From contig NZ_FUYR01000006.1 in assembly GCF_900168015.1 (NCBI RefSeq), forward strand, positions 1-64,000: a DNA stretch of 64,000 nucleotides. The letters are read 5' to 3'. Under the pieces are notes generated by a model, which worked only from the letters and a program-made list of their open reading frames with translations, had not been told where the DNA came from and made no database searches. Both the position numbers and the translations under genes were made by a program. Positions 1 to 64,000 of this stretch are shown here, one piece after another. The number at the start of each line of letters is the position of its first letter. Position 1 is the first letter of the stretch. This stretch comes from Daejeonella lutea (GTDB lineage Bacteria; Bacteroidota; Bacteroidia; Sphingobacteriales; Sphingobacteriaceae).

Positions 1-240
1 GTTGAGCCAGTCATTGGTACTCTTGTAAACTTCTTAGGAATGAAACGGGTGAACACTATTGGAAGATCTCAGGCGAATAAATGCGTGACCATGGCAGCAA
101 TAGCTTACAATCTGAAGAAGCTACTAAAACACAGTTCTGAGAGAGCAAATGACCGACTAAAGCACGCAATTCCATGCCCCATAACCCGTTACACATTGTT
201 TTTTAAGTTGTTAGTCAGATCCAATCAAACTACAATATGA
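1..240 (+). CDS. IS transposase, C-terminal fragment (cut by window start)
   Basis: The reading frame is open from base 1 and ends at 240; the 5' part lies outside the window, so only about 79 residues are visible. The stretch INTIGR-like (VNTIGRSQANK) followed by MAAIAYNLKKLLK is typical of the C-terminal end of IS1182/IS4-type DDE transposases, where it follows the last catalytic Glu. I cannot see the catalytic residues, so whether the element is intact cannot be judged. The tail after LLKHS (about 30 residues) is longer than in most relatives, which may mean the frame runs out of the element. The insertion sequence end would lie somewhere in 200-560. Family assignment to IS1182 is from motif memory only. 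Confidence 0.7.
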   Translation, partial: VEPVIGTLVNFLGMKRVNTIGRSQANKCVTMAAIAYNLKKLLKHSSERANDRLKHAIPCPITRYTLFFKLLVRSNQTTI

Positions 241-560
241 AAACTTCAATTAAGCGAAATACAAACCCGACTTTTATTACGCGCTTGCCTAAAATATCAT
301 CATGTTGTGCAACGGTCACCTGCAGCAAAAGGACGATGAAAGAATATTAATTCTCGCGTCCTCTACTAATGTAATATTAACCCAGGTTCTAGTCTACAGT
401 GGAGCGCATGAAAATGTGCAGTTTTTTGCTGACGACAAGTCTGACTGACACGTGCGGCTGGTGCCGCGTGCCGTGACGAGATCCCCGATCTAGTCGGGGA
501 ACATCGGAATGCCATAAAAATGACGCAGAAAAGTCGTAATATTAATTCAGCGCATTGCAA
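241..560. other. Gap after transposase, no gene seen
   Basis: No convincing reading frame. A GC-rich inverted repeat (GCGGC TGGT GCCGC near 453-466) and the CCCCGA hairpin at 482-500 are the only structures. The right end of the insertion sequence should be here, but its terminal repeat cannot be identified without the left end. Confidence 0.4.
482..500. repeat. REP-like GC hairpin
   Basis: TCCCCGA and TCGGGGA form a perfect 7-bp stem around the 5-base loop TCTAG. It resembles the hairpins at 2574-2599, 4101-4118 and 4205-4220, which share the CCCCG stem. Confidence 0.55.
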
Positions 561-568
561 TACATTTG
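561..568 (+). promoter_or_regulatory. -7 promoter box of the XRE gene
   Basis: TACATTTG matches the Bacteroidetes -7 consensus TAnnTTTG. It ends 5 bases before the ATG at 574, so the transcript would start at or next to the start codon (leaderless or nearly so). No clear -33 box was found. Confidence 0.5.
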
Positions 569-573
569 GGTAA

Positions 574-816
574 ATGTCCGATATGAAAAACACAGATTTA
601 GCCGAAAAAATAAAAGAATTAAGAAACCAGGCCGGCCTTAGCCAGGAACTTCTTGCTGAAAAATGTCAGCTCAGCCTGCGCACAGTACAGCGAATTGAAA
701 ACGGCGAGTCTGCTCCTCGCGGCGACTCACTAAACCGTCTGGCCGGTGTATTGAACGTCCCTGTAACAGAACTATTCGACCAACCTGAACATGAGGACAA
801 GAGCTATACTGCCTAA
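574..816 (+). CDS. XRE-family helix-turn-helix protein, probable N-terminal half of a split gene
   Basis: An 80-residue protein. Residues 6-66 form a Cro/C1-type helix-turn-helix, with the recognition region LSQELLAEKCQLSLRTVQRI and the Bacteroidetes-typical sequence ENGESAPRGDSLNRLA. It would bind DNA as a small repressor-like regulator. The stop codon TAA (814-816) is followed directly, in the same frame, by ATG of the next gene. In many Bacteroidetes proteins I know, this exact HTH is fused to a C-terminal DUF4870 membrane domain with the same junction sequence, so the two reading frames are probably one gene interrupted by a single stop. The alternative start at 583 is possible; 574 fits the promoter box at 561-568. 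Confidence 0.8.
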   Translation: MSDMKNTDLAEKIKELRNQAGLSQELLAEKCQLSLRTVQRIENGESAPRGDSLNRLAGVLNVPVTELFDQPEHEDKSYTA

Positions 817-1176
817 ATGAATGTTTCAGCCCTTTCGTTTCTATTGATTCCATTTCTTGGTGCTCTGGTTCCTCTTGTCTTTTGGATCCTAAAAAAGGGC
901 AAGGTCAAGAACCTGTCTAAAAACGCACAAAAGCTTTTGAATTTTCAAATTACCTGGTACATCCTATTATGTTTCCATTATGCATATGCGCTTGGATTAA
1001 TAAGCCTAAGGCTTAAATTGTTCCCTGAAAACTTCGGCAATCCCGAATACATCATTTTCTCCCTCATGGGACTGTATGGTCTGAATATCCTTCTAATCAT
1101 GATCAATACCATCCGCAGCGCAAGTGGCCAGGTAGTCGTATACCAGCCTGCGATTCCCTTCCTGCGATTAACGTAA
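817..1176 (+). CDS. DUF4870-like membrane protein, probable C-terminal half of the split XRE gene
   Basis: A 119-residue protein with three or four hydrophobic segments (about residues 5-25, 43-65 and 82-97) and the DUF4870 hallmark of a basic loop followed by LLNFQITWYIL. It starts with ATG immediately after the TAA of the HTH gene, in the same frame and with zero bases between. Read through the stop, the two would give a 200-residue HTH plus membrane-domain protein of normal family length. It is either a real separate gene translated by stop-start coupling or the second half of a pseudogene. There is no independent promoter box between the two. Confidence 0.75.
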   Translation: MNVSALSFLLIPFLGALVPLVFWILKKGKVKNLSKNAQKLLNFQITWYILLCFHYAYALGLISLRLKLFPENFGNPEYIIFSLMGLYGLNILLIMINTIRSASGQVVVYQPAIPFLRLT

Positions 1177-1310
1177 CAGGTTCCTTCCACTTCAGTCATC
1201 TTGAGGTCCCTGACTAATTCTTGGTTCCAGGTCCCCAGTCTGAATCTAGTTCCGATGGTTTTTCGCTTTATCTTTTCATAACCAGTATGGAAGTTGCTGG
1301 CCCAAAGTCA

Positions 1311-1318
1311 TAACTTTG
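1311..1318 (+). promoter_or_regulatory. -7 promoter box of the HAD gene
   Basis: TAACTTTG fits TAnnTTTG and lies 37 bases before the ATG at 1356. No good -33 match at the expected distance. Confidence 0.4.
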
Positions 1319-1355
1319 CGCGCTGTTAAATTAAGCTCAATCCAAAAAAACCAGA

Positions 1356-1991
1356 ATGTATTCAACTGTTAAAAATATAATCTTCGACTACGGCAATGTG
1401 ATCTTCCGTATTGATTTCAAAAGAACACAGCATAGCTTTACCGAGCTCGGAATTAAAAATGTCGAGCGCTTCTTTGCTCATACCGGTCACGATCCGCTTT
1501 TTGATGAGTTCGAAAAAGGGCTTATCACTTCTGATGAATTCCGTGACGGTATCAGGCGCATCACCGAGCAACCCTCATTAACAAATGAGCAAATCGACAA
1601 TGCCTGGAATACCCTGTTGATCGGCGTGCCGGATGGTACACACGATGTTCTCCTGAAGGCAAAGAAAAAGTATCGCACTTTCCTCCTGAGCAATAACAAC
1701 GAGATTCACTACAAATGGATCATGGAATATCTCAAGAACGAATTCAATCTGCCTTCAAATGAGGTATTCTTTGAAAAGGACTACTATTCCCATCTCATGA
1801 AAATGCGCAAACCCAATCCCGACATATTTCAGTTTGTACTCGATGCCCACGACCTCAAGCCTGAAGAAACACTCTTCATTGATGATAGTCCGCAGCACCT
1901 GAAAACCGCCGGTGAACTTGGTATGCACACCCACTTATTAACTGCAGATGAGACGCTGGAGGGGTTTTTATATGGGAGCGGATTATTGTAG
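1356..1991 (+). CDS. HAD-family hydrolase (YihX/epoxide-hydrolase-like subgroup)
   Basis: A 211-residue haloacid dehalogenase superfamily phosphatase, cytoplasmic. Motif I is IIFDYGNVIF (nucleophile Asp11); the usual second Asp of DxD is replaced by Gly (DYG), as in the YihX-type subfamily. Motif II is LLSNNN (Ser about 112), motif III is the Lys in RKPNPDIF (about 153), and motif IV is FIDDSP (about 175). A helical cap lies between motifs I and II. The substrate is probably a small phosphorylated sugar or similar metabolite, which cannot be told from sequence. It stands alone with its own promoter box; downstream is repeat DNA. Confidence 0.85.
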   Translation: MYSTVKNIIFDYGNVIFRIDFKRTQHSFTELGIKNVERFFAHTGHDPLFDEFEKGLITSDEFRDGIRRITEQPSLTNEQIDNAWNTLLIGVPDGTHDVLLKAKKKYRTFLLSNNNEIHYKWIMEYLKNEFNLPSNEVFFEKDYYSHLMKMRKPNPDIFQFVLDAHDLKPEETLFIDDSPQHLKTAGELGMHTHLLTADETLEGFLYGSGLL

Positions 1992-2022
1992 TATCAAGAA
2001 TCAAGAGCCAAGAATCAAGACC
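1991..2022. repeat. Word-like repeat, AGTATCAAG family
   Basis: Repeated units such as TATCAAG, AATCAAG and GCCAAG follow the HAD stop directly. The same family recurs at 2527-2562, 4051-4084 and, inverted, at 4318-4376. Confidence 0.6.
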
Positions 2023-2213
2023 TTGGAATGGGAGATTGTCTCTCTAAGAAAGTTGATATCTGATGCAACGCCGCTGGGAGCAAAGTCCGCCGGGTGGAAG
2101 TCCTGATTCCTGGTTCCTGGTTCCTGGCTCATTTTCAGTTTCCAGCTTTCCCCTTCCCCCTTTTCCCTTTCAACTCAAAAAAACAATTCCCATCCCTCCC
2201 CTGTTAACGAGGT

Positions 2214-2528
2214 ATGGCAAATCCAATAGAAAAACCGACACTTGTGGGCACCTTAAATAAGTTGAAAGATGAGGGCTTTACCCATGACTTCAACATCCAC
2301 AATAACCAGCTTAAGAGTGGTGATATCACTCTAAGCCCGAAAGAATTTGAGATTGTAAAAGTGTATCGCTTTGAAGGCGCAAGCGATCCGGATGATAACT
2401 CTGTACTTTATGCGATTAAGTCACTGCATCACGATGTAAAAGGGACCTTGATCAATGCATATGGTACGTATGCAGATGACAATGCTGATGATTTACTGAG
2501 GCAGCTGGATACTCCGGTACCTGAGTAG
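2214..2528 (+). CDS. Conserved Bacteroidetes protein of unknown function (often labelled PRPP synthetase in error)
   Basis: A 104-residue soluble protein. It matches a small family widespread in Bacteroidetes with the pattern GYTHDFN-like (GFTHDFN, residues 22-28), a central EFEIVKVYRFEG and DPDDNSVLYAI, and a C-terminal KGTLINAYGTYAD. Relatives are frequently annotated as phosphoribosylpyrophosphate synthetase, but no PRPP-binding loop is present, so I give no function. The start at 2214 follows a pyrimidine-rich stretch without a Shine-Dalgarno sequence. Flanked on both sides by repeat-rich intergenic DNA. Confidence 0.75.
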   Translation: MANPIEKPTLVGTLNKLKDEGFTHDFNIHNNQLKSGDITLSPKEFEIVKVYRFEGASDPDDNSVLYAIKSLHHDVKGTLINAYGTYADDNADDLLRQLDTPVPE

Positions 2529-2599
2529 AGTATTAAGTAGCGAGTATCAAGTATCAAGACTGGACGTATAATCGAGTTTCCCGCTTTCGCGGGAAACTC
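2527..2599. repeat. Composite repeat: AGTATCAAG words plus REP-like hairpin
   Basis: AGTATCAAG-type words (2527-2562) run into a perfect 11-bp stem with a TTTC loop (GAGTTTCCCGC at 2574-2584, GCGGGAAACTC at 2589-2599). The order of elements, including AAGACTGG followed by a CG and TAAT segment, is repeated at 4051-4118, where the stem is CCCCGC/GCGGGG. The stem sequence changes but pairing is kept. Confidence 0.65.
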
Positions 2600-2801
2600 A
2601 AACACAGCGTTTAGAAATACCTTTGGCTCTCTGTGTCTTTCTATGTTTTATTTGTGGTAAAAATAACACAGCGTTTAGTAATTAAAAGCGATAGATCTTT
2701 GCGCTATTTGCGTGTCCTCCGCGTCCATTACGGTTAACAATGCATCTGCCTGCCGCAAGGAAGGTTTAAGGAAAGTCGCCAGCCGGCTGGGCAGAAAGTC
2801 T
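2600..2801. repeat. Intergenic TTTGCG/CTCTGTG word repeats
   Basis: Contains the direct repeat AACACAGCGTTTAG (near 2600 and 2667) and word-like segments resembling CTCTGTGTCTTT and GCGCTATTTGCGTGTCC. No gene is seen. Confidence 0.45.
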
Positions 2802-4031
2802 TTATTCTTTGCTCTTTGCTCCTTGCTCCAATGAACGTCTCCTCTTTTCCTTAACAATCAACTTCAACTCCCTCCCCATTTGTCCCGCCACAGAAGTATT
2901 CTCCTCCGCCCGTCTGAACAAATACGGCATTACAGCCTTCACCGGACCATAAGGAACGTATTTAGCAACATTATAGCCCGACTCTGCCAGGTTAAAGCTT
3001 AGATTATCGCTCATTCCCAGCAGCTGGGAGAAATAGACATGATCATGGTTATGCTTAATATTCTTACTGTCTAACAGCTCTGCCAAAAGACGGCAGCTTT
3101 CCTCGTTATGAGTACCCGCTACAAAAGCAACGGTATTTAAATTACTTACGCAGAACCGCAGGCCATCATTATAATGCGCATCCGTTTCTTCTTTCGTTGC
3201 ATTGATCGGAGATGGATAGCCTTTCTGCTCTGCCCGTTTCCGCTCTTTCTCCATATAGGCACCGCGAACCAGTTTAGCTCCTAGTATGAATCCTTCTGTA
3301 AAGGCCGTCTTCTTGTCCTGTCTGAGACATTCCAATACATTATTCCGGTACAGCTGATAGGTGTTATACACAATTGGGTTGTTCTGGTTATATCTCCGCA
3401 TCATCTCTAATGCCAGCTGATCAATACTATCCTGGATCCAGCTCTCCTCAGCATCGATCATCACCCTCACCGACCGCTCATGTGCCAGTGCACAGATCTT
3501 ATTAATGCGATTAGAGATCCGTTGAAATTCAGCCGTTTCTTCTGCATTCAGACTTTCCTTCGCATCTTTTTTAGCGATGAGATCAAACCTGCCCAAGCCA
3601 GTTACTTTAAATACCGTTAGCGGGATGCGATTGTCACCGTCTGCGCGCCTGATCGTCCGCATAATCTCCTCGCAGGTTTCATCGAAGACTTTTTCCTCAT
3701 CTTCACCCTCAACAGAATAGTCCAGGATAGACCCCACACCTCCCTTGTCAAGCCGGCTTATGGTTTTTTCACATTCTTCAATGGTTTCTCCGCCGCAGAA
3801 ATGTTCAAATATGGTTGTTTTGATTAAAGGTTTTATCGGTAAACCGATAGCCATAGCGAACTTCGTTATCGGCGGACCGATCTTCGTCAGCAGCCGTACG
3901 CTGATTATTTTAAACAGCCAATACGCCCGCTCCAGATCAGAATTCGAATTCCCTCTGAAGGCTATTTCTGTGTTATTAAAATCTAGAGCCTTCCGGACAG
4001 GCTTCAATTGGTTAGCATCAGGATTGTGCAT
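2802..4031 (-). CDS. putA: Proline dehydrogenase (monofunctional)
   Basis: A 409-residue FAD enzyme that oxidises proline to pyrroline-5-carboxylate. Family features are visible: the barrel strand with VMIDAEESW (about 190-198), YNTYQLYR, the segment GAKLVRGAYMEKER (about 250-263), FVAGTHNEES, HDHVYFSQLLGMSD, and the C-terminal YVPYGPVKAVMPYLFRRAEEN that closes over substrate and flavin. There is no P5C dehydrogenase domain, so the second step must be encoded elsewhere. The last residues, after KEKRRR (SLEQGAKSKE), are encoded by the word-like repeat CTTTGCTCCTTGCTCC, so the C-terminus seems to have been replaced or extended by repeat DNA. The symbol is by analogy; prodh would serve equally. 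Confidence 0.9.
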   Translation of the reverse strand: MHNPDANQLKPVRKALDFNNTEIAFRGNSNSDLERAYWLFKIISVRLLTKIGPPITKFAMAIGLPIKPLIKTTIFEHFCGGETIEECEKTISRLDKGGVGSILDYSVEGEDEEKVFDETCEEIMRTIRRADGDNRIPLTVFKVTGLGRFDLIAKKDAKESLNAEETAEFQRISNRINKICALAHERSVRVMIDAEESWIQDSIDQLALEMMRRYNQNNPIVYNTYQLYRNNVLECLRQDKKTAFTEGFILGAKLVRGAYMEKERKRAEQKGYPSPINATKEETDAHYNDGLRFCVSNLNTVAFVAGTHNEESCRLLAELLDSKNIKHNHDHVYFSQLLGMSDNLSFNLAESGYNVAKYVPYGPVKAVMPYLFRRAEENTSVAGQMGRELKLIVKEKRRRSLEQGAKSKE

Positions 4032-4050
4032 GAGGCAAAGGTAACGTAAC

Positions 4051-4376
4051 TAGTATCAAGTAGCAAGTATCAAGTATCAAGACTGGGCGCTTAATGGAGG
4101 TCCCCGCTTTCGCGGGGATGACGATCGTTCTGGGCATTTAGGGGGAGGGATATGGTGGCTGAAGGCAACCATATCCTCCCCCACACAAGAAAAACGCTTG
4201 CCATCCCCGCGAAGGCGGGGAACTCACCGTTCATGATACGATTCCGGTTTTCTAGCACAATTCGAAGTGTATCTTGTTTTCATAACACCCATATTTCGTT
4301 GTAAACTCCCCGTATTTTGATACTTGATACTTGATTCTTGATTCTTGATACTTGCTCCTTGATTCTTGATACTCTT
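4051..4376. repeat. Nested inverted repeat cassette filling the prodh-S4 gap
   Basis: From outside in: AGTATCAAG words (4051-4084) face inverted copies (4318-4376); a REP-like hairpin at 4101-4118 (TCCCCGC TTTC GCGGGGA) faces an oppositely oriented one at 4205-4220 (CCCCGC GAAG GCGGGG); in the centre is a 42-base hairpin (4141-4182). This accounts for most of the 372-base gap. No gene is seen in it. Confidence 0.65.
4141..4182. repeat. Strong central hairpin
   Basis: GGGGGAGG and ATATGGT (with one bulged G at 4149) pair with ACCATAT and CCTCCCCC: 15 bp, loop 4157-4167. No T-tract follows, so it is not an ordinary terminator. Confidence 0.65.
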
Positions 4377-4391
4377 GCGCAGCAAATTCCG

Positions 4392-4399
4392 TAAGTTTG
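4392..4399 (+). promoter_or_regulatory. -7 promoter box of the S4-aroB operon
   Basis: TAAGTTTG fits TAnnTTTG and ends 4 bases before the ATG at 4404, suggesting a leaderless transcript. Confidence 0.45.
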
Positions 4400-4403
4400 T
4401 CCT

Positions 4404-4610
4404 ATGCTTGATTTCAAACTAGAAGGTGAATATATCCAACTTATCGCATTGCTCAAGGCTACAAACCTGGTGGCGAGCGGTGGCGAGGCGCAGTTAGTGG
4501 TGCTGGACGGATTGGTAAAGTGCAACGGAGAAGTGGACCTTCGCAAACGCCTGAAAGTTCGGCGCGGAGATACAGTTGAATATAACGGCACAAAAATAAA
4601 CGTACAATGA
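4404..4610 (+). CDS. S4-domain RNA-binding protein (YbcJ-like)
   Basis: A 68-residue single S4 domain: IQLIALLKATNLVASGGEAQ, then VKCNGEVDLRKRLKVRRGD, which is the alpha-L RNA-binding motif also found in ribosomal protein S4 and pseudouridine synthases. Stand-alone members (YbcJ) associate with ribosomal RNA; the exact role is unknown. The stop overlaps the aroB start by 4 bases (ATGA), so the two are translationally coupled. The promoter box sits 4 bases before the start codon. Confidence 0.85.
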   Translation: MLDFKLEGEYIQLIALLKATNLVASGGEAQLVVLDGLVKCNGEVDLRKRLKVRRGDTVEYNGTKINVQ

Positions 4611-5662
4611 ACCCCATTAACAGTATTAGTTACCCTATCTTTTTTGAGAATAGCCTGCAGGAATTAAGCAAATTCATTACTGAAAGCAAATACAGCAAAG
4701 CCTTCATTCTCGTCGACAGTAATACAGAAACCCACTGCCTGCCCGCCGTGCAGGAAGTACTTGGCGATCTTGATTACGATCTGATAGAAGTAACTCCGGG
4801 TGAAGAGAATAAAAACATCGACTTCTGCATTGGCATCTGGCGCATGCTGCTTGATTTTGGGGCAGAGCGCAGCAGCTTGATGATCAATCTTGGTGGCGGC
4901 GTGATTACAGATATGGGTGGATTTGCTGCTTCTACATTTAAAAGGGGAATTGATTTCGTCCAAGTACCTACCACTCTTCTTTCGCAGGTAGATGCATCTG
5001 TTGGCGGCAAAACCGGCATCGACATGGATAGCGTAAAAAATATCATAGGGACATTCACTCAGCCAAAAGCCGTTTTTATTAACACCGGCTTCCTGAAAAC
5101 TCTCGATGAGCGTGAAATACGATCCGGCTTTGCTGAAGTCATTAAGCATGGTCTTATCTACGACCGCCCGCTGTTCGACCAGGTAAAAAAAGCCGGTCCT
5201 TCAGGTCTAACCGACGAGATAGTCTACCGTTCTGTTGAAATTAAGAACGAAGTGGTAAAAGAAGATCCGTTTGAAAAAGGTCTTCGAAAGATCCTTAATT
5301 TCGGGCATACCATTGGCCACGCAGTTGAAAGCTATTCCCTTACAAACGACAGCAACCCACTGCTTCACGGTGAAGCCATTGCAATCGGATTTATCTGCGA
5401 AGCCTATCTCTCCTTTAAGAAAAACGGGCTAAGCGAATCAGACCTCAACGAAACTGTAGCTGCTATAAAAGAAGTCTACCCGCAATACAATGTTAAAAAA
5501 GCTAGCTATCCGGCTCTTCTTGAAGTAATGAAGAACGACAAAAAGAATAGCGGCGGCCAAATCAGCTTTTCCTTATTAACCGAAATTGGCACATGCAGCT
5601 TTGATCAGTTTTGTACTGAGGAGGAGATTTATGAGAGTTTGGATTATTATCGGGGTTTGTAA
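4607..5662 (+). CDS. aroB: 3-dehydroquinate synthase
   Basis: A 351-residue NAD- and zinc-dependent enzyme converting DAHP to 3-dehydroquinate, the second shikimate-pathway step. The NAD loop GGGVITDMGGFAAS (about 97-110), VPTTLLSQVDASVGGKTGID (about 122-141) and the zinc and substrate residues in SGFAEVIKHG (about 174) and ILNFGHTIGHAVE (about 227-239) are all present. Length is normal. It overlaps the S4 gene by 4 bases and is followed by 332 bases of repeats before the next promoter and leader, so it is probably transcribed separately from pheA. Confidence 0.97.
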   Translation: MNPINSISYPIFFENSLQELSKFITESKYSKAFILVDSNTETHCLPAVQEVLGDLDYDLIEVTPGEENKNIDFCIGIWRMLLDFGAERSSLMINLGGGVITDMGGFAASTFKRGIDFVQVPTTLLSQVDASVGGKTGIDMDSVKNIIGTFTQPKAVFINTGFLKTLDEREIRSGFAEVIKHGLIYDRPLFDQVKKAGPSGLTDEIVYRSVEIKNEVVKEDPFEKGLRKILNFGHTIGHAVESYSLTNDSNPLLHGEAIAIGFICEAYLSFKKNGLSESDLNETVAAIKEVYPQYNVKKASYPALLEVMKNDKKNSGGQISFSLLTEIGTCSFDQFCTEEEIYESLDYYRGL

Positions 5663-5693
5663 CTGGAAGTAATTTTCTGAACGCATATTTTTT

Positions 5694-5886
5694 AACCGCA
5701 GAGGACGCAAAGAGCATAGCAATTTAAATACAGAGATTGCTTCGCCGTGCCTCCTCGCAAAGACAGCCAACACGGGTAACGTGAGGGCAGTGGTCGCCTG
5801 TCATTGAGCATAGCGAGGCAAACTCTGTTTCCTCCCAGCTCTGCGCTCTCTGCGTGTACTTTGCGCTCTTTGCGTTTAAACTGCGG
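5694..5886. repeat. Nested inverted repeats between aroB and the pheA leader
   Basis: The outer arms ACCGCAG...GACGCAAAGAGC (5694-5714) and GCTCTTTGCG...CTGCGGT (about 5866-5886) are inverted copies. Inside lie GATTGCTTCGCCGTGCCTCC (about 5738) and CTGTCATTGAGCATAGCGAG (about 5799), the two halves of a repeat known to me from many Bacteroidetes genomes (CATTGCGAGGAGGCAC...GAAGCAATC) and seen again at 10726-10778. No gene is seen. Confidence 0.55.
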
Positions 5887-5948
5887 TGTGTACGCATTAT
5901 ATCCTGAATACCAAATCAGCCTTCGGTATAAAAAAATATTCTTTCCCC

Positions 5949-5978
5949 TTGACAAAGTCATTTTTCTTTGTACATTTG
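5949..5978 (+). promoter_or_regulatory. Promoter of the pheA leader transcript
   Basis: TTG (5949-5951, within TTGACA) and TACATTTG (5971-5978) fit the Bacteroidetes -33 and -7 boxes with a 19-base spacer. Transcription would start near 5984, just before the leader peptide ATG at 5995. Confidence 0.7.
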
Positions 5979-5994
5979 GATCACAGAACAAAAA

Positions 5995-6045
5995 ATGAAC
6001 ATTAACAGCACATATTACTTCGCTTATTTTTACTATCCACAGTAA
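5995..6045 (+). CDS. pheL: Tyr/Phe-rich leader peptide of an attenuator
   Basis: A 16-codon reading frame, MNINSTYYFAYFYYPQ, in which 7 of 16 residues are Tyr (5) or Phe (2), grouped at codons 7-14. It follows a good promoter by about 10 bases and precedes an antiterminator/terminator pair and pheA. This is the layout of enterobacterial pheL/trpL-type transcription attenuation: a ribosome held at Tyr or Phe codons would leave 6048-6054 free, whereas one reaching the stop at 6043-6045 would cover it. The match in composition, position and RNA structure makes chance unlikely. The symbol is by functional analogy. Confidence 0.8.
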   Translation: MNINSTYYFAYFYYPQ

Positions 6046-6047
6046 GA

Positions 6048-6117
6048 GCGGGGAGAATATGCAATAATCTATAAAGAAATTAGCAAAAAGTCCCTGCCAA
6101 AAGCAGGGACTTTTTTT
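6048..6117 (+). promoter_or_regulatory. Transcription attenuator (antiterminator and terminator) before pheA
   Basis: The terminator is a 13-bp stem (AAAAAGTCCCTGC at 6085-6097, GCAGGGACTTTTT at 6103-6115), loop CAAAA, T-run 6111-6117, ending exactly at the pheA ATG (6118). Segment GCGGGGA (6048-6054), 2 bases after the leader stop codon, can pair with TCCCTGC (6091-6097), one G-U pair included, and would block the terminator. Ribosome position on the leader would decide between the two. Confidence 0.78.
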
Positions 6118-6957
6118 ATGACCATTAAGATGCAGAAGAAACGCGTAGCAATCCAGGGAACAAGAGCCTCTTTCCACGAAGAAGCGGCTTTCAAGTTCTT
6201 TGGTACCGACATAGAGACGATCGAATGCGAGTCATTCAAAAAAACATGCGACGTTTTGAAGCAGAAACAAGCCGATTACGTGGTCATGGCTATCGAAAAC
6301 TCCATTGCCGGGAGCTTACTGCCGAACTACACCCTCCTTCGTGAATACAACTTCCCGATTGTGGGTGAAGTCTACCTTGCCATCCAGCTGCATCTTTTGG
6401 CATTGCCCGGAGTGAAGTTCGAAGACATAAAATACGTGACCTCCCACCCGATCGCTATTCGCCAGTGCAGTGATTTCCTGGATGATTTCCCACAACTGCA
6501 GGTGATCGAAAGCTCAGATACCGCAGCCTGTGCAAAGAAGATCCGTGAAGAAAACCTTATCGACACAGTAGCCATCGCAAATAATCTTGCCGCTGAATTA
6601 TACGGTCTTGAGGTTATGGAACGCAGGATCGAATCCAATAAGAAGAATTACACCCGCTTTTTGATCCTGACAAACAAGGCGAATGAAACGGCAACGTACA
6701 ATAAAGCCTCGCTCAGTTTCCAGGTCGGCAATTCAGTAGGATCATTAGCGCAGGTATTGAACATCCTGTCTGAGCACAATATCAACCTGAGCAAGATCCA
6801 GTCGATGCCGGTACTCGGTAAGAGAAACGAATACAACTTCTACGTAGATATCGAATGGAAAAACCAGCCTGATTATGATGCTGCCATCCGGAAGGTTTTA
6901 AAGCATACAGTGAACTTTACCATTATGGGAGAATACGTGAAGAACGACAAAGTTTGA
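6118..6957 (+). CDS. pheA: Prephenate dehydratase with ACT domain
   Basis: A 279-residue cytoplasmic enzyme converting prephenate to phenylpyruvate, the Phe branch. The N-terminal PDT domain starts RVAIQGTRASFHEEAA and includes the essential Thr-Arg-Phe in NYTRFLIL (about 179-185). The C-terminal ACT domain (about 195-272) begins LSFQVGNSVGSLAQVLNILS and carries IQSMP where many orthologues have the Phe-binding ESRP, so allosteric control may differ. There is no chorismate mutase domain; that activity is on the next gene. The start may be 6118, right after the terminator T-run, or 6130 (MQKKRVAIQG), which fits the family better. The leader and attenuator upstream imply control by Phe/Tyr supply. 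Confidence 0.95.
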   Translation: MTIKMQKKRVAIQGTRASFHEEAAFKFFGTDIETIECESFKKTCDVLKQKQADYVVMAIENSIAGSLLPNYTLLREYNFPIVGEVYLAIQLHLLALPGVKFEDIKYVTSHPIAIRQCSDFLDDFPQLQVIESSDTAACAKKIREENLIDTVAIANNLAAELYGLEVMERRIESNKKNYTRFLILTNKANETATYNKASLSFQVGNSVGSLAQVLNILSEHNINLSKIQSMPVLGKRNEYNFYVDIEWKNQPDYDAAIRKVLKHTVNFTIMGEYVKNDKV

Positions 6958-6960
6958 GAA

Positions 6961-7121
6961 ATGTTGACAGTGGAGAGTTGACGGTTGACAGCGGAGAGTG
7001 GAAAGTTGCCGGACGGATAGAACAGGAAATAAGAATTACGAATTAAAAATTAAGAATAGCTAAACATATAACAAACGACGTGCACGTATAACGTACCACG
7101 TAGAACTTACAACTCAAAAAA
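6961..7121. repeat. Word-like repeats between pheA and DAHP synthase
   Basis: Three different word families lie side by side: TTGACAGTGGAGAG words (6963-7007), GAATTACGAATTAAAAATTAAGAA (about 7032-7056) and ACGTGCACGTATAACGTACC (about 7078-7103). No promoter box or gene is seen. Confidence 0.55.
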
Positions 7122-8231
7122 ATGAAACTTAACTTAAAACTACAGCCAATTGATACATGGCTTAAAAAAACAAGCGAGCCATTATTAATTGCAGGACCTT
7201 GTAGTGCAGAAACAGAAGATCAATTATTAGCGACAGCTCATTTAATTGCGAAGACAGGCAAGGCTTCAGTCCTGAGAGCTGGTATATGGAAACCGCGTAC
7301 CCGTCCGGGAGAATTTGAAGGAATTGGCAGCATTGGTCTGGAATGGCTGAAACGTGCAAAAGAAGAAACCGGATTACCTACTGCTGTTGAGGTAGCTACT
7401 GCGAAACACGTGGAAGAAGCTTTGGCAGCGGGTGTAGATATCCTTTGGGTTGGCGCACGTTCTACAGTAAATCCGTTCACAGTACAGGAAATTGCTGATG
7501 CTTTAAAGGGTGTTGACGTGCCGGTATTAGTAAAAAACCCGGTTAACCCTGATCTGCAGTTATGGATTGGTGCCCTTGAGCGTATCAACAATGCTGGTAT
7601 CACCAAGCTTGGTGCAATTCACCGTGGGTTCTCATCATTCGAAAAGACAGCTTTCCGTAATGAACCAATGTGGGAAATTGCTATTCAGCTTAAAACCCTT
7701 TGCCCAGAGCTACCGATCATCAACGATCCGAGTCATATTTGTGGAAACAGGGAATTGATTCCTTACATTTCTCAGAAAGCTTTGGATATGGATATGCAGG
7801 GACTGATGATCGAGTCGCACCTGGATCCTTCTGTAGCCTGGACCGACGCTAAGCAACAATTGACTCCTTCAGCTCTTTCTGAACTAATGGATCACCTTAC
7901 CTTGCGTAAACCAGAGATCAGGGATAAAGAATTTACTGATAAGCTGGCTTCTCTTAGAGAGAATATCGACAAGCTGGATGATCAGATCATTCAAAAGATT
8001 GCCGAGCGTATGCAGGTAGTGCAGAAAATCGGTGAATACAAAAGAGATAACGGTGTGACCATCCTTCAGGTAAACCGTTGGGACCAGATCATGCACAAGA
8101 GAAGTGCTTTTGCAAGTGCATTGAAGCTTGATCTGAACTTCACCGGAAAATTCCTTGAGCTTATTCACAGCGAATCCATCCGCAAGCAAACCGAAATCAT
8201 GAACGATAAACCGGTTGTTGAAGAAAAATGA
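7122..8231 (+). CDS. aroG: Bifunctional DAHP synthase / chorismate mutase
   Basis: A 369-residue fusion. Residues 1-255 are a type I-beta (KDO8P-synthase-like) DAHP synthase joining PEP and erythrose-4-phosphate: IAGPCSAET, LRAGIWKPRTRPGEFEG, WVGARSTVNPF, VLVKNPVNPD, AIHRGFSSFEK, INDPSHICGNR and MIESHLDPSVAWTDAKQQL are all visible. Residues about 275-360 are an AroQ-type chorismate mutase (LRENIDKLDDQIIQKIAERM with the following VQKIGEYKR). Together they catalyse the first shikimate step and the conversion of chorismate to prephenate, the PheA substrate. It overlaps aroA by 4 bases (ATGA). The symbol is by activity; some genomes use aroA(G) or aroF. Confidence 0.95.
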   Translation: MKLNLKLQPIDTWLKKTSEPLLIAGPCSAETEDQLLATAHLIAKTGKASVLRAGIWKPRTRPGEFEGIGSIGLEWLKRAKEETGLPTAVEVATAKHVEEALAAGVDILWVGARSTVNPFTVQEIADALKGVDVPVLVKNPVNPDLQLWIGALERINNAGITKLGAIHRGFSSFEKTAFRNEPMWEIAIQLKTLCPELPIINDPSHICGNRELIPYISQKALDMDMQGLMIESHLDPSVAWTDAKQQLTPSALSELMDHLTLRKPEIRDKEFTDKLASLRENIDKLDDQIIQKIAERMQVVQKIGEYKRDNGVTILQVNRWDQIMHKRSAFASALKLDLNFTGKFLELIHSESIRKQTEIMNDKPVVEEK

Positions 8232-9559
8232 GTTCAGCAGCTATAAAGATTTCAGCAGAAACTAAAAAGCTGTCGGGCACCATTCACCTGACAGGTTCCA
8301 AAAGCGAAAGTAACCGTGCTCTGATCATGCAAGCCATGAGCAAGGGCGCTGTTACCGTTACGAATGTTTCTGAAGCAGCGGATACGGTGACTTTACTTGG
8401 CATCTTGCAACCTTCATTGCCCACCGAAGCTTCAGCGAAGGAAGGAAAGGTGACAACTGAAAGCGAGCCAAGGGATCAGAGCTCGGATCTCGCTTCTCGC
8501 ATCTCACATCCCATCGACATCGGCCCCGCCGGCACCGCCATGCGCTTCCTTACCGCTTACTATACCTTACAGGACGGTGAAGTAACACTTACCGGATCAG
8601 CCAGGATGAAGCAACGCCCGATCGGGATACTGGTTGATGCTTTACGTGAACTGGGTGCTGAAATCGATTATACTGAAAATGATGGCTACCCTCCGATCAG
8701 GATCAAAGGTCCTTTAAAGCAGAAATCTGAACGGGTTTCTATAAAGGGCGACATTAGTAGCCAATATATTTCATCCTTATTACTTGCAGCACCTTTACTG
8801 GAAAAAGGATTGTACCTGGATATTGAAGGTGAGCTGACTTCTAAGCCTTATGTTGAGATGACGCTGGCCATGCTTTCTCAGGCAGGGATTCGGTATACCT
8901 GGGATGCGAATACTATTCACATTCCCAATCAGCCTTATGCTAATTGTGAGATCAGCGTTGAACCGGATTGGAGTGCAGCTTCTTACTGGTATGCCATTGC
9001 AGCTCTTGCCGACGAAGCGGAATTATTCCTGCCGGGATTAAATGGGTATAGCCTTCAGGGCGACAGCAAGATCACCGAGATCATGGCTAATTTTGGAATT
9101 ACGTCGCAGTTTAAAGACGGCGGTGTGTTCCTGAAGAAAGAACCTAAAACAGTTGAACGCAAGATCTTCGATTTCAAGGAATGCCCTGATCTTGCGCAGA
9201 CGGTTGTTGTTGTTTGTGCTGCGCTGGGACATGATGCGACCTTTACCGGCCTGGAAACCTTAAAGATCAAGGAAACAGATCGTGTAAACGCGCTTCAGGT
9301 AGAGCTTGCTAAGATCGGCGTTAAGCTGATCGAGAAAAACATGACCTACAAGCTCGATTGCTCCGAAAGGGATCTAAGCAAATCAATAACGGTGAATACC
9401 TACGACGACCATCGAATGGCTATGGCCTTCGCCCCTCTGGCACTGGTATTGAATGAAATGCAAATCGAAGACCACCGCGTAGTAGAAAAATCATACCCCC
9501 ACTTCTGGAAAGACCTGGAGAGTATAGGATACAACATCGAGGTATTAAATAGCAAATAG
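8228..9559 (+). CDS. aroA: 3-phosphoshikimate 1-carboxyvinyltransferase (EPSP synthase) with an unusual insert
   Basis: A 443-residue enzyme joining PEP to shikimate-3-phosphate. Seen: [11 protein letters not shown] (22-32), [14 protein letters not shown] (99-112), [39 protein letters not shown] and [16 protein letters not shown]. Residues about 61-95 form a low-complexity hydrophilic insert between the first helix and the GTAMR motif that relatives (usually 405-415 residues) lack; its DNA (8408-8512) ends in word-like TCTCGCTTCTCGCATCTCAC, like intergenic repeats. The frame is kept, and the insert sits on a surface loop position, so the enzyme is probably active. Translationally coupled to the preceding gene. 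Confidence 0.95.
8408..8512 (+). repeat. Repeat-like in-frame insert inside aroA
   Basis: About 105 bases encoding a hydrophilic stretch with no counterpart in usual EPSP synthases. The 3' end (about 8487-8512) is made of CTCGCTTCTCGCATCTCAC words like those found between genes in this window. Confidence 0.5.
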
Positions 9560-9577
9560 TGATATCCCCGTCAAATG

Positions 9578-9618
9578 TCAACACGCAACTCTCAACTCTC
9601 AATTTTCAACTCTCAACT
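9578..9618. repeat. Word-like repeat, CAACTCTC family, before aroC
   Basis: Runs such as CAACTCTCAACTCTCAATTT fill most of the 67-base aroA-aroC gap. The same family occurs at 26862-26952 and 56483-56577. Confidence 0.6.
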
Positions 9619-9626
9619 TAAGAAGC

Positions 9627-10727
9627 ATGGCTGGTAACTCATTCGGACAACTCTTCCGCGTCACAACCTTCGGCGAATCTCACGGTGAAGCCATCGGTGT
9701 AATTATCGATGGTTGTCCTTCAAACCTGGAGGTAGACCTGGAGTTTATTCAGTCGGAATTGGATAAACGCAAACCGGGACAGTCGAAAATAACGACCCAG
9801 CGCAAGGAAAGCGATACGGTAAAGATTCTTTCCGGGATCTTTGAAGGGAAAACCACGGGTACTCCCATTGCAATGATCATCCCTAACGAAGATCAGCGAT
9901 CAAAGGATTATTCACATATAAAGGATGCCTACCGACCTTCGCACGCAGATTATACTTACGATGCCAAATACGGTCATCGCGACCATCGCGGCGGTGGTAG
10001 ATCATCCGCAAGGGAAACCGCAGCCCGCGTAGCTTCAGGCGCTATCGCTAAACTGCTGTTAAAACAGGCGGGAATAGAAATCTTCGCGCATGTTTCCTCT
10101 GTAGGGCAGATTGATTCCCCAAACCTGGATCTGGGCTCATTAAGCGAGTTGCTGGAAGTTAGGGAAAGTAATATCGTCCGTTGCGCCGACCCGGCTACAG
10201 CAAATCAAATGATAGAATTGATTGATTCAATCAGAAAGGAAGGTGACACCGTAGGCGGAAAAATTTCCTGCGTCATCAGGAATTGTCCTGTTGGTTTGGG
10301 AGACCCTGTATTTGATAAACTCCATGCTGATCTTGGTAAAGCTATGCTAAGCATCAATGCCGTGCACGGCTTCGACTACGGCTCAGGTTTTTCCGGATCA
10401 GAAATGAGAGGTTCAGAACATAACGATCTGTTCGTTCCTCCCGGCAGCAATAATGAAAACAAATTCCAAACCCTCACCAATTTCTCAGGCGGTATCCAGG
10501 GTGGCATCTCCAATGGTATGGACATAACGTTCCGCGTAGCCTTTAAGCCCGTAGCAACCATCATGCAAAACCAAGACAGCCTCGATTCTTCCGGCAACGC
10601 CGCTAGCGTTCAGGGCAAAGGCCGTCATGATCCATGTGTGGTCCCCCGCGCTGTAGCAATCGTTGAATCCATGGCGGCATTGGTATTGGCGGATCATTGG
10701 TTGAGGAATAGGGTGACAAGATTATAG
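9627..10727 (+). CDS. aroC: Chorismate synthase
   Basis: A 366-residue reduced-FMN-dependent enzyme making chorismate from EPSP, the last shared aromatic step. Family signatures: [20 protein letters not shown] (8-27), [52 protein letters not shown] (invariant GGGRSS and the two His), [25 protein letters not shown] and the C-terminal [12 protein letters not shown]. Length is normal. It follows aroA by 67 bases of repeat and is the last gene of the block. No prephenate dehydrogenase (tyrA) is in the block. Confidence 0.97.
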
Positions 10728-10815
10728 ATTGCTTCGCTGCACCAGCATTTGCAGTGTCATTGCGAGGAGGCACTGGCGGTGTGTACGAGTGCAGCTCCCC
10801 TTCGCAGGGGAGCTG
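10726..10815. repeat. Repeat and hairpin between convergent aroC and E1 genes
   Basis: GATTGCTTCGCTGCACC and GTCATTGCGAGGAGGCAC (10727-10774) are two arms of the GAAGCAAT-type repeat also seen at 5738-5820. They are followed by CAGCTCCCC (10792-10800) and GGGGAGCTG (10807-10815), a 9-bp stem. No T-tract, so terminator function is uncertain. Confidence 0.5.
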
Positions 10816-10833
10816 TCAGAATATTTGCACTAA

Positions 10834-13251
10834 TCAATACAAGCCCGGAAACCTCTCCGGATTACTGTCATTCATCATTTCATAAACGATCTCGATAATA
10901 TCGTCCAGGGAAGGCTTAGTAAAATAGTCGCCGTCCGAGCCGTAGGGCGGCCGATGAGGTTTGGCGGTTAGGGTACGAGGCTTGCCGTCGAGAAACTGAT
11001 AGCCGTTTTGAACCTCTAAAATCTGCTGCATGATAAATGCTGATGAACCACCAGGCACATCTTCACCAACAACCAGAAGTTTATTGGTTTTTCTTAGCGA
11101 CTGGACACAGCGGTGTTCAAGATCAAAAGGCAGGAAGGTTTGTATGTCTACAATTTCGGTTGAGATTCCCATCCCCTCAAGCTCCTCAGCAGCTTCCTGG
11201 GCAATACGAAGGGTAGATCCATAAGAAACCAGGGTTAGATCGGTACCTTCTCTAAGAATTTCAACTTTACCTAAAGGGACCGTAAATTCACCTGGGTTTG
11301 AGGGAAGTTCTTCTTTCAGCCTGTAGCCATTCAAACACTCGATAACTAATGCCGGCTCATCGCCTCTTAGAAGCGTGTTATACATACCAGCAGCCTGAGT
11401 CATATTTCGTGGCACGCATACATGCACGCCGCGTAAGGAATTTATTATAACTCCCATTGGTGAACCGGAATGCCAGATCCCTTCCAGACGATGTCCCCTG
11501 GTACGAACGATCAACGGAGCTTTTTGTCTGCCTTTGGTACGGTAGCTTAAGGTCGCAAGGTCGTCGCTGAGTATATTTAGTGCATATAGAACATAATCCA
11601 AATATTGTATCTCGGCAATTGGACGCAGTCCACGCATGGCAAGACCTATCCCCTGGCCTATGATCGTCATTTCCCGGATTCCTGTATCGGAAATACGCAG
11701 CTTACCAAACTTGGCCTGCAAGCCTGCAAAACCCTGGTTAACATCTCCAATAGCTCCCACATCTTCGCCGAAAGCAACAACACGCTCGTCACGGGTGAAG
11801 TTCGCCTCGAAGCAGGCATTTAGAATCTCCCGCCCATCAACTTTCCGAGCCTCTGCGGCATACTCTGCTTTAACTACCGGAACGTTGAAAGGTGAATCAG
11901 CTGAACCGGTAAACAGCTTAGAGTTGTAGCGGTCATAATTACTGTCGTGCTGTTCTTTATACCAGTTTAATAAATTGTCTTTCGCTTCAGATTGAACACT
12001 GTTCAATTTCCTGGCGGCTAAGCGAACCAGGCTGATCACATCCTTACGGGATGGCTCCGTACTAGCAGCCAGGGCTCTGGCATCGGCAATTAAACTATCA
12101 TTGCCAGTCTTTTCAATTAAGCTAGCTGCAAGGTCGAGTTCCTTCCGCATCTCAGCATTGAAGTCGGCCCATGCCTGCTTCTGGCAATTTCTGATATAAG
12201 TCTTGGCTGTATTTTCCAGCTCAAGCAATTCTTCATCAGATGCAACAGCAGATTCAATCATCCACTTACGCATCTGAAGCATGCAATCGTATTCATTTTC
12301 CCAGTCGATCCGGGACTTGTCTTTATATCTTTCGTGTGATCCGGAAGTCGAGTGGCCTTGCGGCTGCGTCATCTCGGTAACATGGATCATAACAGGTATA
12401 TGCTTCTCGCGGCAGATCTTAATCGCTCGCTCATAAGTTTCACACAATCCGGGGTAATCCCAGCCTCTAACTTTGAAGATCTCATACCCCTCGCCCACTT
12501 CATCTCGCTGAAATCCTTTGAGAATCTCGGATATGTCCTGTTTTGTAGTCTGATATTCCGCAGGAACGGAAATTCCATAGGCATCATCCCAAATTGAGAT
12601 AGCCATTGGAACTTGTAGAACACCTGCAGCATTTATAGCTTCAAAAAATATCCCTTCAGATGTCGAAGCATTTCCTATTGTACCGAAAGCAACTTCATTG
12701 CCGGCAACTGAAAATTTCTTTAAGTCTTTTAGAGCAGGGTTATTCCGGAACATTTTGGAAGCAAGAGCCAGGCCCACAAGGCGCCCCATCTGACCACCAG
12801 TTGGCGAAATATCTGCAGAAGAGTTCTTTTGCGCGGTAAGGTCCATCCAATCCCCATCCTCATCAAGCGTTCGGGTAGCGAAATGACAGTTCATCTGACG
12901 CCCGCCGGAAGCAGGATCAGCATCAATATCGGTGTTTGCGTATAGCTGAGCGAAGAATTCAGGCATGGTAAGCATTCCTGCAGCAAGCATAAAGGTCTGA
13001 TCACGGTAATAGCCTGAACGCCAGTCGCCGGCCTTGAATGCCTTTGCCATTGCTAGTTGAGCAACTTCTTTACCGTCGCCAAATATTCCAAACTTTGCTT
13101 TGCCCGTAAGAACTTCTTTGCGACCTAAAAGACTAGCCTGACGACTTTCATAGGCAATCTTATAATCATTAATTATAATGCCCCTGAAATCTTCAAAGCT
13201 TAGTTCTTCCTGATCCTGCAAATTGTTCTCTACCACCTGGGTTCCTTTCAT
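10834..13251 (-). CDS. 2-oxoacid dehydrogenase E1, alpha-beta fusion (branched-chain type)
   Basis: An 805-residue thiamine pyrophosphate enzyme. The alpha part (about residues 20-400) has GRKEVLTGKAKFGIFGDGKE, YYRDQTFMLAAG, GNASTSEGIFFEA and the HSTSGSHERY loop. The beta part (about 475-800) has VVAFGEDVGAIGDVNQGFAGLQAKFG, LRPIAEIQYLDY, RTRGHRLEGIWHSGSPMG and a C-terminal transketolase domain with VVGEDVPGGSSAFI. Such fusions in Bacteroidetes are annotated as 3-methyl-2-oxobutanoate or pyruvate dehydrogenase E1; the alpha GxA segment favours branched-chain substrates. E2 and E3 are not nearby. It makes the branched acyl-CoA primers for iso fatty acids, which may matter for the lipid operon at 17-23 kb (inference). 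Confidence 0.9.
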   Translation of the reverse strand: MKGTQVVENNLQDQEELSFEDFRGIIINDYKIAYESRQASLLGRKEVLTGKAKFGIFGDGKEVAQLAMAKAFKAGDWRSGYYRDQTFMLAAGMLTMPEFFAQLYANTDIDADPASGGRQMNCHFATRTLDEDGDWMDLTAQKNSSADISPTGGQMGRLVGLALASKMFRNNPALKDLKKFSVAGNEVAFGTIGNASTSEGIFFEAINAAGVLQVPMAISIWDDAYGISVPAEYQTTKQDISEILKGFQRDEVGEGYEIFKVRGWDYPGLCETYERAIKICREKHIPVMIHVTEMTQPQGHSTSGSHERYKDKSRIDWENEYDCMLQMRKWMIESAVASDEELLELENTAKTYIRNCQKQAWADFNAEMRKELDLAASLIEKTGNDSLIADARALAASTEPSRKDVISLVRLAARKLNSVQSEAKDNLLNWYKEQHDSNYDRYNSKLFTGSADSPFNVPVVKAEYAAEARKVDGREILNACFEANFTRDERVVAFGEDVGAIGDVNQGFAGLQAKFGKLRISDTGIREMTIIGQGIGLAMRGLRPIAEIQYLDYVLYALNILSDDLATLSYRTKGRQKAPLIVRTRGHRLEGIWHSGSPMGVIINSLRGVHVCVPRNMTQAAGMYNTLLRGDEPALVIECLNGYRLKEELPSNPGEFTVPLGKVEILREGTDLTLVSYGSTLRIAQEAAEELEGMGISTEIVDIQTFLPFDLEHRCVQSLRKTNKLLVVGEDVPGGSSAFIMQQILEVQNGYQFLDGKPRTLTAKPHRPPYGSDGDYFTKPSLDDIIEIVYEMMNDSNPERFPGLY

Positions 13252-13417
13252 AGCACAGCTTGTGGGTCAAAAATAACAAAAGACAGCAGGAAAAGATAAT
13301 CGGTTTACAAAATATTAGTTGGATTTTTAACTAGCCTGCCAAATTTAAAATTATACCACATGCTAAACTAGTGATATTCCGCTTGTTGGAATGATTATTG
13401 AAATATGTATATTAGTT

Positions 13418-13425
13418 TATATTTG
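13418..13425 (+). promoter_or_regulatory. -7 promoter box of the DUF1573 gene
   Basis: TATATTTG fits TAnnTTTG; a TTG at 13398-13400 lies 17 bases upstream. The start codon is at 13443. Confidence 0.45.
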
Positions 13426-13442
13426 GTAAACTAAATCATGAT

Positions 13443-13838
13443 ATGAGACATTTTATGAAATTATGCGCGGTGATCATAGCCTTTATTGGTTTCACTGCCA
13501 TGCAGGATGGTACTAAGGCTGATTTTAAGTTTGAGAAAGAAACTCACGATTTCGGCAAAATTGCTCAGGGTAAACCTGTAAGCGTTGACTTCGTCTTCAC
13601 TAATGTGGGCGAAGAACCATTGATCATCTCCAATGTGGAATCAACCTGTGGATGTACAGTTCCTAAATATACCACCAATCCGGTGCAGAAAGGCGGACAA
13701 GGGACTATCACCGTCACTTTTAACGCAGCAGCTGTACAACCCGGATTCACTAAAGCGGTAACTATCAAATCGAATGCACGTACGCCGGTTAAAGTCCTTT
13801 ATATTAAAGGAGAAGTGGTAGCATCGAGCAGCAGGTAA
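13443..13838 (+). CDS. DUF1573 exported protein
   Basis: A 131-residue protein with an N-terminal hydrophobic signal (about 3-22), so it is probably periplasmic. The rest is an immunoglobulin-like beta domain of the DUF1573 family: FEKETHDFGKIAQG, VDFVFTNVGEEPLIISNVESTCGCTVPKY (the CGC signature, about 65-71) and ITVTFNAAAVQPGFTKAVTIKSNA. The family is abundant in Bacteroidetes and has no known catalytic role. It has its own promoter box and a terminator right after it (13858-13888), so it is monocistronic. Confidence 0.88.
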   Translation: MRHFMKLCAVIIAFIGFTAMQDGTKADFKFEKETHDFGKIAQGKPVSVDFVFTNVGEEPLIISNVESTCGCTVPKYTTNPVQKGGQGTITVTFNAAAVQPGFTKAVTIKSNARTPVKVLYIKGEVVASSSR

Positions 13839-13857
13839 TAGCAAAATATTTATGCAT

Positions 13858-13888
13858 AAAACCTCTCCCCAACCGAAGAGGTTTTTTT
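13858..13888 (+). terminator. Rho-independent terminator of the DUF1573 gene
   Basis: AAAACCTCT (13858-13866) pairs with AGAGGTTTT (13877-13885), followed by a run of T to 13888. Its position rules out a start for the next gene upstream of it. Confidence 0.75.
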
Positions 13889-13895
13889 ATTTTTG
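13888..13895 (+). promoter_or_regulatory. -7 promoter box of the aminotransferase gene
   Basis: TATTTTTG overlaps the terminator T-run and ends 4 bases before the ATG at 13900, implying leaderless transcription. Confidence 0.45.
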
Positions 13896-13899
13896 CGCC

Positions 13900-15099
13900 A
13901 TGCCAGAAATATCAAGTAAAGGCAGGCAAATGCCGGCTTCCCCTATTCGTAAACTCACTCCGTTTGCCGATAAAGCAAAACGTGATGGTAAAAAAGTATT
14001 TCATTTAAATATTGGTCAGCCAGATATTGAAACTCCGGAAGGCATGCTAAATGCCATTAAGGATATTGATTTTAAGGTGTGGGCTTATACCCCATCTGAA
14101 GGGACTTTAGCCTATCGCACGAAGCTTGCAGAATATTATAATAAGCTAGAATATGATATAGACCCTTCGCAGATATTAGTAACTGTGGGTGGTTCTGAGG
14201 CAATTACTATCGCCATGCAGGCCTGTGTAAACGAGGGTGATGAGATTATAATACCAGAACCCTTTTACGCCAACTATAATGGCTTTGCTTGCATGAGTAA
14301 TGTAGTGGTCAAGCCAATACTTTCATTTATTGAAAATGGTTTTGCTTTACCAGCAATCAGTGAATTTGAAAAACTGATAACGCCCAAGACTAAAGCGATT
14401 ATCATTTGCAATCCGAATAATCCAACGGGTTATCTTTATTCGCGTGAGGAACTTGAAGCACTTAAAGTGTTGTGTTTAAAATACAATCTTTTCCTCTTTT
14501 CAGATGAAGCATACAGAGAATTCTGCTATGATGGTCGTGAATTCATTTCTCCTATGCACCTTGAAGGACTTGAAGAAAATGTGATTGTTCTTGATACCGT
14601 GTCGAAGCGTTATAGCGCTTGTGGTGCGCGATTAGGCTGTTTGATCACTAAAAACAAAGAAGTTATTGCGGCCGGACTTAAATTCGCCCAGGCAAGACTA
14701 AGTCCTGGAATGGTGGAGCAAATTGCAGCTGCTGCGGCAGTAGACACTCCCGACAGCTATTTTGAAAAGGTTAATAAAGAATATACCCTTCGCCGGGATA
14801 CATTAGTAAAACGCTTGAACAGTATTGACGGGGTATTCTGTCCTAATCCGGGTGGAGCCTTCTATGTGGTAGCCAAGTTCCCGATTGATAACGCCGATAA
14901 GTTCTGCCAGTGGATGCTGGAGGAATTCGAATATGACAATCAGACAGTAATGATGGCTCCTGCGACAGGTTTTTACAGTTCTGCAGGCACCGGAAGCAAT
15001 GAAGTGCGTCTGGCATACGTTTTGAATGTTGAAGATCTGGAGAAAGCAATGACCTGCCTGGAGAAAGCTTTAGAAGCGTATCCAGGACGTAAGAGCTAA
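13900..15099 (+). CDS. PLP-dependent class I aminotransferase (aspartate/aromatic type)
   Basis: A 399-residue fold-type I aminotransferase. Seen: LNIGQPDIETPEGML, VGGSEAITIAMQACVNEGDEI, ICNPNNPTGYLYSREELE (substrate Asn), LFSDEAYREFCYDG, and the PLP lysine in DTVSKRYSACGARLGC. An upstream in-frame start at 13852 is rejected because a terminator lies at 13858-13888; ATG 13900 also follows a -7 box. It is the only aminotransferase near the aromatic block and could act on aspartate, prephenate or phenylpyruvate; the specificity cannot be read from sequence. The stop is 61 bases before the tmRNA. Confidence 0.9.
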   Translation: MPEISSKGRQMPASPIRKLTPFADKAKRDGKKVFHLNIGQPDIETPEGMLNAIKDIDFKVWAYTPSEGTLAYRTKLAEYYNKLEYDIDPSQILVTVGGSEAITIAMQACVNEGDEIIIPEPFYANYNGFACMSNVVVKPILSFIENGFALPAISEFEKLITPKTKAIIICNPNNPTGYLYSREELEALKVLCLKYNLFLFSDEAYREFCYDGREFISPMHLEGLEENVIVLDTVSKRYSACGARLGCLITKNKEVIAAGLKFAQARLSPGMVEQIAAAAAVDTPDSYFEKVNKEYTLRRDTLVKRLNSIDGVFCPNPGGAFYVVAKFPIDNADKFCQWMLEEFEYDNQTVMMAPATGFYSSAGTGSNEVRLAYVLNVEDLEKAMTCLEKALEAYPGRKS

Positions 15100-15126
15100 T
15101 CTGGCAAGGATATGGGTGGGATTTCG

Positions 15127-15134
15127 TATCTTTG
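15127..15134 (+). promoter_or_regulatory. -7 promoter box of the tmRNA gene
   Basis: TATCTTTG fits TAnnTTTG and lies 26 bases before the mature 5' end at 15161, consistent with a short 5' leader removed by RNase P. Confidence 0.55.
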
Positions 15135-15160
15135 TATATACTTTACCACCAAAAATTAAC

Positions 15161-15525
15161 GGGCCCGACCGGAATTGACAGGATGGAGATAGGTATGTAA
15201 GCATGCAGCGCGTTGTGAGACTAGCGCTTAAATCTGAACTCTCAAACCACAATTGGCGAAAATAACTACGCCTTAGCTGCCTAATTTAGAATTAGCATAG
15301 CTTTTGTCCCGCTAGGTTCCGCTTTGTAGCTTAGCACCAGGGGCATCGAACAACAAAGCTGGCCAGGGTTTAATGGTGTGATAACCCGGCAAGATAAGAC
15401 ACCTACGGAAGAAGGTACAGGCGAGCGGTTGGCCTTCCCCTTCCCGACAATAAAATAACTGCTAAGCACGTAGAAAGCATAATTTGTCCCATGTTTGGAC
15501 GAGAGTTCGAATCTCTCCGGGTCCA
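15161..15525 (+). ncRNA. ssrA: tmRNA
   Basis: The ends pair as a tRNA-like acceptor stem: GGGCCCG (15161-15167) with CGGGTCC (15518-15524), discriminator A at 15525. CCA is not encoded. The T arm reads GAGAGTTCGAATCTCTC. The tag frame resumes near GGC (15255) and gives GENNYALAA followed by TAA (15282-15284), a tag typical of Bacteroidetes. The 5' part GGAATTGACAGGATGG is also characteristic. The product rescues stalled ribosomes with SmpB. A terminator follows at 15570-15599. Confidence 0.96.
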
Positions 15526-15569
15526 CTTGATGATTAAAAAGCAGGCAGCAGCCTGAGCAAAAGCAAAAG

Positions 15570-15599
15570 AAACCAAGTCCCGCAGGGCTTGGTTTTTTT
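15570..15599 (+). terminator. Terminator of tmRNA
   Basis: AAACCAAG and CCC pair with GGG and CTTGGTTT (one bulged T), followed by seven T. Confidence 0.75.
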
Positions 15600-15691
15600 G
15601 TGCACCGAAGGATGCCCGAGCACAGCGAGGCTGCTTTTTGATCCCCTGCACGGGTTAGGAGAGATCAGCGCCAGCTAATCTCAAGCACACC
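15587..15691 (+). repeat. Direct repeat copy 1 downstream of tmRNA
   Basis: A 105-base unit beginning GCTTGGTTTTTTTGTGCACC and ending AATCTCAAGCACACC. It is nearly identical to 15709-15812 (period 122 bases). Confidence 0.85.
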
Positions 15692-15708
15692 TCAGCCAAG
15701 TACAACAA

Positions 15709-15812
15709 GCTTGGTTTTTTTGTGCACCGAAGGATGCCCGAGCACAGCGAGGCTGCTTTTTGATCCCCTGCACGGGTTGGGAGAGATCAGCGCTGCTAAT
15801 CTCAAACACACC
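15709..15812 (+). repeat. Direct repeat copy 2 downstream of tmRNA
   Basis: Second copy, differing from copy 1 by only a few bases (for example GGGTTGG for GGGTTAG and CGCTGC for CGCCAGC). It is preceded by CCAAG (15696-15700), which can pair with CTTGG (15710-15714), followed by T's, so the terminator-like structure is rebuilt at the second copy. The rest of 15526-15924 holds no gene. Confidence 0.85.
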
Positions 15813-15924
15813 AAGTCCAAAACCCTCCTCCTCCTACCTACCATAAATTTTGGTATTTTTATTGCTTTTAAGCGACCATCCTGAACAAAAGGATATTTTC
15901 TCTATACAGCATACCAGTTTCCTA

Positions 15925-17406
15925 ATGATCAAAAAACTACTCCTGATAACCCTCCTGTCTTTCGGCCTCAGTCTCCCTTCTAAAGCAAACTTCGACTTCA
16001 ACAGCAATTGCATAAAAGCCTATCAGGCCATATTTGACCTGCGCTTAAATGACGCAAAAGCTCTGATCCAAAACGAGAAGAAACAGAACCCTAATAATGG
16101 AATAACTATACTTCTTGATAATTATATCGACTATTTCACCCTGCTTGCTTCAGAAAACAAATCAGACTATGAGCGCTTGAAAAACAATAAGGCGACGCGC
16201 TTAAGTGCATTAGAAAAGCAGGATAAAAATTCGCCGTACTATCTTTTTGCCCAGGCTGAAGTTAATTTGCAATGGGGTATGCTAAAAAGCAGATTTCAGG
16301 ACTACTTCTCCTCAGGGATGGACATTAAAAAGGCTGATAACTTACTAACGGCCAATATTGCCAAGCACCCCTCGTTCTTGCCGAACAAAAAGAGCGCCGG
16401 TCTTATCGATGTAATTTTTGGATCAATACCTTCAAATATGAAAGGGATTTTTTCAACTCTTGGGATTAAAGGAAATGCAGCTGTTGGAATACGTTCTTTA
16501 GAATCGCTGGTGTCTAGCCTTCCAAGGTCTTCATATAAGTTTTACACCGACGAGGTAGTGTTCTTTCTCTGCTATATTGAGACAGACCTGGTGCATAACA
16601 AAGCGAATTACAGCAAGATCATGGGCTACACAAACACAATGGACGATTCCAGTTTGCTGAAGTCTTATCTCCAGGGTTATGTATCTGCACGGAGCGCGAG
16701 AAACGACAACGCGATTGAATATCTTCAAAAAAGACCCAAAGGGAGCGAATATCTCAACTTCCCTGTGCTGAACTACCACCTGGGAAATGCTAAATTAAAT
16801 CGCGGTGACGCTGACGCGAATATCTACTTAATCAACTTTTTGAAGGAGTACAAAGGGATCAACTACGTCAAAGATGCCTACCTGAAGCTTGCTTATTATT
16901 TCTATCTGCGCGGCGATAACGCGAAGTATAATACCTTTTTGAAAATGGTAAAAACTCATGGAAGTCTCTACGATGAAAAAGATAAGCAGGCTTTGAAAGA
17001 GGCAAATGATGCTGCGCCGGATATGGACCTTTTAAAGGCACGTCTTTATTTCGATGGCGGATATTATCCAAAAGCTTTAGCTGAATTAACAGGAAAGGAC
17101 GCTGGAGATTTCAAGTTGAAGCGTGACCAGATTGAGTTATATTACAGGCTAGGTCGTATCTACGATGAATCGGGCCGCGATTCAGACGCTGTCGTCAGCT
17201 ACCAAAAAGCTATTAATTCAGGAAAGTTGAGCTCTTACTATTATGCTGCAAATGCGGCCCTGAGTATTGGTAGCATATACGAGAAGAAAGGTGATAAAGC
17301 TAAAGCAGCTTCTTACTATAAACAGGCAATTGCCATGAAGGACCATGAATACGAAAATAGTATCGAATCGAAAGCAAAAGATGGATTGAAAAGAACGGGA
17401 TATTGA
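15925..17406 (+). CDS. Exported TPR-repeat protein (DUF3808-like architecture)
   Basis: A 493-residue protein. ATG 15925 gives a clean signal peptide (MIKKLLLITLLSFGLSLPSKA); a TTG start at 15850 would bury it. The body is helical with tetratricopeptide-like units, clearest at the C-terminus (IELYYRLGRIYDESGRDSDAVVSYQKAINSG and AALSIGSIYEKKGDKAKAASYYKQAIAM, about 400-475). It is probably periplasmic or surface-anchored and acts as a protein-interaction scaffold. The partner is unknown; the neighbouring lipid operon is convergent. No specific family recognised with certainty. Confidence 0.8.
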   Translation: MIKKLLLITLLSFGLSLPSKANFDFNSNCIKAYQAIFDLRLNDAKALIQNEKKQNPNNGITILLDNYIDYFTLLASENKSDYERLKNNKATRLSALEKQDKNSPYYLFAQAEVNLQWGMLKSRFQDYFSSGMDIKKADNLLTANIAKHPSFLPNKKSAGLIDVIFGSIPSNMKGIFSTLGIKGNAAVGIRSLESLVSSLPRSSYKFYTDEVVFFLCYIETDLVHNKANYSKIMGYTNTMDDSSLLKSYLQGYVSARSARNDNAIEYLQKRPKGSEYLNFPVLNYHLGNAKLNRGDADANIYLINFLKEYKGINYVKDAYLKLAYYFYLRGDNAKYNTFLKMVKTHGSLYDEKDKQALKEANDAAPDMDLLKARLYFDGGYYPKALAELTGKDAGDFKLKRDQIELYYRLGRIYDESGRDSDAVVSYQKAINSGKLSSYYYAANAALSIGSIYEKKGDKAKAASYYKQAIAMKDHEYENSIESKAKDGLKRTGY

Positions 17407-17485
17407 AACAGAGTCACGCATCACCGTGCTGCTCCAATCCAGTTTTTTCGACCCTAACAGCGGCATATTTTAGTGATTGAGCTGA

Positions 17486-18130
17486 CTACTCGTCCGTAAA
17501 CCGCACTTGCTTTTGAATAGCCTCTTTATGATGCGCATTTATCTTCTTTCCCAGTTCCTCAAAATCAAAATCGTGATTGGTTCCGCAATCGAGCATATGG
17601 AAATAGGTTGATGGCTTTAAGCTCTCAAAATATTCTATGATAGTGCTACTCCAGAGCAGCTGACAATCATTCCGGATCTGAGGAACAATATGACTTATCC
17701 CATCTTTCATTAGGATTGTGCGGATATGATGCGACTCCAGGTTTCCCTGTGGAAACATTAGAAGCAAATTACCAGGGGTATTTAAGATTTCGGCTGCATA
17801 CTCAAGACTCTCATTTACCGATGCTGTTCCCGGAGAAATGGAAAAACATCCAAAATACTTGAGCCACGGGTTCATCTGCATCTGTTTCTTTAGAACCATA
17901 ATGTAAAAGCCGTTCAAACCACGCGTCTTATGGATCGCATTGAACGCAAGATAAGCGGCAAGAAAACCATCCCAGAAACTAAAATGATTGGACATTAATA
18001 TATAAGAATGGCCAGGTTTGATATTAACGTGATTAATGATCAATTTATTGAACCGGCGCCGCAAAAACCAGTTCAAGAATTTGCCCGCAGTCTTAATTAA
18101 CAGGTGGTTTTGCCTTGCTTTAATAATCAT
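17486..18130 (-). CDS. PlsC-like acyltransferase, last gene of the FAS-II-like operon
   Basis: A 214-residue lysophospholipid-type acyltransferase. The catalytic HX4D box is NHFSFWDG (about 48-55) and the second block is MFPQGNLES (about 126-134, in place of FPEGTRS). Hydrophobic stretches suggest membrane association. The start overlaps the end of the hydrolase gene by 11 bases, so it is coupled to it. In this operon it probably moves the acyl chain from the dedicated carrier protein or CoA to an acceptor (lipid, amino acid or sugar). The acceptor is unknown. The gene is shorter than typical PlsC (about 240). Confidence 0.82.
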   Translation of the reverse strand: MIIKARQNHLLIKTAGKFLNWFLRRRFNKLIINHVNIKPGHSYILMSNHFSFWDGFLAAYLAFNAIHKTRGLNGFYIMVLKKQMQMNPWLKYFGCFSISPGTASVNESLEYAAEILNTPGNLLLMFPQGNLESHHIRTILMKDGISHIVPQIRNDCQLLWSSTIIEYFESLKPSTYFHMLDCGTNHDFDFEELGKKINAHHKEAIQKQVRFTDE

Positions 18131-18947
18131 TTAGAAGAACCGATAATTCATTTGCAAAGTTACGATTGATCATGTCGTGATTTTCATTGATTACCAGTTG
18201 GCGGGCAAAATTGATCTTAGGAATAACGGCCTGTCCAATTTTTGGGGGATAATTCCGGTCTCGCTCCCCAAATATGAACACGCTTTTAATCTCATGCTTG
18301 TTCAGCATACTGACAAACTTTACGGCATCAAGCTTCAAAAACCGCATATAACTTGCGCAAGCGTAAAAACTAAATCGCTGGTCGGGGCTCGAGACTTCTT
18401 TAAACAGGATATCATAGCCTTTCTGATCTATGATCCTTGTTCTTCGCAACACTGATAGCATACGCGTCATGCCATTATTACTTAATGCCATCCGTTCAAG
18501 CACTTTGTTGCCGAGCGAGTTCGAACTCAGGAACGTAAGTAACCTACCCGGCTTCAGGCTTGAAGGCGCAGCAATGAAAAGCTCCTGTATCTGCTCCGCC
18601 ATTTCCTCTATCAAGCTGGTTGCATAGTGCGATCCCATGGAATATGCTATAATTGAAAAATTATCAACTTGAGTGGAACTACAAAAGTCCCTGAATAATT
18701 CTGCAAGCTGCTGTTTCGTGATACCTTTTTTTACGGCTGCTACACTCTGATCTTTGAGTAATGTACCCTTATGGAAAAAGAGATCGAATCCGTAAAACGT
18801 GTACTTATCACCCAATGTTTCTTCAAGCACCCGGAACTGTCGCCCGTGCATACCATAGCCGTGAAAGCAGAACATGTTCTTTGGCCCGGCACCGAACTTA
18901 TAGTAGTGCATAACAACCAGGTCATTCGAGAAATAATGATCAGTCAT
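18120..18947 (-). CDS. Alpha/beta hydrolase (thioesterase-like) of the FAS-II-like operon
   Basis: A 275-residue alpha/beta-hydrolase fold protein. Seen: oxyanion segment FCFHGYGMHG, nucleophile elbow IAYSMGSHY (Ser with Ala in place of the first Gly), the acid in FIFGERDRNYPP and the His in NENHDMIN. I chose ATG 18947 (MTDHYFSN), which overlaps the AcpS stop by 8 bases like the other junctions; the upstream start at 18986 would overlap far more. In the operon it may release or edit acyl chains as a type II thioesterase. It has no signal peptide, so it acts in the cytoplasm. Confidence 0.8.
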   Translation of the reverse strand: MTDHYFSNDLVVMHYYKFGAGPKNMFCFHGYGMHGRQFRVLEETLGDKYTFYGFDLFFHKGTLLKDQSVAAVKKGITKQQLAELFRDFCSSTQVDNFSIIAYSMGSHYATSLIEEMAEQIQELFIAAPSSLKPGRLLTFLSSNSLGNKVLERMALSNNGMTRMLSVLRRTRIIDQKGYDILFKEVSSPDQRFSFYACASYMRFLKLDAVKFVSMLNKHEIKSVFIFGERDRNYPPKIGQAVIPKINFARQLVINENHDMINRNFANELSVLLNDY

Positions 18948-19341
18948 ACGTTTTCTTAACGATTGCGATGGCAAAGGCATAATCACCGTCGTGGGTAATG
19001 CTTAGGCTGATATCGAGTCCGGAAAGATTAGCTGGCAAATTGATTTTTGGTATCCCGGCAATCTTTGATCTTATAACTTCAATTTTCTTAAAAGGCAAAG
19101 CTTGTTTGTAGAGTTGCTTGACCGCTTTGTATACTGCTTCTTTTGCGGCCCAGGTTGATGCATAACGCAGCATTGGCTGGTCGAAGCTATTGCAGTAATC
19201 TATTTCGCGAGAGGTAAACACTTTGGTTTTAAAAAGGTCAGTACATGACGCCACAAAATCCGGAAGATAAACTAAATCATTCCCCACTGCGAACTCATTC
19301 ACGTTCAAGTCCATTATTGCTTTGCCAATATTAATCTTCAT
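18940..19341 (-). CDS. 4'-phosphopantetheinyl transferase (AcpS-like), operon-specific
   Basis: A 133-residue AcpS-type enzyme that would load phosphopantetheine onto the carrier protein two genes upstream. The two metal- and CoA-binding motifs are present: VGNDLVYLPDF (Asp near residue 22) and STWAAKEAVYKAVK, plus the C-terminal LSITHDGDYAFAIAIV. ATG 19341 overlaps the enoyl reductase stop by 11 bases; a later Met (19314) is possible, and an earlier in-frame Met at 19374 would overlap more. A second AcpS for general fatty acid synthesis is expected elsewhere, so this one is probably dedicated to the unusual carrier protein. Confidence 0.85.
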   Translation of the reverse strand: MKINIGKAIMDLNVNEFAVGNDLVYLPDFVASCTDLFKTKVFTSREIDYCNSFDQPMLRYASTWAAKEAVYKAVKQLYKQALPFKKIEVIRSKIAGIPKINLPANLSGLDISLSITHDGDYAFAIAIVKKTYD

Positions 19342-20143
19342 CAATTCCAATCCCCATGATATTAAATCCCCCATCGACGAAATGAATGTTTCCCGTGACT
19401 TTCAGTGATAGATCCGAGAAATAATATAATGCAGTATCTGCTACATTCTCTGCCGACACATTTCCCAGCGGAGCCGTTGCCTTACCGATCTTACGAAGCT
19501 TTCTCACGCCGTTTATTCCACCAGAGGAGGTTGTCATCACCAGTCCGGCCGAAACAGCATTTACCCGAATTCCGCTCTTACGGAAGTAACTTGCGAGATA
19601 GAGCATTATATTCTCCAATGCAGCTTTGTTAATAGCCATACCAGCGTATGCCGGAAAAACCCGTTGCGACGCATTATAGGTTAGGGTAAGGACCGATGCA
19701 TTTTTCGCCATCATTGACTCAGCTGCCCTGCAAATTCTAAGCAAAGAATATGCACTTATATTAAACGAATCCATTAAATCCTCAAACGGAATGTCTATAT
19801 ATGATGGTGCTGGTTGTGTACTTCCAGGCAAGCTGTAGCACATCACATCCTGACTTCCAAAAGCCACACCATGCAGGATATAATCTATCGAGCCAAGCCC
19901 ATTATAAATCTTTTCCAGAAAATTTTTAATAGCAGACTCATCGCGTACATCCACTTCCATAGCGTATTCTGCACTCATACCGTTCGACTCCAGTAGAAAT
20001 AGTACTTCGTCGCGAGTTTCGGCCACGTAATTCAGTACGACTTTGCAACCCGATTGATGCAACTTCAATGCTACGTGAAATGCTATCGAGCTTTCATTTC
20101 TTACCCCGAAAACTACTGCTATCTTATCCTGATTATTGATCAT
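19331..20143 (-). CDS. FabI-like enoyl-ACP reductase of the FAS-II-like operon
   Basis: A 270-residue short-chain dehydrogenase of the FabI type. It keeps the FabI cofactor pattern (VVFGVRNESSIAFHVA in place of the GxxxGxG Rossmann loop) and the catalytic Tyr156, Tyr166 and Lys173 in the Y-x9-Y-x6-K arrangement (TLTYNASQ...PAYAGMAINK). The C-terminus GNIHFVDGGFNIMG is family-typical. It would reduce the 2-enoyl carrier-bound intermediate with NAD(P)H. It differs strongly from housekeeping FabI in the substrate-loop region (SSGGINGVRKLRKIGKATAPLG). It overlaps the ketosynthase stop by 4 bases (ATGA). Confidence 0.85.
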   Translation of the reverse strand: MINNQDKIAVVFGVRNESSIAFHVALKLHQSGCKVVLNYVAETRDEVLFLLESNGMSAEYAMEVDVRDESAIKNFLEKIYNGLGSIDYILHGVAFGSQDVMCYSLPGSTQPAPSYIDIPFEDLMDSFNISAYSLLRICRAAESMMAKNASVLTLTYNASQRVFPAYAGMAINKAALENIMLYLASYFRKSGIRVNAVSAGLVMTTSSGGINGVRKLRKIGKATAPLGNVSAENVADTALYYFSDLSLKVTGNIHFVDGGFNIMGIGIDED

Positions 20144-21492
20144 GAAACATCTTTTGATACCAACATTGCGCTATTTGTACCACCAAAGCCATAGTTTAGA
20201 CAAGCGACGGTATTTACTTCCTTTTGAAAGCTCTGTTGTGGTAGCAAATGCCTGTAGCTATTCATAGGTTCTACCGGGCCGTTCCAGTCAGGTGATTTTT
20301 GAATGTTTTCCAACTCAGCATTGAGGTCATTTGCATTTAGACAAGGTAAAACCATCTGCTTTTGCAGCATCAATATGGCTGTTATAAATTCAACTGCTCC
20401 GGCTGCACCCAGCATGTGGCCAAACTGCGACTTAGGTGCAGATATATGATAGCCACTGTCGCCCAACACATCTACTACACTAAATAGCTCGATCGGATCT
20501 CCGGCAGGTGTAGACGTTCCATGTACCTTGACCACATCAGGCCTGATGCCTGAATCGCCCAGTAATCCTTTCCAAAGTCTTCGCTGACCTCCAAAAGAAG
20601 GATAGAACATATCACCGTCTCCATCAGAGTTGTTAAAATAATTATCAATCACTCCAAGAATCTTAGCTCCCCGGTTTTTTGCCATTTCATATTCTTCAAG
20701 GCATACGAGCCCTGCTCCGAATGAACATACAAAGCCATTGCGATTGACATCAAATGGCCGAGAACTTTCTTCGGGTGCAAAACCGCGGCTTAGTACCGCC
20801 ATAGAATCAAATCCAAAAAGGGATTCAATTGAAGTAGTTTCAACGCCCCCGGTAATGACCCGGTCCTGCGCGCCAAATTTAATCAAACGATAGGCATGAC
20901 CAATGTTGCCCAACCCGGTCGCACAAGCAGAAACTATTGTCTCCACTACGCCCCTGTTCTTAATTAAGCATGAGACGTTAGCTGCTTCACGGTAAACCAT
21001 CCCGCGATCAACTGTATGCGCCCCCGGGGAGCGGGATTTCCCTCCTAGTTGAAAAACATGGTGCCACGCGGGGCGTAATATCGCATGTCCGCAGCCCCCT
21101 GATCCGATAATAACTCCAGTTCCTTCGGATTGGACCTCCTTTTCAGACCATCCAGCCATTTTGATCGCTTCCTTGGTGGCAAGCATTGCCCATATACTTC
21201 CCATATCGGCCGTGGCGAGGTTCGATGTTGGAATCCTGTTTAAAAGATCCACATACACTTCTGGATAATTGGCGACAATGGTGGAATAAATTGTCTCGAG
21301 ATTCATTTCGGCGTCGGTAATGTAACCCGACACCTTTGACCGGACCTGTTTATCGAAGGAAACCGCCTCGTCCCACACTCTTATAAGGCTCTTATTTGAA
21401 AAAAGCTTTTCAGAAAAGTCGTTCAGATCCGCACAAGTCGGAAACGCCCCGCCCATACCTACCACAGCAACTTTCCTTCCCTGATTTTCCAT
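20140..21492 (-). CDS. FabF-like beta-ketoacyl-ACP synthase of the FAS-II-like operon
   Basis: A 450-residue condensing enzyme with the full KAS II catalytic set: Cys190 in VSACATG, His324 in VHGTSTPAGD, Lys354 and His359 in APKSQFGHMLGAAG, and the C-terminal NYGFGGTNSA. It extends a carrier-bound chain with malonyl units. The N-terminal 120 residues are divergent from primary-metabolism FabF (for example the MNLETIYSTIVANYPEVYVDLLNRIP region), as in specialised ketosynthases. There is no chain-length-factor partner gene and no KAS III in the operon, so priming must use another enzyme. Its start directly abuts the carrier protein stop. Confidence 0.9.
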   Translation of the reverse strand: MENQGRKVAVVGMGGAFPTCADLNDFSEKLFSNKSLIRVWDEAVSFDKQVRSKVSGYITDAEMNLETIYSTIVANYPEVYVDLLNRIPTSNLATADMGSIWAMLATKEAIKMAGWSEKEVQSEGTGVIIGSGGCGHAILRPAWHHVFQLGGKSRSPGAHTVDRGMVYREAANVSCLIKNRGVVETIVSACATGLGNIGHAYRLIKFGAQDRVITGGVETTSIESLFGFDSMAVLSRGFAPEESSRPFDVNRNGFVCSFGAGLVCLEEYEMAKNRGAKILGVIDNYFNNSDGDGDMFYPSFGGQRRLWKGLLGDSGIRPDVVKVHGTSTPAGDPIELFSVVDVLGDSGYHISAPKSQFGHMLGAAGAVEFITAILMLQKQMVLPCLNANDLNAELENIQKSPDWNGPVEPMNSYRHLLPQQSFQKEVNTVACLNYGFGGTNSAMLVSKDVS

Positions 21493-21753
21493 TTAAGCCC
21501 TTGCTTTAACTTTTATAACCAAGTCGACAATATCTTTAACCTTGGACCCCATATCATCGATATCATCATCATCAAACTCAACGTCGAATTTTTGTTCTGC
21601 TTTGGCAGCGATATTAATTAGCTCGGTTGATGGCGTGTTCAGATCCGCAATAAAATCAGTCTCTTCTGTGACATTGTTGAGCTTCTGCGGGTCGATAGTC
21701 CGTACCGTTCTTAGTATTTCTACCAGCCCATCGATTATTTCTTGTCTTTCCAT
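21493..21753 (-). CDS. Acyl carrier protein with an unusual attachment-site context
   Basis: An 86-residue acidic protein of ACP size. The phosphopantetheine serine is probably Ser42 in DLNTPSTELINI, where ordinary ACPs read G-A-D-S-L-D; the Asp before and the Leu after the serine are missing. The flanking pattern (DFIADLN, then AAKAEQKFDVEFDDDDID) keeps the ACP helix II/III layout. The altered motif suggests recognition by the operon's own AcpS and enzymes. It shares one base with the hotdog gene stop (TAATG) and is directly followed by the ketosynthase. Confidence 0.85.
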   Translation of the reverse strand: MERQEIIDGLVEILRTVRTIDPQKLNNVTEETDFIADLNTPSTELINIAAKAEQKFDVEFDDDDIDDMGSKVKDIVDLVIKVKARA

Positions 21754-22325
21754 TATTTATTTGTTGTAAAAGTTTCTTTTTTTAATGCTCTCCCGGTAAT
21801 GTCATAAAGTTCAGCCACCAGACTAAAGTCTTTGCTAATTTCGTAATTATCGAGCTTTGACTCATTAAAATCAGCAAAATAACCGTTCAGATCCAAACCA
21901 GCCGGCACTTTATATATCCTCCCATCACTTACCATTTGCCTGAACTTGTAAAACTTTATCTTTCCAACGCTGATAAAGGTTTCTCCCTCAGCCAGGTAAT
22001 TATGGAAGTTTACATTTCCAACACTTATAAAAGCCGGAACAAATCGATCTTTTAATTCCATGGGGGTGCAATTCAGTTTCTTACATTCCAGGAAGGTACC
22101 ACAAGAGACAATAGTTGCTTGTGCAAAAGCTTCGATCTGATCTACTCCGCGAAACACCCCAAAATGGTCATCAACATCTCTAGCTTTGGGAGTATAGCTT
22201 GCAATGATTCCTGCCTGCGGGGAATGCCAGTGGAAGGCATCTAAAAGACGCTTTGTTGGCCCATGCAATAGCATCTCAGAAGGCTCATACCCCACAAGAT
22301 TATTGATCTCAGAATAATCCGCCAT
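21753..22325 (-). CDS. Hotdog-fold dehydratase-like protein (FabZ/FabA-related) of the FAS-II-like operon
   Basis: A 190-residue protein with a FabZ-like core: DDHFGVFRGVDQIEAFAQA (about 52-70) aligns with the FabZ HFP...GVLxIEAxAQ signature, so the His and Glu of the active site appear kept while the HFPxxPxxPG loop is shortened. Later FKCK-type strands (VGNVNFHNYLAEGE, VGKIKFYKFRQMV) match the hotdog sheet. It has about 40 extra C-terminal residues relative to FabZ. By position it would dehydrate the 3-hydroxyacyl intermediate. I do not recognise an exact characterised family; it could also be a non-catalytic hotdog partner. Confidence 0.68.
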   Translation of the reverse strand: MADYSEINNLVGYEPSEMLLHGPTKRLLDAFHWHSPQAGIIASYTPKARDVDDHFGVFRGVDQIEAFAQATIVSCGTFLECKKLNCTPMELKDRFVPAFISVGNVNFHNYLAEGETFISVGKIKFYKFRQMVSDGRIYKVPAGLDLNGYFADFNESKLDNYEISKDFSLVAELYDITGRALKKETFTTNK

Positions 22326-23031
22326 TTATTTCAATATTACTACCGTTAATGTACGATGCTTTGTCTGACAGTAAAAAAGCTATGGTATCAGCGATCTCTT
22401 CTGCCTTGCCAAAACGCTGAGCTGGGATCATCTTCAAATATTTATCTCTTTCAGCTTGCGGAATCGCGTCTGTCATTGGGGTTTCGATAAATCCAGGTGA
22501 AATACTGAGCACCCTGATCTGATGGTCATGGTTTAAAGCAGCCGCTTCTTTGGCCAGAGATTTAGAAAATGCAATTAATCCTGCCTTGGTGGCAGCATAG
22601 ACGGATTGAAAAGCATTCCCGGTTTCGGCAACACATGAGCTGACATTGATGATGATCCCCTTATTCTTCAGTCCGAAGATCTTAAAAGCTGTTTTAGAGA
22701 TCATGATTGGAGCTTTTAAGTTAACCATCATCATCGTATCGATGTCACTTTCTGGTTGAAAAGCCAAAGGTTTATCAAATGATACCCCAGCGTTATTGAT
22801 CACCGCGAAAAGATCATCTCCGTGTTCCGATTTAAGCTTTTTACAGAATTCCTTTAGTTCATCGGGATTATTCAGATTAGCCGTTAACACGAAGTTTCCT
22901 TCCTTTAGCTCGCTGATATTTTCATCTTTTGAAGCGTGCAGGATAAGGCAAAAATCCTGATCCAGTCTGCGTGCCATCGCTAAACCCAAACCCTTACTTG
23001 CTCCGGTAATTAACACTTTTGGTTTGTTCAC
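22309..23031 (-). CDS. FabG-like 3-oxoacyl-ACP reductase, first gene of the FAS-II-like operon
   Basis: A 240-residue classical short-chain dehydrogenase: TGASKGLGLAMA (NADP loop, 8-19), INNAGVSFDKPL, the catalytic Ser in NVSSCVAE, Tyr-x3-Lys in VYAATKAG, SPGFIETPMT and the C-terminal NGSNIEINGGLF. It would reduce the 3-keto group made by the ketosynthase. It overlaps the hotdog gene by 17 bases and starts 88 bases after the exonuclease gene on the same strand. I could not find a clear promoter in that gap, so read-through from xthA is possible. Confidence 0.88.
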   Translation of the reverse strand: MNKPKVLITGASKGLGLAMARRLDQDFCLILHASKDENISELKEGNFVLTANLNNPDELKEFCKKLKSEHGDDLFAVINNAGVSFDKPLAFQPESDIDTMMMVNLKAPIMISKTAFKIFGLKNKGIIINVSSCVAETGNAFQSVYAATKAGLIAFSKSLAKEAAALNHDHQIRVLSISPGFIETPMTDAIPQAERDKYLKMIPAQRFGKAEEIADTIAFLLSDKASYINGSNIEINGGLF

Positions 23032-23119
23032 GAATGTTGATTTAGCTTGATTATTAGACGCTCAAAAATAGAAATATACTTGAACGAAATAAATTGAAAT
23101 ATACTTCGCTCTTCTAATA

Positions 23120-23893
23120 TCAGTCAGCGAGCTCTATCCATACTGGTCCGTGATCGCTGCTCTTCTCCCAGCCCCGCACATGTCGGTCCACACCAGCTGC
23201 TTTCAAACGAGCTTCAATTGATGGGCTCAACAGAAAGTGATCGATCCTTAAACCCGCGTCACGCCCATAAGCATTGCGAAAATAATCCCAAAATGTGTAG
23301 ATCTTCTGATCGGGATATAATTTGCGGATAGCGTCCGTCCAGCCCTGCTCCATAATATTACCGAATGCTGCGCGCGTCTCTGGTCGGAATAAAGCATCAT
23401 CAACCCAGCGCTCCGGTTTATACACGTCCAGCTCAGTTGGCATTACGTTATAATCGCCGGTTAAAACTACTGGCAGTCCGCTCGCAAGAAGCTCAGCCGC
23501 ATGGATTCTCAGCCTCTCAAACCACTGCAGCTTATAATCGAACTTAGGGCCGGGTGCAGGATTACCGTTGGGAAGGTAGAGGCATCCGACAACAATATCA
23601 TTTATCCATGCTTCTATATATCTGCTATGCAAGTCTTCCGGGTCACCAGGGAGTACCCTTCTCAATTCTTTAATCTCCATATCCCGTGCAAGGATAGCAA
23701 CCCCATTCCAACTTTTTTGTCCATGCCATATAGCATTATAACCGGCATCGTTGATTGCCTGTACAGGAAACTTCTCTTCTGGGGCCTTCAATTCCTGCAG
23801 GCAAACAATGTCAGGCCGGGTCTCTTCAAGCCAGCGAAGCAGCACGGGCAATCGTCCGTTAACACCATTCACATTGTAGGTAGCTATTCTCAT
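23120..23893 (-). CDS. xthA: Exodeoxyribonuclease III (xthA family)
   Basis: A 257-residue exonuclease/endonuclease/phosphatase-fold enzyme for abasic-site repair. The motifs are RIATYNVNGVNG (Asn), CLQELKAPEEKFP (Glu), SRYIEAWI, GDYNVMPTELD (Asp-x-Asn), GLRIDHFLLS and SSDHGPVWIEL (Asp-His). I start it at ATG 23893 (MRIATYN), the usual N-terminus; the upstream Met at 23917 adds eight residues without homology. Length is typical. Confidence 0.93.
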   Translation of the reverse strand: MRIATYNVNGVNGRLPVLLRWLEETRPDIVCLQELKAPEEKFPVQAINDAGYNAIWHGQKSWNGVAILARDMEIKELRRVLPGDPEDLHSRYIEAWINDIVVGCLYLPNGNPAPGPKFDYKLQWFERLRIHAAELLASGLPVVLTGDYNVMPTELDVYKPERWVDDALFRPETRAAFGNIMEQGWTDAIRKLYPDQKIYTFWDYFRNAYGRDAGLRIDHFLLSPSIEARLKAAGVDRHVRGWEKSSDHGPVWIELAD

Positions 23894-24055
23894 TAGGGGC
23901 AATTTTAGAAGGGGCAATATCGTATAAAAATAAATAAAAACGGTAATGGAGGCTTGAGGTTTGAAGGTCGTATAAAAGTCATATGTGATGGATATGTCTT
24001 TCTTATGACCAACATAAAAGCTGCATTTGTGTTATTTGTTTAAACATATAAAATA

Positions 24056-25141
24056 ATGAGCGACAAACTTCTTTTACCTTATAACTCAGGTTCGTTAGAA
24101 CTTAAGAATAGGACAGTCATGGCTCCCATGACCCGCAGCCGTGCTACATCAAATAACATACCTACTGATATAATGACCAATTATTATCAGCAACGTGCTA
24201 CCGCCGGGTTGATAATTACTGAAGGTACTTCCCCCTCTCCTAACGGCCTGGGGTATTCAAGTATTCCAGGGATTTTCAACGCAGAGCAGGTAGCGGGTTG
24301 GAAGAAGGTCACTGACGCTGTTCATCAGGGCGGTGGGAAAATCGTTATACAATTGATGCATACTGGCCGTATTGGTCATCCACTCAATCTTCCAGAAGGA
24401 GCTGAAATACTAGCTCCTTCAGCTGTAAAGGCTGCCGGCCAAATGTTTACAGTAAAAGAGGGAATGCAGGACCATCCTGAGCCCCGTGCATTTTCAACTG
24501 AGGAAGTCCAAAGTACAATCGAAGAGTACGTGACAGCTGCTAAAAATTCGATTGATGCCGGATTTGACGGCATTGAGCTGCACGCTGCAAATGGCTATCT
24601 CATCGAACAGTTTTTAAATCCCGGAACAAATACTCGAGACGATCAGTATGGCGGTAGTATTGAAAACAGAAGCCGCTTCCTGCTGGAAATAGTTGAGCAA
24701 ACGGTGAAAGTAATCGGAAAGGACAAAGTTGGTGTCCGCTTTTCACCATATGGAGCATTCAACGATATGCCAGCATATGATGCAGTGGATGAAACTTATA
24801 CCTACCTGGCAGAAAAACTAAATGAACTTGAAATCCTTTACATCCACGTCCTTGATCACTCTGCCGGAAACAGTTCGCCGGATATAACCCGGGTGAAGGA
24901 TATAATTAGATCCCGCTTTCAAAACATACTTATATTCTGCGGTGGATTTAACAAAGAAAAGGCTGAGGAGGAACTAAAACAAGGAATCGCCGACCTAATC
25001 GCTTTCGGAGTACCGTTTCTTACAAACCCTGATCTTGTTAAACGTATGGAGGTTGGTGCTGAATTAAATCAGCCCGATTATAATTCATTTTACACACCCG
25101 GTGAAAAAGGATACACAGATTACCCATTTCTGAATACCTGA
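24056..25141 (+). CDS. Old Yellow Enzyme family alkene reductase
   Basis: A 361-residue FMN-dependent ene-reductase. Seen: LKNRTVMAPMTRSRA (13-27), GLIITEGTSPSP, WKKVTDAVHQGGGKIVIQLMHTGR, the substrate-binding GFDGIELHAANGYLIEQFLNP (His/Asn pair), YGGSIENRSRFLLEIVE and the C-terminal LIAFGVPFLTNPDL. It reduces activated double bonds (enones, nitro compounds) with NADPH, often in detoxification. Stands alone between divergent or convergent neighbours. Confidence 0.93.
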   Translation: MSDKLLLPYNSGSLELKNRTVMAPMTRSRATSNNIPTDIMTNYYQQRATAGLIITEGTSPSPNGLGYSSIPGIFNAEQVAGWKKVTDAVHQGGGKIVIQLMHTGRIGHPLNLPEGAEILAPSAVKAAGQMFTVKEGMQDHPEPRAFSTEEVQSTIEEYVTAAKNSIDAGFDGIELHAANGYLIEQFLNPGTNTRDDQYGGSIENRSRFLLEIVEQTVKVIGKDKVGVRFSPYGAFNDMPAYDAVDETYTYLAEKLNELEILYIHVLDHSAGNSSPDITRVKDIIRSRFQNILIFCGGFNKEKAEEELKQGIADLIAFGVPFLTNPDLVKRMEVGAELNQPDYNSFYTPGEKGYTDYPFLNT

Positions 25142-25162
25142 TTGTGCTGATTAATGATTCTG

Positions 25163-25249
25163 AACCGCAAAGTTCCAAAGCATCGGGCTTGCAAATAGCA
25201 TGCGATTAAATCAACTTCGCTTTGCAAGATGCTTGTGCACTTTGCGGTT
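25163..25249. repeat. 87-base imperfect inverted repeat of the TTTGCG word family
   Basis: AACCGCAAAGT (25163-25173) and ACTTTGCGGTT (25239-25249) are perfectly complementary arms; AAAGCATC and TTGCAAA inside also have partners (GATGCTT, TTTGCAA). It fills the gap between the OYE gene and the phosphoesterase and could act as a transcript end. Confidence 0.65.
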
Positions 25250-25276
25250 AATCAAAGAGTTTCTAAATTGCTTACT

Positions 25277-26206
25277 ATGGATATGAAAAGAAAAGATTTC
25301 CTGAAAGCATCAATAGCTGCGGCTGGCCTTTCTGCGGTCCCGGAACTGGCAGCTGCTAGAACCTCTGCGGCTAAGCGATCGTTCCGCTTTGCTTTCATTT
25401 CGGATATACATGTTAAACCTGAGCGAGTTGCTGAGGAAGGAATGGCGAAAGCCTTACAGCATATTCAAAAATTAAAGCCAAAGGCAAATTTTATTGTAAT
25501 GGGCGGCGACGCAATTTACGATTCTCTTAAGGCTACGAAGGAATACACCAAACAACAATGGGATCTTTATCAATCTATTCTTCAAAAGAATAATAGCCTG
25601 CCCGTTTATAATTGCATTGGCAACCATGATATTTTCGGCTGGTACAATATACCCAAGGACACAGGCGATCCCCTTTACGGCAAGGCCTGGGCCTTGAAAG
25701 AACTAGGTCTGTCAACGCCTTATTACCATTTTAACAAAGGCAAGTGGGATTTCATAGTCCTCGACAGCACTCAGGAGCGCAATGAAGGCGGTTATATTGC
25801 GAAGCTTGATGAAGCACAGTTTAAGTGGCTTGAAAGAAAGCTCGACGACATACCATCTGACCATTTTATCAGCATCATTTCACATATCCCAATTCTGTCT
25901 ATCTGCGCCGGGCTCTACTTTGGTAAGAACGACCCTAATGGAGATCTAAGAATTCAGTATATGCTCATGCATACAGACTTTTTTAAGATAAAAGACCTGT
26001 TCAATAAGTATCCGAATATTAAAAACTGCCTGAGTGGCCACATTCACCTGCAGGATAAAGTCGACTATAACAACATTGAATACTTTTGCAACGGAGCTAT
26101 AAGCGGTAATCTCTGGAAAGGCCCGTACTATGAATTTGGTCCTGCCTATGCGCTGTTTGAGTTTTATGAAGATGGGAGCTGCCAACGTGAGATGATCTCG
26201 TATTGA
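25277..26206 (+). CDS. Exported calcineurin-like phosphoesterase
   Basis: A 309-residue metallophosphoesterase. Metal ligands are visible in order: FISDIHVKPE (Asp, His), VMGGDAIYD (Asp), YNCIGNHDIF (Asn, His), ISHIPI (His) and LSGHIHLQD (His-x-His). The N-terminus MDMKRKDFLKASIAAAGLSA looks like a Tat signal with KRK in place of the twin Arg, so export by Tat is likely but the motif is weak. ATG 25277 (or 25283) is chosen because the upstream start at 25229 lies in the inverted repeat and would spoil the signal. Substrate unknown. Confidence 0.85.
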   Translation: MDMKRKDFLKASIAAAGLSAVPELAAARTSAAKRSFRFAFISDIHVKPERVAEEGMAKALQHIQKLKPKANFIVMGGDAIYDSLKATKEYTKQQWDLYQSILQKNNSLPVYNCIGNHDIFGWYNIPKDTGDPLYGKAWALKELGLSTPYYHFNKGKWDFIVLDSTQERNEGGYIAKLDEAQFKWLERKLDDIPSDHFISIISHIPILSICAGLYFGKNDPNGDLRIQYMLMHTDFFKIKDLFNKYPNIKNCLSGHIHLQDKVDYNNIEYFCNGAISGNLWKGPYYEFGPAYALFEFYEDGSCQREMISY

Positions 26207-26227
26207 CGTGTTGTAACGTTGAATGTT

Positions 26228-26734
26228 TTAACCCTTGGACTTTTTTGATTGAGGCTGTTCCAGCAGACAAATCTTTACCCGCTGATACATGCTTTTCTTG
26301 TCAAGGGCACTTTCAAGCTGATCGAGGATGCCTAAAATATTCACATCAGCCTCGGCAATCCACTTTCTGTTCTCGTCTTTAATGACATCCAGAATTGGCT
26401 GAAGTTGGGAAAGAATCTTTTTGCCGCCGGGGCTCAATGAGATCATGCGCTTTCGGGCATCCTTTTTATCGGTGCTTGTTTTTACAAGTTTCCGATCAAC
26501 GAGCTGATCAACAAACTGCACGACTGCTGGATGGCTAAGCTCTAATGATTCAGAGATCTCGGTAATAGCAAGGATCTTTTCACGATTAAGCAACTCCAGC
26601 ACAAGGTACCATTTGGCTTCAAAATCGACATCCGATTCCTTATAGATTTTGCTGACATCCTGCGAAAGCCGCTCACTCAACCTTTTCAGGCGCGTAGCGA
26701 TCGCCAATTCTCCCAAATCATTGATTAAATTCAT
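26228..26734 (-). CDS. MarR-family transcriptional regulator
   Basis: A 168-residue winged-helix regulator. The DNA-binding part runs from ILAITEISESLELSHPAVVQFVDQLVDRKLV to the wing DKKDARKRMISLSPGGKKI (about 55-105), flanked by dimerisation helices. I start it at ATG 26734 (MNLINDLGELAIATRLKRL), the normal MarR N-terminus; the longer frame to 26833 adds a hydrophobic stretch not found in the family. Two direct TATAAAACT repeats lie just upstream and may be an operator. The ligand and targets are unknown. Confidence 0.85.
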   Translation of the reverse strand: MNLINDLGELAIATRLKRLSERLSQDVSKIYKESDVDFEAKWYLVLELLNREKILAITEISESLELSHPAVVQFVDQLVDRKLVKTSTDKKDARKRMISLSPGGKKILSQLQPILDVIKDENRKWIAEADVNILGILDQLESALDKKSMYQRVKICLLEQPQSKKSKG

Positions 26735-26770
26735 GCTTATAAAACTAAATATATAAATGCATATAAAACT
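26735..26770 (-). promoter_or_regulatory. Direct repeats upstream of the MarR gene, possible operator
   Basis: GCTTATAAAACT (26735-26746) and GCATATAAAACT (26759-26770) recur with a 24-base period right at the gene start. Operator function is inferred from position only. Confidence 0.3.
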
Positions 26771-26861
26771 GATCTGAAACATCTTCAGAAATCTGCTCCC
26801 ATTTCTCATTTGTGACTTTATCCAGGATCTCATTTCAAATAATTGATTATCCGTTTTGCTA

Positions 26862-26952
26862 ATCTTTTCGACTCTCCACTTTCACCTTTCCTCTTTCACT
26901 TCTCCATTCTCAACTCTCCACTTTCCACTCTCAACTATCACCTTTCAACTTA
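26862..26952. repeat. Word-like repeat, CTCCACTTTC/CAACTCTC family
   Basis: About 90 bases of pyrimidine-rich words (CTCTCCACTTTCAC, CTCAACTCTCCAC, TTTCAACTT) between the MarR gene and the 3' end of the receptor gene. Confidence 0.6.
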
Positions 26953-26953
26953 T

Positions 26954-29398
26954 CTACCCCGCCCTTCTCTTCTCATCCTCGGCGCCCCCGCTTCTCCTTC
27001 TGGAACCCGGAACCTGCGTTTTTCCGAAACGATATGTAAAGCTCAAGGTTCCTACACGTGTATCCCTCGTTTGAAGGAAGTGCTCGCCATATCCGCTCAG
27101 CAGAGTGAACGCATCTATCCCGTTTGTGAAGAATACATCACTAACGTTTAGTTTTAGTGAAGCTTTCTTATCGAAAAGCTGCTTCTGAACCCCCAGTCCC
27201 ATTGACCAAATTGGATCTATTTCTAAGAAACCATAAGTTGATTTACCCTGATAATTACCAATAAACTCTGCCGTAACTGTATTATTCACAACAAAATTAT
27301 TGTTGCTATTGAAGGTAAAAGTTGTCCGGCCCGCGTTAAGATTAGTATTAACCAGGTTTCCGCTGTATCTGCCATAATACAGAAGTGCATTGTTTGTACT
27401 GTTTAACCACTTGCCAACGCTTATTGGGAACCCGAAGCTAAAATTATAGTAATCAAACTTCGCCAGGTTACGGCCTGTTTGCAGGACGGTATTAGGCTCG
27501 GTATCGGGTGAGAGTACACTTAAAATATTATCGGTAGTTCTGCTGTAACCAATTTTAGTAATGAACTTCTGTTTCAGAGTATGCGTCAGTTCAAATGAGT
27601 TTGTCAACTCTGGTTTCAGGAATGGATTTCCTGCTGATGAAGTTGCAGGATCCAGGAATACCTTAAATGGATTGAGCTGCCTGTAAGAAGGTCTGTTAAT
27701 ACGGCGGCTAAGCGATATCCCAAGATCATTGTTTTCACTAAATCTGTATCCAAGATATCCGCTCGGAAATAGTTGGGTATAATTCCGATCGAAATTAGAG
27801 TTGTCTTTTAACTGAACGCCTTCTGCTACCGTATTCTCCAATCGTAAACCTAATTGAATATTTAATTTCTTCCACTTACCTGAGGTGTTAACATATGCCG
27901 CATTTATATTCTCATTGTATATAAAGTGATTGCTCTTGCCCGCATCCAGAATATCGCTTCCGTTACTGCGATCATAGAATGCCACATTGTTATCTGACTC
28001 TACCCAACTACTTTTCAAGCCTGCTTCAAAACGACCGTTCCATGCCTTTAATGGTTGGTTGTAGTCTATTTTAAACGACCGAATATCCAGAAGTCCTGAA
28101 AGATCACCCAATAGCTTGTACGGTGTACGGGAAGGAACATCATTTAAACCATAATAATTTGTTGTATAATTCTGAATCTCATCAGAACGAAATCTTGCGT
28201 AGTCAAGGTCAGCACTTAGCTCCTTTCCGCCAGAATCCAGGGTGTGCTTGTAATTCAGGTTATAGCTGGTGTTGGTACGTTCTGGAGAATTCGTTCCAAC
28301 AGTATTAAAAGAACCAGTAGCTTGATTTGTAGCATTGAAAGATTTTGCACGGCTATCAGCATCAACATTCCCCTTGTTTGAGATGCCGTTGACAGTAAAA
28401 CCTAATATAGCTTTTTTACCAAGGTTATAGTCTGCTCCAAGTCGCAAATTATGATTATTAAATGCGAACTGAAAGTAGTTAACATAGTTATTGCCACCGG
28501 TTAATTGATTCGATGGTGTGTAGAAATTTCGGAATATAGTAAGGTCGTTAAAGTCTTCACGATATCCATAATTATACGAACCAAACACATTCAGCTTTTT
28601 GGATCGGCTGTTAAAATTTAGTGAGGGGTTAAGTTTGGAATATACTCCCTGGCCGTAGCTCAACGACAAACTTCCATTTGTTCCAACATTGTTTCCCTTT
28701 TTTAACCTGATGTCAATGATACCCGAGTTTCCAGACGCATCGTATTTGGCCGAGGGGTTTGTGATCAGGTCAATCTTTTCGATCTGTTCTGCAGACATGC
28801 TTCGAAGCATATTTGCCAGGTCCTGCCCGGACATAGGCACCAATTTGCCGTCAATCATGACAAGAACACCCTGCCTGCCCCGCATTGCTATATTATCATT
28901 CTGGTCAACCGTGATCCCAGGCGCCTTTTCAAGGACTTCCAATGCTGTACTTCCCACAGCAGTGAGTGAACTTGCAACATTGATAACCGTTTTATCATAT
29001 TGCTGTTGAATGAGCGGCCGCGCTGCAGTGACCACAACTTCTTTTAAAGAATTCTCCGCCCGGATCAAATTAATTTTGCCAAGATCGATATTCTGCCGCA
29101 GGCTGATCGTGTCAGACTGATATTTCTCAAAATTCATGCTTTGCGTTATGAGGAGATATTTGCTGGCCGGGATGCGGTCAAACACAAAGTTTCCCGCATC
29201 ATCAGGAAACTCCATCTTTATCAGCTTTTTATCTTCAGCCTTTAGTAGGTGCATTGTAACATCATCTGTCTTTTGATTTCCAGACGCAGATAATGTTCCT
29301 TTTATTTGAAATGAAGATGTCTCCTGTGCTAAAGCGGAACTTATGTAAACGCTTACACAAATAATTGCTATAAATGAATTTAACGAAAAAGATTTCAT
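26954..29398 (-). CDS. TonB-dependent-receptor-like outer membrane beta-barrel protein
   Basis: An 814-residue protein with a signal peptide ending near ALAQ (25). Residues about 30-115 are a CarboxypepD_reg-like domain; about 120-220 a plug domain (LKEVVVTAARPLIQQQYDKTVINV, LEKAPGITVDQNDNIAMRGRQGVLVMIDG, LITNPSAKYDASGNSGIIDI); the rest is a beta-barrel of the OMP_b-brl_3 type. It ends RFGKTQVPGSRRR plus a charged tail instead of an aromatic residue, as usual in this subfamily. No SusD partner is adjacent, so it is not a classic polysaccharide locus. Substrate unknown. Its promoter box is at 29419-29426. Confidence 0.88.
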   Translation of the reverse strand: MKSFSLNSFIAIICVSVYISSALAQETSSFQIKGTLSASGNQKTDDVTMHLLKAEDKKLIKMEFPDDAGNFVFDRIPASKYLLITQSMNFEKYQSDTISLRQNIDLGKINLIRAENSLKEVVVTAARPLIQQQYDKTVINVASSLTAVGSTALEVLEKAPGITVDQNDNIAMRGRQGVLVMIDGKLVPMSGQDLANMLRSMSAEQIEKIDLITNPSAKYDASGNSGIIDIRLKKGNNVGTNGSLSLSYGQGVYSKLNPSLNFNSRSKKLNVFGSYNYGYREDFNDLTIFRNFYTPSNQLTGGNNYVNYFQFAFNNHNLRLGADYNLGKKAILGFTVNGISNKGNVDADSRAKSFNATNQATGSFNTVGTNSPERTNTSYNLNYKHTLDSGGKELSADLDYARFRSDEIQNYTTNYYGLNDVPSRTPYKLLGDLSGLLDIRSFKIDYNQPLKAWNGRFEAGLKSSWVESDNNVAFYDRSNGSDILDAGKSNHFIYNENINAAYVNTSGKWKKLNIQLGLRLENTVAEGVQLKDNSNFDRNYTQLFPSGYLGYRFSENNDLGISLSRRINRPSYRQLNPFKVFLDPATSSAGNPFLKPELTNSFELTHTLKQKFITKIGYSRTTDNILSVLSPDTEPNTVLQTGRNLAKFDYYNFSFGFPISVGKWLNSTNNALLYYGRYSGNLVNTNLNAGRTTFTFNSNNNFVVNNTVTAEFIGNYQGKSTYGFLEIDPIWSMGLGVQKQLFDKKASLKLNVSDVFFTNGIDAFTLLSGYGEHFLQTRDTRVGTLSFTYRFGKTQVPGSRRRSGGAEDEKRRAG

Positions 29399-29418
29399 AC
29401 TATTACTTAATGACTATG

Positions 29419-29426
29419 CAAAGGTA
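29419..29426 (-). promoter_or_regulatory. -7 promoter box of the receptor gene
   Basis: On the minus strand it reads TACCTTTG, 20 bases before the ATG at 29398. Confidence 0.5.
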
Positions 29427-29477
29427 ATAATGCGGTTTGTTAAATTATGTTAAAAGGTAAATTATTTCTTTTTATTC

Positions 29478-29489
29478 GTAAGTACTTAC
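29478..29489. promoter_or_regulatory. Perfect 12-base palindrome upstream of the receptor promoter
   Basis: GTAAGTACTTAC is its own reverse complement and lies about 50 bases upstream of the -7 box. It could be a dimeric regulator site. The rest of 29399-29737 shows no gene. Confidence 0.4.
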
Positions 29490-29737
29490 TTATAAATATG
29501 GAATAAATAATTAATAAATTCAGGAATAAGGTTTTATTGCATAGTTATCGTCTGTTCTGCTGAACTTAACCCGGTACTAAAGAGGTACCCCCAGGAGCAC
29601 CAAGCGGGCAACTATCTGACAAAAGTGCAATATGAGCGGACAATCAGCGGAGAAAAAGTGTAGAGCAAAAGAACGTATTAAGGAAATACTCTGGACCGTC
29701 GACAATTGAGCGTTAAAGAAGTCCTCTCCATCAAAAC

Positions 29738-29769
29738 GAAAAAAGCCCGGAAATTTATGTTTCCAGGCT
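29738..29769 (-). terminator. Terminator of the 29790-30272 lipoprotein gene
   Basis: Stem 29744-29753 with 29760-29769 (AGCCTGGAAA/TTTCCGGGCT on the minus strand, one mismatch), followed on the minus strand by six T. Confidence 0.7.
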
Positions 29770-29789
29770 GGCAATTAGGTGAAGAATGA

Positions 29790-30272
29790 TTAATTTTTAC
29801 AGTCTACCTTGTCAAATTCTATATTGAAAACCGAGGCATCCGAAAAGACCTCTCTTCCAGTTTTGGGATCGATTGTATAGTTTTTCTGAACAAGCTTATC
29901 ACCACTTAACTTAAATTCAACCTGCAGGGTATCATTCGTACCCTCCTGCATGTAGACCCAGGTTCCTTTAATAAGATCACCATCTCGTGTTGCATTAATC
30001 CTTCCAACTCTCCTATCCTTTTCTTTAGGATAATGACCGAAATCACCGGTTACATTATCACCATCCAGGGTAAGTTTCAATGAAGTGGTATCCTGATTAG
30101 CTGTTCCGGCAAGCTTTTGAAAACAAAGAGTTTCTACCATGGGCTCTTCAGTTACCTTTACATCCGTATTGACGTTAACTGTTGTGTCGGACGACTCTGT
30201 GGTTTTTTCCGGCTGGGACGTGCATGCTGCCATACTTAAAGTTCCAGCAAATAATATCATTAATCGTTTCAT
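29790..30272 (-). CDS. Lipoprotein of unknown function
   Basis: A 160-residue protein. ATG 30272 (MKRLMILFAGTLSMAAC) gives a lipoprotein signal with the lipid-carrying Cys at about 17, then a Ser/Thr-rich linker and a small domain (LCFQKLAGTANQDTTSLKLTLDGDNVTGDF, then DGDLIKGTWVYMQEGTNDTLQVEFKLSGDKLVQK) that looks like a beta-structured membrane-anchored domain. The frame extends upstream to 30347 but that would bury the signal. It lies just downstream of the RecD-like gene on the same strand, 35 bases after its stop. No named family recognised. Confidence 0.8.
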   Translation of the reverse strand: MKRLMILFAGTLSMAACTSQPEKTTESSDTTVNVNTDVKVTEEPMVETLCFQKLAGTANQDTTSLKLTLDGDNVTGDFGHYPKEKDRRVGRINATRDGDLIKGTWVYMQEGTNDTLQVEFKLSGDKLVQKNYTIDPKTGREVFSDASVFNIEFDKVDCKN

Positions 30273-30306
30273 ATTGTGTTTTTTCGATATGAAGCAATTA
30301 TCTTGC

Positions 30307-31734
30307 CTATGAGACACGTTGGTGTTGAATTCCGAAAAATTTATCACTGAAATTTACCAGGAACAATTCATTCGTGGAGCGTGTAATTCCAGTATAAAGC
30401 CATCTTAAAAATTCTGTGTTAAGCATCTCATCTGTAAGATAGCCCTGATCAATGAAAACAGCAGGCCATTGCCCTCCCTGAGCTTTGTGACAGGTAACTG
30501 CGAACGCGAATTTGATTTGTAGGGCATTATAGTAAGGGTCCTTCTTCATTTCCTCCATCCTGATTTGCTTATTTTCAAAATGGCTATAATCCTCCTGAAC
30601 AGCGTCAAATAATCGCTTGCTATCTGCCCCAGACAAGCTTGGAGTTTCGGCATACAAGGTGTCTAGCAAAACTTTACAGGTCAAGGGCTCTTCATCAGGA
30701 TAATCCAACAGTTCGATAACGACTTCGGCGAACCGAAAGCCATACTGTTCTTCTATTCTCCTAACCTTTCTGATCTTTGCAATATCCCCGTTAGCAATAA
30801 ATCCACTACTATTATCCTCACCCTGCAGCCAGAAATAATTGTTTCGCACCACCATTATGAAATCTCCTCCTGTTATCTCTTCCTCACGATATAATATTCG
30901 GTTCCTGATATTCTGGTTATAAGCGTTTGCACTTTTGTTAGATCGGCAGATAACAATAGAATTTTCAATGCCGTATTTGTCGTAAGCATAGCTAAGGCCT
31001 TCAACGAGCTTCTCACCCGTCATCTTAAAGATGTCCCTGAAACCTTGCAGCTTGAAACGAGGGAAAACGTTCTTGTTTTTCCTGATGAGCTCTCGTAATT
31101 CCGTAGCATTATAAAGGATTCCTGACTCTTTCTCCTGGCGTACAACATCAGTAAGTTCATAACTGAATAAATGCAGGCCGAAATTGTCATTTAGCACTTT
31201 AATATCCAATGCCGGACTTTTTTCTGAACCGACAGGCGGCAATTGGGCCGTATCACCTACAAGCATCAGCTTACAGTTCTTACCATTATATACATAGCTT
31301 ATCAGGTCCTGAAGCAAACTTTGCCTGCTGTAATCATGTATCTGATCTGAGATCATGGAAGCCTCATCCACGATGAAAATAGTGTTTTCTGATAAGTTAT
31401 CAGCCAGCACAAAGTTCATATCCGGACTGGCTGCAACTTTCTTCCTGTATATCCTTTTATGGATTGTGAATGCCTTCTTTCCCGAGTAATTGCTGATTAC
31501 CTTTGCCGCCCGGCCCGTAGGAGCCAGCAATACCGACTTGAGTTTGACGCGGGACAAAACCTTCACAAGTGCGCTTATCAAGGTAGTTTTACCCGTACCT
31601 GCGTATCCTCGAAGCAGAAAGCATTCCTCACCCGAACCCATTGGCAAAAAATCTTCAAGCAGACGGAATACTTCTTGCTGTTGTAAAGTGGGTGTTTTCC
31701 CAAAATTCTGTTCCAGCAGGTCCCTGATGTTCAT
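30307..31734 (-). CDS. RecD-like superfamily 1 DNA helicase
   Basis: A 475-residue ATP-dependent helicase. Walker A is LLRGYAGTGKTTLISALV (about 42-59), Walker B is IFIVDEASMIS, motif III is MLVGDTAQLPPVGSEKSP, and the C-terminal UvrD_C_2 part holds FAVTCHKAQGGQWPAVFID and YTGITRS. It resembles the short RecD2/Pif1-like helicases common in Bacteroidetes, not the RecBCD subunit, since no recB/recC is near. It unwinds DNA 5' to 3' in repair or replication restart (family knowledge). Confidence 0.9.
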   Translation of the reverse strand: MNIRDLLEQNFGKTPTLQQQEVFRLLEDFLPMGSGEECFLLRGYAGTGKTTLISALVKVLSRVKLKSVLLAPTGRAAKVISNYSGKKAFTIHKRIYRKKVAASPDMNFVLADNLSENTIFIVDEASMISDQIHDYSRQSLLQDLISYVYNGKNCKLMLVGDTAQLPPVGSEKSPALDIKVLNDNFGLHLFSYELTDVVRQEKESGILYNATELRELIRKNKNVFPRFKLQGFRDIFKMTGEKLVEGLSYAYDKYGIENSIVICRSNKSANAYNQNIRNRILYREEEITGGDFIMVVRNNYFWLQGEDNSSGFIANGDIAKIRKVRRIEEQYGFRFAEVVIELLDYPDEEPLTCKVLLDTLYAETPSLSGADSKRLFDAVQEDYSHFENKQIRMEEMKKDPYYNALQIKFAFAVTCHKAQGGQWPAVFIDQGYLTDEMLNTEFLRWLYTGITRSTNELFLVNFSDKFFGIQHQRVS

Positions 31735-31887
31735 CGCTGCAATTTGCGAAATCTCTTAGTATTTCGAACCCTGAAGCTTCAAAACAATGAAAATAAATTA
31801 GACGTGAAATTGGATTCATAGCATCTAGTAGTGAAAATCTGCTCCAAAAACTGATTTTATTTAATGACAAATGTTAAACAGAAAACA

Positions 31888-31895
31888 TACTTTTG
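31888..31895 (+). promoter_or_regulatory. -7 promoter box of the DUF3822-rsmD operon
   Basis: TACTTTTG fits TAnnTTTG and ends 6 bases before the ATG at 31902. Confidence 0.45.
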
Positions 31896-31901
31896 TGAGA
31901 G

Positions 31902-32753
31902 ATGAATAAACTGCTTTATCTTTCTGATGATGACCTTCAATCGCAGCTGGCAGCCCGGTATGACCTCCTCGTACAGATTGGACTTGAAACTTTTCAATAT
32001 GCTATAATCGATAAGCAGATCAATCAAGTTAAGGTACTGGCAGAATATGAGTTGACCCTGCCGGCGCAAAATAAAGACATCATAAAAGCGATAGAAGGAC
32101 TTCCAGAAGCTAACCGGCAATTTAAATTTGCTTTCAACTCAGTAAAAATAGCTTTCAATTCGTCGGATTTCACGTTTATCCCAGCAGATCTTTATCAGGA
32201 AGGCATCCGCGAAGAATATGGAAAATACTTGAATCCAACAGGTAGTTCTGAGCTTTTGGTCAACAATATCGCGTCAGCTGAAATAAAAAATATCGTTGCC
32301 ATTGATTCTGACTTAAATTCAGGCTTGAACAAGATATTTCACAGGCCTAGAATCTACAATCAGGCATATCCTTTCATTGAAGGTGTGCAGAAATACCTTA
32401 ATCGGGAAGACGAAACGGCTTGCTTCTTTGATATTCAGCCTAAACAATTTCAGGTTGCAGTTTACAAACACTTTAACTTAGAATTTTATAATTCATTTGA
32501 ATATGCAAATCCGGATGAATTCAATTACTACCTGCTGCACCTGATTGATTCTGCTAATATTGACACAGAAAAAACACCAATTATTTTAACCGGTAAGGTG
32601 TCATCGACGGACGACGTGCATCAAAGGCTGGAAAAATATTTCAGCGATATACGGTTTATCGAATCAAACGATTTGTCCAAATATTCTGACCAAATGGGAA
32701 AGGATAAGCCAAATGCCTTTTTCACATTATTCAGTCTTCAGCTATGCGAATAA
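31902..32753 (+). CDS. DUF3822 family protein
   Basis: A 283-residue protein of a Bacteroidetes-specific family that has an actin/ASKHA-like fold by published domain predictions (family knowledge, uncertain). It reads LAARYDLLVQIGLETFQYAIID at the start, VEGVQKYL-type segments in the middle, and PIILTGKVSSTDDVHQRLEKYFSDIRFI at the end. In this phylum it usually precedes rsmD and coaD as here; the stop overlaps the rsmD start by 10 bases, indicating one operon. Molecular role unknown. Confidence 0.82.
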   Translation: MNKLLYLSDDDLQSQLAARYDLLVQIGLETFQYAIIDKQINQVKVLAEYELTLPAQNKDIIKAIEGLPEANRQFKFAFNSVKIAFNSSDFTFIPADLYQEGIREEYGKYLNPTGSSELLVNNIASAEIKNIVAIDSDLNSGLNKIFHRPRIYNQAYPFIEGVQKYLNREDETACFFDIQPKQFQVAVYKHFNLEFYNSFEYANPDEFNYYLLHLIDSANIDTEKTPIILTGKVSSTDDVHQRLEKYFSDIRFIESNDLSKYSDQMGKDKPNAFFTLFSLQLCE

Positions 32754-33280
32754 TAGGTGGTAGGCTGAAGGGCCTGCGCTTAAATCCTCCCGGAAAATTA
32801 CCAGTCAGACCCACCACTGATAGTGCAAAGGAAGCCCTTTTTAATATTCTTTATAATCAATTTGACTTTGAAAGTCTGAAAGTTCTTGATTTATTTAGTG
32901 GCACCGGCAATATTTCTCTTGAGTTCGCATCACGGGGTGTTCCTTCGATTACATCAGTAGACCGTGATTTTGGTTGCTACAATTATTTAAAATCTGTTGC
33001 TAAACAATATTCGTTAGATTCTGTAAAACCGGTGAAAGCCGATGTACTTAAGTATTTGGAAGTTGAAACAGATCAGTATGATCTGATTTTTGTTGATCCT
33101 CCCTATGACCTCCCTCAGATGAATCAAATCGCGCCGATTGTCTTCCGAAGAAATATTCTGAAAGCAGATGGCGTGCTTATCGTCGAACATCACAGCATGA
33201 AAAAGATTGACAACGACCCACATTTCAAAGAACAACGTAAATATGGTTCTTCATCGTTCAGCTTTTTTACCCATCAATAG
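32744..33280 (+). CDS. rsmD: 16S rRNA (guanine(966)-N2)-methyltransferase
   Basis: A 178-residue SAM-dependent methyltransferase. It begins MRIIGGRLKGLRL and has RPTTDSAKEALFNIL, the SAM loop VLDLFSGTGNISLEFASRG and the catalytic LIFVDPPYDL (N6/N2-MTase motif IV, about 117-126). It modifies G966 of 16S rRNA (E. coli numbering). Overlaps DUF3822 by 10 bases; coaD follows 57 bases later. Confidence 0.94.
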   Translation: MRIIGGRLKGLRLNPPGKLPVRPTTDSAKEALFNILYNQFDFESLKVLDLFSGTGNISLEFASRGVPSITSVDRDFGCYNYLKSVAKQYSLDSVKPVKADVLKYLEVETDQYDLIFVDPPYDLPQMNQIAPIVFRRNILKADGVLIVEHHSMKKIDNDPHFKEQRKYGSSSFSFFTHQ

Positions 33281-33337
33281 TTGTTATTTATTACACCCAC
33301 TTTTGCGTATAGCTCTTTTATCCCTTAACTTTATAGT

Positions 33338-33799
33338 ATGAAGATCGCCCTATTCCCAGGTTCCTTTGATCCCGTAACAAAAGCTCATGTTGATATTCTG
33401 CGTCGCGCAATCCCATTATTTGATAAGGTTGTCATCGGTATTGGTCTGAATAGCACAAAAGCGGCCTTCTTAAATATTGAACGCAGGAAAGAAATGCTGG
33501 AAGCGGTTTTTTCTGATGACAGTAAAGTAGAAGTAGCAACCTACGAAGGGCTGACCGTAGAGTTTTGCAAAAAAATTGGGGCAGCGTACATGATTCGTGG
33601 AATACGTACAGTTTCAGATTTTGAATATGAAAAAGCAATTGCCCAAATGAATCATGCTTTGGTTCCTGAAATAGAAAGCATTTTTATTGTTAGCAAGCCT
33701 GGATACTCTTCTATAAGCTCGACGATAGTGCGGGATATTATGAGGAATAATGGCGATGTACGGCAATTTTTACCTAAGGAAGCATTTGATCTGCTTTAG
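33338..33799 (+). CDS. coaD: Phosphopantetheine adenylyltransferase
   Basis: A 153-residue nucleotidyltransferase for the fourth step of CoA synthesis. It has the GSFDPVTKAHVDILRRA head (T-x-x-H form of the HxGH motif), AAYMIRGIRTVSDFEYE, MNHALVPEIESIFI and the C-terminal YSSISSTIVRDIMRNNGDV. Length is normal. Convergent with the SRPBCC gene, separated by 4 bases. Confidence 0.96.
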   Translation: MKIALFPGSFDPVTKAHVDILRRAIPLFDKVVIGIGLNSTKAAFLNIERRKEMLEAVFSDDSKVEVATYEGLTVEFCKKIGAAYMIRGIRTVSDFEYEKAIAQMNHALVPEIESIFIVSKPGYSSISSTIVRDIMRNNGDVRQFLPKEAFDLL

Positions 33800-33803
33800 A
33801 GAT

Positions 33804-34205
33804 CTACTTTTCCAGGACCTTTTTTAAAGTAGCCGTCTGGTGATCTACCAGCTTTTGCAATGGTCCGGACGCAAGCATCTTCATCATCATGTTGAGTTCT
33901 GCTGAAATCGAATGCAAGGCCACGGTTTTTCCGTCACCTTTATCACTAAGCGACCACTTAAGTTCTAAAGCAAAGGGTGCCTCCTCTGAAGGAATAGCAA
34001 CAATCTCCTCATTCTTTTTCCGCGAAGAAATTTTAAGAGCCAGCTTTGCCATATTTTGAATGGTGAACTTTGCTTCATCCTCCGTTGACGACCAGTTGTA
34101 AATATTTTCAGGCATCAGCTGTTGATGATTATTCAGATCTGCCAAAAATTCGTAGACTTCAGCTACGGGCTTATTTACTGTAATCTTGCTTTCGATGATG
34201 GTCAT
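33804..34205 (-). CDS. SRPBCC-fold protein
   Basis: A 133-residue START/SRPBCC domain: ESKITVNKPVAEVYEFLADLNNHQQLMPE, then WSSTEDEAKFTIQNMAKLALKISSRKKNEE and ELKWSLSDKGDGKTVALHSISAELNMMMKMLASGPLQKLV. These proteins bind a small hydrophobic ligand; the identity is unknown. It overlaps pyrE by 4 bases (ATGA), and the pair pyrE-SRPBCC is frequent in Bacteroidetes. Confidence 0.8.
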   Translation of the reverse strand: MTIIESKITVNKPVAEVYEFLADLNNHQQLMPENIYNWSSTEDEAKFTIQNMAKLALKISSRKKNEEIVAIPSEEAPFALELKWSLSDKGDGKTVALHSISAELNMMMKMLASGPLQKLVDHQTATLKKVLEK

Positions 34206-34861
34206 ACCTTAGCTTTTAAAGTGTCTCCCCAACCTTGCGGATCCTCGCGCCATTTACGCAGTAGTTTTAAATCTTCCTCCAGCACAAAATTGTGCTTCTG
34301 AGCGTATTCAATAAGTGCATTATAGTTTGATAATGTAAAGAAAGGACACTTGGCTTTTTTGAAGTTTTCTTCTGCAGCGTCGAATCCATAATTAAAGATC
34401 GCAACCAATCCAGCAACTTCACACCCTGCATCGCGCAAAGCATTAACTGCCTGCAGACTGCTTTTCCCGGTGGAGATTAAATCTTCCACAACAACAACCC
34501 GCTGACCCGGAGAAAATTCGCCTTCGATCAGGCTTCCTGTTCCATGTTCCTTTGCTTTTGAACGCACGTAAATGAAAGGCAGACCTAATTCCTGTGCAAC
34601 TAACGCTCCCTGCGGAATTCCTGCGGTAGCAACGCCTGCCACAACTGAAACCGACCCAAACTCTTCCTGAACTAATTGAGTTAATTTTTGACGAATGTAT
34701 GTCCTGATAGACGGGTGAGAGAGTGTAATACGGTTATCACAATAGATAGGAGATTTCCATCCAGATGCCCATGTAAATGGATTATTCGGTTGTAATTTAA
34801 TTGCTTTAATTTGCAGAAGAAATTCTGCTACTTTTTGTTCTATCTCACCCTTGTTAGTCAT
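34202..34861 (-). CDS. pyrE: Orotate phosphoribosyltransferase
   Basis: A 219-residue enzyme joining orotate and PRPP in pyrimidine synthesis. It has FTWASGWKSPIYCDNR, VAGVATAGIPQGALVAQELGLPFIYVRSKAKEHGTGSLIEG and the PRPP loop VVVVEDLISTGKSSLQAVNALRDAG. Its start codon (34859-34861) shares two bases with the divergent NUDIX start in the sequence CATG. A -7 box for it lies inside the NUDIX coding sequence (34866-34873), so it is probably leaderless. Confidence 0.96.
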   Translation of the reverse strand: MTNKGEIEQKVAEFLLQIKAIKLQPNNPFTWASGWKSPIYCDNRITLSHPSIRTYIRQKLTQLVQEEFGSVSVVAGVATAGIPQGALVAQELGLPFIYVRSKAKEHGTGSLIEGEFSPGQRVVVVEDLISTGKSSLQAVNALRDAGCEVAGLVAIFNYGFDAAEENFKKAKCPFFTLSNYNALIEYAQKHNFVLEEDLKLLRKWREDPQGWGDTLKAKV

Positions 34862-35471
34862 GGCCCAAATTTATAAAATATATATCAATGAAACCGTTTT
34901 AATCATCTCAGATTCCATACCCACAGATGTGGAAGATTATCAGGAACTTAAACCAAAAGGCTTTAAATTTCCGAAGTTCTATGCTAGCATTAAGGATCAG
35001 GCTACACCAAAAACTTTTTTACTATTAGCCAGTGATTTCAAAGAGATCTTTAAAAAGATAAAGAAATCTATGCAAATAATCAAGGCTGGCGGTGGGCTGG
35101 TAAGTAATGAAGAAAATAAATATTTGTTCATTTTCAGGAAGGGTAAATGGGATTTACCGAAAGGTAAGCTTGACAAAGGCGAATCATTCAGAGTAGCAGC
35201 AGTCCGGGAGGTTGAGGAGGAATGCGGGATTTCAATAGATAGCAGCGGGGAAAAAGTTTGCAAAACCTATCATATTTACGAAGTATACGGGGAGCCGGTG
35301 ATAAAAAAAACGGTATGGTATTGGATGAGAGCTAACAACCAGCCTGATCTTACTCCACAGATCGAAGAAGGGATTACTGATGCAAGATGGCTTGCCGCAG
35401 GAGATTTTATGCTTGTGCACGAAAACACATATCCGTTGATCAGAGATGTGATTAGGGTTATTGAATATTGA
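34860..35471 (+). CDS. NUDIX hydrolase
   Basis: A 203-residue protein with a NUDIX box GKLDKGESFRVAAVREVEEECGI (about 103-125), preceded by an N-terminal part (IYINETVLIISDSIPTDVEDYQELK) seen in Bacteroidetes relatives. It hydrolyses a nucleoside diphosphate linked to another group; substrate unknown. ATG 34860 (MAQIYKIY) is preferred over the TTG at 34851; its start codon overlaps that of divergent pyrE. Confidence 0.88.
   Translation: MAQIYKIYINETVLIISDSIPTDVEDYQELKPKGFKFPKFYASIKDQATPKTFLLLASDFKEIFKKIKKSMQIIKAGGGLVSNEENKYLFIFRKGKWDLPKGKLDKGESFRVAAVREVEEECGISIDSSGEKVCKTYHIYEVYGEPVIKKTVWYWMRANNQPDLTPQIEEGITDARWLAAGDFMLVHENTYPLIRDVIRVIEY
34866..34873 (-). promoter_or_regulatory. -7 promoter box of pyrE inside the NUDIX gene
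   Basis: On the minus strand it reads TAAATTTG, 4 bases before the pyrE ATG (34861). Confidence 0.5.
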
Positions 35472-35550
35472 TTGGGATTATCGTCTGAATCAGGGTTCAT
35501 AAAAAAGCAAGATTTATAACGTCCTACTCAAATCATTAACCACTCTGACT

Positions 35551-35587
35551 TAGCTAATTCCCAAATTTGCTAATTTGCTAATTCGCA
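35551..35587. repeat. Word-like repeat, TTTGCTAA family
   Basis: GCTAATTCCCAAATTTGC, TAATTTGCTAATTCGC words between the NUDIX and DUF3667 genes. Confidence 0.5.
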
Positions 35588-35617
35588 CCTATCTTTCAGG
35601 TAACCTAACTCTCTTCA

Positions 35618-36346
35618 ATGGAATGCCTTAACTGCGGAAAAGAATTTACAACCTCAGATAACTATTGTTCTGCTTGCGGGCAAAACACATCCACGGCACG
35701 TATGAGTACAGAGCATGCAGTTCATCAGTTCTTTCATGCGTTTACACATACTGACAAAGGCTTTTTTGATCTTATCCCCCAATTACTTACAAAACCAGGT
35801 ATTGTAGCACGGGATTACAATGAGGGAAAACGTAAAACGTATTTCAGCCCATTCACATTCTTATTACTGATTGTCGCGGTGAGCACAATTCTGGTTGCCT
35901 ATAATAATTTCATGAGTATGCCAACCGGAGACGGTCAACCATATCAGGTCAAGCTGGTAACAAATTTTCTCGATAAACATTTCAATGTAGTGGTATTGTT
36001 TGGAATCCCGTTAATGGCTTACTTTACTTCACTATTCTTCCGAAAGCGCATAAACTTTGCAGAAGGTCTCGTATTGATTTCATATGTCTCAGGTGAGCGA
36101 TCTCTGTTTTTTGCGTTCGTGGTACTCCCTTTAGGTGTTATATTTAAAGATTACTGGTATTTGATAGTGTACAGTTATTTGGCGATTTTTATGTTGTATC
36201 TAAGTTGGGCTTGCAGCCAGTATTTGAATGACTACACACTTAAAACAAGGCTGAAGGGCGCTCTAATATTTGTAGTAAGTCAATGCATTATTAGCCTAAT
36301 GATATCAATTGCTGTATTCATCTCTTATAAGATAAACCCGTCATAG
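35618..36346 (+). CDS. DUF3667 membrane protein with N-terminal zinc ribbon
   Basis: A 242-residue protein. Residues 3-21 are a zinc ribbon (CLNCG...CSACGQ), then the DUF3667 region (HQFFHAFTHTDKGFFDLIPQLLTKPGIVARDYNEGKRKTYFSPFTFLLLIVAV), followed by four or five transmembrane helices. Function unknown; the family is common in Bacteroidetes, often near transporters. No signal peptide. Confidence 0.85.
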   Translation: MECLNCGKEFTTSDNYCSACGQNTSTARMSTEHAVHQFFHAFTHTDKGFFDLIPQLLTKPGIVARDYNEGKRKTYFSPFTFLLLIVAVSTILVAYNNFMSMPTGDGQPYQVKLVTNFLDKHFNVVVLFGIPLMAYFTSLFFRKRINFAEGLVLISYVSGERSLFFAFVVLPLGVIFKDYWYLIVYSYLAIFMLYLSWACSQYLNDYTLKTRLKGALIFVVSQCIISLMISIAVFISYKINPS

Positions 36347-36475
36347 CAGACAAAATTTCAGGTTAAAACTCTTACTTTCAGCCATTTATTCAGAAACAAG
36401 CTGAGGTGGCACGACATTATAGCAGGTGAAGAAGAACTAAACGCAAATGGTCTGTGTTTTGATACTTTAGATCAT

Positions 36476-39088
36476 ATGAATCTTAACAATTTTACCATCA
36501 AAGCGCAGGAAGCGATTCAAAAAGCTTCCGAGATAGCAGCCGGCAATCAGCAGCAAGCTATTGAGACTGCTCATATATTAAAAGGGCTTTTAACTGTCGA
36601 TGAGAACGTTATTAGTTATCTTCTTAAAAAATTAAATATAAATGTAAATCGCATCACTGAAGTGGTTGATGCACAAATCCAGAGTTTTCCAAAGGTCAGC
36701 GGAAGCGAGATTTATCTGTCATCGGGAGGAAATAGTGCGCTTCAAAAGGCGCAATCCTTTCTTAAAGAATTCAAAGATGAATTTGTGTCCGTTGAGCACA
36801 TCCTGTTAGGTTTGCTTGCAACCGGCGACAAGGTTAGTTCAATCCTCAAAGACGCTGGCGTAAATGAAAAGGATCTTAAAAAGGCGATCGTTGAGTTGCG
36901 GGGCAATACCAGGGTAACTGACCAAAATGCCGAAGCTACCTATAATGCTTTAAACAAATATGCCCGCAACCTTAATGAATATGCTGAATCTGGCAAACTT
37001 GATCCGGTAATTGGGCGCGACGAAGAAATAAGGCGGGTCATACAGATACTTTCGCGTCGAACCAAGAATAACCCAATTCTGATTGGTGAACCTGGAGTTG
37101 GTAAAACTGCAATTGCAGAGGGGATCGCCTTCCGTGTGATCCAGGGGGATGTTCCGGAAAATCTAAAATCTAAGACTGTTTATTCACTCGATATGGGTGC
37201 ATTGATTGCAGGAGCAAAATATAAAGGAGAGTTCGAAGAGCGCCTGAAAGCAGTAATTAAGGAAGTGACCCAGAGTGATGGAGAGATCATTCTTTTCATC
37301 GATGAGATCCATACGCTTGTTGGAGCTGGAGGTGGTGAAGGTGCCATGGATGCTGCAAATATATTGAAGCCGGCATTGGCCAGAGGGGAATTACGTGCGA
37401 TTGGTGCAACTACCTTAAATGAGTACCAAAAATACTTTGAAAAGGATAAAGCTTTAGAGCGCCGCTTCCAGAAAGTCATGGTTGATGAACCAAGTACCCA
37501 GGATGCTATCTCTATCCTGCGTGGCTTGAAGGAACGCTATGAAACCCACCATAAGGTACGGATCAAAGACGAAGCGATCATTGCTGCGGTTGAGCTATCT
37601 CAAAGGTATATTTCAGACCGTTTTCTTCCCGACAAGGCCATCGACCTGATGGATGAAGCAGCTTCCAAATTGAGGCTTGAAATGGACTCTGTGCCAGAAG
37701 CCGTGGATGAACTAAACCGGAAGATCATGCAGCTTGAAATTGAAAGGGAAGCAATCAAACGGGAGAATGATGACAAAAAAGTGAAAGAGCTTTCGGAGGA
37801 GATTGCTAACATGTCGGGCGAACGTGATTCGCTGAAAGCCTTGTGGCAAGCCGAAAAAGATCTGGTTGACTCCATTAATACTCAGAGTGAATTAATAGAA
37901 ACTTATAAACTTGAAGCAGATCAGGCTGAACGTGCAGGAGATTATGGAAAGGTCGCTGAACTCCGTTATGGAAAAATCAAAGAGGCGCAGGATAAATCGG
38001 AGGAACTTAAAAAACAACTGGAAGAAACGCAGTCCGATAACCGGATGTTGAAAGAAGAAGTTACGTCAGATGATATAGCAGGTGTGGTCTCCCGCTGGAC
38101 AGGAATTCCAATTACTAAGATGATCCAGAGTGAACGCGAAAAACTGCTTCATATGGAGACTGAACTGCACAAGAGAGTTGCTGGCCAGCATGAAGCAATC
38201 GAAGCAATCTCCGACGCCATCAGGCGTTCGAGGGCAGGACTTCAGGACAAACGCAAGCCAATCGGTTCATTCATTTTCCTCGGTACTACCGGGGTAGGTA
38301 AAACGGAGTTGGCGAAAGCTTTGGCAGATTATCTATTTAATGATGAGCATGCAATGATCCGCATCGACATGAGTGAATATCAGGAAAGACATGCGGTATC
38401 AAGGCTTATCGGAGCGCCCCCGGGGTACGTGGGGTACGACGAGGGAGGTCAACTTACGGAAGCTGTACGCAGAAAGCCGTATTCTGTTATCTTGCTGGAT
38501 GAGATTGAAAAAGCACATCCCGATGTATTTAATATTTTGCTACAAGTGCTGGATGACGGCCGACTGACTGACAATAAAGGTCGTGTGGTTGATTTCAAAA
38601 ATACCATCATCATTATGACTTCCAATATCGGTTCTCATCTTATCCAGGAAAACTTTAAAGAGTTGGATGAGGGTAATCGGGAAGAAGTTATAGCAAGAAC
38701 GAAGAACGAGCTTTTTGACCTTCTTAAACAAACAATAAGGCCTGAATTCCTGAACCGTATCGATGAACTGATCATGTTTACTCCCCTGAATCGGGATGAA
38801 TTAAGGGATATTGTTTCACTTCAGTTCAAAGGTGTACAGGATACTCTTGCTGAAATGGGGGTCGAGATCGAAGCATCCGAAGAAGCTCTCGACTGGCTCG
38901 CTCAACTTGGTTATGATCCACAGTTTGGCGCACGACCGTTGAAACGAGTGATCCAGAAAAAGATCCTGAATGAACTTTCGAAGGATATCCTTTCCGGAAA
39001 AGTTGATAAAGACAGCAAAATTAAGCTTGATATGTTTGACAATCAATTTGTATTCCTAAATACAAATAGTACTGACTCCGGGGAGTAA
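36476..39088 (+). CDS. clpB: ATP-dependent disaggregase ClpB
   Basis: An 870-residue AAA+ chaperone that pulls apart protein aggregates with DnaK. Domains: Clp N-domain (1-145); NBD1 with Walker A GEPGVGKT and FIDEIHTLVGAGGGEGAMDAAN; coiled-coil middle domain (about 410-525, the ClpB hallmark absent from ClpA); NBD2 with GTTGVGKTELAKAL and VILLDEIEKAHPDVFNILLQVLDDGRLTD; C-terminal domain ending LFDNQF-like. Length is typical. It is not preceded by a recognisable CIRCE element. A bidirectional terminator follows (39106-39140). Confidence 0.97.
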   Translation: MNLNNFTIKAQEAIQKASEIAAGNQQQAIETAHILKGLLTVDENVISYLLKKLNINVNRITEVVDAQIQSFPKVSGSEIYLSSGGNSALQKAQSFLKEFKDEFVSVEHILLGLLATGDKVSSILKDAGVNEKDLKKAIVELRGNTRVTDQNAEATYNALNKYARNLNEYAESGKLDPVIGRDEEIRRVIQILSRRTKNNPILIGEPGVGKTAIAEGIAFRVIQGDVPENLKSKTVYSLDMGALIAGAKYKGEFEERLKAVIKEVTQSDGEIILFIDEIHTLVGAGGGEGAMDAANILKPALARGELRAIGATTLNEYQKYFEKDKALERRFQKVMVDEPSTQDAISILRGLKERYETHHKVRIKDEAIIAAVELSQRYISDRFLPDKAIDLMDEAASKLRLEMDSVPEAVDELNRKIMQLEIEREAIKRENDDKKVKELSEEIANMSGERDSLKALWQAEKDLVDSINTQSELIETYKLEADQAERAGDYGKVAELRYGKIKEAQDKSEELKKQLEETQSDNRMLKEEVTSDDIAGVVSRWTGIPITKMIQSEREKLLHMETELHKRVAGQHEAIEAISDAIRRSRAGLQDKRKPIGSFIFLGTTGVGKTELAKALADYLFNDEHAMIRIDMSEYQERHAVSRLIGAPPGYVGYDEGGQLTEAVRRKPYSVILLDEIEKAHPDVFNILLQVLDDGRLTDNKGRVVDFKNTIIIMTSNIGSHLIQENFKELDEGNREEVIARTKNELFDLLKQTIRPEFLNRIDELIMFTPLNRDELRDIVSLQFKGVQDTLAEMGVEIEASEEALDWLAQLGYDPQFGARPLKRVIQKKILNELSKDILSGKVDKDSKIKLDMFDNQFVFLNTNSTDSGE

Positions 39089-39105
39089 GCTGGGCTAAGG
39101 ACAAA

Positions 39106-39140
39106 AAAAAGCAGCTTTGAAGAAATCAGAGCTGCTTTTT
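39106..39140. terminator. Bidirectional terminator between clpB and the cold-shock gene
   Basis: AAAAAGCAGCT (39106-39116) pairs with AGCTGCTTTTT (39130-39140), giving U-tracts on both strands for the two convergent genes. Confidence 0.8.
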
Positions 39141-39175
39141 CCTTTTTAGGATCTAATCTTTTAAAGTCTTTAGAA

Positions 39176-39364
39176 TTATGCTAGCCTTACATTAACAGCG
39201 CTAAGGCCTTTTTTGCCTTCTTCTACTTCGAATTCTACTTTATCATTTTGTCTTATATCCTGTTTTAGTCCACTAACGTGAACGAAAATTTCTTTGCCAT
39301 CTTCTTGTGTAATAAATCCGAATCCTTTGGACTCGTTGAAAAATTTTACTGTACCGGTTTCCAT
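39176..39364 (-). CDS. Cold-shock domain protein
   Basis: A 62-residue cold-shock domain that binds single-stranded nucleic acid. RNP1 is KGFGFIT and RNP2 is IFVHVSG; the strand [12 protein letters not shown] starts the fold. It would act as an RNA chaperone. Relatives in this phylum occur in several copies per genome, so a specific symbol is not given. The upstream 39365-39529 is very AT-rich (a possible regulated 5' leader) and no gene is seen there. Confidence 0.93.
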
Positions 39365-39529
39365 TAAATTAATTGTTTAGTTATTAAAATAGTTTAAGTG
39401 TTTTATGCAAATTAGTTAATTAATTGCAATATCTAAATATATAAAATTGATAATTATTATATGCCGAGTGGATTTTAATAAAAAAAGAAATGACCTGGGA
39501 AATTAGATGATCGGGTGTAGGGGTTCACA

Positions 39530-40606
39530 TCAACTATGCAGGCATTTATCCACGATGCTTTGGAGAATCTTTTCCTTACTGAAAAACTCCGAAAGTAATT
39601 TGAATTGATTGACCGTTCTCACAAGATTTTGCTCAGGATAGCTGATTGGATAGTAGACGTTTCCGTTCAGATAATCCGTTAGAAATCTAAGGGCCTGCAT
39701 ATATATCAAATACTTTCCTGAAAATAAGATAAGGTCTTTTTCTGTATTTGTCAGAATCGAACCCATCTCCTTTAAGTATCCGTTTATGATCGCTTCAAAA
39801 TACTCAACCCTGATGAATATTTTGTCCATGTCAGCTTCATTTTCAGAGAATGCACATACATAGGTACGCATCATATCTCCAAGATCTGAAATGAATTTTC
39901 CCGCCATCAGCGTGTCGAGATCAATTACGCAAAGCCCTTCATTTGTAGTTTTGTCGAAAAGCATGTTACTGATCTTGGTATCGTGATGCATGGCACGATC
40001 CGGGAAATCGGGCGAATTTTTATAAGAATTGAAAAAGTCCACAATAAAACTATGGCTCAAAGCTGTTTCAATTTGATGGGAAGCCTTTAATTTAAGTCCT
40101 TCCTCAGCATTTGCATGGGCTTCTTTAAATTGATCGTAACGAAGATTAAGATCGTGAAATCCCGGAATACTTGGTCGAAGCAAAGAGGGATCAAACCTGC
40201 TAAGAAGTTTACTAAGCCGCCCGAACTGTTCGGCAGCTTCGAATGCCTGTTTAGGATCACTCAGCGTATCGTATGCAACAGAGTTTGGAATAAAGCGGGA
40301 CATTCGCCAATAAACTCCATCAACAAGCGGCATTTCCTCCCCACTAAGTGCAGGGATTGAGCCGACAAATAGATATTCAGGGTAGTTTTTCTTTAAGTAC
40401 TCCCCGACCAGCCGGACATTCTGAGCGATGATAAGCGGATCTTTAAAAACGTTTTGATTAATACTTTGGAGAATAAACTTTTTATCCTCTCCGTCAACTG
40501 AGAGCAGGTACGTTGAGTTAATATGCCCGGTACCAAATTTTTGCGATTGAATTTGATCCGGACTATAACCATACTTCTCTGCTACTTTTTCTACCGTACT
40601 ACTCAT
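39530..40606 (-). CDS. APH-fold phosphotransferase (NahK-like N-acetylhexosamine kinase candidate)
   Basis: A 358-residue kinase of the aminoglycoside phosphotransferase fold. The nucleotide region is FGTGHINSTYLL with FILQSINQNVF; the catalytic loop is AMHHDTKISNMLFD (H-x-D-x4-N) followed by metal-binding VIDLDT. The layout with GTGHIN and RALR-type ends resembles N-acetylhexosamine 1-kinase (NahK/mucin salvage). Neighbour: DUF5690 transporter, 28 bases upstream on the same strand, so the two form an operon. Substrate specificity is inference. Confidence 0.8.
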   Translation of the reverse strand: MSSTVEKVAEKYGYSPDQIQSQKFGTGHINSTYLLSVDGEDKKFILQSINQNVFKDPLIIAQNVRLVGEYLKKNYPEYLFVGSIPALSGEEMPLVDGVYWRMSRFIPNSVAYDTLSDPKQAFEAAEQFGRLSKLLSRFDPSLLRPSIPGFHDLNLRYDQFKEAHANAEEGLKLKASHQIETALSHSFIVDFFNSYKNSPDFPDRAMHHDTKISNMLFDKTTNEGLCVIDLDTLMAGKFISDLGDMMRTYVCAFSENEADMDKIFIRVEYFEAIINGYLKEMGSILTNTEKDLILFSGKYLIYMQALRFLTDYLNGNVYYPISYPEQNLVRTVNQFKLLSEFFSKEKILQSIVDKCLHS

Positions 40607-40633
40607 TTAAATCCTCTCATAAACAAAATTAAT

Positions 40634-41929
40634 CTACGCTTTCTTAATCTCCGGCGCGTCAAGCATCGCGCGGTGTTTACCCATAAAATATACCGCTGAA
40701 AAGATAGTCAGAGCCAATCCTGCAAGTGATAGTACAATTACACTATTTGAAAAAAATGTCACCCAGTTCAATTTTACCTTAAATATTTCCTTGCTCATCA
40801 AAACTCCAACACTACCAATATATCCGAATGAGTCCGCCAGGTAAATCAAAAATCCCACGTTTCCGACATGTTTGAAAGTTGCAATAAGCCTGTCGAAAAA
40901 CACGGAGTTGAAAGGAATATACACCATGTATAAGCCCAATCCTACCAGTGTCATCCACCAGACTGGTGCAAGATTTCCCCCGACAAACAAGTAAGATGAT
41001 ATTCCAGCGCAAATAAATCCCAGCGAAATAAATATATGAGAAAGCATAAATGCTTTATAACTGTTTTTAATAAGTACCATGCTCCCGACTAATACTAGAA
41101 CGATAATTGTGATTGGGATTTCAGTCTGTGCGAATAGCTCCGGCTTATCGAAAAAGCCCATTTCCTTCCACATTTCCGCACCAAAATTATCACGGATATC
41201 GCGGAAGATCGTCGCGAAACAATAGATTAATATACAAGCAGCCAAACCAGGCAGAAACATTCGTATGAACGCTTTCCGGTCTTCTGCAGACATTGGCTCC
41301 CGGTGTGTTCTAGCCGCAATGTCCTCCCGGTCAGGATGAGGAATTTTTTCCATCATATATACGAAGATCAGCAGCGGGCCTGCGAATACCAGGCCAGTAT
41401 AGAACGGGACCCAAAACTCAGAAATATTAAATTTGACCAGCAGCCAGGCACCAACCGTTTTAACGAAACCGGACGCAAAGATGAAACTAACAGCAAGTGT
41501 TGCTCCTATAAAATCCGTGCTTCTCCGACCTTCAACATATGAAAAAACCACTCCCCATAGCATCCCGAGGGGAAACCCATTTATGAATAAGAATGCTACA
41601 TTGAATGGGGGTGGGACTATTGCAAAGAACAACCAGCTGAGCCAGGATATACCTGTAAGCAGCAAGATGATCTTCCCACGCCCGCTCCGTTTCAATTCCG
41701 AAATATATTTTATGCCATAAAATTTTGCCAGCATATAACCCAGCATCTGGCTCAGTACCAGGATCGTCTTATAACTGTATCCTGCTATTTCGTAACCATC
41801 AAATGTTGCAACCGTAAATGATTTTCTAAAACCGAAAACCATGGTATATGTCAGGAAAACAGTGATTGCGGAATAGATTCCGATCTGCAAGCTTGTGCCT
41901 TTGATCTGCTTGGGATTAAAAAGAGCCAC
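40634..41929 (-). CDS. DUF5690 MFS-like membrane transporter
   Basis: A 431-residue protein with about 11-12 hydrophobic segments, matching the DUF5690 family of Bacteroidetes (FGFRKSFTVATFDGYEIAGYSYKTILVLSQMLGYMLAKF near the N-terminus, FINGFPLGMLWGVVFSYVEGRRSTDFIGA, and GLGLYMVYIPFNSVFFDRLIA later). It resembles major-facilitator permeases. With the downstream kinase it could take up a sugar that is then phosphorylated. Ends with a charged cytoplasmic tail. Confidence 0.85.
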   Translation of the reverse strand: MALFNPKQIKGTSLQIGIYSAITVFLTYTMVFGFRKSFTVATFDGYEIAGYSYKTILVLSQMLGYMLAKFYGIKYISELKRSGRGKIILLLTGISWLSWLFFAIVPPPFNVAFLFINGFPLGMLWGVVFSYVEGRRSTDFIGATLAVSFIFASGFVKTVGAWLLVKFNISEFWVPFYTGLVFAGPLLIFVYMMEKIPHPDREDIAARTHREPMSAEDRKAFIRMFLPGLAACILIYCFATIFRDIRDNFGAEMWKEMGFFDKPELFAQTEIPITIIVLVLVGSMVLIKNSYKAFMLSHIFISLGFICAGISSYLFVGGNLAPVWWMTLVGLGLYMVYIPFNSVFFDRLIATFKHVGNVGFLIYLADSFGYIGSVGVLMSKEIFKVKLNWVTFFSNSVIVLSLAGLALTIFSAVYFMGKHRAMLDAPEIKKA

Positions 41930-42072
41930 TTCTACGGAGAAATTATATCAATCTTAATTAATTAATGAAAGGAAGGTAGCAAAACCTTTGACAATGAAAA
42001 AATTCCTGCGAATATTATGCGAGTTGGCGGGTATGTCAATAAATCCACCGATCTGAGATTCCAGTAAAAGAA

Positions 42073-42102
42073 AAGGCTATTTCCTGTAGTGGAAATAGCC
42101 TT
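42073..42102 (-). terminator. Terminator of the 42123-42485 gene
   Basis: AAGGCTATTTCC (42073-42084) and GGAAATAGCCTT (42091-42102) form a perfect 12-bp stem; on the minus strand TTTTCTTTT follows. Confidence 0.75.
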
Positions 42103-42122
42103 AAAATAATTGTGTTTGGAAA

Positions 42123-42485
42123 TCAGTTATTGTTGTCCAAATCTTCTTCGGATGTGCCACCTGGGTTATCAAGGTGGTTATAGCTGTCTTTTGGATATCT
42201 GATAGTCTTACCCTCCGGGTTCTGGCTGCCGGGTTTATTGGGATCAATTTCATTTTTAGCATATGATCCGCCTTCATACTTTTGATCTCCAATCATGTGG
42301 TTTTCTTCGTTTTCACGGATGCCACGCTCGTTCGCTTCTGGAACCTTTGCCCGTTCTGTCATCTCATGAAGGCTTCCTTTGGGTTCATTTTCAACTCCAC
42401 CAGCGCCGCCAATGGTTCCGTTATTATTCCTTGAGTTGTCAGAATTATTTTCTGTAAATCCGTTGTTTTTATCTTCTGTTGCCAT
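42123..42485 (-). CDS. Hydrophilic low-complexity protein, unknown function
   Basis: A 120-residue protein rich in Asn, Asp, Glu and Gly with almost no hydrophobic residues; it is probably intrinsically disordered. Recognisable blocks are GTIGGAGGVENEP, RAKVPEANERGIRENEENH and DPNKPGSQNPEGKTIRYPKDS. Such proteins in Bacteroidetes are often stress- or desiccation-associated, but I have no direct evidence here. It has a strong terminator and no operon partner. Confidence 0.75.
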   Translation of the reverse strand: MATEDKNNGFTENNSDNSRNNNGTIGGAGGVENEPKGSLHEMTERAKVPEANERGIRENEENHMIGDQKYEGGSYAKNEIDPNKPGSQNPEGKTIRYPKDSYNHLDNPGGTSEEDLDNNN

Positions 42486-42554
42486 GATCTTAAAGTTTAT
42501 ATCAATACAACAGATAAAGTTCAGTATTGTTCAAGGAAGGTATCTATAGAAGTT

Positions 42555-42776
42555 TTAAGGTTTGGGGCCTCGTTTATAAATAATAAGTCCGTTTAAGAAA
42601 TTACGCAGGATCTGATCGCCACAGGGCTTAAAGTTTTCATGTTCTTTATTACGGAATATAGCTGCAAGTTCAGATTTAGTGATCGCAAAATCAACCAACT
42701 TTAATATATCTACTATCTCCTGATCGTTTAGCTTAAGAGCTACTCGAAGCTTTTTCATGATATCGTTGTTACTCAT
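42555..42776 (-). CDS. DUF1456 (YehS-like) protein, single-domain
   Basis: A 73-residue protein with one DUF1456 unit: MKKLRVALKLNDQEIVDILKLVDFAITKSELAAIF, then KPCGDQILRNFLNGLI. E. coli YehS has two such units in about 156 residues, so this is a half-length form. It starts one base after the DEAD-box helicase stop on the same strand and is probably cotranscribed. Function unknown. Confidence 0.85.
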   Translation of the reverse strand: MSNNDIMKKLRVALKLNDQEIVDILKLVDFAITKSELAAIFRNKEHENFKPCGDQILRNFLNGLIIYKRGPKP

Positions 42777-42777
42777 C

Positions 42778-44079
42778 TTATCTTGAAATTTCTATTTTAA
42801 CACGTTTATTCTTTAATTTTTCGTTCTTAATAAGCTTTAACGTATTTTCTACTTTCAACCTTCTTACTGCAGCGTAGGAGGAAAAGTCCTGAACTTCAAT
42901 CAATCCAAGTTCATCTTTTTGAAGTTTCCCTTTCTGCAATAAAAGACCGACAATGTCTATTTTGTTTATCTTATCCTTTTTGCCAGCACCAATATACAAC
43001 GTGACCCATTGTGTGTTTTCAGGAACTACACCATTTGGAGAAAGCTCCACCAGTTCGGTCTTGTTGGTTAGGAATGCAGGATTTTCTTCTTCGGTGAGAA
43101 TTACATACGATGTTCCTTTTGCATTCATCCTGGCCGTTCGCCCATTGCGGTGTAAAAATGCTTCTTCATTATGAGGGAGCTGATAATGAACTACATTCTC
43201 AATCTCTGGAATATCCAAACCTCTTGATGCCAGATCGGTTGTTATTAGAATTCTGTAACTTCCATTTCTGAATTTCAACAAAGCCTTTTCCCGATCCTCC
43301 TGCTCCATACCTCCGTGGAAAATTCCATGATCTAAACCCATATCCCATAATACTTCACTGATCCGGTCAACAGCCTCGCGGTGATTGCAAAAGACTAACG
43401 TTGCCTTATCCCCTATCTTACATATTAGGGAGAAAAGAGTATCAACCTTGTCGGCTGCTTCCGAAACTACTTTCCTTATTTTAAGATCAGGGATAACTGT
43501 CTTATCCATTAAGAAATCCACTTCAACCTGCTTTTGCATTCCTGCAAAGGATGGGATTTCCTGCATTTTTGTAGCGGAAGTAAGTATCCGGTGCCTCAAA
43601 TTTTTCATTCGCCGAATAATGAATTCCATATCCTCGGCAAAACCAAATTCCAGGGCTTTATCAAATTCGTCAAGCACAAGGGAGTGCACTGAATCTGGAT
43701 TAAGGTTCTCGTTACGTAGGTGATATGCAATGCGTCCTGGTGTTCCGATTAAGACAGCCGGGGGCTGAACAAGATTATTTTTCTCGGTCTTAACCGGATG
43801 TCCTCCATAACAACAATTAACCTTAAAACCAGTGGCCATGGTTTTGAATACCTGCTCAATTTGAAGAGCAAGTTCCCGTGACGGAACCAGCATCATAGCT
43901 TGTACACCGGATATATCCACGTTTAAGTTCGAAAGTATTGGCAGAAGAAAGGCAATTGTTTTTCCGGATCCTGTTGGTGAGAGAAGAATTATATCGTTTT
44001 TTGAGGCAGCTTTAATTGCCGCCCGCTGCATCTCATTGAGTTCAGCAATCTTTAGATTTCTCAAAAATTTCTCTACCAT
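42778..44079 (-). CDS. DEAD-box RNA helicase (DbpA-like)
   Basis: A 433-residue helicase. Motifs: Q-motif region LNEMQRAAI, Walker A SPTGSGKT, PSRELALQ, TPGRI, DEFD (in place of DEAD, residue block VLDEFDKAL), SAT, and the C-lobe ITTDLASRGLDIP and HRNGRTARM. The C-terminal 75 residues (VTLYIGAGKKDKINKIDIVGLLLQKG) match the DbpA RNA-binding RRM that targets 23S rRNA helix 92. ATG 44079 fits family length and the -7 box; the frame is open to 44112 but that lies upstream of the promoter. Confidence 0.92.
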   Translation of the reverse strand: MVEKFLRNLKIAELNEMQRAAIKAASKNDIILLSPTGSGKTIAFLLPILSNLNVDISGVQAMMLVPSRELALQIEQVFKTMATGFKVNCCYGGHPVKTEKNNLVQPPAVLIGTPGRIAYHLRNENLNPDSVHSLVLDEFDKALEFGFAEDMEFIIRRMKNLRHRILTSATKMQEIPSFAGMQKQVEVDFLMDKTVIPDLKIRKVVSEAADKVDTLFSLICKIGDKATLVFCNHREAVDRISEVLWDMGLDHGIFHGGMEQEDREKALLKFRNGSYRILITTDLASRGLDIPEIENVVHYQLPHNEEAFLHRNGRTARMNAKGTSYVILTEEENPAFLTNKTELVELSPNGVVPENTQWVTLYIGAGKKDKINKIDIVGLLLQKGKLQKDELGLIEVQDFSSYAAVRRLKVENTLKLIKNEKLKNKRVKIEISR

Positions 44080-44083
44080 AAGG

Positions 44084-44091
44084 CAAAGGTA
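44084..44091 (-). promoter_or_regulatory. -7 promoter box of the DEAD-box helicase gene
   Basis: On the minus strand it reads TACCTTTG, 4 bases before the ATG at 44079 (leaderless layout). Confidence 0.5.
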
Positions 44092-44166
44092 GTCGCTTAA
44101 AATCGAATACATTTTATTTATTTTCGCTCACTGAAAAACAAACCTCAAATACTTACGTTTTCAAAC

Positions 44167-45042
44167 ATGATCAAAAGAATATTCCCTCTGTTTCTTGCCG
44201 CAGCCGTTCTTATTTCCGCCTGCCAATCTAACTCAAAATCGAAATCAAATGCCGATAGCCTCAATGTTGAGACTGTTGATGAACCTGCCATACAGGATGA
44301 AAACACGGAAGCAACTGCCCCGCAACAAAACGGAAAAGTTGCAAGTGCGGCTGAGATACTTGCCAGGCCGCAGGTGCCAATCCTTTGTTATCACCAGATC
44401 AGGAACTGGACGGCATCAGATGGAAAAGTTGGCAAGGATTATATAGTGCCAACGGCTGAATTTAAGTCTCAAATGAAAATGCTTGCTGACAGTGGGTATA
44501 ACACGATTCTTCCGGATCAATTATACAACTACCTCGCCTATGGAGCTAAATTGCCAAAAAAGCCTATAATGCTAACATTTGATGATACCAAGCTGGATCA
44601 ATGGACTGTCGCCATCCCAGAAATGAAAAAATATGGCTTCAAAGGCGTTTTTTTTATTATGACTGTATCGCTTGGAAGACCAAACTATCTCAGCAAAGAT
44701 CAGGTAAAGCAAATGTCTGATGCAGGTCACGTAATTGGATCGCATACATACGATCATCAGAATGTGAAGAAATATCAAGGCGAAGACTGGGTGACGCAAA
44801 TCGAAAAACCTACAAAAACTTTAAAGGAAGTGACTGGAAAAGACATAAAATATTTTGCTTATCCGTTTGGCTTATGGAATAAAGAAGCAATTCCCGAGTT
44901 AAAGAAGAGAGGATTCAGTTCCGCCTTTATTCTTGCTGAAAAAAGAGATGAAAATGACCCTCTTTTTACTGTTCGCAGGATTATTGCCAGCGGTTACTGG
45001 AACACAAAAACACTGCATAACAGTATTGTTAAAAGTTTTTAA
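44167..45042 (+). CDS. Polysaccharide deacetylase-family lipoprotein
   Basis: A 291-residue protein. The N-terminus MIKRIFPLFLAAAVLISAC is a lipoprotein signal (Cys19), then a Ser/Asn-rich linker to about 65, then a NodB/CE4 domain: VPILCYHQI, IMLTFDDTK (TFDD metal motif), GHVIGSHTYDH (SH-x3-DH) and YFAYPFGLWN. It would remove acetyl groups from a cell-wall or surface glycan (family knowledge) and acts at the membrane facing the periplasm. It is followed by the DUF2911 gene in the same direction, 72 bases apart. Confidence 0.87.
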   Translation: MIKRIFPLFLAAAVLISACQSNSKSKSNADSLNVETVDEPAIQDENTEATAPQQNGKVASAAEILARPQVPILCYHQIRNWTASDGKVGKDYIVPTAEFKSQMKMLADSGYNTILPDQLYNYLAYGAKLPKKPIMLTFDDTKLDQWTVAIPEMKKYGFKGVFFIMTVSLGRPNYLSKDQVKQMSDAGHVIGSHTYDHQNVKKYQGEDWVTQIEKPTKTLKEVTGKDIKYFAYPFGLWNKEAIPELKKRGFSSAFILAEKRDENDPLFTVRRIIASGYWNTKTLHNSIVKSF

Positions 45043-45114
45043 TCAGGTAACAATTTAGTTCAACATCTATCTCATTATCCAAATCAGTTATATTAGTTTA
45101 TTAAAAACCCAATT

Positions 45115-45627
45115 ATGAAAAGAATATTCATTTTAGCACTTATCACCGGACTTATCACAAGTTTTAATGCATCTGCACAGCAGGATAAAAGCAAAAGGCC
45201 TAGTCCGCCGGCAAAGGTTTCTCAAACTCTCGCCTCTGGTGCAACCATTTCCATTGATTACAGTCAACCATCAGTAAAAGGTCGTTCTATGGACGTTCTT
45301 ACTCCCGCTGGTAAAGTTTGGCGCACTGGAGCTAACGAAGCGACGATTTTTGAAACTTCAAAGGATGTAAAGGTTGAAGGAAAAACGCTTCCTGCCGGAA
45401 AGTATAGTGTCTATAGTATTCCCGGTGAAAAAGAATGGACAATAATTTTCAACAAGACATGGAATCAGTGGGGAACTATCTACAAAGCTGAAGAAGATGT
45501 ACTGCGTGTAAATGTAAAACCAGGAAAGGCAGAAAAGTTTACGGAGATGTTGACATTCGATATTGAGAAAGATGGAGATGTATCACTTAACTGGGCAAAC
45601 ACAGAAGTTGAATTTAAGGTTCAATAA
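45115..45627 (+). CDS. DUF2911 exported protein
   Basis: A 170-residue protein with a signal peptide (ends near SAQQ, 22-23). The rest is DUF2911: PPAKVSQTLASGATISIDYSQPSVKGR, VWRTGANEATIFETSKDVKVEGKTLPAGKYSVYSIPG and EWTIIFNKTWNQWGTI. Function unknown; the family is common in Bacteroidetes. A strong terminator follows at 45648-45678. Confidence 0.88.
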   Translation: MKRIFILALITGLITSFNASAQQDKSKRPSPPAKVSQTLASGATISIDYSQPSVKGRSMDVLTPAGKVWRTGANEATIFETSKDVKVEGKTLPAGKYSVYSIPGEKEWTIIFNKTWNQWGTIYKAEEDVLRVNVKPGKAEKFTEMLTFDIEKDGDVSLNWANTEVEFKVQ

Positions 45628-45647
45628 AAAAAATGATTATATTAGGA

Positions 45648-45678
45648 GGGCTTAGGTTGTGAACTTAAGCCCTTTTTT
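45648..45678 (+). terminator. Terminator of the DUF2911 gene
   Basis: GGGCTTAGGTT (45648-45658) pairs with AACTTAAGCCC (45662-45672), one G-U pair, then six T. Confidence 0.78.
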
Positions 45679-45714
45679 AATGCGTAATTATTTGCTTAAA
45701 TCCTTTCGACCTTT

Positions 45715-46617
45715 ATGAAGCTTAATTGCTATTGTCTTGCTAGTGTCCTTCTTATCATAATCTCAATCACTTCATGCAAATCAGGCCGCGACCACTTAAC
45801 CAAACCCGACGACAAATACCTGAATAACGATTTTAAGCCAGACGAATTTTATCCCGGTGGCCAGGTCGAGCTGACAATTCCTTCATCGGGTTCAAATATG
45901 TATGGGCTTGCTTACACAGCCGACGGTAAAGGCCCTCACCCAACGGTAATCCTGCTCCACGGACTTCCAGGTAATGAACGCAGCCTGGATATGGCACAAA
46001 GCATCCGCCGCGGTGGCTACAATGTTATATATTTCAATTATCGTGGGGCATGGGGCAGCAAAGGAACATTCGGTTTCCAAAATTCAATTGACGATGTGGG
46101 AGCAGTCCTGGATTACATCACAGATTCAGCTAACAGCAGCACACTAAAAGTCGACAAAGAACGAATTGCTTTGTTTGGCCATAGCATGGGAGCCGGATTC
46201 GCATTAATAGCGGGAATGAAAGACCCACGGATAAAAAGCGTTATAGGAGTTTCTGTTTTTAACCCGTTTACACTGCTGCAGGGAGAGGGTGCCGAAGGAA
46301 ACCTCCGGGGCTTGAAAGAATATCTTCTGACGCTTGGTATGCTGAATTGTGACCCTAACAAATTTCTTACAGACATCCTCAATAATCTTGATAAATACAA
46401 TATTGAATCAATGATTTCCAAAACCCGCAAACCCGTATTGGTTATTGATGAGCATATGAATAATCAGGGCTTCACGAAGTTCAACAAGAAAAAAGATTTT
46501 ACTTATAAGATCTGGAATACTGACCATGCTTTTTCAAATCGTCGTATAGCCCTCACAACAGAGGCTAAAAATTGGTTTGATAAAACCATACCTCGTCTGG
46601 AGACTCCCGAGGACTAG
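45715..46617 (+). CDS. Alpha/beta hydrolase lipoprotein
   Basis: A 300-residue protein starting with a lipoprotein signal (Cys near 21 in ISITSC). The hydrolase core has VILLHGLPGNERSLD, the nucleophile elbow IALFGHSMGAGFAL (Ser), and a late His/Asp region (DHAFSNRRI). It resembles dienelactone hydrolase/peptidase-type serine hydrolases; the substrate is unknown. The stop touches the stop of the convergent Gre-like gene with no gap (TAG next to CTA). Confidence 0.85.
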   Translation: MKLNCYCLASVLLIIISITSCKSGRDHLTKPDDKYLNNDFKPDEFYPGGQVELTIPSSGSNMYGLAYTADGKGPHPTVILLHGLPGNERSLDMAQSIRRGGYNVIYFNYRGAWGSKGTFGFQNSIDDVGAVLDYITDSANSSTLKVDKERIALFGHSMGAGFALIAGMKDPRIKSVIGVSVFNPFTLLQGEGAEGNLRGLKEYLLTLGMLNCDPNKFLTDILNNLDKYNIESMISKTRKPVLVIDEHMNNQGFTKFNKKKDFTYKIWNTDHAFSNRRIALTTEAKNWFDKTIPRLETPED

Positions 46618-47070
46618 CTATTCCACCCTTTCTATCCGGAAGGATTTGCCATTGAAATCAAATTCAAAGCCGATAGTCTGTTTCATCAGCTTAACACCAA
46701 TGGGTGAGACTGAAGAAACAGCAAAATAGTGGCAGTCATCTACTGAAATCTGCCCCCTACTAATACTAATATAGAACTTACCAAAGTTGGTGCTTACCAG
46801 GCTGCCGTTTTGAACTATTAGAGTTGGTTTTGAAGGATCAATCTGTTCGAGTACGAGTCTTAGCTTTTGTGATTCTTCCAATTGCTTCCTGTTCCGATCG
46901 ATCTCCTGCTGCATCATTTCCCTTCCAGTCTCATACTTATCTCCTGCGCTGCTTTTGGTGTCATCGTTGGCTGACTCACGGGCTGCGGTAATTGCTTGCT
47001 GTGAACTCGCAATCCGATCGTCCACATAATCCATGCAAATTCGGTGAAGTTTTTCTTTAATGTCGGACAT
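46618..47070 (-). CDS. Gre-like protein (GreA/GreB C-terminal domain, often mislabelled 3-oxoacyl-ACP synthase)
   Basis: A 150-residue protein. An N-terminal coiled coil (DYVDDRIASSQQAITAARES to about 70) is followed by a small beta domain (FGKFYISISRGQISVDDCHYFAVSSVSPIGVKLMKQTIGFEFDFNGKSFRIERV) with the GreA/GreB C-terminal look, including SPIG. It may bind RNA polymerase as a secondary-channel factor, but the acidic tip of true Gre factors is not evident. Convergent with the hydrolase, stops adjacent. Confidence 0.68.
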   Translation of the reverse strand: MSDIKEKLHRICMDYVDDRIASSQQAITAARESANDDTKSSAGDKYETGREMMQQEIDRNRKQLEESQKLRLVLEQIDPSKPTLIVQNGSLVSTNFGKFYISISRGQISVDDCHYFAVSSVSPIGVKLMKQTIGFEFDFNGKSFRIERVE

Positions 47071-47123
47071 TAGGCAAAGAAGCGTAATTAAAAAGACTAT
47101 TGCACACTACAATAAGAGAATTG

Positions 47124-47675
47124 TTAAGACTTAATTTTTTTCCTAGAAAACTTTGCTAAAATTCTTCGTCCACGACTTTGGAGTGCCGCGGATCCGTTCT
47201 GAAGCTGAAACTCGATTTGTGCCCGAAGCTCGTCTGCAATCCATTCATTCTTATCTTTGAAATTGTAAAGGATATCCATACAGTTCACCTTAACCGCTAC
47301 TGGAGTTTGTGGCTCGATCAGCCACTCAAACGTGATTCCCACAACAGCTTCCGCTTTATCCTCCGGGAGGACAATTTTTCCATCATAGCTATGCGTAAGC
47401 CCCATTAATATCTTTGTAAAATGGCGTTGCACGCCATGATTTGCCAACTTTAAATAAGTGTCAATAAATTTGGTGATATGGGGATTTAGTGCTGTCGTAT
47501 CCAGCTCTGTAATTGCTTCCAGGATCCAGGCTGCCCGAAAAGCTACCTCATAATTTTGATAAGCACACAATTTTAAAACTTCATCCGCTTTAGCACGATG
47601 TTTCTGAGCAAAGGATATTACTGATTTTTTACCGATCGGCTTGGATAGCTCTTCTATTAAAAATGACTTTTTCAT
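47124..47675 (-). CDS. HEAT-like repeat protein, unknown function
   Basis: A 183-residue all-helical protein with alternating amphipathic helices (for example NYEVAFRAAWILEAIT and NHGVQRHFTKILMGLTHSYDG) that looks like HEAT/ARM-type solenoid. It has no signal or membrane segment and ends in a basic KFSRKKIKS. Stands alone. No characterised family recognised. Confidence 0.7.
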   Translation of the reverse strand: MKKSFLIEELSKPIGKKSVISFAQKHRAKADEVLKLCAYQNYEVAFRAAWILEAITELDTTALNPHITKFIDTYLKLANHGVQRHFTKILMGLTHSYDGKIVLPEDKAEAVVGITFEWLIEPQTPVAVKVNCMDILYNFKDKNEWIADELRAQIEFQLQNGSAALQSRGRRILAKFSRKKIKS

Positions 47676-47742
47676 GTTTAAAAATCAGCTGATTGGCGAA
47701 ACACAGATTGCGCCAATACTTTCAACTCCCCTTGTAATTCCG

Positions 47743-47750
47743 TACCTTTG
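47743..47750 (+). promoter_or_regulatory. -7 promoter box of the ABC-F gene
   Basis: TACCTTTG lies 16 bases before ATG 47767; TTTC at 47720-47723 gives a 19-base spacer for a weak -33 box. Confidence 0.45.
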
Positions 47751-47763
47751 CACTTTATTTTGA

Positions 47764-49395
<1,632 letters not shown>

Positions 49396-49429
49396 TTTAA
49401 AAATCTAGAAACACTCGTTATAACTCCAT

Positions 49430-49466
49430 AAAAAAAGCCGCTGACGATCGTCAGCGGCTTTTTTTT
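49430..49466. terminator. Palindromic bidirectional terminator
   Basis: GCCGCTGACGA (49437-49447) is followed directly by its exact complement (49448-49458) centred on CGATCG, with A-run before and T-run after; it ends the ABC-F gene and the convergent hexosaminidase gene. Confidence 0.8.
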
Positions 49467-49481
49467 ATGAGTCAGTTAGTC

Positions 49482-51392
49482 TTAAAGTCGAGCTCTGGTC
49501 TTCAACTCAGAAATCGGCATTGTAAGCATCCTCCCTACTGGTTTTCCATTCTTATACGTTATCAATTTCATCTGAAACGCATCAATTGGTGCGATTAGCG
49601 GCGTTGTGTATTTCGGATAGAACTTGTCCGGGAACGAATTATCAAAGCTGTAATAAATATCAAGTCCAGAAACCTCGGTGCTCAATTCAATTTTCAATCG
49701 ATTATCTGGAGTTTTACTAGCTTTAAATATTGGATCGTATACACTTGGAGCATATTTGATTTCAGCAAGATCCAGACGCTTAAAATGACTCTCAACCCGG
49801 TTAAAGAAATCAGGCCAGTTCTTTTTGTTTTTTGGTGACCAAACAGATTCCGCAATTGCAAAGCCCCTTGGCCATGTCATATACTCAGCCTGACGTATAT
49901 TATAAATTTGTTCAGTCCACAAGTTGGCCTGTCCACCCTTGATATATTGCGGGTCCACTCCGTCGGGAACAGGCTCAAACTCATAGGATTTATTTAGGCG
50001 TAGTGATGCATACACTTTTGGTTCGGAGATCACATCAGATTGCATATAATCAAGGTAGGCAAACGTTGTGGGACTCATCACGACCTGATGCTTGTTATGA
50101 GCGGCTTCAATTCCGTATTTCATCCCTCTCCAGCTCATCACCGCTGTCGACTGACTAACACCTCCCTCCAAAACCTCATCCCAAGCCATTAGTTTTTTAC
50201 CTTTTGACTCAACGATCTTTTCTACTCGCTTTGTAAAATAACCCTGTACCTCCTTTATATCTTTCATTCCTTCGCGGACCATTAAGGCTTTCACTTGCTC
50301 ATTATTTTGCCAGTAATTGATCGGCGCTTCGTCACCTCCCAGGTGGATATATTCAAAAGGAAACAACTTTGCGATCTGTGATAAAACAGTATCCATAAAC
50401 ACATACGCTTTTTCATTGGCTGGGCACAATGTATTATCAATCAGCGCCTTTGGCGGAGCACCACCAGACCAGTCCATTATCTTCTCACCCGACCGTGGTT
50501 TGTAATTTACAGCTTCAGGAGTACATGAAAGATCAGGATAGGCTGCAATCGCTGCCAGGCTATGACCGGGTACATCGATCTCCGGCATAATATCTATAAA
50601 CCGTTCTTTGGCATATTTTATTAGCTCTTTGATATCTTCCTGAGTATAAAAGCCTCCGTAATCACGGGCTTCATTTGGTGTAGGTGGAATAAAATCGCCA
50701 AAGGTTCCGGTCCTGTTCACCCGCCACGCACCTACTTCGGTAAGCCTCGGAAGACCTTTAATTTCAATTCTCCATCCCTCATCATCTGTTAAATGCAGAT
50801 GCAGCAGATTATATTTATACCGCGACATTGCGTCGATGTACTGCTTGACTTCAGCCTTCGTGAAAAAATGACGGGCTACGTCAAACATAAGTCCCCTCCA
50901 CCCTAATTTAGGATAATCTGTTATCTCTGCCACTGGAATCAACCAGCTTGCTCTATTTACCTGAACCTTACTTTCTATTTCCTCAGGAAAAAGCTGAATT
51001 AGACTTTGAGCGCCGTAAAATAGTCCTGCTGCCTTATTTGCTTTAATAACAATGTGCGTAGGTGTTACCGATAAATTATAACCCTCATTCCCCAATCTCG
51101 AATCGGGTTGTGTATTAAGTTGAAGCTTGATAGTTGGTGCAGGGGATGAGGTGACTGAAATTACCCTGTAGCCAGTGGACTCTGACAATCTTTCTCGAAG
51201 CATAGCAACAGTATGTGTTAGTTCAGGCATTTCGGCCGCCTGAATTACAACACTTTTAGGTAGCGCAAAATGGCCAGTCCCTTTCACAATAGAAACGGGT
51301 TGAGGAATTATCGATATCACACCATCAGATGATTGACTATATGCCCCAACTGAGAGCAGCAAAAAACATAAGACCTGGAAAGTAATTTTCAT
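49482..51392 (-). CDS. Beta-N-acetylhexosaminidase, GH20
   Basis: A 636-residue exported enzyme that removes terminal GlcNAc/GalNAc. The signal peptide ends near GAYSQ (about 20). An N-terminal GH20b domain (about 25-150) precedes the catalytic barrel with GWRGLMFDVARHFF, LHLHLTDDEGWRIEI, DIMPEIDVPGHSLAAI, YIHLGGDEAPINYW (catalytic Asp-Glu), LMAWDEVLEGG and GGQANLWTEQ. A C-terminal beta domain ends the protein. It would work in periplasm or at the surface on chitin, mucin or murein fragments. Confidence 0.95.
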   Translation of the reverse strand: MKITFQVLCFLLLSVGAYSQSSDGVISIIPQPVSIVKGTGHFALPKSVVIQAAEMPELTHTVAMLRERLSESTGYRVISVTSSPAPTIKLQLNTQPDSRLGNEGYNLSVTPTHIVIKANKAAGLFYGAQSLIQLFPEEIESKVQVNRASWLIPVAEITDYPKLGWRGLMFDVARHFFTKAEVKQYIDAMSRYKYNLLHLHLTDDEGWRIEIKGLPRLTEVGAWRVNRTGTFGDFIPPTPNEARDYGGFYTQEDIKELIKYAKERFIDIMPEIDVPGHSLAAIAAYPDLSCTPEAVNYKPRSGEKIMDWSGGAPPKALIDNTLCPANEKAYVFMDTVLSQIAKLFPFEYIHLGGDEAPINYWQNNEQVKALMVREGMKDIKEVQGYFTKRVEKIVESKGKKLMAWDEVLEGGVSQSTAVMSWRGMKYGIEAAHNKHQVVMSPTTFAYLDYMQSDVISEPKVYASLRLNKSYEFEPVPDGVDPQYIKGGQANLWTEQIYNIRQAEYMTWPRGFAIAESVWSPKNKKNWPDFFNRVESHFKRLDLAEIKYAPSVYDPIFKASKTPDNRLKIELSTEVSGLDIYYSFDNSFPDKFYPKYTTPLIAPIDAFQMKLITYKNGKPVGRMLTMPISELKTRARL

Positions 51393-51483
51393 AAAGTTAT
51401 TTGTGGGTTAATGTGGCAATTTATGCATTTAACGGGAGATATCAAGTCATGAACCGGAATTCAGGGCAATTTGAAAACAAAAA

Positions 51484-51506
51484 CAGCTTCCCCTTTGGAG
51501 AAGCTG
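51484..51506 (-). terminator. Terminator of the PepSY-like lipoprotein gene
   Basis: CAGCTTC (51484-51490) pairs with GAAGCTG (51500-51506); on the minus strand TTTTTGTTTT follows. Confidence 0.65.
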
Positions 51507-51527
51507 CTTAAATAAAAAGACCCTTGT

Positions 51528-52442
51528 CTATCGGATTGCCAAAACCGAAACAAATTGTCCATTAGCATCAAAATGAACTGCATACTTAGTCAAATTCGCA
51601 TCGATAAGCACTAAATAGCCTTTAATTATGTTATTGGATTTTATCTCAAAAGCTTTCTTAAATACATAATTAGGATAAGTTGTACTTAAATATAACGTGG
51701 CAGAAGCCGGCAGAACACTTGCCTCAATCGACCTGCCTTTAGCAGGGAATGCAGGCAGTTGAATTCGTTTAATGAACGCTGAAGACGAAGAGAAAGCTGT
51801 TGCAAAATAGTTCACATTTTTACTGATTACAATAACGCTCTGATCTTTATTCACAAATGCATGAAGCAATGTATCGCCAGAATAGGTCGCAGTCAAATAG
51901 CTTTTAATCGCAGTCGGCAGGGTGCTTAATGCTAAGGTATCCCTTTGTTTACCATCACGATTGTCAAAACAACCGCCTGCGTGAAACCCTTTACCTTTAA
52001 GACTTTTTCCTTCTCGAATTTCAAGAACCTTTACAAATGCCCCGGATGCGTCGAATTTTATTGCAACAGGTTTTCCGTTAAACTCGATTCCAACAGCAAA
52101 TCCTGCTACTGAAGCCGTTGTTTTGTCTGCTATCTGGAAGGCTTTGGAGAAAGTGTAACCCGGATAATTTGCTGTCAGATAGGTGGCGATTGCGGATGGA
52201 AGGGCAGAGAATTCAACTGCAACTTTCTTGTCGCCTTTCTTGCATACATCCATTGCATACAAACTATCCGTCGCACCCTTAGCCCCCGTCACTGCGGCAG
52301 TACTACTGATTGTTACAGCGGTAAGTTTTAAATTGGCTAATTCTTCATCGCCCCTAATATTTTCTTTCTCGCAGGAAGTCATTCCCAGTAAAGCTATGCT
52401 CAGAATAAGTACAGCATTTTTTAAGTGTGTGTTTGTTTTCAT
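51528..52442 (-). CDS. Lipoprotein with three PepSY-like (DUF2874) repeats
   Basis: A 304-residue protein with a lipoprotein signal (Cys24 in MTSC). Three units repeat the pattern LPxAIxxYLTxxYPG-x-FxKAFxI: at about residues 80-103, 176-199 and 242-266 (LPSAIATYLTANYPGYTFSKAF; LPTAIKSYLTATYSGDTLLHAF; LPASATLYLSTTYPNYVFKKAF). This is the PepSY-like fold of DUF2874; it has no catalytic residues. It may act as an inhibitor or binding protein in the periplasm. Confidence 0.82.
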   Translation of the reverse strand: MKTNTHLKNAVLILSIALLGMTSCEKENIRGDEELANLKLTAVTISSTAAVTGAKGATDSLYAMDVCKKGDKKVAVEFSALPSAIATYLTANYPGYTFSKAFQIADKTTASVAGFAVGIEFNGKPVAIKFDASGAFVKVLEIREGKSLKGKGFHAGGCFDNRDGKQRDTLALSTLPTAIKSYLTATYSGDTLLHAFVNKDQSVIVISKNVNYFATAFSSSSAFIKRIQLPAFPAKGRSIEASVLPASATLYLSTTYPNYVFKKAFEIKSNNIIKGYLVLIDANLTKYAVHFDANGQFVSVLAIR

Positions 52443-52612
52443 CTTGTTTTTAATTTTGAATTGAAATTATTTCGGCAAAATGAAGAACACATGATTTTTT
52501 AGAATTAATTCAGAGGAGGGAAGTCGGAGGTCTGAGTGGCAGGAGACCTATTTTGATATCCAGGAAAAGATGCCGGAAATGCATCCGACTTCTGACCTCA
52601 CACCTCAGCGCA

Positions 52613-52643
52613 CAAAAAAGGGAAACATTAAAATGCTTCCCTT
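52613..52643 (-). terminator. Terminator of slyD
   Basis: On the minus strand AAGGGAAGCAT pairs with ATGTTTCCCTT (one mismatch), followed by TTTT. Centred at about 52630. Confidence 0.65.
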
Positions 52644-52664
52644 CTTCTTTTTGCTTATGACCTT

Positions 52665-53162
52665 TTAGTGTCCGGCATGACCGTCAGCACCATGGGCATG
52701 TCCATGATCGAGCTCTTCAGCTGTAGCTTCGCGCACAGAGATGATTTTTCCAATAAAATGAAGATCCTGTCCCGCCATTGGATGATTTAAATCAACAGTC
52801 ACCGCAGCATCAGACAATGCCGTGACTTTAGCACGAAATTGATTTCCTTCATTATCCTGTAAGGGAAGTACAGATCCTATCTCTGGCTTTTCCATCTCAC
52901 CGAACATGTCTATTGGAAGCTCAGCTACTGCATTCTCATCCTTTACGCCATATGCATCTTCTGCAACAAGATGAAAATCATATGAATCTCCGGCTGCAAG
53001 GCCCTGCAAGTTCTCTTCGAATTTGGGCAACATCATGCCTACGGCATACAGGAATACCAGGGGATTCTGCTCATCTGCCTTTTCAACAAATACTTCCTCA
53101 CCATTCTCTTTGGTGTACAGATCATAAGTCAGCGCTACAACGCTGTTTGGTTGAATGTTCAT
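52665..53162 (-). CDS. slyD: FKBP-type peptidyl-prolyl isomerase, SlyD-like
   Basis: A 165-residue protein. The split FKBP domain (VVALTYDLYTKENGEEVFVEKADEQNPLVFLYAVGMMLPKFEENLQGLAAGD) flanks an insert-in-flap chaperone domain (DFHLVAEDAYGVKDENAVAELP to about 120), then NHPMAGQDLHFIGKI closes the fold. The C-terminus HGHAHGADGHAGH is His-rich and can bind metal, as in SlyD/HypA-linked nickel handling. The symbol is by similarity. Confidence 0.93.
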   Translation of the reverse strand: MNIQPNSVVALTYDLYTKENGEEVFVEKADEQNPLVFLYAVGMMLPKFEENLQGLAAGDSYDFHLVAEDAYGVKDENAVAELPIDMFGEMEKPEIGSVLPLQDNEGNQFRAKVTALSDAAVTVDLNHPMAGQDLHFIGKIISVREATAEELDHGHAHGADGHAGH

Positions 53163-53198
53163 TGTTTTAAAATAATAAGTAATGTGCTGAAAATTGCC

Positions 53199-55226
53199 TT
53201 AATTGCGGCTTCCCGGCGTTGTACTTGGGTTATCGATTTGTTTTAGGGCGTCAACTACCTCTGTAACAGGTAACGAACACGATCTGTTTCGGCATACATA
53301 TATTTTTGTTTCCGTATGCCTTTTATCTTGAAGCAAAGGTAATGTTCCTGATGTTCCGCCCAAAAGAATTTTATTTGGAATATAATGTTTCTCCAGCTCT
53401 AGCCGCTTAACTTCGGTTGCAGAACCTGTTATGGCAATTTCATAAATTCCAAATATTCTGAATAATAACAACGAAGCCCAGTTGGAGTAACCCGAGGGGT
53501 ATCTTACTATGTGGGGCTGCACCGTTCTCAGCATCTGATCAGAAATGTTTAAATAGTTGTCATCGCTATAAAAATGACCTAATTTAAATAGGTTGTGAGC
53601 CATTGTCGAATTCGAAGATGAGATAACGTTGTCAGTTATTTCCTGCTTTCTGGCTATCAGTTCCTCTCCCCTGGCTGACGTAAAATAAAACATCCCGCTT
53701 TGTTCGTCGTAAAAATCTGATATCGTATGAGAAGTCAGTTGCCGGGCGAGCTTTATCCATTTTTCATCAAAGGTTGTTTCATAAAGACCGATAAGTCCGT
53801 CAATAGAAAAAGCGTAGTCGTCAAGAAAGGCGTCAGATGCGTCAAAAGCACCGTAGACACGGGATAGATGACCATTTTTCATCAGCTTTTCACTTATAAA
53901 TTCTGCACTTAACAGGGCAGATTTTAGATAATCATCAACACCAAACACCCGGTAGGCATCCGTGTAAGCTTTCAACATCATTCCATTCCAGGCTGCAAGC
54001 ACCTTATTATCGAGTCCCGGACGAACCCGGCCCTCCCGTACCTCAAAGATTTTCCCCCGTGCTTCTTCAATCTTCTGCCTGAGCTCGTTCTCACCTATTC
54101 CCAATTTATTGGCTAATTCTGTATCATCAAACTTTCTAAGAAATATATTTGTGTGCTCTTCGTCCCAGTTACCTTCGCTTGTTATATTATAATAAATGTT
54201 GAATATGTCAGCATCTTCACCTAAAATGGATATTATTTGATCCTTTGTAAAAGTGTAAAATTTGCCTTCGACCCCCTCACTGTCTGCATCGAGTGCGGAG
54301 TAAAAACCTCCATCCGCGGATGTCAATTCTCTTTTTATGAACTCCAGGGTTTCAAACACAACATTTTTGTAAAGTTCATTCCTGGTTTGCTGATAGGCTT
54401 CGGAATAGAGTGAAACTAGTTGTGCATTATCATATAGCATCTTTTCGAAATGGGGAACATGCCATTCCCCATCAACGGAATACCTGGCAAAGCCACCGCC
54501 AATTTGATCATAAATTCCACCAAAAGCCATCTTTTCAAGGGTGATGCTAACAGCAACATGGGCTGAATTGTCATTCATCAAATGTGCATAACGCAGCATA
54601 AATTGCCAGTTATTTGGAAGGGGAAATTTAGGGGCACGGTTGTAACCGCCTTCAATCAAATCAAAGGAGCGCTTCCAGGGTTCGAAAATCTCTGTTATAT
54701 CCTTTACACTAAATTCTGCTTCAGATTTGACAGGTATCAGCTGTTCACTCTGCCGTATTCCCTCCGTTAGCCGCACAGCATATTCCTCGGCCTCGTCAGG
54801 TTTATTTTTCCAGAAATCCGCCAAATTATTCAACAAACTGATCCAGTCTGGTTTTCTAAAATAAGTTCCGCCATAAATGGGCCTCTGGTCAGGCAGGCAA
54901 AAGCAATTCAAAGGCCATCCACCGCTGCCTGTCATCAGTTGTACGGCATTCATGTAAATCTGATCAATATCAGGCCGGACTTCACGATCGATCTTTACAC
55001 AAATAAAATTATCGTTCATTACCCGTGCAACCTCCTGATCTTCGAAACTTTCATGTTCCATTACATGGCACCAATGGCACGCAGAATATCCGATACTTAC
55101 CAGGATAAGCTTATTTTCCACTTTGGCGCGTAACAGTGCCTCTTCTCCCCAGGGATACCAGTCGACAGGATTATTAGCATGCTGCAGCAGATAGGGAGAG
55201 GTCTGATCTTTTAATCGGTTTGACAT
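53199..55226 (-). CDS. DUF255 thioredoxin-domain protein (YyaL/SPATA20-like)
   Basis: A 675-residue protein. The N-terminal thioredoxin-like domain starts [27 protein letters not shown] and has the Cxx[19 protein letters not shown] (about 50-65) and [20 protein letters not shown]. The rest is an alpha/alpha-toroid similar to N-acyl-glucosamine epimerases ([54 protein letters not shown]-like). I start at ATG 55226, the conserved family N-terminus; the frame reaches 55310 but adds no homology. Function unknown despite wide conservation. Confidence 0.9.
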
Positions 55227-55378
55227 GATTGATATATTTTCTGTAAAAGTAATGAAGCAGGTTCTCAACTCCGCAGAAAGCTTCACATGTTTAAAAAGTA
55301 ACCCTGACAAAAGGGTAAAGTTTATTTTTATCCATAATAGTTAAACTCTTACTTTCGGGGCAATAAAAGCAATCAATA

Positions 55379-56476
55379 ATGAAAATTACACATACTGACA
55401 TCTATCGTTTTAGCATTCCGATGGAACCATTCGTTATAGCGACCGGAATTATGGACTATGCTCAGAATGTATTCGTGCGAGTTTACACCGATACAGGCCA
55501 TTATGGCGTTGGCGAGTGCTCTGCCTTTCCGATGATCGTTGGAGAAACTCAAGATACCTGCCTGACCATGGCAAAAGAATTTGCCAAAGTGTGGAAAGGT
55601 AAAGATGCAGCGGATATCGATGCCCGGATACAGGATCTGCACAATGTTGCAGCCCACAATCCCACAGCAAAAAGCGCATTTGATATGGCCTTATATGATC
55701 TGGCATCTAAAGCTGCTGGTCAGCCACTTTATAAATTTTTAGGCGGTGAAAGGAGGACAGTCGAAACTGATATGACAATCGGAATTGGATCTCCGGAAGA
55801 AATGAGCAAATTTGCCTTAGGATATAAAAAACTGGGTGCAACAATCTTAAAGATCAAGTTAGGTAAAAAGCCTGATGACGACCTTGAACGAATGCGTCAG
55901 ATCAGGGCAGCTGTAGGACCTGAGATGGTTTTAAGAATCGATGCCAACCAGGGTTGGGATTACGAAGCTGCTATGAAATGCCTGAACGGGATGAAAGACC
56001 TGAATATCGAGTTTTGTGAGCAGCCGATGCGAACCTGGTATGATGACCGGCTTCCAGCATTAAGAGAGCAAACCCCTATTAAGATCATGGCCGATGAAAG
56101 CTGTTATAACCACCATGATGCCCGAAAACTTATCAATTCAGCAAGCTGTGATTATATCAATATAAAATTCGCTAAATCAGGTGGAATTAATGAAGGTTTG
56201 AAGATACATGACCAAGCGTCTAAGGCCGGTATTCCCTGCATGATCGGAAGTATGCTGGAAAGCAGAATTGCCCTAACTGCAAATTTACATTTTGCCTACG
56301 CCTGCAAGAATATTAAATTTTTCGACCTTGACACTTGCCTTTTGGGGCATTTGGTCGATCCCGTAACGGGCGGACTCACTTACGAGGGGTACTTTCTGGA
56401 TCTTCCTGATAATCCCGGAATCGGTGCCGACGCGGATGAGGAATTCCTGAAAACCTGCGAAAAGTTCAGTGTATAA
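55379..56476 (+). CDS. Dipeptide epimerase, enolase superfamily (L-Ala-D/L-Glu epimerase type)
   Basis: A 365-residue muconate-lactonizing subgroup enzyme. The barrel has ILKIKLGKK (the Lys pair), VLRIDANQGWDYEAA (Asp ligand), IEFCEQPM (Glu), IMADESCYNHHDA (Asp-Glu) and YINIKFAKSGGINEGL (second Lys). These are the metal ligands and acid/base lysines of dipeptide epimerases. It would epimerise peptides from murein recycling. Convergent with the dipeptidase gene, which fits a shared role. Confidence 0.88.
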   Translation: MKITHTDIYRFSIPMEPFVIATGIMDYAQNVFVRVYTDTGHYGVGECSAFPMIVGETQDTCLTMAKEFAKVWKGKDAADIDARIQDLHNVAAHNPTAKSAFDMALYDLASKAAGQPLYKFLGGERRTVETDMTIGIGSPEEMSKFALGYKKLGATILKIKLGKKPDDDLERMRQIRAAVGPEMVLRIDANQGWDYEAAMKCLNGMKDLNIEFCEQPMRTWYDDRLPALREQTPIKIMADESCYNHHDARKLINSASCDYINIKFAKSGGINEGLKIHDQASKAGIPCMIGSMLESRIALTANLHFAYACKNIKFFDLDTCLLGHLVDPVTGGLTYEGYFLDLPDNPGIGADADEEFLKTCEKFSV

Positions 56477-56482
56477 GTTGAA

Positions 56483-56577
56483 GGTGGAGAGTTGAGAATC
56501 GAGAGTTATCTAAACTCTGTATGTTCACTCGCAACTCTCCACTCTCAACTCCCTATTATCACCTCTAAGGTTTCACC
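56483..56577. repeat. Word-like repeat between convergent genes
   Basis: GGTGGAGAGTTGAGAATCGAG and the inverted CAACTCTCCACTCTCAACTC form opposed arms; a long imperfect stem is possible and may end both transcripts. Confidence 0.55.
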
Positions 56578-56578
56578 T

Positions 56579-57952
56579 CTACGACTTACTTAGCTCAGCA
56601 AAATATTTGTGAAACAGTGGAATTGTTTCGATACCCTTGTAAAAATTCGCGATATCAAATTTCTCATTCGGAGAATGTAAATTATCGCTATCAAGTCCAA
56701 ATCCCATTAAAACTGTTTTAATACCAAGTTCCTTTTCGAATAAGGCAACAATGGGAATACTTCCCCCACCCCTGGTTGGGATCGGTTCTTTACCGAAAGA
56801 TTGTAAAATTGCTTTTTGTGCTGCTTTGTATGCCACACTATCAGTCGGGGTTACAACAGGTTCACCACCGTGGTGAGGGCTAACCTTAACTTTTACACTT
56901 TTTGGTGCTATTTTCTCAAAATGATCCTGGAAAAGCTTGGTAATTTCATCCGAATTTTGATTCGGCACCAACCTCATGGAAATTTTTGCGTAAGCTTTCG
57001 AAGGCAAAACGGTTTTTGCCCCTTCGCCAATATAACCTCCCCATATTCCATTTACTTCAAGGGTAGGACGGGTACCAGTTCTTTCCAAAGTACTATACTC
57101 TTTTTCACCCCAAAGTTCATCAACTTCCAGGTCCTTTTTATATTCAGCCTCGTCGTAAGGAGCTTTGTTAAGATCCTCTCTTTCCTGTGCGGATAGCTCC
57201 GCTACATCTTTGTAAAATCCTGGGATAGTAATGTGATTATTTTCATCATGCATTGAGGCAATAAGTTTTGCCAGGATGGTGGCAGGATTTGCAACTGCAC
57301 CGCCGTACACACCAGAATGTAAATCACGATTCGGCCCGGTAACCTCGACCTCAACATATGATAAACCCCGCAGTCCGGTTTCCAAAGAAGGGTGTTCTAG
57401 ACTGATCATAGATGTATCAGAAATCAGGACCACATCCGCTTTTAGCCGCTCTTTATTCTCCCCAACAAAAATCCCCAGATTGGCAGAACCAACTTCTTCC
57501 TCCCCTTCTATCATAAATTTAATATTGCAGGGTAAGGTATTAGTCTCCATCATAAGCTCGAAAGCTTTGACGTGCATATAGAATTGACCTTTATCATCGC
57601 AAGAACCACGGGCGTAGATCTTTTCATCGCGAATTGTTGGTTCGAACGGCGGAGTTTTCCATAAGTCGAGGGGATCGGGAGGTTGAACATCATAATGTCC
57701 GTATACCAATACCGTAGGCAATGATTTATCAATGATCTTTTCCGCGTACACGATGGGATAGCCGGCGGTGGGACAAATCTCTACTTTTTCCGCACCGGCA
57801 GCTTTCAACTTTTCCGCAACAAATTCCGCTGTCTTTATGACATCCTCTTTAAACTTCGGATCTGCACTAACAGAAGGAAATCGAAGCAGCTCAAAAAGCT
57901 CGTCAAGGAAGCGCTGTTTATTATCACTTACATACTTTCTTATCTCTTGCAT
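56579..57952 (-). CDS. M20-family dipeptidase (PepV/carnosinase-like)
   Basis: A 457-residue zinc metallopeptidase. Seen: LVYGHYDVQPPDPLDLWKTPPFEP (His-x-Asp), RGSCDDKGQFYMHVKAFE (bridging Asp), MIEGEEEVGSANLG (Glu-Glu), VLISDTSMI, HSGVYGGAVANPATILAKLIASM and the C-terminal MGFGLDSDNLHSPNEKFDI. Start at ATG 57952 (MQEIRKYV) is the family N-terminus; the frame is open to 58000. It cleaves dipeptides in the cytoplasm; with the epimerase it may degrade murein peptides. Confidence 0.94.
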   Translation of the reverse strand: MQEIRKYVSDNKQRFLDELFELLRFPSVSADPKFKEDVIKTAEFVAEKLKAAGAEKVEICPTAGYPIVYAEKIIDKSLPTVLVYGHYDVQPPDPLDLWKTPPFEPTIRDEKIYARGSCDDKGQFYMHVKAFELMMETNTLPCNIKFMIEGEEEVGSANLGIFVGENKERLKADVVLISDTSMISLEHPSLETGLRGLSYVEVEVTGPNRDLHSGVYGGAVANPATILAKLIASMHDENNHITIPGFYKDVAELSAQEREDLNKAPYDEAEYKKDLEVDELWGEKEYSTLERTGTRPTLEVNGIWGGYIGEGAKTVLPSKAYAKISMRLVPNQNSDEITKLFQDHFEKIAPKSVKVKVSPHHGGEPVVTPTDSVAYKAAQKAILQSFGKEPIPTRGGGSIPIVALFEKELGIKTVLMGFGLDSDNLHSPNEKFDIANFYKGIETIPLFHKYFAELSKS

Positions 57953-57986
57953 ATAATTGGTTTTTAGCAAAGATAGAAATCTATGA

Positions 57987-58035
57987 AATAGCCGTTCCAT
58001 AAATGGTAAAGAAAATACCAGGTGAAACGGCTATT
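57987..58035. terminator. Inverted repeat before the dipeptidase gene, possible terminator of the upstream small genes
   Basis: AATAGCCGTT (57987-57996) and AACGGCTATT (58026-58035) are complementary arms of 10 bp. Only a short T-run follows on the minus strand. Confidence 0.45.
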
Positions 58036-58058
58036 ATATATATTAACTTGATAGGCGT

Positions 58059-58223
58059 TTAGTCCCAGCTTGCCAGTCGCTTTTCGTCGAGGTTACCAGA
58101 GAAATCAATTTTCTCTGCTTTGGGTACTTTAACAACTTCTTTTTTCTCAGGTGTATTATTAACTACAGTGAAACCTAAAGAGATAAATCCTACCAATACT
58201 ATGGCGATTATAAGTTTTTTCAT
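58059..58223 (-). CDS. Small exported protein, 54 residues, unknown
   Basis: It starts MKKLIIAIVLVGFISLGFTVV, a hydrophobic export or anchor segment, followed by a highly charged tail (EKKEVVKVPKAEKIDFSG, then NLDEKRLASWD). It ends with Trp-Asp. It lies 39 bases downstream of another tiny lipoprotein gene on the same strand, so the two are probably one operon. No family recognised; the codon pattern and signal make it a likely real gene, but evidence is limited to sequence look. Confidence 0.6.
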   Translation of the reverse strand: MKKLIIAIVLVGFISLGFTVVNNTPEKKEVVKVPKAEKIDFSGNLDEKRLASWD

Positions 58224-58262
58224 GGCGATATGTATTAAATGCTGTTATAGAATTTGTTCAGA

Positions 58263-58511
58263 TTATTTTTTTCTAACTGGCTTACCTGGCTTAGCTGGAG
58301 CTGCTACAGTATCGGTAGCGCCATCATAGGTAGCGGTTCTCAACGAAGTAGCTTCAGGATCAACAATATCCCAATCGCCGCAACCACGACATAGAATACC
58401 TTTATCAGCTTTCAGTAAAGTTTTCTCAGCTGGCACTAAAGCCTCGTCTTTTTCACATCCAGTAAAAAAAATTGTTCCTAAAACTGCGACCGTTAATAAT
58501 ACTTTTTTCAT
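58263..58511 (-). CDS. Small lipoprotein with a CxxC motif, unknown
   Basis: An 82-residue protein starting MKKVLLTVAVLGTIFFTGCEKD, a lipoprotein signal with Cys19. It contains a CRGCGDWD motif (about 41-48) that could bind metal or form a disulfide, and ends in a Pro/Lys-rich tail. It is divergent from the TPR/histidine-box protein gene (58645), separated by an AT-rich gap, and sits just upstream of the 54-residue exported protein. Function unknown. Confidence 0.65.
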   Translation of the reverse strand: MKKVLLTVAVLGTIFFTGCEKDEALVPAEKTLLKADKGILCRGCGDWDIVDPEATSLRTATYDGATDTVAAPAKPGKPVRKK

Positions 58512-58644
58512 GATTTTTTGATTTTGTTAATTTATTGTTAGTGTTAATATGATTATGATCTTTAAATGCTGCTCGAATAAATAATTTTCAAACGGTTTCT
58601 TCTAATTGACTAAATTTATTCTAAACTTACAGTCAAATACTGGA

Positions 58645-60102
58645 ATGAGAATATTGAACATTATATTGTTATTTATAAGCTTTAACGTCTATACGCAAGC
58701 CAGTGTAAAAAGTTCTACAAATATTACAACAAATTCTGATACTTCCACAGTAATTGCTCTTAATAATCAAGCCTTTAACGCCAGGCTCACAAATCCAGGC
58801 CTCACAATATCAAATGGGAATAAAGCTTTAAAACTAGCGGTAAAACTAGAATATACTAATGGTATTGCCGAATCTTATCGAGTTATCGGTATCGGAAAAA
58901 GCTATAAAAATTCTATTGATGGGGCGATTGAGAATTATTTAAACTCCCTAACGTATTTTAAAAAAGCCGGAAATCTCCAGGGAGAAGCAAAAGTCTTTAA
59001 CAACATAGGCAATCTCTACCGTGACATAGATTCTTACAAGTCACTCGAAAATTTTAATAAAAGCCTGAAAATTGCCAAAAAGTTAAACATCAAGGATTTA
59101 CAGGCAGGACTATACCTTAATATCGGCACAGCCAATCAGAAATTAAAGCATTATTCGAAGGCTTTATCCTATTATAAGTTAAGCTTATCGATGTTTAATT
59201 CTCTCGGCAATAAGGTTGGCGTTATTCAAAGCCATCAAAATCTTGGAGTCCTTTACCTCAACTTGCGGGATTACGAAAGTGCTAAAAAAAACCTTGAAGA
59301 GGGCCTTGCAAAAGCAAAAGAGGAAAAGCTTATAAATTCTGCCGCTGCTATCAATTTAACACTTAGCTCTATACACATCGCTCAAAAGCAGTTTGATGAA
59401 GCAGAAAGCACCATAAAAGAAGGGCTGATGTTTACGAGGATATTGAAGGACGAAAAACTTGAATATAACTATATCCTCACCTCATACGAGCTGGAAAATA
59501 AACGCAAAAATTATTTTAAAGCCCTCCAATATCTGCAACAGGCATATAAGCAAGATAGCGCACGCTATGCTAACAATATCTCCGACAAGATAAGTCTGCT
59601 GGAAACGCAACACATGCAGCTGGAAAAGCAGAAGGAAAGTGAACTAATTATCGCCAAGCAGAAATATTCTCAAATATTGTTTTTGGCCAGCAGTATTGTC
59701 GCATTGCTGGCTTTTTTCGTAATATTTCTACTGGTTAAAAATGTGAAAAAATCAGCGCAGACTAACAAGGAATTGACGCGACTCAACCAGGAAGTTTCTA
59801 AACAAAAAGACGACCTTGACCGGACCAACCAAAATCTTGAAGAACTGATTGAAATCCGTACAATGGATTTAAAGAACAAGAATAAAAAATTATCGGAATA
59901 TTCTTCGCATCTCTCTCACCAAATCAGAAGTCCTGTTGCGACTCTAAAAGGACTTATGCTTCTGGAAAATGACAATCTTATTGACAAAGAGGAATTTGTT
60001 GAACAAATGGGAAAATGCATCAATGACCTTGATGATAAAATCATCAATATCAATGAGAACCTAAACAATCCGAATCGCTCGAGTTTGATCAACGAAGATT
60101 AA
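58645..60102 (+). CDS. TPR sensor protein with histidine-kinase dimerisation box but no ATPase domain
   Basis: A 485-residue protein (start ATG 58645, giving the signal MRILNIILLFISFNVYTQA; the frame is open from 58606). A periplasmic part of five to six tetratricopeptide repeats (about 70-320) is followed by a coiled coil, one membrane helix (ILFLASSIVALLAFFVIFLLVKNVK), a second coiled coil and a HisKA-like segment YSSHLSHQIRSPVATLKGLM with the phosphorylatable His425 (HQIRSP). Only about 60 residues follow, so the HATPase_c domain with N and G boxes is missing. No ATPase frame continues downstream. It may be a decoy, a phosphotransfer partner or a truncated kinase. Confidence 0.85.
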   Translation: MRILNIILLFISFNVYTQASVKSSTNITTNSDTSTVIALNNQAFNARLTNPGLTISNGNKALKLAVKLEYTNGIAESYRVIGIGKSYKNSIDGAIENYLNSLTYFKKAGNLQGEAKVFNNIGNLYRDIDSYKSLENFNKSLKIAKKLNIKDLQAGLYLNIGTANQKLKHYSKALSYYKLSLSMFNSLGNKVGVIQSHQNLGVLYLNLRDYESAKKNLEEGLAKAKEEKLINSAAAINLTLSSIHIAQKQFDEAESTIKEGLMFTRILKDEKLEYNYILTSYELENKRKNYFKALQYLQQAYKQDSARYANNISDKISLLETQHMQLEKQKESELIIAKQKYSQILFLASSIVALLAFFVIFLLVKNVKKSAQTNKELTRLNQEVSKQKDDLDRTNQNLEELIEIRTMDLKNKNKKLSEYSSHLSHQIRSPVATLKGLMLLENDNLIDKEEFVEQMGKCINDLDDKIININENLNNPNRSSLINED

Positions 60103-60203
60103 CGTATACTAGTTTTTCTCAACAATTTGCAGATCCAGGGGCTGCGGGAAGTCTTAATCTCGAATCTCTTTAGTAATTTAGCCGGAAAAAACAGGAGTAA
60201 ATT

Positions 60204-62474
60204 TTGGATTATTTAGACGGCTTAAATCCTTCACAAAGGGCGGCAGTAGAGCAGACAGAAGGGCCAGTGATGATTGTCGCTGGAGCTGGTTCAGGTAAAA
60301 CGAGAGTTATCACCTATAGAGTTGCACACCTGATCCGTAAGGGTGTAGATCCTTTTAATATCCTCGTGCTTACGTTCACAAATAAGGCTGCCAAAGAAAT
60401 GCGTGAACGCATCATGAAGGTAGTTGGCACTGAAGCGAAAAATATCTGGATGGGTACTTTTCACTCGGTGTTTGCAAAGTTATTGAGAGTAGAGGCACAG
60501 AAGATCGGTTATCCCAATAACTTTACTATTTACGATACAGACGATAGTAAAAGCTTAATCCGTAGCATTTTAAAGGAGCAGCAGCTTGATGACAAATTAT
60601 ACAATGCAAACTTCGTTTACAATCGTATTTCCTCTTCAAAAAACAACCTGATTTCCCCGGCAGAATACCTCCAAAATGAACACATTCAAGCTGAAGATTT
60701 TTCATCCGGCCGGGGCAAAATGGGAGAAATTTATCAAACCTATGCTCAGCGCTGTTACAAAGCCGGGGCGATGGATTTCGATGATCTGCTATACAAGACA
60801 AATGTTTTATTACGGGAACATCCTGATGTCCTTTACAAATACCAGAATAAGTTTAAATATCTGATGGTAGATGAGTATCAGGACACAAACTTTTCACAGT
60901 ATCTGATTGTCAAAAAACTAGCAGCAAACAATGAGAATATTTGCGTTGTAGGCGATGATGCCCAAAGTATTTATGCTTTCCGGGGCGCGAACATCCAGAA
61001 CATTCTCAATTTTGAAAAAGACTATCCCGATCTTAAAGTATTCAAACTTGAACAGAATTATCGTTCAACGCAAAATATCGTTAATGTTGCAAACAGCATT
61101 ATTGCCAACAACAAAAATCAGCTGAAAAAATCTGTTTTTTCGGAAAACGAAACGGGTGATAAAATAAAAGTATCGCGTGCATTCAGTGACAATGAGGAGG
61201 GTAAAATCGTTGCTGAATCAATTGCCCAGGAACAAGCCTTAAAGGGATCAAAATATAAAGACTTTGCTATTTTATATCGCACCAATGCCCAGTCCAGGGC
61301 AATGGAAGAATCGCTCCGCAAGCTGAATGTTCCCTATAAAATTTATGGCGGTCTCTCGTTCTATCAGCGCAAGGAGATTAAAGACCTGATCGCTTACTTC
61401 AGACTGACTTTCAATCCAAACGATGAAGAGGCGATCAAGCGTGTTATAAACTATCCCAGACGTGGCATTGGAGATACCACTATCGAAAAAATTATCATCG
61501 CTGCTGATCAGCAAAACCTGACACTTTGGGAAATAATTACCAATGCTCACCAATACCTTGATGCGCGAAGTGCCTCGGCAGTGGGAAATTTTGCTTTAAT
61601 GATCCAGAGTTTTCAGGTCATGACGAAAACTCATTCTGCCTATGATACAGCATTGCACATCGCTCAGCACTCAACTATTTTAAAAGATCTTTATTCTGAC
61701 AAATCCATCGAAGGTTTAAGCAGGTACGAAAACATTCAGGAACTTTTGAATGGGATAAAAGAATTCAGTGAGCGGGAAGATCTGGAAGAAAAGGGCCTTG
61801 ATGTGTTCATGCAGGATGTTGCCCTTCTCACCAATGACGATAACGATAAGAACCCCAACGCCGATACCGTTTCACTAATGACGATACATTCGGCAAAGGG
61901 ATTGGAGTTTGATAACGTCTTTGTTGTGGGCCTTGAAGAAAATCTTTTCCCCTCACAAATGTCGCTCAGTTCCCGCATTGATCTGGAAGAAGAGCGGCGA
62001 CTTTTTTACGTTGCAATAACACGGGCAGGCAAAAAGCTGAATCTATCATACGCGACTTCGAGATATCGCTGGGGAACGCTCACCAGCTGCGAACCCAGCA
62101 GATTTATTGATGAGATTGATGCCAGTTATCTGGAACTGGACTTTAAGCCACAATTGAAAGGTTCCGGCAATCCATTTTTTGATGATGAAAGGTCAGCGTG
62201 GCAGCAAAAAGAAACGTTCAGCAGGCCAAAGCCAGCTCCACCGCAAAAAACTACATCAATCTTACCAAAGGCCCATGTACCGAGTGCTGACTTCGCCCCT
62301 TCCGACACCTCTGGCCTTCAGGTAGGTATGGAAGTTGAACACGAACGCTTTGGCTTCGGAAAAGTAATAAACCTTGAAGGGAGTAAACCCGATGTCAAGG
62401 CCACGATATTTTTTAAAGATTTAGGGCAGAAGCAATTATTGCTAAAATTTGCTAAATTGAAAATTGTAAAATAA
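60204..62474 (+). CDS. pcrA: UvrD/PcrA-like DNA helicase
   Basis: A 756-residue superfamily 1A helicase. Motifs: Q-motif LNPSQRAAVEQTEGPVMIVAGAGSGKTRVITYRVAHLI (Walker A AGAGSGKT), Ia TFTNKAAKEMRER, II DEYQDTN, III VGDDAQSIYAFRGAN, IV LEQNYRST, V MTIHSAKGLEFDNVFVVGLEE and VI LFYVAITRA. The C-terminal Tudor-like tail ends GFGKVINLEG...LLLKFAKLK, which docks to RNA polymerase in PcrA. It starts with TTG (60204), because the next Met is inside Walker A; a Shine-Dalgarno AGGAG lies at 60193-60197, rare here. Confidence 0.95.
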   Translation: MDYLDGLNPSQRAAVEQTEGPVMIVAGAGSGKTRVITYRVAHLIRKGVDPFNILVLTFTNKAAKEMRERIMKVVGTEAKNIWMGTFHSVFAKLLRVEAQKIGYPNNFTIYDTDDSKSLIRSILKEQQLDDKLYNANFVYNRISSSKNNLISPAEYLQNEHIQAEDFSSGRGKMGEIYQTYAQRCYKAGAMDFDDLLYKTNVLLREHPDVLYKYQNKFKYLMVDEYQDTNFSQYLIVKKLAANNENICVVGDDAQSIYAFRGANIQNILNFEKDYPDLKVFKLEQNYRSTQNIVNVANSIIANNKNQLKKSVFSENETGDKIKVSRAFSDNEEGKIVAESIAQEQALKGSKYKDFAILYRTNAQSRAMEESLRKLNVPYKIYGGLSFYQRKEIKDLIAYFRLTFNPNDEEAIKRVINYPRRGIGDTTIEKIIIAADQQNLTLWEIITNAHQYLDARSASAVGNFALMIQSFQVMTKTHSAYDTALHIAQHSTILKDLYSDKSIEGLSRYENIQELLNGIKEFSEREDLEEKGLDVFMQDVALLTNDDNDKNPNADTVSLMTIHSAKGLEFDNVFVVGLEENLFPSQMSLSSRIDLEEERRLFYVAITRAGKKLNLSYATSRYRWGTLTSCEPSRFIDEIDASYLELDFKPQLKGSGNPFFDDERSAWQQKETFSRPKPAPPQKTTSILPKAHVPSADFAPSDTSGLQVGMEVEHERFGFGKVINLEGSKPDVKATIFFKDLGQKQLLLKFAKLKIVK

Positions 62475-62538
62475 AACCAAAATGCCGCTCTGAAGCTCAC
62501 AAACCACATATTTGAGTTAGCGGAATTAATGAATTACC

Positions 62539-63225
62539 ATGACATTTGATTATAATACCACCAGGAAAAAACTGATTCTTGCGGAATACGGCCGGAATGT
62601 ACAGAATATGGTAAAATATATCGTCGATTTGCCTACTAAAGACGAGCGGAATCGTTATGCCCAGGTTGTAATTGACTTGATGGGCTTTTTAAACCCACAC
62701 CTGCGCGATGTAGCTGATTTCAAACATAAACTTTGGGATCATTTGCATATCATATCGGATTTTAAAATTGACGTTGATTCACCATATCCAAAACCGTCTG
62801 AAGATGCGATCCGCTTTAAACCAGCGCCACTATCATACCCTCAGCAACGAATAAAGTATAAACATTACGGAAAAACCGTTGAGCTGATGATCAGTCGCGC
62901 AAAAGCTATTGAGGAGCCACAACGCAAGCAGCTTATGATTCAGTCCATTGCTAACTTTATGAAAATGGCATATGTAACCTGGAATAAAGACAGTGTTGCT
63001 GATGAAACGATTATAAAAGATCTTCGTGAGATGTCTAACGGTGCACTGCAACTGGAAGATAACGTCAACCTGCAACGAATCGAAGTAAGAACACCTGCCC
63101 CGGCGAATAACAGACAGAGAAATAGCAACCAGAACAATAAAAACAGGAATAATACAAATAGCAGGAATAATGCCGGCGGATCAAATCGCCAACGGTCAAA
63201 TAATTCGGGAGGCAAAAGATATTAG
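62539..63225 (+). CDS. DUF4290 family protein
   Basis: A 228-residue protein of a Bacteroidetes family that regularly precedes murA. The conserved core is NTTRKKLILAEYGRNVQNMVKYIVDLPTKDERNRYAQVVIDLMGFLNPHLRDV, KLWDHLHIISDFKIDVDSPYP and VTWNKDSVADETIIKDLREMS. The last 50 residues are low-complexity Asn/Arg/Gly repeats (RNSNQNNKNRNNTNSRNN), probably disordered and RNA-binding. Function unknown. Confidence 0.88.
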   Translation: MTFDYNTTRKKLILAEYGRNVQNMVKYIVDLPTKDERNRYAQVVIDLMGFLNPHLRDVADFKHKLWDHLHIISDFKIDVDSPYPKPSEDAIRFKPAPLSYPQQRIKYKHYGKTVELMISRAKAIEEPQRKQLMIQSIANFMKMAYVTWNKDSVADETIIKDLREMSNGALQLEDNVNLQRIEVRTPAPANNRQRNSNQNNKNRNNTNSRNNAGGSNRQRSNNSGGKRY

Positions 63226-63336
63226 TCAGTGCCGGTGAGTAAAGCGCTTTGAGAAATGAGCTTAGCCCAGGTAAAAAAGGAATTTATAAATTTTAACAGA
63301 AAACGGCGCTCGGTGCTCGAAGCTTATAGCTCTTAG

Positions 63337-63363
63337 CCCATAGCCATAGCACATAGCCCATAA
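63337..63363. repeat. Word-like repeat before murA
   Basis: TAGCCCATAGCCATAGCACA words up to the murA start codon. Confidence 0.5.
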
Positions 63364-64000
63364 ATGAACGCATTTGAAATTGTTGGTGGTAAGCCATTAA
63401 AGGGAGAAATAATCCCTCAAGGAGCAAAAAACGAAGCATTGCAGATTATTTCTGCCGTATTACTTACACCAGAGAAAATTACAATAAGCAATATTCCTGA
63501 CATAAAGGATGTAAATAAACTGATTGAACTGATTCGTGATTTGGGAGTAAAGGTTGAACGCTTAAGCAAAGACACCTATACTTTTGAAGCCGCTAATATC
63601 GATCTTGACTTTTTCCACTCAGAATCATTTCGTTCGAAAGGTGGAAGCCTAAGGGGTTCCATTATGATAGTCGGTCCCCTGCTGGCCCGCTTTGGCAAGG
63701 CAGCTATTCCAAAGCCTGGAGGCGACAAAATTGGACGCAGGCGTCTCGACACACACTTTCTTGGCTTTGAGAAATTGGGTGCAAAGTTCGTTTACGACAA
63801 AAAAACTAACTTTTTCAATGTTGATGCAAGTGATTTAAAAGGCGCTTATATCCTCCTGGATGAAGCTTCAGTAACAGGAACAGCCAATGTGGTAATGGCA
63901 GCTGTTCTTGCTAAGGGAGTTACGACTATTTACAACGCTGCATGTGAACCATATCTACAGCAGTTATGTAAAATGCTTAACCGGATGGGCGCTAAAATTA
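63364..64000 (+). CDS. murA: UDP-N-acetylglucosamine 1-carboxyvinyltransferase, 5' part (cut by window end)
   Basis: The frame starts [26 protein letters not shown] and runs open to the end of the window (212 complete codons). It has [78 protein letters not shown] and [22 protein letters not shown], all MurA features. It would catalyse the first committed peptidoglycan step. The catalytic Cys loop around residue 115-120 reads [12 protein letters not shown], where E. coli has R-x-G-x-A-x-x-x-x-P-G-G-C-x-I-G; here Asp replaces the Cys (GGDKIG), as in some fosfomycin-resistant MurA. Confidence 0.93.

Follow-up and report, generated by a model that had tools for sequence, protein, structure and literature searches.

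Eight genes on the minus strand of the window (the whole 64,000-nucleotide stretch of Daejeonella lutea DNA that was analysed) encode what we read as a dedicated type II line for saturated acyl chains, fed by primary metabolism, separate from the housekeeping fatty-acid synthase (FAS) and ending in transfer of the chain to an acceptor. We put the probability of this reading at about two in three. From the sequences we established the gene set, the intact active sites, the separateness from the housekeeping ketosynthase (KS) and acyl carrier protein (ACP), an altered interface between the ACP and its transferase AcpS, and a conserved operon of patchy presence. If the reading is true, a small fatty-acid synthase would work beside the essential one with no mixing between the two.

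Operon layout and recurrence

The operon, its convergent neighbour and a candidate promoter element comprise the following features.

23063..23070, minus strand: TATTTTTG, candidate promoter element (match to the presumed Bacteroidota -7 element TAnnTTTG)
22309..23031, minus strand: FabG-like 3-ketoacyl-ACP reductase (SDR), 240 aa, GTG start (TIGR01830, YxxxK)
21753..22325, minus strand: FabZ-like hotdog dehydratase of a divergent subfamily, 190 aa (structure model matches FabZ)
21493..21753, minus strand: acyl carrier protein, 86 aa, Pro-Ser replacing Asp-Ser (ACP models)
20140..21492, minus strand: beta-ketoacyl-ACP synthase, KAS I/II type, 450 aa (fabF model, tree, catalytic residues)
19331..20143, minus strand: FabI-like enoyl-ACP reductase, 270 aa (FabI models, Tyr/Tyr/Lys)
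18940..19341, minus strand: AcpS-type phosphopantetheinyl transferase, 133 aa from the inferred start (PF01648)
18120..18947, minus strand: alpha/beta hydrolase with a Ser-Asp-His triad, 275 aa from the inferred start (Abhydrolase_1)
17486..18130, minus strand: PlsC-like acyltransferase, 214 aa, with HX4D and an altered FPEG motif (PF01553)
15925..17406, plus strand: TPR-repeat protein, 493 aa from the inferred ATG, reading frame open from 15850 (TPR domains)

All eight reading frames between 17486 and 23031 are open, and in transcription order (FabG, FabZ-like dehydratase, ACP, KS, FabI-like reductase, AcpS, hydrolase, acyltransferase) the seven junctions measure 17, 1, 0, 4, 11, 8 and 11 bases. 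These figures presuppose that AcpS starts at 19341 and the hydrolase at 18947; the longest open reading frames begin further upstream, at 19374 and 18986 respectively, and we infer the true starts from the onset of conservation in relatives. A re-check of reading frames and overlaps confirmed the compact eight-gene operon described in the first-pass annotation, and domain searches agreed with the gene identities given there, except for the hotdog protein, for which neither Pfam nor NCBIfam gave a family at E≤0.01. Within the 88 bases upstream of fabG, the candidate element TATTTTTG was the sole match to TAnnTTTG, which we take to be the Bacteroidota -7 promoter consensus.

The synteny that the annotation proposed to look for was found in the kin sample, where all eight genes stood in the same order in 17/17 fetched loci, and the gene set is therefore more than a chance assembly. 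Among 79 loci from named genomes, which include these 17, the full order was present in 59; gene sets were incomplete in three (L056, L061, L063) despite some remaining contig. The operon is patchily distributed, being present in 57 of 301 family genomes. Pedobacter cryophilus and Daejeonella sp. JGW-45 are culturable bacteria that carry it. Its composition gave no sign of foreign origin (GC 0.429, compared with 0.420 for the window). The tmRNA gene found at a distance of 2 kb was rejected as an integration site since among 55 other loci scanned a tmRNA was detected in one (L054).

A complete elongation cycle apart from the housekeeping synthase

Condensation, ketoreduction, dehydration and enoyl reduction on ACP are all represented, with catalytic residues kept, as judged from sequence and structure model. 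The FabG-like protein carries the YxxxK motif and scored 196 bits against TIGR01830, not reaching the cut-off of 297.75. The AlphaFold2 model of the hotdog protein (pLDDT 92.4) matched FabZ dehydratases with a best E of 1.5e-7; His54 was found in 79 of 80 aligned rows (one gap) and Glu65 in all 80, and among 295 genomes sampled from the class, the profile of this protein had matches in 4, its own included. FabI models gave at most 183 bits with the enoyl reductase, below their cut-offs. The catalytic residues named in the first-pass annotation were present and invariant across aligned relatives, both in the KS (Cys190, His324, Lys354 and His359; 80/80 rows) and in the enoyl reductase (Tyr156, Tyr166 and Lys173; 75/75 rows).

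The KS scored 234 bits with the fabF model (cut-off 493.75) and 227 bits with a FabB-type model, and the tree does not resolve to which of FabB and FabF it is nearer. Against solved structures, presumably the E. coli pair, KAS I gave 155.6 bits and KAS II about 146 bits. In a tree with reference KS from relatives' flexirubin-type clusters (assigned to this type from the genes they contain) and with the E. coli ape KS left out, the operon KS formed its own clade (100/100), apart from FabF and the flexirubin-type enzymes. On this evidence it is distinct from the housekeeping KS. A search of the whole genome with PF00109 returned two strong matches, the operon KS and a FabF-type KS at C8:475185, and two weak ones of about 26 bits. 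The stretch around the FabF-type KS contains an ACP with the canonical motif LGADSLDTVEL. The operon KS and ACP are thus not the sole housekeeping FabF/ACP of this genome, and together with the separate KS clade this supports the original proposal of a dedicated cycle served by its own ACP and AcpS. As also proposed, no KAS III, malonyl transacylase or chain-length factor was found among the eight genes; elsewhere in the genome there are one FabD-type match, one FabA/FabZ-type match and three KAS III-type proteins.

The operon might instead be a spare, conditional synthase, that is, a second FabI/FabF set supplying ordinary membrane lipids or providing a by-pass around FAS inhibitors. A complete elongation cycle with FabI-like and FabF/FabB-like enzymes would serve this, and presence in 57/301 family genomes could fit a resistance trait, but an altered ACP, an AcpS, a hydrolase and an acyltransferase would be superfluous for a by-pass and the operon KS is far from FabF; we consider this explanation improbable. 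That the operon primes a megasynthase, for lipopeptides or polyketides, with an acyl starter is more doubtful still, and we give this very little weight. In 4 of the 79 loci the start of an NRPS/PKS gene follows that of the KS at a distance of about 6 kb (flanks of at most 10 kb; domains checked in L055), an association too limited to retain. No PKS was found in the genome of the window by KS and acyltransferase matches, because the strong KS matches are the FabF-type and operon enzymes and there is a single acyltransferase match.

An altered carrier protein and transferase

The operon ACP matched ACP models, in every case below cut-off. Pro, and not Asp, precedes the phosphopantetheine Ser in 80/80 ACP rows, and the Asp38 position is occupied by Glu in 71 rows and by Gln in 9. 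AcpS scored 46.5 bits with PF01648 and kept the catalytic Asp, Glu and Lys positions in 76/76 rows, while the Arg14 position was without Arg or Lys in all 76. In the classical pair, according to an excerpt of PMC3447402, Arg14 of AcpS contacts Asp35 and Asp38 of ACP and orients the Ser. Where the classical pair has the Asp35-Arg14 contact, the operon proteins have Pro on the ACP side and neither Arg nor Lys on the AcpS side. Among 60 genomes, a short AcpS (open frame of 131–181 aa) was encoded in addition to a longer phosphopantetheinyl transferase in 18/18 with the operon, and 41 of the 42 without it carried longer transferases only. In the genome of the window the longer transferase is at C8:985422. 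Because Pro-Ser is universal among the ACP rows and Arg14 is lost throughout with the catalytic residues retained, the operon ACP and AcpS probably form a private carrier/activator pair, a point that is new in this analysis. The alignments establish divergence of the interface and not insulation; Glu at the Asp38 position could keep a contact. Such paired changes would make a natural private pair, and a tool for asking how cells separate acyl pools.

Terminal enzymes and their variants in relatives

The hydrolase matched Abhydrolase_1 below the cut-off, and its profile matched mostly alpha/beta hydrolases in the PDB (best E 3.6e-5). Ser116 and Asp243 were present in 62/62 rows and His270 in 61 (one gap). 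The PlsC-like protein scored 30.2 bits with PF01553 (cut-off 23), the sole family matched at E≤0.01; no LpxXL-type late acyltransferase was matched at that threshold, its family being our assumed mark of acpXL-type clusters. Against solved structures its profile gave one match only, at E 0.79, taken as chance. H49, D54 and Q128 occurred in 66/66 rows. HX4D and FPEG are, as we take it, the usual PlsC motifs: HX4D is shared with lysophosphatidate acyltransferase (PlsC) and kept in 66/66 rows, whereas the FPEG glutamate is replaced by Gln in all 66.

In eight loci a six-gene core occurs without hydrolase and PlsC; a GNAT gene lies upstream in five and another hydrolase in three. Taibaiella is one bearer of the GNAT variant. 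The hydrolase is absent from L070, L085, L086, L091 and L115, the last lacking the enoyl reductase as well, so neither enzyme is always needed. The best fold matches of the GNAT were the AHL synthases LasI, BjaI and TofI; FeeM ranked 16th, and FeeM Pfam matches were obtained below cut-off. FeeM and AHL synthases use acyl-ACP or acyl-CoA as donors. That an AHL-synthase-like GNAT ends the line in relatives suggests that the line ends in acyl transfer. It could also mean that the product is an acylated signal or metabolite, small and diffusible, instead of a membrane lipid, but the operon of the window holds PlsC and no GNAT, and many plain acetyltransferases match the same fold; we regard a diffusible product as rather unlikely. 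Swaps of terminal enzymes on a fixed core would show how new acylated products evolve through one changed step.

The TPR-protein neighbour

Of 79 loci, 44 have the TPR gene, convergent in the window, next to the operon, and two arrangements occur among them. The TPR protein is probably exported, judging by eye from its hydrophobic N-terminus. The gene was present in 18/18 operon genomes and in 13/42 without the operon (Fisher p 3.9e-4 within the genus and 2.6e-7 overall, kinship not corrected for), and it is thus no strict marker of the operon. It lies away from the operon in four genomes (G002, G004, G015, G032) and on another contig in G017. In 10 of the 13 operon-less genomes it adjoins genes that we labelled, presumptively, Nif3-like and zinc-ribbon. 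From neighbourhood and co-occurrence the TPR protein is perhaps a partner of the operon. A 358-aa KAS III adjoins the TPR gene in 4 of 17 TPR loci examined (L135, L149, L150, L151); it was rejected as a partner and is taken as a core gene, since 19 of 20 genus genomes carry it with or without the operon.

Proposed pathway

In the dedicated line, AcpS would charge the private ACP, malonyl units would be loaded by the housekeeping FabD, and the primer would come from the housekeeping KAS III or FAS. Given the intact active sites, KS, FabG, the FabZ-like dehydratase and the FabI-like reductase would run full reductive rounds to a saturated acyl-ACP. The hydrolase may then edit, release or transfer the chain, and the PlsC-like enzyme may esterify it to an acceptor; because the presumed PlsC motif is altered, the phosphate that PlsC substrates usually carry may be missing from this acceptor. 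The TPR protein would probably act with the product at the cell envelope, which is the weakest step. It is plausible, as the first-pass annotation suggested, that primary metabolism supplies the primer and that the PlsC-like protein carries out the transfer.

More tentatively, the operon could be a mobile plug-in acyl factory. Its orthogonal ACP/AcpS pair would then prevent chains from entering primary metabolism, and different lineages would adapt the shared core by exchanging the terminal enzyme (PlsC-like for an ester, AHL-synthase/FeeM-like for an amide, or a hydrolase), yielding a new class of Bacteroidota lipids, and N-acyl compounds in other families.

Comparison with known systems

Among the literature matches listed, with most subscription journals outside their scope, no published product for an identical eight-gene cluster was found. 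Flexirubin/dialkylresorcinol clusters of Bacteroidota share with the operon the phylum, an SDR reductase and the ACP and KS types. The operon KS falls outside the flexirubin-type clades of relatives and scored 149 bits with the FlxB model (cut-off 340). Dialkylresorcinol (DarA/DarB) clusters contain a DarB-type KAS III, and none was found among the eight genes. FeeM and AHL synthases share the GNAT fold with the variants in relatives, at a similarity below Pfam cut-off; the window itself has no GNAT.

Aryl polyene and flexirubin clusters pair a KS with a chain-length factor and retain double bonds in the absence of an enoyl reductase; the operon has a single KS, placed in its separate clade (tree with flexirubin-type references and no E. 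coli ape KS), and an intact FabI-like reductase. According to the excerpted description in PMC8253772, aryl polyene (ape) clusters have their own ACPs, ketoreductase, dehydratases, KS, the lysophospholipid acyltransferase ApeD and the thioesterase ApeK. Their ACPs number two and their KS three, counting a chain-length factor; transport genes are present, and the table listed there shows no enoyl reductase. The operon has a single ACP and a single KS, together with an AcpS and an enoyl reductase. The contrast with aryl polyene clusters drawn at the outset therefore stands for the multiple KS/chain-length factor and the enoyl reductase and fails for the pathway end, which is similar because ape clusters, too, pair a PlsC-like acyltransferase with a thioesterase.

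The rhizobial acpXL-fabZXL-fabF1XL-fabF2XL-lpxXL genes, as outlined in part of PMC5613085, form one cluster supplying a single lipid, with a private ACP alongside a dehydratase, KS and a terminal acyltransferase. By gene content alone the operon fits this scheme of private ACP, dedicated elongation and terminal transfer, and its product may be acyl chains, unusual or of very great length, destined for a lipid of the envelope, to which the TPR neighbour with its probable export signal would be suited. The acpXL cluster has two KS and LpxXL, as against one KS and a PF01553 acyltransferase here, and AcpS, FabG, enoyl reductase and hydrolase are additional to the cluster as described in that part. 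We hold an envelope lipid to be somewhat less doubtful than the diffusible product; their odds overlap with those of the dedicated line, since both are special cases of it.

With the housekeeping type II FAS (FabF/FabB, FabG, FabI, FabZ, AcpP, AcpS) the operon has every reaction of one elongation round in common. It differs from that system in its altered ACP and AcpS, in scores below cut-off for all equivalog models among those listed, and in the attached hydrolase and acyltransferase.

Organisation of the operon

15161-15526, plus strand: tmRNA gene with the tag GENNYALAA, flanked by an aminotransferase-like gene and by the TPR gene
15925-17406, plus strand: TPR gene, convergent neighbour of the operon
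17486-23031, minus strand: operon of FabG, FabZ-like dehydratase, ACP, ketosynthase (KS), FabI-like enoyl reductase, AcpS, alpha/beta hydrolase and PlsC-like acyltransferase

The eight minus-strand genes of the first-pass annotation were found at their sites with open reading frames, and the junctions of 17, 1, 0, 4, 11, 8 and 11 bases were reproduced when inferred starts were used. AcpS and the hydrolase become longer with longest-ORF starts; the later starts were taken because conservation sets in near them. Domain searches recognised the reductase, ketosynthase, enoyl reductase, AcpS and acyltransferase, with a weak match for the hydrolase and one below the cut-off for the ACP. The 190-aa protein gave no match in these searches. 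Its AlphaFold2 model (26 of 80 sequences, pLDDT 92.4) resembled FabZ dehydratases in a structure search (best E 1.5e-7, target TM about 0.8) and the His and Glu were kept, in agreement with the hotdog dehydratase-like label it had been given.

Distribution and neighbourhood

In a sample of 60 related genomes, the window's own included, KS relatives of 70-84% identity were present in 17 others, after which the best match fell to 157 bits and 36%. The closest by identity was Daejeonella sp. JGW-45 (84%), from the genus to which the window's genome belongs by the kin sample. All 17 fetched loci contained the identical eight genes in identical order. A wider scan over named genomes, which detects close relatives only because its queries were peptides of the window's KS, yielded 79 loci, all labelled as Bacteroidota; the 17 sit within the 79, so the second count is no independent confirmation of the first. 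With gene calls at E<1e-6 and at least 35% identity, the full order was found in 59 of the 79, consistent with the proposal of a single unit; 8 loci had only the six-gene core (FabG through AcpS), 4 lacked the hydrolase alone, one (L115) lacked hydrolase and enoyl reductase, and 7 were partial, several being ended by a contig edge. Carriers include Pedobacter, Mucilaginibacter, Daejeonella, Pseudopedobacter, Pelobium, Albibacterium, Desertivirga, Zobellia, Aquimarina and Taibaiella. The operon was detected in 57/301 genomes of the family (E<=1e-60) and 3/395 of a phylum sample (E<=1e-80), and the dehydratase profile in 4/295 of a class sample.

The L115 operon (8308-12435) is that of Pedobacter planticolens, and an unsaturated chain might result from it. 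In the locus L074 two additional genes (12609-13571) separate AcpS from the hydrolase, the second presumably encoding a RES-domain protein; L117 shows a similarly sized gap at this place.

Of the 79 loci, 44 have the TPR gene next to the operon: in 35 it is convergent and downstream, the arrangement of the window, and in 9 it is upstream and co-directional. In 3 more loci the gene lies within 9 kb. In raw counts that ignore kinship, it was present in 14/14 operon genomes of the genus versus 1/6 others, and overall in 18/18 versus 13/42. A tmRNA gene near the operon was seen in L054 and in none of the other 54 loci scanned. An NRPS/PKS gene begins approx. 6 kb past the KS start in L055 (16281-21347), L105, L110 and L124 (three Mucilaginibacter, one other Bacteroidetes), its domains being checked in L055 alone.

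Possible loss or movement of the operon

A TPR gene and an MsrA-like gene flank the operon in the locus L080. In L148 the two are separated by 129 bases without the operon between them, and the operon of that genome is on a different contig. The flanks are 92-94% identical where they join the site, 5.7 kb apart in L080 and within 2 bases of each other in L148. The right-hand match starts 46 bases inside the plsC end, with L148 10515-10560 aligning to the plsC end of L080. This stretch may be a plsC remnant of a lost operon, which would argue for loss there rather than arrival in L080. Genera were also mixed in the KS tree, where Daejeonella L071 paired with Mucilaginibacter L062 (100/98). From both observations the operon seems to move, or to be lost and gained again, as one block.

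Separation from housekeeping fatty acid synthesis

The KS tree contained 61 rows, 58 of them different. The 23 operon KS formed a single clade on a long stem (100/100), outside the FabF and the flexirubin-type clades; placement beyond a separate clade is unsure, since the program flagged long branches and the tree sampled only 23 KS out of the 80 from operon loci. In the window's genome (4.03 Mb in 10 contigs), contig C8 carries a second KS, which clusters with FabF-type sequences of relatives (8 rows, 97/92), and the canonical ACP motif LGADSLDTVEL was found within the same 16-kb stretch. The operon KS and ACP are thus not the sole FabF/ACP of the genome; had they been, the earlier proposal of a dedicated system would have been undone. 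Genome-wide there was 1 FabD-type, 1 FabA/FabZ-type and 3 KAS III-type matches. Judged from sequence, the operon is not the housekeeping system.

Carrier protein and its activating enzyme

According to PMC3447402, in the classical pair Arg14 of AcpS touches Asp35 and Asp38 of the ACP and orients the Ser. In the operon ACP, Pro occupies the site of the E. coli AcpP Asp preceding the Ser in 80/80 rows (window and 79 relatives). The AcpS residue aligned with E. coli Arg14 (number 15 if Met is counted) is Asp in 41, Asn in 11 and Thr in 6 of 76 rows (window and 75), another residue in the rest and Arg or Lys in none, while the catalytic Asp, Glu and Lys are retained in all 76. The ACP Asp38 position is Glu in 71/80 and Gln in 9/80, and the Glu speaks against full loss of the contact. 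A short AcpS (open frame 131-181 aa) together with at least one longer phosphopantetheinyl transferase (PPTase; 213 aa or more) was found in 18/18 operon genomes of the 60; among the 42 operon-free genomes one, G056, had a short AcpS. Pro before Ser, an AcpS devoid of Arg14 and the short AcpS in operon genomes are read, from sequence, as a matched, probably private pair.

Further small type II sets occur in the relatives' loci L155 (3400-6300), L161 (5062-8539) and L162 (1-4678), which we take to comprise KS, hotdog, SDR and/or KAS III, ACP and PPTase. The ACP motifs INSANL (L155) and INSTRF (L162) also miss the Asp before Ser; the flexirubin-type ACPs compared have DS. Loss of this Asp may be linked with possession of a private PPTase.

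Terminal enzymes and their variants

The hydrolase triad is conserved (Ser116 and Asp243 in 62/62, His270 in 61/62 with one gap). The PlsC-like enzyme has HX4D in 66/66 rows, and in all 66 Gln replaces the Glu of FPEG. The FPEG motif serves phosphate-bearing acceptors. That this enzyme uses a different kind of acceptor is a guess.

The 8 core-only loci have other genes ahead of fabG: a GNAT gene in L120, L121, L122 and L127, with a more distant one in L114, and an alpha/beta hydrolase gene in L119, L123 and L128. Pfam, run on four of the eight, gave FeeM matches below the cut-off in L121, L122 and L114 and Abhydrolase_1 above it in L119. The GNAT structure model (5 rows, pLDDT 84.6) best matched LasI (E 3e-9), then BjaI and TofI, with FeeM at rank 16; many plain acetyltransferases also matched. 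A FabA-like gene, absent from the window, is present in 7/8 core-only loci and was confirmed by Pfam in both loci tested; L120 alone has no FabA-like ORF at that site, and its dehydratase carries an internal stop. A conserved gene of approx. 565 aa lies approx. 5 kb before the KS in four GNAT loci (L114, L121, L122, L127).

Proposed pathway and known systems

The retained enzymes support ACP activation, condensation, ketoreduction, dehydration and enoyl reduction as predicted steps. We infer the malonyl and primer supply to this line, the roles of the hydrolase, PlsC-like enzyme and TPR protein, the acceptor and the chain length. By the membership tests for the rhizobial acpXL cluster and for aryl polyene clusters the operon falls outside both. 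The two nearest working analogies are the acpXL cluster (PMC5613085) and the anchoring end of the aryl polyene clusters (PMC8253772).
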